Source of the DNA: Bacilli bacterium
GTDB lineage: Bacteria > Bacillota_I > Bacilli_A > ML615J-28 > CAG-698
Assembly: GCA_028693885.1 (NCBI GenBank)
Contig: JAQUUM010000009.1
Coordinates: 4,426 to 18,955 of the forward strand
Direction: 5' to 3'
DNA: 14,530 nt
Shown: piece after piece, positions 1 through 14,530 of the stretch
Numbering within the stretch: the first letter of the stretch is position 1
Layout: the number at the start of each line of letters is the position of its first letter
Position numbers and translations under genes: made by a program
Notes under the pieces: generated by a model
Databases searched by the model: none
What the model was told of the DNA's origin: nothing
Seen by the model: the letters and a program-made list of their open reading frames with translations, nothing else

Positions 1-458
1 TTTTTATCCGTGATATCAAAAACAATTCCTGCTAAAAAAATTGCTTTTCCATCTTTATTTCTTTTAGTTATTTTTCCTCTATCATAATACCATTTATAAC
101 TACCATCTTTACATTTAATTCTATATTCCACTTCATAAACAGACTTTTTACCATACAAATGATCCATCATTGCTTGCATAGCTTTTTTATGGTCTTCTTT
201 GTGAAGTTTTTCAGTAAAATATTGATAACTTATGTTTTTAGGGATTTCTTCAATCGAATACCCTAAAGTAGTTACTTTTAAAGGATTAAAGGTAACTTTA
301 TTAGAAATGATATCCCAATACCAATGCCCTAGATTTCCACTCCAAGAAAATTTAAGCATATTTTCTTCTTGTTTTTCTTTTAATAGTTGTTCATTTAAAG
401 TTTCTAATTCTCTAATCTTTTCTAGTAAATCTTCTTTTGAAAAATTTGAATAATCCAT
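1..458 (-). CDS. PAS-domain sensory protein, C-terminus beyond window
   Basis: This gene starts at the ATG at 458-456 and runs open to the left edge, so only about 152 residues are visible. A good ribosome site, AAGGAG, lies just upstream. Residues 5-33 are charged and Leu/Glu/Lys-rich (EKIRELETLNEQLLKEK), a likely coiled coil. Residues about 36-150 form a PAS domain of the PAS_3 type: WYWDIISNKVTFNP, LGYSIEEIP, the LHKEDH helix, YEVEYRIKCKDGSYKWYYD, and the closing FLAGIVFDITDKK with the typical D-I-T end. No membrane segment or signal peptide precedes it, so the visible part should be cytosolic. PAS domains of this sort usually sense a ligand or redox state and control a following output domain such as GGDEF or histidine kinase; that domain lies outside the window. 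The gene sits 47 bases after a thioredoxin-like lipoprotein gene, with a terminator between. The PAS call is firm; the output is unknown. Confidence 0.85.
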   Translation of the reverse strand, partial: MDYSNFSKEDLLEKIRELETLNEQLLKEKQEENMLKFSWSGNLGHWYWDIISNKVTFNPLKVTTLGYSIEEIPKNISYQYFTEKLHKEDHKKAMQAMMDHLYGKKSVYEVEYRIKCKDGSYKWYYDRGKITKRNKDGKAIFLAGIVFDITDK

Positions 459-477
459 ACACTTCTCCTTTTTTAAA

Positions 478-502
478 AAAAGATAAGTTCTACTTATCTT
501 TT
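478..502 (-). terminator. Intrinsic terminator after the thioredoxin-like lipoprotein gene
   Basis: On the minus strand an AAAAGATAAG arm pairs perfectly with CTTATCTTTT around a 5-base loop, and the stem runs straight into a run of Ts. It begins two bases after the TAA of the lipoprotein gene, so it should end the S1-pgi-lipoprotein transcript. The stem is AT-rich and may leak, which would let some transcription reach the PAS gene. Confidence 0.75.
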
Positions 503-504
503 AT

Positions 505-1083
505 TTATTCAAGTAATAAAGAAAACATATCATAATAAATATTATAAACTTCTTCTCTTTGTGAAACACTTAAATTTCTAATATATTGATTTTCTTCATT
601 TTTTAATAGTGCTATATGATGAGCCAAAATCTTACCATCCTTTATAACATAAACATCAGGAACAATAATCTTGGTATTTTCTATCAATTCAAGACTTATA
701 TCATCTATTACGTTTGGATTACCTACATTAGATAAATAATTGTAAAGCAATTGATATTGATAAGAATTGTTTGTTCTATCATTATAAATATCAACATAAC
801 TAATTGTATCAATTTCTAAAGCTATAGCCACTTCGTTCATAATTGGTAAAGCTTCATCACAATAAGGACAATCTCTAATATTAGGATTAAAAGCAAAAAC
901 CAAAATTCCACTACCAGTAACTAACTTTTCAATAGCTTTATTGATATCTTCTTTTTCAAAAACGTGCTCAATTTCTTTAAAAGAAACATAGTCATTCTCA
1001 AACAATTCTTTTTTTGTTAAAGCATCACTCTTACATGCACTTAATCCTAATACAAGCAATAAAAGAATTACTATTTTTTTCAC
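505..1083 (-). CDS. Thioredoxin-like lipoprotein with CPYC motif
   Basis: A 192-residue lipoprotein with a thioredoxin fold, expected on the outer face of the cytoplasmic membrane. Residues 1-16 are a short Lys-Lys plus hydrophobic signal ending in lipobox L-S-A-C, with Cys17 as the lipidated residue. A beta strand (ILVFAFNP, 60-67) leads into DCPYCDEALPIM with redox cysteines C72 and C75. Pro142 in VPDVYVIKDGKI matches the cis-proline loop of thioredoxins. It resembles TlpA-like or bacteriocin-accessory thioredoxins, so disulfide exchange on surface proteins is likely; the substrate is unknown. The start is GTG at 1083-1081, overlapping the TGA of the isomerase gene by four bases (GTGA). No convincing ribosome site precedes it, so translation probably depends on ribosomes ending the isomerase. 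No later start would keep the signal peptide. Confidence 0.85.
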   Translation of the reverse strand: MKKIVILLLLVLGLSACKSDALTKKELFENDYVSFKEIEHVFEKEDINKAIEKLVTGSGILVFAFNPNIRDCPYCDEALPIMNEVAIALEIDTISYVDIYNDRTNNSYQYQLLYNYLSNVGNPNVIDDISLELIENTKIIVPDVYVIKDGKILAHHIALLKNEENQYIRNLSVSQREEVYNIYYDMFSLLLE

Positions 1084-2414
1084 TTTTTATTGATTCTTTC
1101 TACTAACTTGTTCTTCAAATCTTCATACCCTTTTTTGCCAAGTAAAGCTAACATATTCTTTTTATAATCTTCAACACCTTCTTGATTAAAAGGATTAACA
1201 TCCAGTAAATAACCACTTACCCCGCAACTAAACATAAAGAAATATACTAAATATCCAAAACTATATGGAGTTATTTTTTCTAATTCAAGAATGATATTAG
1301 GAACTCCACCATCGACATGAGCTAAAACAGTTCCTTCTAAAGAATTTCTTCTTACAAAAGAAATATCTTTTCCTGCTAAGAAATTCAGACCATCTAAATC
1401 AGTTTCTTCTTTTTCTAAAATCTTATCGCTTTTAGCGTTCATTACATCTATTACAGTTTCAAACAAAATTCTTTGGCCATCTTGGACATATTGGCCCATT
1501 GAGTGTAAGTCAGTTGAATAAATCAAACTACTAGGGAAAATACCTTTAGTTTCTTTACCTTCAGATTCACCAAAAAGTTGTTTCCACCATTCACTTAAAA
1601 AATAAAGTTTGGGTTCATATGAAACTAACAATTCAATAACTTTACCTTTTTTATATAAGACATTTCTAATTGATGCATATAATAGAGCATCATTTTCTTT
1701 TAATGGTTTATTAACAAAATAATTATATGCATCAAGAGATCCTTTTAAGATTTCATCAATATCAAAACCAGCACAAGCAATTGGTAATAAACCAACTGCA
1801 GTTAATACAGAATACCTTCCACCAACATCACTCGGAATTGAAAAAGTTTGATAACCTTCTTCTACTGACATTTTAATTAATGCACCTTTTTCTTTATCGG
1901 TTGTTGCAAAAATTCTATTATTAGCCTTTTTGCCATATTTTTTAATAGCTAATTTTCTAAAAATTCTAAAAGCTAAGGCTGGTTCTATAGTTCCTCCTGA
2001 TTTTGAAATTACATTAATTGAAAAATCTTTATTCTTTAAATAAACTTCTAATTCACTAACATATTCAGGTGAAACATTATTTCCAACAAAAATTATTTCT
2101 AAATCCTTTTCACTACTAAAATATTTACCCAACATTTTTAAAGCTGCTTGAGCACCTAGATAAGATCCACCAATACCTATTACTACTAAAACATCACTAT
2201 CTTTTCTAATCTTTAAAGCTACTTCTTTAATTCTACTTAATTCAGTCTTATCGTATTCAAGTGGATAATTAACCCAACCTACATAATCATTTCCTTTACC
2301 AGTTTTATTTAACAAAGCATTTCTTGCATTATCTAATTCTTTTTCTAAAGCAAAAATTTCTGCTTCACTTATAAAGTTTAAAACATTTTTATAATTTAAA
2401 TTTAATACTTTCAT
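1080..2414 (-). CDS. pgi: Glucose-6-phosphate isomerase
   Basis: Interconverts glucose 6-phosphate and fructose 6-phosphate at the second step of glycolysis in the cytosol. The 444 residues match the usual bacillota-type length of about 450. Family signatures are present in order: GIGGSYLGA (80-88, sugar-phosphate binding), VISKSGGTIEPALAF (135-149), DVGGRYSVLTAVGLLPIA (196-213), GESEGK (282-287) carrying the presumed catalytic Glu283, STDLHSMGQYVQDG (300-313) with His304, and QEGVEDYKKNM (411-421) with Lys418. All key residues look intact. The ATG at 2414 overlaps the TGA of the S1 gene by four bases (ATGA) and has a strong GGGGGA ribosome site. Its own TGA overlaps the GTG of the next gene. 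It is the middle gene of a three-gene coupled operon driven by the promoter near 2776. Confidence 0.97.
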   Translation of the reverse strand: MKVLNLNYKNVLNFISEAEIFALEKELDNARNALLNKTGKGNDYVGWVNYPLEYDKTELSRIKEVALKIRKDSDVLVVIGIGGSYLGAQAALKMLGKYFSSEKDLEIIFVGNNVSPEYVSELEVYLKNKDFSINVISKSGGTIEPALAFRIFRKLAIKKYGKKANNRIFATTDKEKGALIKMSVEEGYQTFSIPSDVGGRYSVLTAVGLLPIACAGFDIDEILKGSLDAYNYFVNKPLKENDALLYASIRNVLYKKGKVIELLVSYEPKLYFLSEWWKQLFGESEGKETKGIFPSSLIYSTDLHSMGQYVQDGQRILFETVIDVMNAKSDKILEKEETDLDGLNFLAGKDISFVRRNSLEGTVLAHVDGGVPNIILELEKITPYSFGYLVYFFMFSCGVSGYLLDVNPFNQEGVEDYKKNMLALLGKKGYEDLKNKLVERINKK

Positions 2415-2752
2415 TTGTCTTCCCCCTTTTCTTGTTGGTCCTTTATGAAATCAGGTAATGCTCTAGCAAGTGATTTAAATCCTATATTAAATTTAGGAAT
2501 CTCACCAATTACTCCTCTTGTTTTATGCAAAGTTTTATACGTCAGTCTTAGTTTTTTTTCTGCTTCGTTAACATCTAATATTTTCAATTTTACTTTTTGA
2601 CCAATACTAACATAATCGTTTATATTTCTTACGAACCCATCAGAAAACTCTGATATATGAATTAATCCAGTATATTCATCTACTTGAACAAAAGCTCCAT
2701 AACCCAAAATATTTGTAATTACCCCAATTACAATTTCTCCTTTTTTTACCAT
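2411..2752 (-). CDS. S1-domain RNA-binding protein (YugI / general stress protein 13-like)
   Basis: A 113-residue protein with one S1 RNA-binding domain at residues 4-73: GEIVIGVITNILGYGAFVQV, then GLIHISEFSD, VSIGQKVKLKILDVNEAEKKLRLTYK. These are the standard S1 beta-barrel landmarks. A basic tail of about 40 residues follows. Small single-S1 proteins of this shape in Gram-positives (YugI, CvfD) associate with ribosomes or act as post-transcriptional regulators; the exact role here is inferred. It is the first gene of its operon. The ATG at 2752-2750 has ribosome site GAGGT seven bases upstream and lies about 17 bases from the predicted transcription start. Its TGA overlaps the isomerase start by four bases. 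In related bacteria a yugI-type gene also lies near pgi, which fits. Confidence 0.9.
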   Translation of the reverse strand: MVKKGEIVIGVITNILGYGAFVQVDEYTGLIHISEFSDGFVRNINDYVSIGQKVKLKILDVNEAEKKLRLTYKTLHKTRGVIGEIPKFNIGFKSLARALPDFIKDQQEKGEDK

Positions 2753-2775
2753 GATACATACCTCAACTTAAACAT

Positions 2776-2784
2776 ATTATACCA
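2776..2784 (-). promoter_or_regulatory. Extended -10 promoter of the S1-pgi-lipoprotein operon
   Basis: The minus strand reads TGGTATAAT, a perfect -10 box with the extended TGn motif. The -35 position is only a T-run, which is consistent with extended -10 promoters. Transcription should start near 2769, giving a leader of about 17 bases that begins with the ribosome-site stretch AAGTTGAGGT. Confidence 0.75.
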
Positions 2785-2844
2785 TATTTTACTATACAAA
2801 AAAAAGAAAAATCTTATTTTACTATTTTCACTCTAACTATATGC

Positions 2845-2871
2845 ATATTAGCCACTAAAAGTGGCTAATAT
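2845..2871. repeat. Perfect 12-bp inverted repeat (hairpin) after the DUF4143 gene
   Basis: ATATTAGCCACT and its exact complement AGTGGCTAATAT are separated by AAA. The stem is stable for this AT-rich DNA. It lies 26 bases after the stop of the DUF4143 ATPase gene and about 60 bases before the S1 operon promoter. Neither strand has a T-run directly after the stem, so it is not a textbook terminator. It could act as a U-tract-free terminator, an mRNA 3'-end stabiliser or a protein-binding palindrome. Confidence 0.7.
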
Positions 2872-2896
2872 ATATGTGTTGTTATAATTTTTTACT

Positions 2897-4153
2897 TTAA
2901 GGTTTTAAGCAACCAATTGGAACAACAAAAACTCCATCTGGTCTTTTATATGCAAATTCTCCTCCCGTAATAATCATTAAGAAAGATGGTTCTAATTTAA
3001 TGTCAACGACATTTTTAAGTTTGATTAAATTCTCTGCAGCCTTGTCTAACTCTTTTGTTCCTAACTTAATTTCAATAGCAGCCCATTTCCCATTATCTAA
3101 ATGAATTATTGAATCTACTTCTAATCCTGAACTATCTCTATAATGAAAAACTTTTCCATTTAAAAAGTCTGCATATACCCTCAAATCTCTGACTACCAAA
3201 GATTCAAAAAGCAGCCCAAATGTATTAACATTCCTAATTATATCTTCTGGTCCTACGTCTAATAAATTTGCGGGAATAGAAGGATCTATAAAATGCCTTG
3301 TATCTGACGTTCTTATCGCAGATTTACTTCTTAGCTTTGGATTCCATGCTTTTAAGTCTTCGATTATATATAAATCTTTTAATACATTTATGTAGCTAGA
3401 CAGTGTGTTTCTATGAATTAAAAAATTATTTACTTCAATATCTTTAATTAAGCTAACATCTGTTACTTGAGTTGAAGTATTTCTAGCTAGAGATCTTAAA
3501 ACTTGAAACATAACATTGGAGTCTCTCTTAATTCCATCTACTGTAAAGATTTCAACACTAGCTATGATATCCATATATCCTCTAACTTGTTTCCTTGCAA
3601 CGCTTAACGTTTCATCGATAGTACTAGGAAAACCACCTTTTACTATTAAATTAGCTATATCCTCTATTGATAGTTTTGACCTTGTAGGTTCAAACTCTGC
3701 CCCTTTAAATAAATCCTCAATGCTTACTTTCCCATTCGATGCTTTTGATTCATACAGTGACATAGTTCTCATTAATATTCTAGATATTCTACCCGCTCCA
3801 GAATGCGATATTTTTGATGAATCGACTTTTTGAGAACCCGTTAATATATATAATCCTTTCTCATTTTTATTATCTACATCATGTCTTATTGCATCCCAAA
3901 GGACAGGAGCCTCTTGCCATTCATCAATTAATAATGGCTTTTCTCCTTCAAGTATTAGATAAGGATTTAAATCTATCATATTAATATAACTTTCTTTTTT
4001 AAAAGGATCTTGCAAATTTACAATGGTTTTTGCTATTTTTTTAGCTGTTGTTGATTTGCCAGACCACTTTGGTCCAGTAATTAAAACTGCACCAAATGCC
4101 TCTAGTTCTTCTTTTAGGATTTTATCAAGTATTCTTTCATAGTATTTTTTCAT
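2897..4153 (-). CDS. AAA family ATPase with C-terminal DUF4143 domain
   Basis: A 418-residue ATPase of the widespread AAA_14/DUF4143 type. The N-terminal domain has Walker A GPKWSGKS (27-34), Walker B PLLIDEWQ (73-80), a sensor-like LTGSQ (104-108) and an arginine-rich SGAGRISRILMRTMSLYE segment (118-135). The C-terminal DUF4143 region has YINVLKDLYIIEDLKAW, the FESLVVRDLR helix and GLEVDSII followed by WAAIEIKLG; the spaced D and E-x-K resemble the PD-(D/E)xK nuclease fold noted for this family. No physiological substrate is established for the family. These genes are often singletons scattered in genomes and present variably among strains. Here it has its own consensus promoter, tandem repeats upstream and a hairpin downstream, and interrupts otherwise tight housekeeping operons, suggesting acquisition by transfer. 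The ATG at 4153-4151 has ribosome site AGGTGA. Both ATPase motifs look intact. Confidence 0.92.
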   Translation of the reverse strand: MKKYYERILDKILKEELEAFGAVLITGPKWSGKSTTAKKIAKTIVNLQDPFKKESYINMIDLNPYLILEGEKPLLIDEWQEAPVLWDAIRHDVDNKNEKGLYILTGSQKVDSSKISHSGAGRISRILMRTMSLYESKASNGKVSIEDLFKGAEFEPTRSKLSIEDIANLIVKGGFPSTIDETLSVARKQVRGYMDIIASVEIFTVDGIKRDSNVMFQVLRSLARNTSTQVTDVSLIKDIEVNNFLIHRNTLSSYINVLKDLYIIEDLKAWNPKLRSKSAIRTSDTRHFIDPSIPANLLDVGPEDIIRNVNTFGLLFESLVVRDLRVYADFLNGKVFHYRDSSGLEVDSIIHLDNGKWAAIEIKLGTKELDKAAENLIKLKNVVDIKLEPSFLMIITGGEFAYKRPDGVFVVPIGCLKP

Positions 4154-4168
4154 ATAATCACCTACTAC

Positions 4169-4197
4169 ATTATACTATTAACTTAATTCATTGTCAA
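4169..4197 (-). promoter_or_regulatory. Perfect sigma-A promoter of the DUF4143 ATPase gene
   Basis: The minus strand has TTGACA (4197-4192), a 17-base spacer and TATAAT (4174-4169), an exact match to the housekeeping consensus. Transcription should start near 4163-4162, right at the AGGTGA ribosome site, giving a leader of only about 9-10 bases. Confidence 0.9.
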
Positions 4198-4201
4198 CTT
4201 C

Positions 4202-4270
4202 ATTGTGCAAGTTGAGGTCTTTTTATTGTGCAAGTTGAGGTTTTTTTGTTGTGCAAGTTGAGGTTTTTAA
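4202..4270. repeat. Three tandem 23-bp direct repeats upstream of the DUF4143 promoter
   Basis: Copies occupy 4202-4224, 4225-4247 and 4248-4270 on the plus strand. All share the core TTGTGCAAGTTGAGGT followed by a T-run. The first differs by one C inside the T-run, and the third has a G in first position and ends in AA. The array begins five bases upstream of the -35 box of the DUF4143 gene and ends 19 bases from the Nfu terminator. The regular spacing and T-runs suggest iterated protein-binding sites or curved DNA; a remnant of a mobile element end is an alternative. Confidence 0.92.
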
Positions 4271-4288
4271 ACTTAATAAATCCAAACA

Positions 4289-4319
4289 AAAACCACTCCT
4301 CGATCTAAGAAGTGGTTTT
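4289..4319 (-). terminator. Intrinsic terminator of the beta-propeller/Nfu operon
   Basis: On the minus strand AAAACCACTTCT pairs with AGGAGTGGTTTT (one U-G wobble) around a 7-base loop, followed by TGTTT. It lies 11 bases beyond the stop of the NifU-like gene. Confidence 0.85.
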
Positions 4320-4329
4320 AAATAAATAA

Positions 4330-4560
4330 CTATTTATCAAGTTCAACGCCAATAATGCCAGGTACTTCTTCTAAAAGAATGGCTTCAATTCCATCTTTTA
4401 GCGTCATGTCTAAATGAGCACAACCAACGCAAGCCCCATGCATCTTAATATAAACAACGCCATCTTCAATTCTAACAAATTCAACGTCTCCGCCGTCTTT
4501 TTGAATATATGGTCTGATTTTGTTTATCGCAAGAATAACTTTCTTTTGTAATTCTTCCAT
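4330..4560 (-). CDS. NifU C-terminal-domain Fe-S scaffold/carrier protein (Nfu type)
   Basis: A 76-residue stand-alone NifU C-terminal domain, which holds or delivers Fe-S clusters to apoproteins in the cytosol. The family pattern is clear: IRPYIQKDGGDVEFVRIEDGVVYIKMHGACVGCAHLDMTLKDGIE, read here in pieces as R-P-x-I-x-x-D-G-G-D (16-25), HGAC-VGC with cluster cysteines C44 and C47, and the hydrophobic VPGI-x-GVE end. Length matches single-domain Nfu proteins of Gram-positives such as YutI. The ATG at 4560-4558 is preceded by a full ribosome site, AAAGGAGG. It starts 18 bases after the stop of the beta-propeller lipoprotein gene with no promoter between, so the two are probably co-transcribed, and it ends at the terminator at 4289-4319. 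The functional link between the two products is not obvious. Confidence 0.95.
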   Translation of the reverse strand: MEELQKKVILAINKIRPYIQKDGGDVEFVRIEDGVVYIKMHGACVGCAHLDMTLKDGIEAILLEEVPGIIGVELDK

Positions 4561-4578
4561 AATACGCCTCCTTTACAT

Positions 4579-6675
4579 TTAATCTATTAAGATAGGTTCT
4601 CCTATACTACCTACATAATCATAAACATTATAAAAATTCAAAACTTCTAAAGTAATTGTTCCAATTAAAGTTAAACTATCATCTAATGCATTTATTACTA
4701 CTTCGCTATTAAAAATTGAATAAAGCTTAGAATTAACTACTACAGCTCTAGGACAGTCATAGTAATAGCTTGAATTATCTTGTTTTGAAATAAGTCCACG
4801 TAATGATATTTCTTCTGTTTCTTCATTAATTTCAATAACTGCGATGTATGTTTTACCACTGTAATTTGCATTGTAAATTGTAATAGGGAATATGTATAAA
4901 CTTTGACTTTCTAAAGTTATTAAACTCAAATGATTATATTGTACAGATGTATTACTATAATTTCCTTCAAAAAGATATACATCAACTTCTTCTAGTTCTT
5001 CACCACTTACTTTAAATAGAGAAACTTTGACTCCATTCAAAGTACCACTCGTAGTGCTAATAGAATTTCTACCAATTCCAACGATATAATCAGTACTATG
5101 AATATGTAAATAATCACTAACACCAGGAGATTTTAACTCACCTAATATAACTATATTAGTAGGGTCAGAAAAATCTATTTTATATAGTGGATCTATTTGT
5201 CTAAATGTTACTACATAACCTAGGGTTTTGTCAAATCTTACGCTATATATATTTTCATCTATACCAATACCGCCTAATGTGTCAAGTCTTTCAAACTTAT
5301 TATCAGATACATCAAACGTATGAACAAAACTTTCTGTTCTAAAACTGTTCATCCAGCTAGGGAAAATCGCAATCGTTGGAACACCATCACTTGTAGGTGC
5401 TACTTCAAGAGGTTCATAAGTTTGAACAGTTGAAGCAACTCTAAAGATTCCTTGGTATTCATCCATAGAAAATTGATCTTTAATATTTCCAGCAATAGTA
5501 GTTTTAGCTTTATAAGTTAATTTCCCCTCTTCAATATTAAATCTATAAATATTTGAAAAAGTAGCACCATATCTAGAATCAAATACTAACTCTGGAATCC
5601 TAAATACTTGATCACTATATTCTATAGTATTTACTTGATTAACAACATATAAGTTACTAGTAGATGCATAAATATTTCTAAAGTATCCTAAATATACTTC
5701 ATAGTTAATTTCTTCATTTGTTGTAACATCTAAAGAAGAAATAATATTATATGAATGATATCCTCTATACCCTCTCATAATATAAATTGATGAAAGAGGA
5801 GCTTCTACTTTTCCTTCTTTTTCTGTATCCATATAACCAGGAAGAGAAACATCTCCATCAGTTATTCTTACATTTTGATTTAAGACTAAATATAAACTAT
5901 TCCCAACCATACGAGAAGATACTAAATTAGAATCTTCATAAGTAACAGTTCTTAGGATTTCCATATTAGTCTTATCACTAACATCAATCACACTAACAAC
6001 TGTACTACTTGTTGCATAATAATAATATTCTACATCCTCATTTACTGTATCAGAATCAATAGCAGGTTCTATCATTGGCATATCATAATAATAATAAGGT
6101 TGATATGTTTTTCTCTCATAAAGATAACCCATCACTACTAACAAATTATCTTTTAAATATGCTTCTGATGGATAAAACTTATCAACTAAATCTATAACAT
6201 AAACACTATCATCAACACTATCAATAACGCTAATTTTTAAACCATTTATGATATATACATAACGATTGTCATTTTTAATAATATCAGCTTCATCAACACC
6301 TTTTACTTGAACATTAGTTTGACTTGACTCTCCACTAGTAACTGCATCACCAACTGCTGAACCACTATCTGATGCATCACTTGAAGGAGGAGGAGTTGCC
6401 GTTGAAAAATCAGCTGTTGGTGGAGAGACACGTGATAAATCAAATTCAACATTAGGGCTAGTTCCTTCCACTCCAAAAAAACTCGCTAAACCATCAAACC
6501 AATTTCTAGAAACTTCAGTTTCAACTTGAAACAACCCTTTAATCTCACTCACATCTTCAACTGACTTTAAATCAAAAGATTGATTTGTCACAAGATCTTC
6601 TGTTACCGCTTCTTTTTTACATCCAACAACAAATAAAACAACCAAAATCATTACAAAACTTAAAATTCTTTTCAT
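4579..6675 (-). CDS. Secreted beta-propeller domain lipoprotein
   Basis: A 698-residue surface lipoprotein of the 'beta-propeller domain' family (Pfam Beta_propel) known from bacilli and archaea. Residues 1-18 are a signal peptide ending in lipobox V-V-G-C (Cys19). Residues about 84-121 are a Ser/Thr/Pro/Gly/Asp-rich linker including TPPPSSDASDSGS. The family hallmark VKGVDEADIIKND starts at residue 124, followed by YVYIINGLKISVIDSVDD, the first blade. Many Tyr-rich beta-strand repeats follow (for example YVVTFRQIDPLYKIDFSDP), as expected for a propeller. The family's function is not known; extracellular binding or cell-surface interaction is a guess. The start is ATG at 6675-6673 because AGGGGA sits nine bases upstream and the lipoprotein signal begins there; a GTG at 6714 would add 13 residues, has no ribosome site and lies upstream of the predicted transcription start. 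First gene of a two-gene operon with the Nfu gene. Confidence 0.9.
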   Translation of the reverse strand: MKRILSFVMILVVLFVVGCKKEAVTEDLVTNQSFDLKSVEDVSEIKGLFQVETEVSRNWFDGLASFFGVEGTSPNVEFDLSRVSPPTADFSTATPPPSSDASDSGSAVGDAVTSGESSQTNVQVKGVDEADIIKNDNRYVYIINGLKISVIDSVDDSVYVIDLVDKFYPSEAYLKDNLLVVMGYLYERKTYQPYYYYDMPMIEPAIDSDTVNEDVEYYYYATSSTVVSVIDVSDKTNMEILRTVTYEDSNLVSSRMVGNSLYLVLNQNVRITDGDVSLPGYMDTEKEGKVEAPLSSIYIMRGYRGYHSYNIISSLDVTTNEEINYEVYLGYFRNIYASTSNLYVVNQVNTIEYSDQVFRIPELVFDSRYGATFSNIYRFNIEEGKLTYKAKTTIAGNIKDQFSMDEYQGIFRVASTVQTYEPLEVAPTSDGVPTIAIFPSWMNSFRTESFVHTFDVSDNKFERLDTLGGIGIDENIYSVRFDKTLGYVVTFRQIDPLYKIDFSDPTNIVILGELKSPGVSDYLHIHSTDYIVGIGRNSISTTSGTLNGVKVSLFKVSGEELEEVDVYLFEGNYSNTSVQYNHLSLITLESQSLYIFPITIYNANYSGKTYIAVIEINEETEEISLRGLISKQDNSSYYYDCPRAVVVNSKLYSIFNSEVVINALDDSLTLIGTITLEVLNFYNVYDYVGSIGEPILID

Positions 6676-6684
6676 TTTTTTTAA

Positions 6685-6690
6685 TCCCCT
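6685..6690 (-). promoter_or_regulatory. Ribosome site AGGGGA fixing the lipoprotein start
   Basis: AGGGGA on the minus strand lies nine bases before the ATG at 6675. The in-frame GTG at 6714 has no such site, so the shorter protein is the right model. Confidence 0.8.
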
Positions 6691-6692
6691 TT

Positions 6693-6726
6693 TACGTATA
6701 TTTTTATACTTCACTATATATACGTA
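6693..6726. repeat. 9-bp inverted repeat flanking the -10 region of the lipoprotein promoter
   Basis: TACGTATAT (6693-6701) and ATATACGTA (6718-6726) are perfect complements separated by 16 bases. One arm covers the likely transcription start and the other abuts and enters the -35 box. This placement suits an operator for a dimeric repressor, though AT-rich symmetry can arise by chance. Confidence 0.6.
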
Positions 6727-6730
6727 TCAA
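6703..6730 (-). promoter_or_regulatory. Promoter of the beta-propeller lipoprotein/Nfu operon
   Basis: On the minus strand TTGATA (6730-6725, 5 of 6 to consensus), a 16-base spacer, and TATAAA (6708-6703, 5 of 6). Start is expected near 6697, about 21 bases before the ATG. It lies between ispDF and the lipoprotein gene, where no clear terminator is visible, so some read-through from ispDF is possible. Confidence 0.6.
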
Positions 6731-6753
6731 ACTAAAGTTTTCTTGGAATTTTT

Positions 6754-7887
6754 TTATTTTTTTACAAGCATTACTACACACTCTGATGCAATTCCTTCTT
6801 CTCTTCCAATAGCATCAAGTGTTTCATTTCTTGTTGCTTTGATATTTATTAAAGCACTATCACAATCAAGCAGTTTAGCAATGTTTTCTTTAATCAAATC
6901 TTTATAGTCTTTTAAGATAGGTTTTTCTAAATAAATTATTAAATCTAAATTATTAATAACATAGCCTTCTTTATCCATTAAGGTTTTTACTTCACTAACA
7001 AAATAAGACGATGCTATTCCTTTATACTTCACATCACTATCAGGAAACATCTTTCCAATATCTCCTTTACCTAAAGCTCCAATTATAGCCTCAGCTACAC
7101 TATGCAAAACACAATCAGCATCACTGTGCCCTAACAATCCTTTAGAATGTGGTATATTTATACCACCTAAAATTAATGGTCTATTTTCAACTAATTGATG
7201 AATATCTTTTGAGTGCCCAATTTTATACATCGTTTTTTCCCTTATAAATGCTTGAAGATCTTCTTGAGTAGTAATTTTGTAGTTATTATAAGATGCATCA
7301 ACTATTATAACCTTCCCTTTACCATAAACCATCAAAATCTCAGTATCATCCGTTGCATTGAATTTTTCTTCAATCGCTTTTTCAAAAGCTTCTTTATATA
7401 TCTTTGTAGGACCACCTTGTGGGGTTTGCATAGCCCACAATTTTTTCCTAACTAAGTTTTTAGTAATATAACCATCCTCGACTTCTTTAATGGTATCTTT
7501 ACTTTTTACAGCTAGAGAGGCTACTACATCTTCTTTTATAGTATTTACTATTTCTTTTATTAACTCTTTTGTTATATTAGGTCTAGCAGCATCATGGACT
7601 AATACATAAGGGCTCTTTACACATTTTAATCCATTATATAAACTATCCTGACGCTCTTCCCCACCTATAACAACTTTAACTTTAGAATATCCTTCTAGAT
7701 ATTTTGAAACAACTTCTTCTTCAAAATCGCGACATACAACATAAATCTGATTACAACCTTCAACTTTTAAAAAAGTTTCTAGAGAATACATAAAAATAGG
7801 TTTTTTAAGAACTTCAACTAAGTTCTTATTAATTCCTAAATTAAGTCTTTTTGAAGCACCTGCCATTAATAAAATAACATCAAACAT
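6754..7887 (-). CDS. ispDF: Bifunctional IspD-IspF enzyme of the MEP isoprenoid pathway
   Basis: A fused 377-residue enzyme carrying two non-consecutive steps of the methylerythritol phosphate pathway to isopentenyl diphosphate. The N-terminal half (about 1-218) is IspD, CDP-ME synthase: VILLMAGASKRL and NKNLVEVLKKP near the start, VHDAARPN (97-104), VKSKDTIKEV, LWAMQTPQGG. The C-terminal half (about 220-377) is IspF, MEcPP synthase: YKIGHSKDIHQL with metal ligands Asp228 and His230, GGINIPHSKGLLGHSDADCVLH with His254, KGDIGKMFPDSD, and the closing GREEGIA (361-367). Both halves look complete. The first glycine-rich loop reads MAGAS rather than the usual AAGxG, a small deviation. The start is ATG at 7887-7885, with GGAG six bases upstream inside the end of the previous gene; a TTG at 7899 would overlap that site. 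One base separates it from the cyclo-ligase stop. Confidence 0.95.
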   Translation of the reverse strand: MFDVILLMAGASKRLNLGINKNLVEVLKKPIFMYSLETFLKVEGCNQIYVVCRDFEEEVVSKYLEGYSKVKVVIGGEERQDSLYNGLKCVKSPYVLVHDAARPNITKELIKEIVNTIKEDVVASLAVKSKDTIKEVEDGYITKNLVRKKLWAMQTPQGGPTKIYKEAFEKAIEEKFNATDDTEILMVYGKGKVIIVDASYNNYKITTQEDLQAFIREKTMYKIGHSKDIHQLVENRPLILGGINIPHSKGLLGHSDADCVLHSVAEAIIGALGKGDIGKMFPDSDVKYKGIASSYFVSEVKTLMDKEGYVINNLDLIIYLEKPILKDYKDLIKENIAKLLDCDSALINIKATRNETLDAIGREEGIASECVVMLVKK

Positions 7888-7888
7888 T

Positions 7889-8404
7889 TTATTCTCCAAA
7901 TTCTACTATTCCTTTTTCAGTTACTAAGTAATCTACTACAATATCATGATCTTCTTTGAAAATAAAGTCATAAGCGAACTCACTATAAGTAATTCCAATT
8001 TTTAAACCTTTATATTCTTTTAAAACTCTATCATAAAATCCACTTCCATATCCTAATCTACCACCTAATTTATCCACAGCTAGACAAGGAATTACAATAG
8101 CTTCTAAAATGTTTAAATCTATAATTTCACCAAAAGGTTCTAGAATATTAAAATTACTTAGTTTTAAAAACTCTTTACCTAAAAATTTAGAAAATCCTTT
8201 TTCTTTAAAAATCGGTAAATATATTTCTTTATCCAACATTTCCCAATAAGGATCAAGTAAAGGTTCTTCTCTAATCGCTTTATATATCGCTATTTTTTTA
8301 AAGCCTTTTATAAGCTCAAACAAATTATCAAAAATAAGTTTATCTTTTAAAGCATCTCTTTTTCTTAATTCTAAAACATTTTTTCTTAGAGTTAGTTTAT
8401 CCAT
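7889..8404 (-). CDS. 5-formyltetrahydrofolate cyclo-ligase
   Basis: Converts 5-formyl-tetrahydrofolate to 5,10-methenyl-tetrahydrofolate using ATP, returning the stored folate to one-carbon metabolism in the cytosol. At 171 residues it is slightly shorter than the usual 180-200. Conserved landmarks: an N-terminal basic helix (LTLRKNVLELRKRD), the IAIYKAIREEPLL segment, FNILEP (85-90), AIVIPCLAVD (102-111), the signature GGRLGYGSGFYDR (114-126), and the HDIVVDYLVTEKGI end. The start is ATG at 8404-8402, with AAAGGT seven bases upstream; that site is built from the last codons and stop of the preceding gene. A TTG at 8434 would overlap the preceding gene by 26 bases and has no ribosome site. 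It is the middle gene of a three-gene operon between the GGDEF-like membrane protein and ispDF. Confidence 0.95.
   Translation of the reverse strand: MDKLTLRKNVLELRKRDALKDKLIFDNLFELIKGFKKIAIYKAIREEPLLDPYWEMLDKEIYLPIFKEKGFSKFLGKEFLKLSNFNILEPFGEIIDLNILEAIVIPCLAVDKLGGRLGYGSGFYDRVLKEYKGLKIGITYSEFAYDFIFKEDHDIVVDYLVTEKGIVEFGE
7894..7897 (-). promoter_or_regulatory. Ribosome site GGAG deciding the ispDF start
   Basis: GGAG lies in the last codons of the cyclo-ligase gene, six bases before the ATG at 7887. An upstream TTG (7899) would have its start codon adjoining this site and is therefore unlikely. Confidence 0.75.
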
Positions 8405-8408
8405 TAAA

Positions 8409-9860
8409 TTACCTTTTTTTAGTATACAAAACAAAATTCTTATTAAATCTCTTAGCTTCTTCAGTTGCTTCTAAAGCCGCTTTAACAGCTAACTCAGCTG
8501 ACTTAATCGGCAAAGTTGAAACCAAACAAATTCCTAAGGTTGGCTTTATATCAAATTTTTTATAATCGATAATAATATTAGCATTTAATAAATCAGATGT
8601 TTGTTTTTCTAAATCTCTAATTATTAAATGAAGGTCATCTTGTCTATTAACAAGCAATGCATAATCTGAATTATTCAATTTAAATACATTTAACTTATTT
8701 CTCAAAACACCATTATTAGCCTTTTGGAAAAACTTAATCAAAACAAGTGCAGCATAATCTTCTCCATATTTAACCTTAATATCTTCAATATGTTTAAAAG
8801 ACAATACAATCAACCCAAAATCATAACTGCTAAAAGACTTATTTATTGCTTTGATTAAATCATCATAAGCTTTGATTTCAACTTTGTTTTCACTTATGTT
8901 TTTATAATATCTAATGATATTATAAACTTCATTATCAAAAATATATGATCTATTTTCAAATAACTGAAATCCAGATGTTGTATGTAAGTTAAAATATCTA
9001 TTAGCCCCAGATACACAATCAACAAAATCAACTTGGTCTTCACTAAAAACAAATTCTTTAAATTTTTCAACTGTTAACATTTTTTTATCAATTCCAAGTG
9101 TTTCTTGCATTTTCGGAGTTAAAACAAATATCTTCTTGTATGAATCAAAATATGCAATCGGTTCATTAATTAAAGTCATATAATTGAAAAACCTTAAATC
9201 GTAAATATCCATAAATCTTTGGCGGAAGTTTTCAGTAATTAATTTTTGGTGATCTACTAAAATGTAACCAATTATCTCATTATTATATACTACTTCTTTT
9301 TTTACTATTGTTTTACTGATACTAGAATTATCTTCCATTATAATATTAATGTCAAAGGCATTACTATCATCTTGAAAAATATCAAAAAAATCTTTTGGTT
9401 TAAATTGTTTACCGCTACATTCAACAACCTTTAAATGACTAATCCATTCTTTAAAATTACTAATACGATTATAGTCTTTAAAAAATTCGCTGTTTATTTC
9501 AAGCGGTTTATATTTATAATCCAAATAAACTAAAATAGTAGTTTGTTCATAAAGAGTCGCATATTTAAAAACTCGATGTTTAGCTTTATATTTGACACCG
9601 ACTACTATCATTCCTAAAAGTGTAAGAACAACAATTAAATCACCACTACCAAATAAATAGTAATCGATATAAGGTGTTAAAAAACTAAGCGTATCACTCA
9701 TAAAAAAATAAACTACATATATTATTGGAAATAACAATACTAAAATAAAATCAAACAATAAAAACTTTTTAAAAATCATTAAAGATATTAATATTAATAA
9801 AAAGCTAACAGAAAAAGCTAATGTAAAAAAAACTAATGGAGTGTTATCTAAAAAAATCAT
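8409..9860 (-). CDS. Membrane PAS-like protein with degenerate GGDEF domain
   Basis: A 483-residue membrane signalling protein. Three hydrophobic segments (about 8-30, 34-54 and 72-90) are followed by two regions with PAS-like patterns: ILVYLDYKYKPLEINSEFF (about 109-200) and EPIAYFDSYKKIFVLTPKMQETLGI (about 225-320). Residues about 330-480 follow the GGDEF fold: FGLIVLSFKHIEDIKVKYGED, then VFKLNNSDYALLV where active cyclases have the GGDEF loop, and IKPTLGICLVST. The loop reads NNSDY, so diguanylate cyclase activity is very unlikely. The layout of membrane helices, PAS and degenerate GGDEF matches the N-terminal half of the cyclic di-AMP phosphodiesterase GdpP, but the DHH/DHHA1 part is absent and the following gene encodes a folate enzyme. 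A binding or sensing role is inferred. The ATG at 9860 has ribosome site GAGGT; the promoter lies at 9882-9910. First gene of the operon with the cyclo-ligase and ispDF. Confidence 0.82.
   Translation of the reverse strand: MIFLDNTPLVFFTLAFSVSFLLILISLMIFKKFLLFDFILVLLFPIIYVVYFFMSDTLSFLTPYIDYYLFGSGDLIVVLTLLGMIVVGVKYKAKHRVFKYATLYEQTTILVYLDYKYKPLEINSEFFKDYNRISNFKEWISHLKVVECSGKQFKPKDFFDIFQDDSNAFDINIIMEDNSSISKTIVKKEVVYNNEIIGYILVDHQKLITENFRQRFMDIYDLRFFNYMTLINEPIAYFDSYKKIFVLTPKMQETLGIDKKMLTVEKFKEFVFSEDQVDFVDCVSGANRYFNLHTTSGFQLFENRSYIFDNEVYNIIRYYKNISENKVEIKAYDDLIKAINKSFSSYDFGLIVLSFKHIEDIKVKYGEDYAALVLIKFFQKANNGVLRNKLNVFKLNNSDYALLVNRQDDLHLIIRDLEKQTSDLLNANIIIDYKKFDIKPTLGICLVSTLPIKSAELAVKAALEATEEAKRFNKNFVLYTKKR
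8411..8416 (-). promoter_or_regulatory. Ribosome site AAAGGT deciding the cyclo-ligase start
   Basis: AAAGGT overlaps the TAA of the GGDEF-like gene and lies six to seven bases before the ATG at 8404. It couples the two genes and rules against the upstream TTG. Confidence 0.65.
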
Positions 9861-9881
9861 ATTTATTACCTCTTCTTATAT

Positions 9882-9910
9882 ATTATATCATTTATTAATA
9901 CTTATTTCAA
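9882..9910 (-). promoter_or_regulatory. Sigma-A promoter of the GGDEF-like/cyclo-ligase/ispDF operon
   Basis: The minus strand has TTGAAA (9910-9905), a 17-base spacer ending TGA, and TATAAT (9887-9882); the TGA gives an extended -10 as well. Start is expected near 9876, about 15 bases before the ATG and just upstream of the GAGGT ribosome site. Confidence 0.88.
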
Positions 9911-9923
9911 TTTATTCATTTTT

Positions 9924-9955
9924 AAAAAACAAGCCTTCTTAACGGCTTGTTTTTT
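9924..9955 (-). terminator. Strong intrinsic terminator after cdaA
   Basis: ACAAGCC pairs with GGCTTGT around an 8-base loop, flanked by an A-run and a T-run on both sides, so it may work in both directions. It lies 11 bases after the TAG of cdaA and separates that operon from the GGDEF-like operon. Confidence 0.92.
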
Positions 9956-9965
9956 TACTTAAGTT

Positions 9966-10769
9966 CTACTTAAACGGAATATATTTGTCAAGCATCTCTT
10001 CAACTCTAGCCAGTGATAATTCTAAATTAATCACTCCATCTAAAGTAGTTGAAATGTTACCTGTTTCTTCTGATACTACGACAGTAAAAGCATCATATCT
10101 TTCACTAATACCAATAGCAGCTCTATGTCTTGTTCCTAAGAACTTTGGAACGTCAAATTTATCAGTTGATGGATAATAAGCTCCTGCACACATAATCTTA
10201 TTTTTTCTAATTATTACAGCCCCATCATGAGTGGCTGTCCCTTCTATAAAAAGTGATGATAGTAACTCAGCTGTAATATCTCCGTTAATAGTAATAGCCT
10301 TACCAATATAAGTATTAAGATTATCTTCTCTTTCAATTGTTATTAAAGCACCTATTTGTCTTTTAGACAAAAACTCAATTGTTTTCATGATGATATTAAT
10401 TAAGTTCTTTTTTTCTTCAACTGATGTAAAAGCATTATCTGTTTTACTAACTTTAAAAGAATTATCAATAAAGTGTTTTATATCTTGATTGTATACAATG
10501 ATAAATATTCCAAAACTCCAAAAAGCTAAAAACGATAAAATAGTAGCTGACATACTCAAACCTAGAATATAAATAACAGCATAAACTAAAAAGTAAGCAA
10601 AAATAAAGATGAAAATTCTAATAGCCTTTACTTTTTTTCTTAACAAAAAATAAAGTAATAGAATAACAATCGCTACTATTATCACATCAAAAACAAATTT
10701 TACAATTCCAGCAGCTGACCAATTATCAGTATATTCATTGATTATATCTATAAATTTATTTAAGTTCAT
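9966..10769 (-). CDS. cdaA: Diadenylate cyclase CdaA (cyclic di-AMP synthase)
   Basis: Makes cyclic di-AMP from two ATP at the cytoplasmic membrane; the nucleotide controls potassium and osmolyte transport in Gram-positives. From the ATG at 10769 the protein is 267 residues, close to the roughly 270 of Bacillus subtilis CdaA. Three membrane helices (about 25-43, 49-68 and 74-93) precede the DAC domain (about 110-260), which carries the two catalytic motifs intact: THDGAVII (DGA at 182-184) and GTRHRAAIG (212-220). An alternative GTG at 10778 would add three residues and overlap the ankyrin stop by four bases; the ATG is preferred because GGGTGA lies five bases upstream. cdaA normally stands beside cdaR (YbbR domains) and glmM. 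Here neither is present: an ankyrin-repeat gene lies directly upstream and a terminator directly downstream. Confidence 0.97.
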   Translation of the reverse strand: MNLNKFIDIINEYTDNWSAAGIVKFVFDVIIVAIVILLLYFLLRKKVKAIRIFIFIFAYFLVYAVIYILGLSMSATILSFLAFWSFGIFIIVYNQDIKHFIDNSFKVSKTDNAFTSVEEKKNLINIIMKTIEFLSKRQIGALITIEREDNLNTYIGKAITINGDITAELLSSLFIEGTATHDGAVIIRKNKIMCAGAYYPSTDKFDVPKFLGTRHRAAIGISERYDAFTVVVSEETGNISTTLDGVINLELSLARVEEMLDKYIPFK

Positions 10770-10774
10770 ACATT

Positions 10775-10780
10775 TCACCC
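10775..10780 (-). promoter_or_regulatory. Ribosome site GGGTGA deciding the cdaA start
   Basis: GGGTGA contains the GGTGA part of the anti-16S complement, includes the TGA stop of the ankyrin gene, and sits five bases before the ATG at 10769. It favours this ATG over the GTG at 10778 and links cdaA translation to the ankyrin gene. Confidence 0.6.
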
Positions 10781-11338
10781 ACTCTTCTTTAATATTTCTT
10801 TTAATCTTAAAAGTCTATCGCCATCTACTTTTTGTTTACTTAAAAAGTATTTTACTATTTTTATATCTTTTTCATCAATCGCATAATCAATTGGCAAGTT
10901 ATTCTTTTCATCTAACAATAAAATATCTGCACCGTGTTCTACTAAGTACTTTACAAATTCTAAATTCCCATTAATTACCGCTAAATGAAGTGGCGACTGC
11001 TCAAGTTCAGTCCCTAAATTAACATCACAACCACCATTAATCAAAGCTTTAACTAAAGCTAACTTATTCTCTCTTACAGCTTTGTGCAAAGGAGTATCAC
11101 CCAAATCATCAGCCAAATTTAAATTTATTCCACTTTTTATAAACACATTTAAAAGTTTTAAGTCATTAATCTTAACTGCTAAATGTAACAAGGTTCTACC
11201 TTGATCCATTTGAGTATTAATATCAATCTCATTTTCTTTGAATTTAAGTAGAGTACTTTTTATGTAAAAGTATCTATGTGGGTCTTGTTTAATTGCATAA
11301 ACAAATTCATTGAAAATCTTTTTGTTTCCACGTTTCAT
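10775..11338 (-). CDS. Ankyrin-repeat protein
   Basis: A 187-residue protein with four ankyrin-type repeats. Repeat 1 (about 46-78) contains GRTLLHLAVKINDLKLLNVF, repeat 2 (79-111) GDTPLHKAVRENKLALVKAL, repeat 3 (112-144) QSPLHLAVINGNLEFVKYLV and repeat 4 (145-168) the weaker NNLPIDYAIDEKDIKIVKYF. The TPLHLA and LL-x-x-GA(D/N)-x-N landmarks are clear. A charged N-terminal helix (1-45) and short basic tail flank them. There is no signal peptide or membrane segment, so it should be cytosolic. Ankyrin repeats bind proteins; the partner is unknown, and the encoded neighbours (helicase-like protein and CdaA) are the first candidates. The ATG at 11338 overlaps the TGA of the helicase-like gene by four bases and has ribosome site AGGTGA; its own TGA lies within the cdaA ribosome site. 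Translation of the three is probably coupled. Confidence 0.93.
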   Translation of the reverse strand: MKRGNKKIFNEFVYAIKQDPHRYFYIKSTLLKFKENEIDINTQMDQGRTLLHLAVKINDLKLLNVFIKSGINLNLADDLGDTPLHKAVRENKLALVKALINGGCDVNLGTELEQSPLHLAVINGNLEFVKYLVEHGADILLLDEKNNLPIDYAIDEKDIKIVKYFLSKQKVDGDRLLRLKEILKKSG

Positions 11339-14300
11339 AATTCACCTGTTATTCTTTTAACAACTTCCTTAACATCAATTAATATTTCTTCAATCGTTAC
11401 TATAAATACTTTAATTTCATGCTTTTGATATTCTTTAACAAAATATCTAAAATCATTTAACACTTCATATCGCAAGTTGTCAAAAGTCCACAAAATCATA
11501 ATTCCTGATATTTTTTCATTGTATTTAATCATTATGTCTAAATCATCATGTCTACCTAGGACTTCAATTCCAGATAACTGTAGAGCTTTAGCTAATTTTA
11601 AAACTGCTTTATTATCATATTTATAATCAAAAGATTTTATATCATTGATATACTTATTTAGTTTCTCCGAAAGCAAACTTTTTTTGTTTAAAAAATTATT
11701 GCTGTCATAAATCCAAACTTCTTTTTGAACTAACATTAACATATCAATAACTAAAGCAGCGCTATGTTCTTTATCTATGTCATGATAACATTCTAAAGTT
11801 AAAACATTATAATCGCTTTTCACTAAATAATAATCCAGCGCATCACAAATATTAATGTTATAAGTTAGAATCTTAAAAATCCTATAACCACTATAACCTT
11901 TTTTTATAAAAGCAATTGCAAGCTTCTCATAAAAATCTTTCATTTTAGCAAGTGATGCAATATAGACATTTATTTTTAAATCTTCATTGTTTTGAAGAAG
12001 CATAACAATTTTTTCTTCGAGTTTTTGTTTAACTACAGTGATACCTTTATTCTCAACTAAACTATTTTTTATAATCCCACTTGAATTACCACTATGTTCT
12101 AATAAATTCTTAGGAACCGAATTATAAGAACGCGTAAAATGTAAAATGTTTTTTTCTTTCATTCTAGATAACAAGGTATTAGCACTAAAACTTTTCTTAG
12201 GCTCTTCACCAGCAATAATAACCTGGCGCCCCATAATTGCTTTATAATACGCTTCAGCTTCTAATGCATAAGCATCATCAATTATTACTAAATCAAAAGC
12301 ACTACTTTCAAAGAAATTATTTAATACCTCTGTATCAGTTAAAAAAATCTTTTTATTAGTAGATTTAGAAATAAGTCCTACATAATCTAAATTCTTTAAA
12401 TGTTTTTTACCTTCTAAAATACGATTATAATTCTTTAATAAACTTGACTGATTTTCTTCAATCAATTGCCTTTCTAAACTATATGCTTTTTCCAAAGCAT
12501 CTTTTAACTCATTATTAGAAAGTAAAGTAATCTTTTCTTTAAACATCTCATATACCATTAAATAATATGTATATTTAAAATTATTAACTAACTTTCTAAT
12601 ATTTTTTTCTTCAAGACAACTATTAACTAACTTAGTAAGATTATATTTTAAAATCTTTTTAAAGTGTTTAGTAATTGTAAGGTAAATTCCTAATTCCTCT
12701 TTTGCTTCTAACTTTTTATCCAAAATACTTAAATTATAATCAAAAGTCTCATAATAATATTTAGATACTACACCTTTAAATGTTTTACTATAAGTTTTTA
12801 AAACATCATTTGCGTCTTCAGCTACTTCTCTTAGATAACTTAACTGAAGATTTATCTTATTATAATTTTTTAAATCCAGACTATTAGCAGCCGCTTCAGG
12901 ACCTATAAAACAATTAACAAAATTATCTAATGTCTGAATCAAATTACTTATTTTATCAACATCTGTTTTAGTACCATTAAATAAATTGTCAAATAATTCC
13001 TTATATGTTTTATTATTATCAAAGTTTTTTTCAAGTTTATTAATATAATCAATATCTGATTCAATATTGAAAAAATCTTTGCTTGTAATAACTTCATTTT
13101 TAACTTGCTTACTAGTTGTCTTTACTTTATCACTACCATAATATATCTTTGATAAATATTTAAAAATCAACGATACTTTTTCTAATTTCTCATAATACGA
13201 ATTATATTTAATATCAAAATAATAATCCCCTAATTCTTCATATAGAATATCTAAATCATCCATTGATTTAAGCAATAAATTAAATGTTTGAATCGGAATA
13301 TCAATTTTTGAATATTTAAAATATACGGACCTTAAATACTTAACAAAAGTTTCTTTATATTTAGGATTTATATTATTAATATATTCAAAGCATTTTTCAT
13401 AATCTTTGATTATATCAACGTCTACTTGAAAATTAAATCCTGTTTCTTCAAAGAAAATATTTTTAGCTTTATTATAATTTTTTCTTAAATATTTTAATTT
13501 TTCAACTATTATTTTTAGATTATTAGGGCCTAATTTTGACTTCCTAATAACCGAAGCTAACTTCATGTCGCTTTTTTCAATTTTTCTTGATTCAATTATA
13601 TCATCAATTACCTTAATTATATAATCAGAATCCTTATAGGCAAACTTTTGAAATTGGTTAATAAATTCTTTTTTTACTTCATCCAATTCTTTCAAATGAT
13701 TAAAACTATCTTTAATCCTTTTTAATTTATATTGAAATTCATTTTCAGTTTCTATATCCAACCACCAAGCATGATAAACATATTGACTTAAAAACCTACT
13801 TAATCTAACAATTTCTAAAACAAATTCATCAGTTTTATCATTTTCAGCTTCTATAAATTGAGCGATCTTTTCAATTGTTTTAAAAATAATCCCTCTTTGA
13901 ATTTCACCTCGATTAATTTTTGGTTCCAATATATTTCTTTTTTCAAAAAGAAAATCTATTTTATCAATTTCATTTTTACTAAACTGATAACTATATAGTT
14001 GTTTTATTTCTAACTTTATATCTAGTTCTTCAAGTTCAAAATATTTAGAATTTAAAAAATCCCTAAAATTCTTTATTTCAAGATAATCTTTTTTTAGATC
14101 AACAAAAACTTCTCTTGCTTTAAAATACATCTCTAAAGAATTATCAACCCAAAAACTTAAAACCTCATCATATTTTAATGATTTGAAATTATTAATAACA
14201 TTCCTTAGTGAAGCATAGTAAGTAATTGGTTTAAATCCATATTTTTTTTCTAATGCTTTGGCTTCTTCTTGCATTTGAGTATAGAATGATTTCATTTGAA

Positions 14301-14530
14301 ACACTAAATTAATAACTTGATTAGGGAAATTAACATTATTGTTTATTGGGATATTACTCCAAATACTATCTTTAAAAGAAGGTATTTTATCAAATAGTAT
14401 TGTAGCCATTTCTAAACTATGAACAGTTTTTTCAAACTCTTCTTTATATAAATTACTCAAATCATCAATTTCTATCTTCTTAGAGTTTTTCTTATCAAAA
14501 CTAACTAGACTGTTCATCACCAAAAGATAA
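11335..14530 (-). CDS. Degenerate superfamily I helicase-like protein, probably 5'-truncated by the window edge
   Basis: A very long reading frame with no stop before the right edge. The first possible starts (TTG 14523, GTG 14520, ATG 14517) lack a clear ribosome site, so the gene probably continues upstream. Residue numbers count from 14523. Residues 1-700 are helical, Lys/Glu/Asn/Ile-rich and mostly coiled-coil-like. Residues 706-800 resemble the motif II/III region of DUF4011-type SF1 helicases: FDLVIIDDAYALEAEAY (743-759, family form FD-x-VI-F/I-DEASQ), RQVIIAGEEPKKSF (766-779, family form QV-x-x-xGD-x-KQLPP), then FTRSYNSVPKNLLEHS (family form HYRS...LI-x-FSN). Later come VYIASLAKMKDFYEKL (853-868) and VLTLECYHDIDKEHSA (907-922), where the family has QGDERD. 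Residues 970-1050 look like the C-terminal nuclease-fold domain without its acidic residues. No P-loop is visible. The protein may be a non-catalytic scaffold. The family link is a judgement by eye. Confidence 0.72.
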   Translation of the reverse strand, partial: YLLVMNSLVSFDKKNSKKIEIDDLSNLYKEEFEKTVHSLEMATILFDKIPSFKDSIWSNIPINNNVNFPNQVINLVFQMKSFYTQMQEEAKALEKKYGFKPITYYASLRNVINNFKSLKYDEVLSFWVDNSLEMYFKAREVFVDLKKDYLEIKNFRDFLNSKYFELEELDIKLEIKQLYSYQFSKNEIDKIDFLFEKRNILEPKINRGEIQRGIIFKTIEKIAQFIEAENDKTDEFVLEIVRLSRFLSQYVYHAWWLDIETENEFQYKLKRIKDSFNHLKELDEVKKEFINQFQKFAYKDSDYIIKVIDDIIESRKIEKSDMKLASVIRKSKLGPNNLKIIVEKLKYLRKNYNKAKNIFFEETGFNFQVDVDIIKDYEKCFEYINNINPKYKETFVKYLRSVYFKYSKIDIPIQTFNLLLKSMDDLDILYEELGDYYFDIKYNSYYEKLEKVSLIFKYLSKIYYGSDKVKTTSKQVKNEVITSKDFFNIESDIDYINKLEKNFDNNKTYKELFDNLFNGTKTDVDKISNLIQTLDNFVNCFIGPEAAANSLDLKNYNKINLQLSYLREVAEDANDVLKTYSKTFKGVVSKYYYETFDYNLSILDKKLEAKEELGIYLTITKHFKKILKYNLTKLVNSCLEEKNIRKLVNNFKYTYYLMVYEMFKEKITLLSNNELKDALEKAYSLERQLIEENQSSLLKNYNRILEGKKHLKNLDYVGLISKSTNKKIFLTDTEVLNNFFESSAFDLVIIDDAYALEAEAYYKAIMGRQVIIAGEEPKKSFSANTLLSRMKEKNILHFTRSYNSVPKNLLEHSGNSSGIIKNSLVENKGITVVKQKLEEKIVMLLQNNEDLKINVYIASLAKMKDFYEKLAIAFIKKGYSGYRIFKILTYNINICDALDYYLVKSDYNVLTLECYHDIDKEHSAALVIDMLMLVQKEVWIYDSNNFLNKKSLLSEKLNKYINDIKSFDYKYDNKAVLKLAKALQLSGIEVLGRHDDLDIMIKYNEKISGIMILWTFDNLRYEVLNDFRYFVKEYQKHEIKVFIVTIEEILIDVKEVVKRITGEL

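Follow-up and report, generated by a model that had tools for sequence, protein, structure and literature searches.

A helicase-derived protein encoded next to cdaA as a candidate ATP-binding switch of cyclic di-AMP synthesis

Results

We found that the large gene at the end of the analysed window (the whole stretch of 14,530 nucleotides) encodes a relative of SF1 helicases of the DUF4011–AAA_11–AAA_12–MTES_1575 kind with what seems to be a partly dismantled motor, and that it is linked to cdaA, the gene for a membrane diadenylate cyclase, almost throughout the host order. The best reading, to which we give a probability of roughly 40%, is that the protein binds ATP without translocating and serves as a switch on CdaA, a coupling suggested by genomic context.

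The window covers the C-terminal 1064 codons of the gene (11335..14530, minus strand; residues 353–1416 in the numbering of the database protein P0001), and the frame (11335–14529) remains open to the window's end, as initially noted. The window stops inside the gene, at position 18955, where contig C9 itself ends. Extension past position 14530 led to contig C179 (locus L004), which starts with the same 127 bases as those ending C9 and continues into the 5' part of the gene. The full protein, represented by P0001 (1416 aa, a few residues different from the window version), carries an intact Walker A, GKLGTGKT, at residues 248–255, which is also encoded on C179.

The ancestry proposed by the initial annotation, that of DUF4011/AAA_11-AAA_12 helicases, was supported by profile comparison: hhalign matched the protein to such helicases with a probability of 99.7% (E 2.9e-25), and four of five segments aligned individually with intact helicases at 92.5–99.5%, including the N-terminal one at 95.4%, while reversed controls did not exceed 1.4%. 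The intact comparison set consists of six fetched relatives, which are canonical DUF4011-type helicases by their motifs, with a domain scan for four of the six. Scores against the corresponding families are low, namely 16.1 bits for Pfam DUF4011 (cut-off 22.2), 80.2 of 1500 bits for NCBIfam antiphage_ProA (NF058533) and 30 of 2000 bits for Hhe (NF042953). The STAND NTPase family nSTAND_NTPase5 (Pfam cut-off 34) matched only the surroundings of Walker A, at 16.5 bits in P0001 and 33.9 bits in the best of six members.

The erosion of the motor is not uniform. All 45 members in which the region is covered have both the Q motif and Walker A, so the initial view of a wholly eroded motor site was not supported. 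Between Walker A and Walker B lies a large insertion, modelled as helical in a relative, of which residues 353–1080 (12346..14529, minus; boundary approximate) fall in the window. It is the least conserved large segment (median pairwise identity 0.188), and the distance between the two motifs is about 855 residues in P0001 versus about 600 in L063. The second half of RecA1 (residues 1081–1175; 12061..12345, minus; boundary approximate) is the most conserved segment (median 0.330) and matches intact helicases at 97.0% (reversed control 0.3%). Here DLVIIDDAYA, AGEEPKKSF and TRSYNS indeed stand where the intact relatives have DEAS, GD..Q(L/M)P and YRS (6/6 each). The D-D of Walker B (FDLVIIDDAY, residues 1097–1106; 12268..12297, minus) is a family trait, with D1103 in 46/46 and D1104 in 45/46 members; L054 alone has D-E and reads DEAQ. 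At the motif III position (GEEPKKSF, residues 1126–1133; 12187..12210, minus), G1126 is invariant (46/46) and followed by E in 24 and D in 14 of the 46 members, and the GD..QLP/QMP pattern was found in none of the 46 versus 6/6 intact relatives. The loss of the motif IV arginine (FTRSYNSVP, residues 1150–1158; 12112..12138, minus), in contrast, is not shared by the family: the column of S1153 holds R in 41/46 members, and a neighbouring R means that the alignment at this point could be shifted by one residue. With the Q motif and Walker A kept throughout and Walker B reading D-D, ATP binding is probably retained and slow hydrolysis is possible, judging from sequence.

Further downstream, the putative RecA2-like domain (residues 1176–1310; 11656..12060, minus; boundary approximate) shows no sequence match of its own to intact relatives (hhalign 1.2%), and is recognised by its predicted fold, which resembles RecA2 of SF1/SF2 proteins. 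Predicted models contain two RecA-like domains, which supports the expected SF1-type structural match, with Foldseek weak for the protein's own C-terminal model. The initial equation of YHDIDKEHS with QGDERD (motif V) cannot be shown, because RecA2 alone does not align and the full hhalign alignment puts QGDERD elsewhere; no QGDERD-type match was seen at the RecA2 site. Of Walker A, DEAS and QGDERD, whose integrity would have contradicted the initial reading, the first is intact and the other two were not found in intact form. The canonical motif VI pattern occurs in none of the 46 members, in contrast to an invariant T-R in 6/6 intact relatives. Within residues 1160–1416 only N1206 and Y/F1379 reach 38/46 identity, with no invariant R or K, and therefore no invariant arginine finger is seen. 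The erosion appears selective, with RecA1 keeping its Q motif and Walker A and RecA2 apparently losing its motifs while retaining, by prediction, its fold. The C-terminal domain (residues 1311–1416; 11338..11655, minus) matches the MTES_1575 region of intact helicases at 92.5% (reversed control 0.6%) and is nuclease-like. Its lack of catalytic acids, noted at the outset, was borne out in substance: the IMLDG-type site reads IMILW, and the first acid is D in only 19/46 members.

The family is present in 43/43 genomes of the host order, at one locus. Outside the order, the best match among 352 class genomes reached 74.9 bits (71/352 with matches at E ≤ 1e-10, mostly around Walker A), and 5/381 phylum genomes gave matches at E ≤ 1e-20, none over 81 bits; the two samples share genomes, and the six relatives were fetched and characterised from among these outside matches. 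All nine pairs compared gave dN/dS values of 0.053–0.319, indicating purifying selection, so the pseudogene reading, doubted from the beginning, was rejected for the family. Two broken copies were left as found and not mended: in G019 the gene is interrupted (L015/L039; two frames of 773 and 562 aa) with the ankyrin gene and cdaA intact, and the database protein P0002 is truncated (951 aa). No description of the family was found in the open-licence papers searched.

Directly after the helicase-like gene, as initially reported, follow a gene for an ankyrin-repeat protein of 187 aa (10775..11338, minus; Ank_2, 5.1e-27), which overlaps both neighbours by a few bases, and cdaA (9966..10778, minus; DAC, 2.4e-36), whose product carries DGA and RHR. 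The supposed tie to the c-di-AMP synthase holds as a genomic linkage, with the helicase-like gene upstream of cdaA in 42/43 genomes of the order and a contig break in the remaining one; this adjacency suggests a built-in sensor or controller of the cyclase. The ankyrin gene lies between the two in 41/43 genomes. G035 and G036 lack it at the locus, nor was it found anywhere else in these two genomes, so it cannot be needed everywhere. Gene junctions are tight in 37 loci (−62 to +6 and −80 to +19 bases, with starts chosen mechanically). Across the order the cyclase retains RHR in 42/42 and DGA in 39/42 cases, three being without the exact DGA string, and is encoded by a single diadenylate cyclase gene in 41/43 genomes. 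CdaR was undetected in 41/43 genomes; in the other two, G012 and G016, it accompanies additional copies of cdaA on separate contigs, and contamination, listed at 5% and 6%, is the probable explanation. The idea of a unique replacement of CdaR was weakened, as only 115/352 class genomes outside the order have CdaR and its absence therefore calls for no substitute.

In family f22, giant genes also adjoin cdaA, at L069, L070, L086 and L087. The two that were scanned were rejected as counterparts: that of L069 encodes a YfhO membrane protein, and that of L086 gave no significant family match.

Discussion

We tentatively regard the protein as an SF1 helicase with the DUF4011-AAA_11-AAA_12-MTES_1575 architecture that was domesticated in such a way that its motor now serves as an ATP-binding switch coupled to CdaA. 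Such a protein would bind ATP, hydrolyse it slowly or not at all, and be unable to translocate. Its shape would change upon binding of ATP and perhaps nucleic acid, and this state would be passed to the membrane cyclase, directly or via the ankyrin protein, so as to raise or lower c-di-AMP synthesis.

A somewhat unlikely alternative is a factor comparable to HelD or Upf1 that binds ATP and works on nucleic acid, RNA polymerase or the ribosome; its place in one operon with cdaA would be a matter of history, with no action on the cyclase. Structural matches of the predicted models include HelD and Upf1. The neighbourhood of cdaA generally keeps its gene order, ispDF lying downstream in 27/34 loci, and adjacency therefore overstates the functional link. 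Yet, the linkage to cdaA is nearly universal and persists in L105 and L106, where all other probed neighbours are gone.

A still-active motor or ATPase with unorthodox motifs would agree with the retained Q motif and Walker A, the frequent motif IV arginine, the DEAQ of L054 and the predicted RecA2 fold, but it seems improbable in view of the missing motif VI and invariant arginine finger. We give equally little credence to a receptor of c-di-AMP or ATP placed downstream of the cyclase rather than regulating it; it would fit the shared operon, and an adenine dinucleotide could conceivably occupy an ATP site, but none of the known domains for binding c-di-AMP appeared when six members were scanned against Pfam. 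In a further, very improbable reading, the two proteins would form a phage-defence module, with infection sensed by the helicase-like protein and c-di-AMP raising the alarm. Antiphage ProA, Hhe and PDC-S37 are indeed related in sequence, but defence genes are patchy while this one is universal, with distances correlated to those of cdaA (r 0.92) and scores far under the ProA and Hhe cut-offs. Occurrence in every genome at one locus likewise led us to reject an ordinary defence gene as the present role; as the origin of the family it is possible. According to a passage of PMC10250203, core status of a large DUF4011 gene also occurs elsewhere.

The protein bears on the question of which signals act on CdaA-type cyclases beyond the CdaR/GlmM systems. 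An order mostly without detected CdaR has a universal, order-specific, helicase-derived protein, ATP-binding by prediction, fixed beside the cyclase. Should the two act together, c-di-AMP synthesis would have a regulator of a new kind, and a helicase of the defence type would have been domesticated through the dismantling of one motor half.

Comparison with known systems

Upf1-like SF1 helicases (IGHMBP2, Sen1/Senataxin, Upf1, Aquarius) are working motors with canonical motifs, whereas motifs II, III and VI, and perhaps V, are changed in the helicase-like protein. With the DUF4011-AAA_11-AAA_12-MTES_1575 helicases (ProA, Hhe, PADLOC PDC-S37) it shares the domain order, and homology is detectable in four of five segments. 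In contrast to them, it has D-D for D-E, lacks GD..QLP and motif VI, has a RecA2 unrecognisable by sequence, a lost nuclease site and a longer insertion, and is fixed beside cdaA.

Other systems resemble it in their working only. In Hachiman HamAB, as a passage of PMC12278908 describes, the helicase is the sensor and restrains a partner enzyme; HamB is, however, an active helicase with a nuclease as partner, and the Foldseek match was weak (8vx9, 3.4e-4, TM 0.13–0.14). CdaR and GlmM are operon-encoded partners tuning CdaA (described in parts of PMC8573169 and PMC13289029), and in the host order too a candidate partner is encoded with cdaA; they show no sequence relation to the helicase-like protein, and their genes lie downstream of cdaA rather than upstream.

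A precedent for the proposed switch comes from Bacillus subtilis, where disA lies directly behind radA/sms, and the RadA/Sms helicase binds and inhibits DisA, as stated in a section of PMC8573169. In a bolder version that we consider unlikely, the order's only cyclase, CdaA, would be controlled by a captured defence-type helicase serving as an ATP/nucleic-acid-sensing switch, usually via an ankyrin adaptor, where CdaR was not found; this would be a trans version, built from unrelated parts, of the RadA–DisA coupling of DNA state to c-di-AMP. The likeness lies in a helicase gene upstream of a diadenylate cyclase gene. RadA, however, belongs to another helicase family and is active, and DisA is soluble, whereas CdaA is a membrane cyclase and its gene is separated from the helicase-like one by an ankyrin gene.

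Descent and motif state of the helicase-like protein

An open frame at positions 11335–14529 on the minus strand makes up three quarters of the helicase-like gene, its C-terminal part; the last base of contig C9, which is also the window end, falls inside the gene. The first 127 bases of a second contig, C179, are identical to the C9 end; C179 carries the 5′ part of the gene, where the Walker A sequence GKLGTGKT is read. The N-terminal domain and Walker A thus lie beyond the window edge and were invisible to the initial annotation. The full product is represented by the 1416-aa database protein P0001, which differs from the window copy in a few residues and whose residue numbering is used here.

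P0001 scores 80.2 bits against the NCBIfam model antiphage_ProA (6.3e-23) and 30 bits against Hhe (8.9e-8), far short of their respective cut-offs of 1500 and 2000. It also matches PADLOC PDC-S37 (1.3e-26) and, under cut-off, Pfam AAA_11 and DUF4011. Six intact relatives (L063–L068), which belong to three different families within the class, none of them the window's own, served for comparison. DEAS, GD..Q(L/M)P and YRS are each found in all six, QGDERD and the motif VI T-R are invariant among them, and the four scanned for domains all possess DUF4011, AAA_11, AAA_12 and the C-terminal nuclease domain MTES_1575. Profile–profile comparison of 18 family members with these relatives gave a 99.7% match (E 2.9e-25), spanning the C-terminal third to the end. 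Segment by segment, with reversed-sequence controls reaching 1.4% at most, the values were 95.4% for the N-terminal domain, 99.5% and 97.0% for the first and second halves of RecA1, 92.5% for the nuclease-like end and only 1.2% for RecA2. The proposed DUF4011/AAA_11-AAA_12 descent is therefore supported by the overall match and by four of five segments.

We aligned 46 sequences (6 database proteins and 40 loci). P0002 was excluded, as were L036, L039 and L045, whose copies are short or broken; near-duplicates are included, and the counts are not independent. Each of the 45 members that cover these sites retains the Q-motif glutamine and the Walker A lysine (in L025, one glycine is replaced by N), so the earlier claim that every visible motor motif is eroded was too strong. 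A pattern search of the final 45% of every protein found neither motif III (GD..QLP/QMP) nor motif VI in any of the 46, and Walker B reads D-D in 45/46 and D-E in L054 alone. The motif-IV arginine is retained in 41/46 members and is S in the window protein. The initial annotation's pairing of YHDIDKEHS with QGDERD is at most tentative. Within residues 1160–1416, N1206 and Y/F1379 are the sole positions reaching 38/46. Given the retained Q motif and Walker A and the variable C-terminal region, erosion as judged from the alignment is selective: RecA1 has kept its nucleotide site, and the half supplying the arginine finger has drifted.

Whole-gene dN/dS is 0.053–0.319 in 9/9 close pairs, which bears out the view that the frame is under selection and not a pseudogene; one copy, in genome G019, is interrupted. 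Among the gene's segments, that of Walker B has the lowest or second-lowest dN/dS in 8/9 pairs, the ranking leaving out the saturated RecA2 of L048–L050. In G019 (L015/L039), the gene is in two frames and the ankyrin gene and cdaA are intact; this split represents either recent loss or an assembly error.

Distribution and linkage to cdaA

The helicase-like gene was detected in 43/43 genomes of the order (22 genera, 2 families), including 24/24 of high quality, with a weakest per-genome best match of 261 bits. Outside the order, the top match among 352 genomes of the class scored 74.9 bits; among 381 genomes of the phylum, a sample overlapping the first, it scored 81 bits. The family is new and order-specific. 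The 15 loci from a named collection all come from MAGs, labeled Acholeplasmatales, Tenericutes, Bacilli and the like.

All 43 genomes also encode the membrane diadenylate cyclase gene cdaA (9966–10778, minus). In 42 of them the helicase-like gene is positioned 5′ of cdaA on the same strand, with profile matches at most 1.6 kb apart; in the sole exception, G031, the contig stops within the ankyrin gene. The latter (10775–11338, minus) directly follows the helicase-like gene in 41/43 genomes, in G016 for one of two copies. G035 and G036 have no ankyrin gene at the locus, nor elsewhere by search; their neighbourhoods (L055, L056, L105, L106) are rearranged, and the helicase-like gene still adjoins cdaA. 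In L105 and L106, of one genus, this adjacency persists with all other probed genes gone.

Neither the helicase-like nor the ankyrin gene was found in 19 cdaA neighbourhoods from nine other families, some extending only 2 kb upstream. A ribonucleotide reductase gene neighbors cdaA in 4 of these 19, and adjoins the helicase-like–ankyrin–cdaA triad, or is one gene off, in 8/15 loci of the order; its presence near cdaA in both settings makes it probable that an ancestor of the order acquired the helicase-like and ankyrin genes at this site. Across 37 loci, pairwise distances of the helicase-like protein show a correlation of r 0.92 with CdaA distances and of 0.86 with ankyrin-protein distances, as expected under vertical descent.

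The helicase-like gene and cdaA are neighbors in 34/34 probed loci (two sets, 14 + 20, partly from the same genomes). A gene at 6754–7899 (minus), which we take to be ispDF, is found downstream in 27/34, some loci being too short to reveal it; gene order around cdaA is thus generally conserved, and adjacency alone overstates the functional link. ispDF is a single frame in the window versus two in several relatives, hence a fusion or split.

Other genes of the neighbourhood

The gene following cdaA (8409–9860, minus) encodes apparent N-terminal membrane helices and a GGDEF domain that is degenerate, scoring 21.6 bits against a cut-off of 23.8. Similar genes come after cdaA in many related loci, and it is possibly a further component of the c-di-AMP locus. 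In part of the order, a small MGS-like domain gene lies directly 3′ of cdaA (L005 15802–16170, L008 15642–15992). An AAA_14/DUF4143 ATPase gene (2897–4153, minus; domain match) has no counterpart in related loci L005–L019 and is likely an insertion; a beta-propeller protein gene (4579–6714, minus; PF09826, 1e-105) likewise lacks one among the related loci compared. Upstream of the helicase-like gene, the window's genome encodes a 735-aa repeat-rich protein (L004 1708–3915, minus; leucine-rich-type repeats by eye), and 19/34 probed loci carry a Clp-type AAA+ ATPase gene (e.g., L007 5583–7535), on the opposite strand in L090.

CdaR was not detected in 41/43 genomes of the order, nor in most other genomes of the class. 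Extra cdaA copies next to CdaR (G012 contigs C47 and C71; G016 contig C214) are probably on contaminating contigs. The cyclases of the order retain RHR in 42/42 and DGA in 39/42, motifs reported to be needed for ligand binding (PMC8573169).

Putative role in c-di-AMP synthesis

The initial observation proved largely real: this is a helicase in a half-degraded state, strongly tied to c-di-AMP synthesis by its genomic position and with a putative role in it. The conserved ATP site, degenerate RecA2, fixed linkage to cdaA and inactive-looking nuclease-like end would suit a switch responding to ATP, and possibly nucleic acid, that may act on CdaA, usually via the ankyrin protein. A precedent for such control is RadA/Sms-DisA, where the helicase gene is directly upstream of a diadenylate cyclase gene: disA lies directly 3′ of radA/sms, whose product binds and inhibits DisA (PMC8573169). 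Synthesis of c-di-AMP by DisA is also reported to be suppressed on DNA structures. Hachiman, in which the helicase is a sensor restraining its partner (PMC12278908), offers a precedent for a helicase-type sensor controlling a partner, as proposed here.
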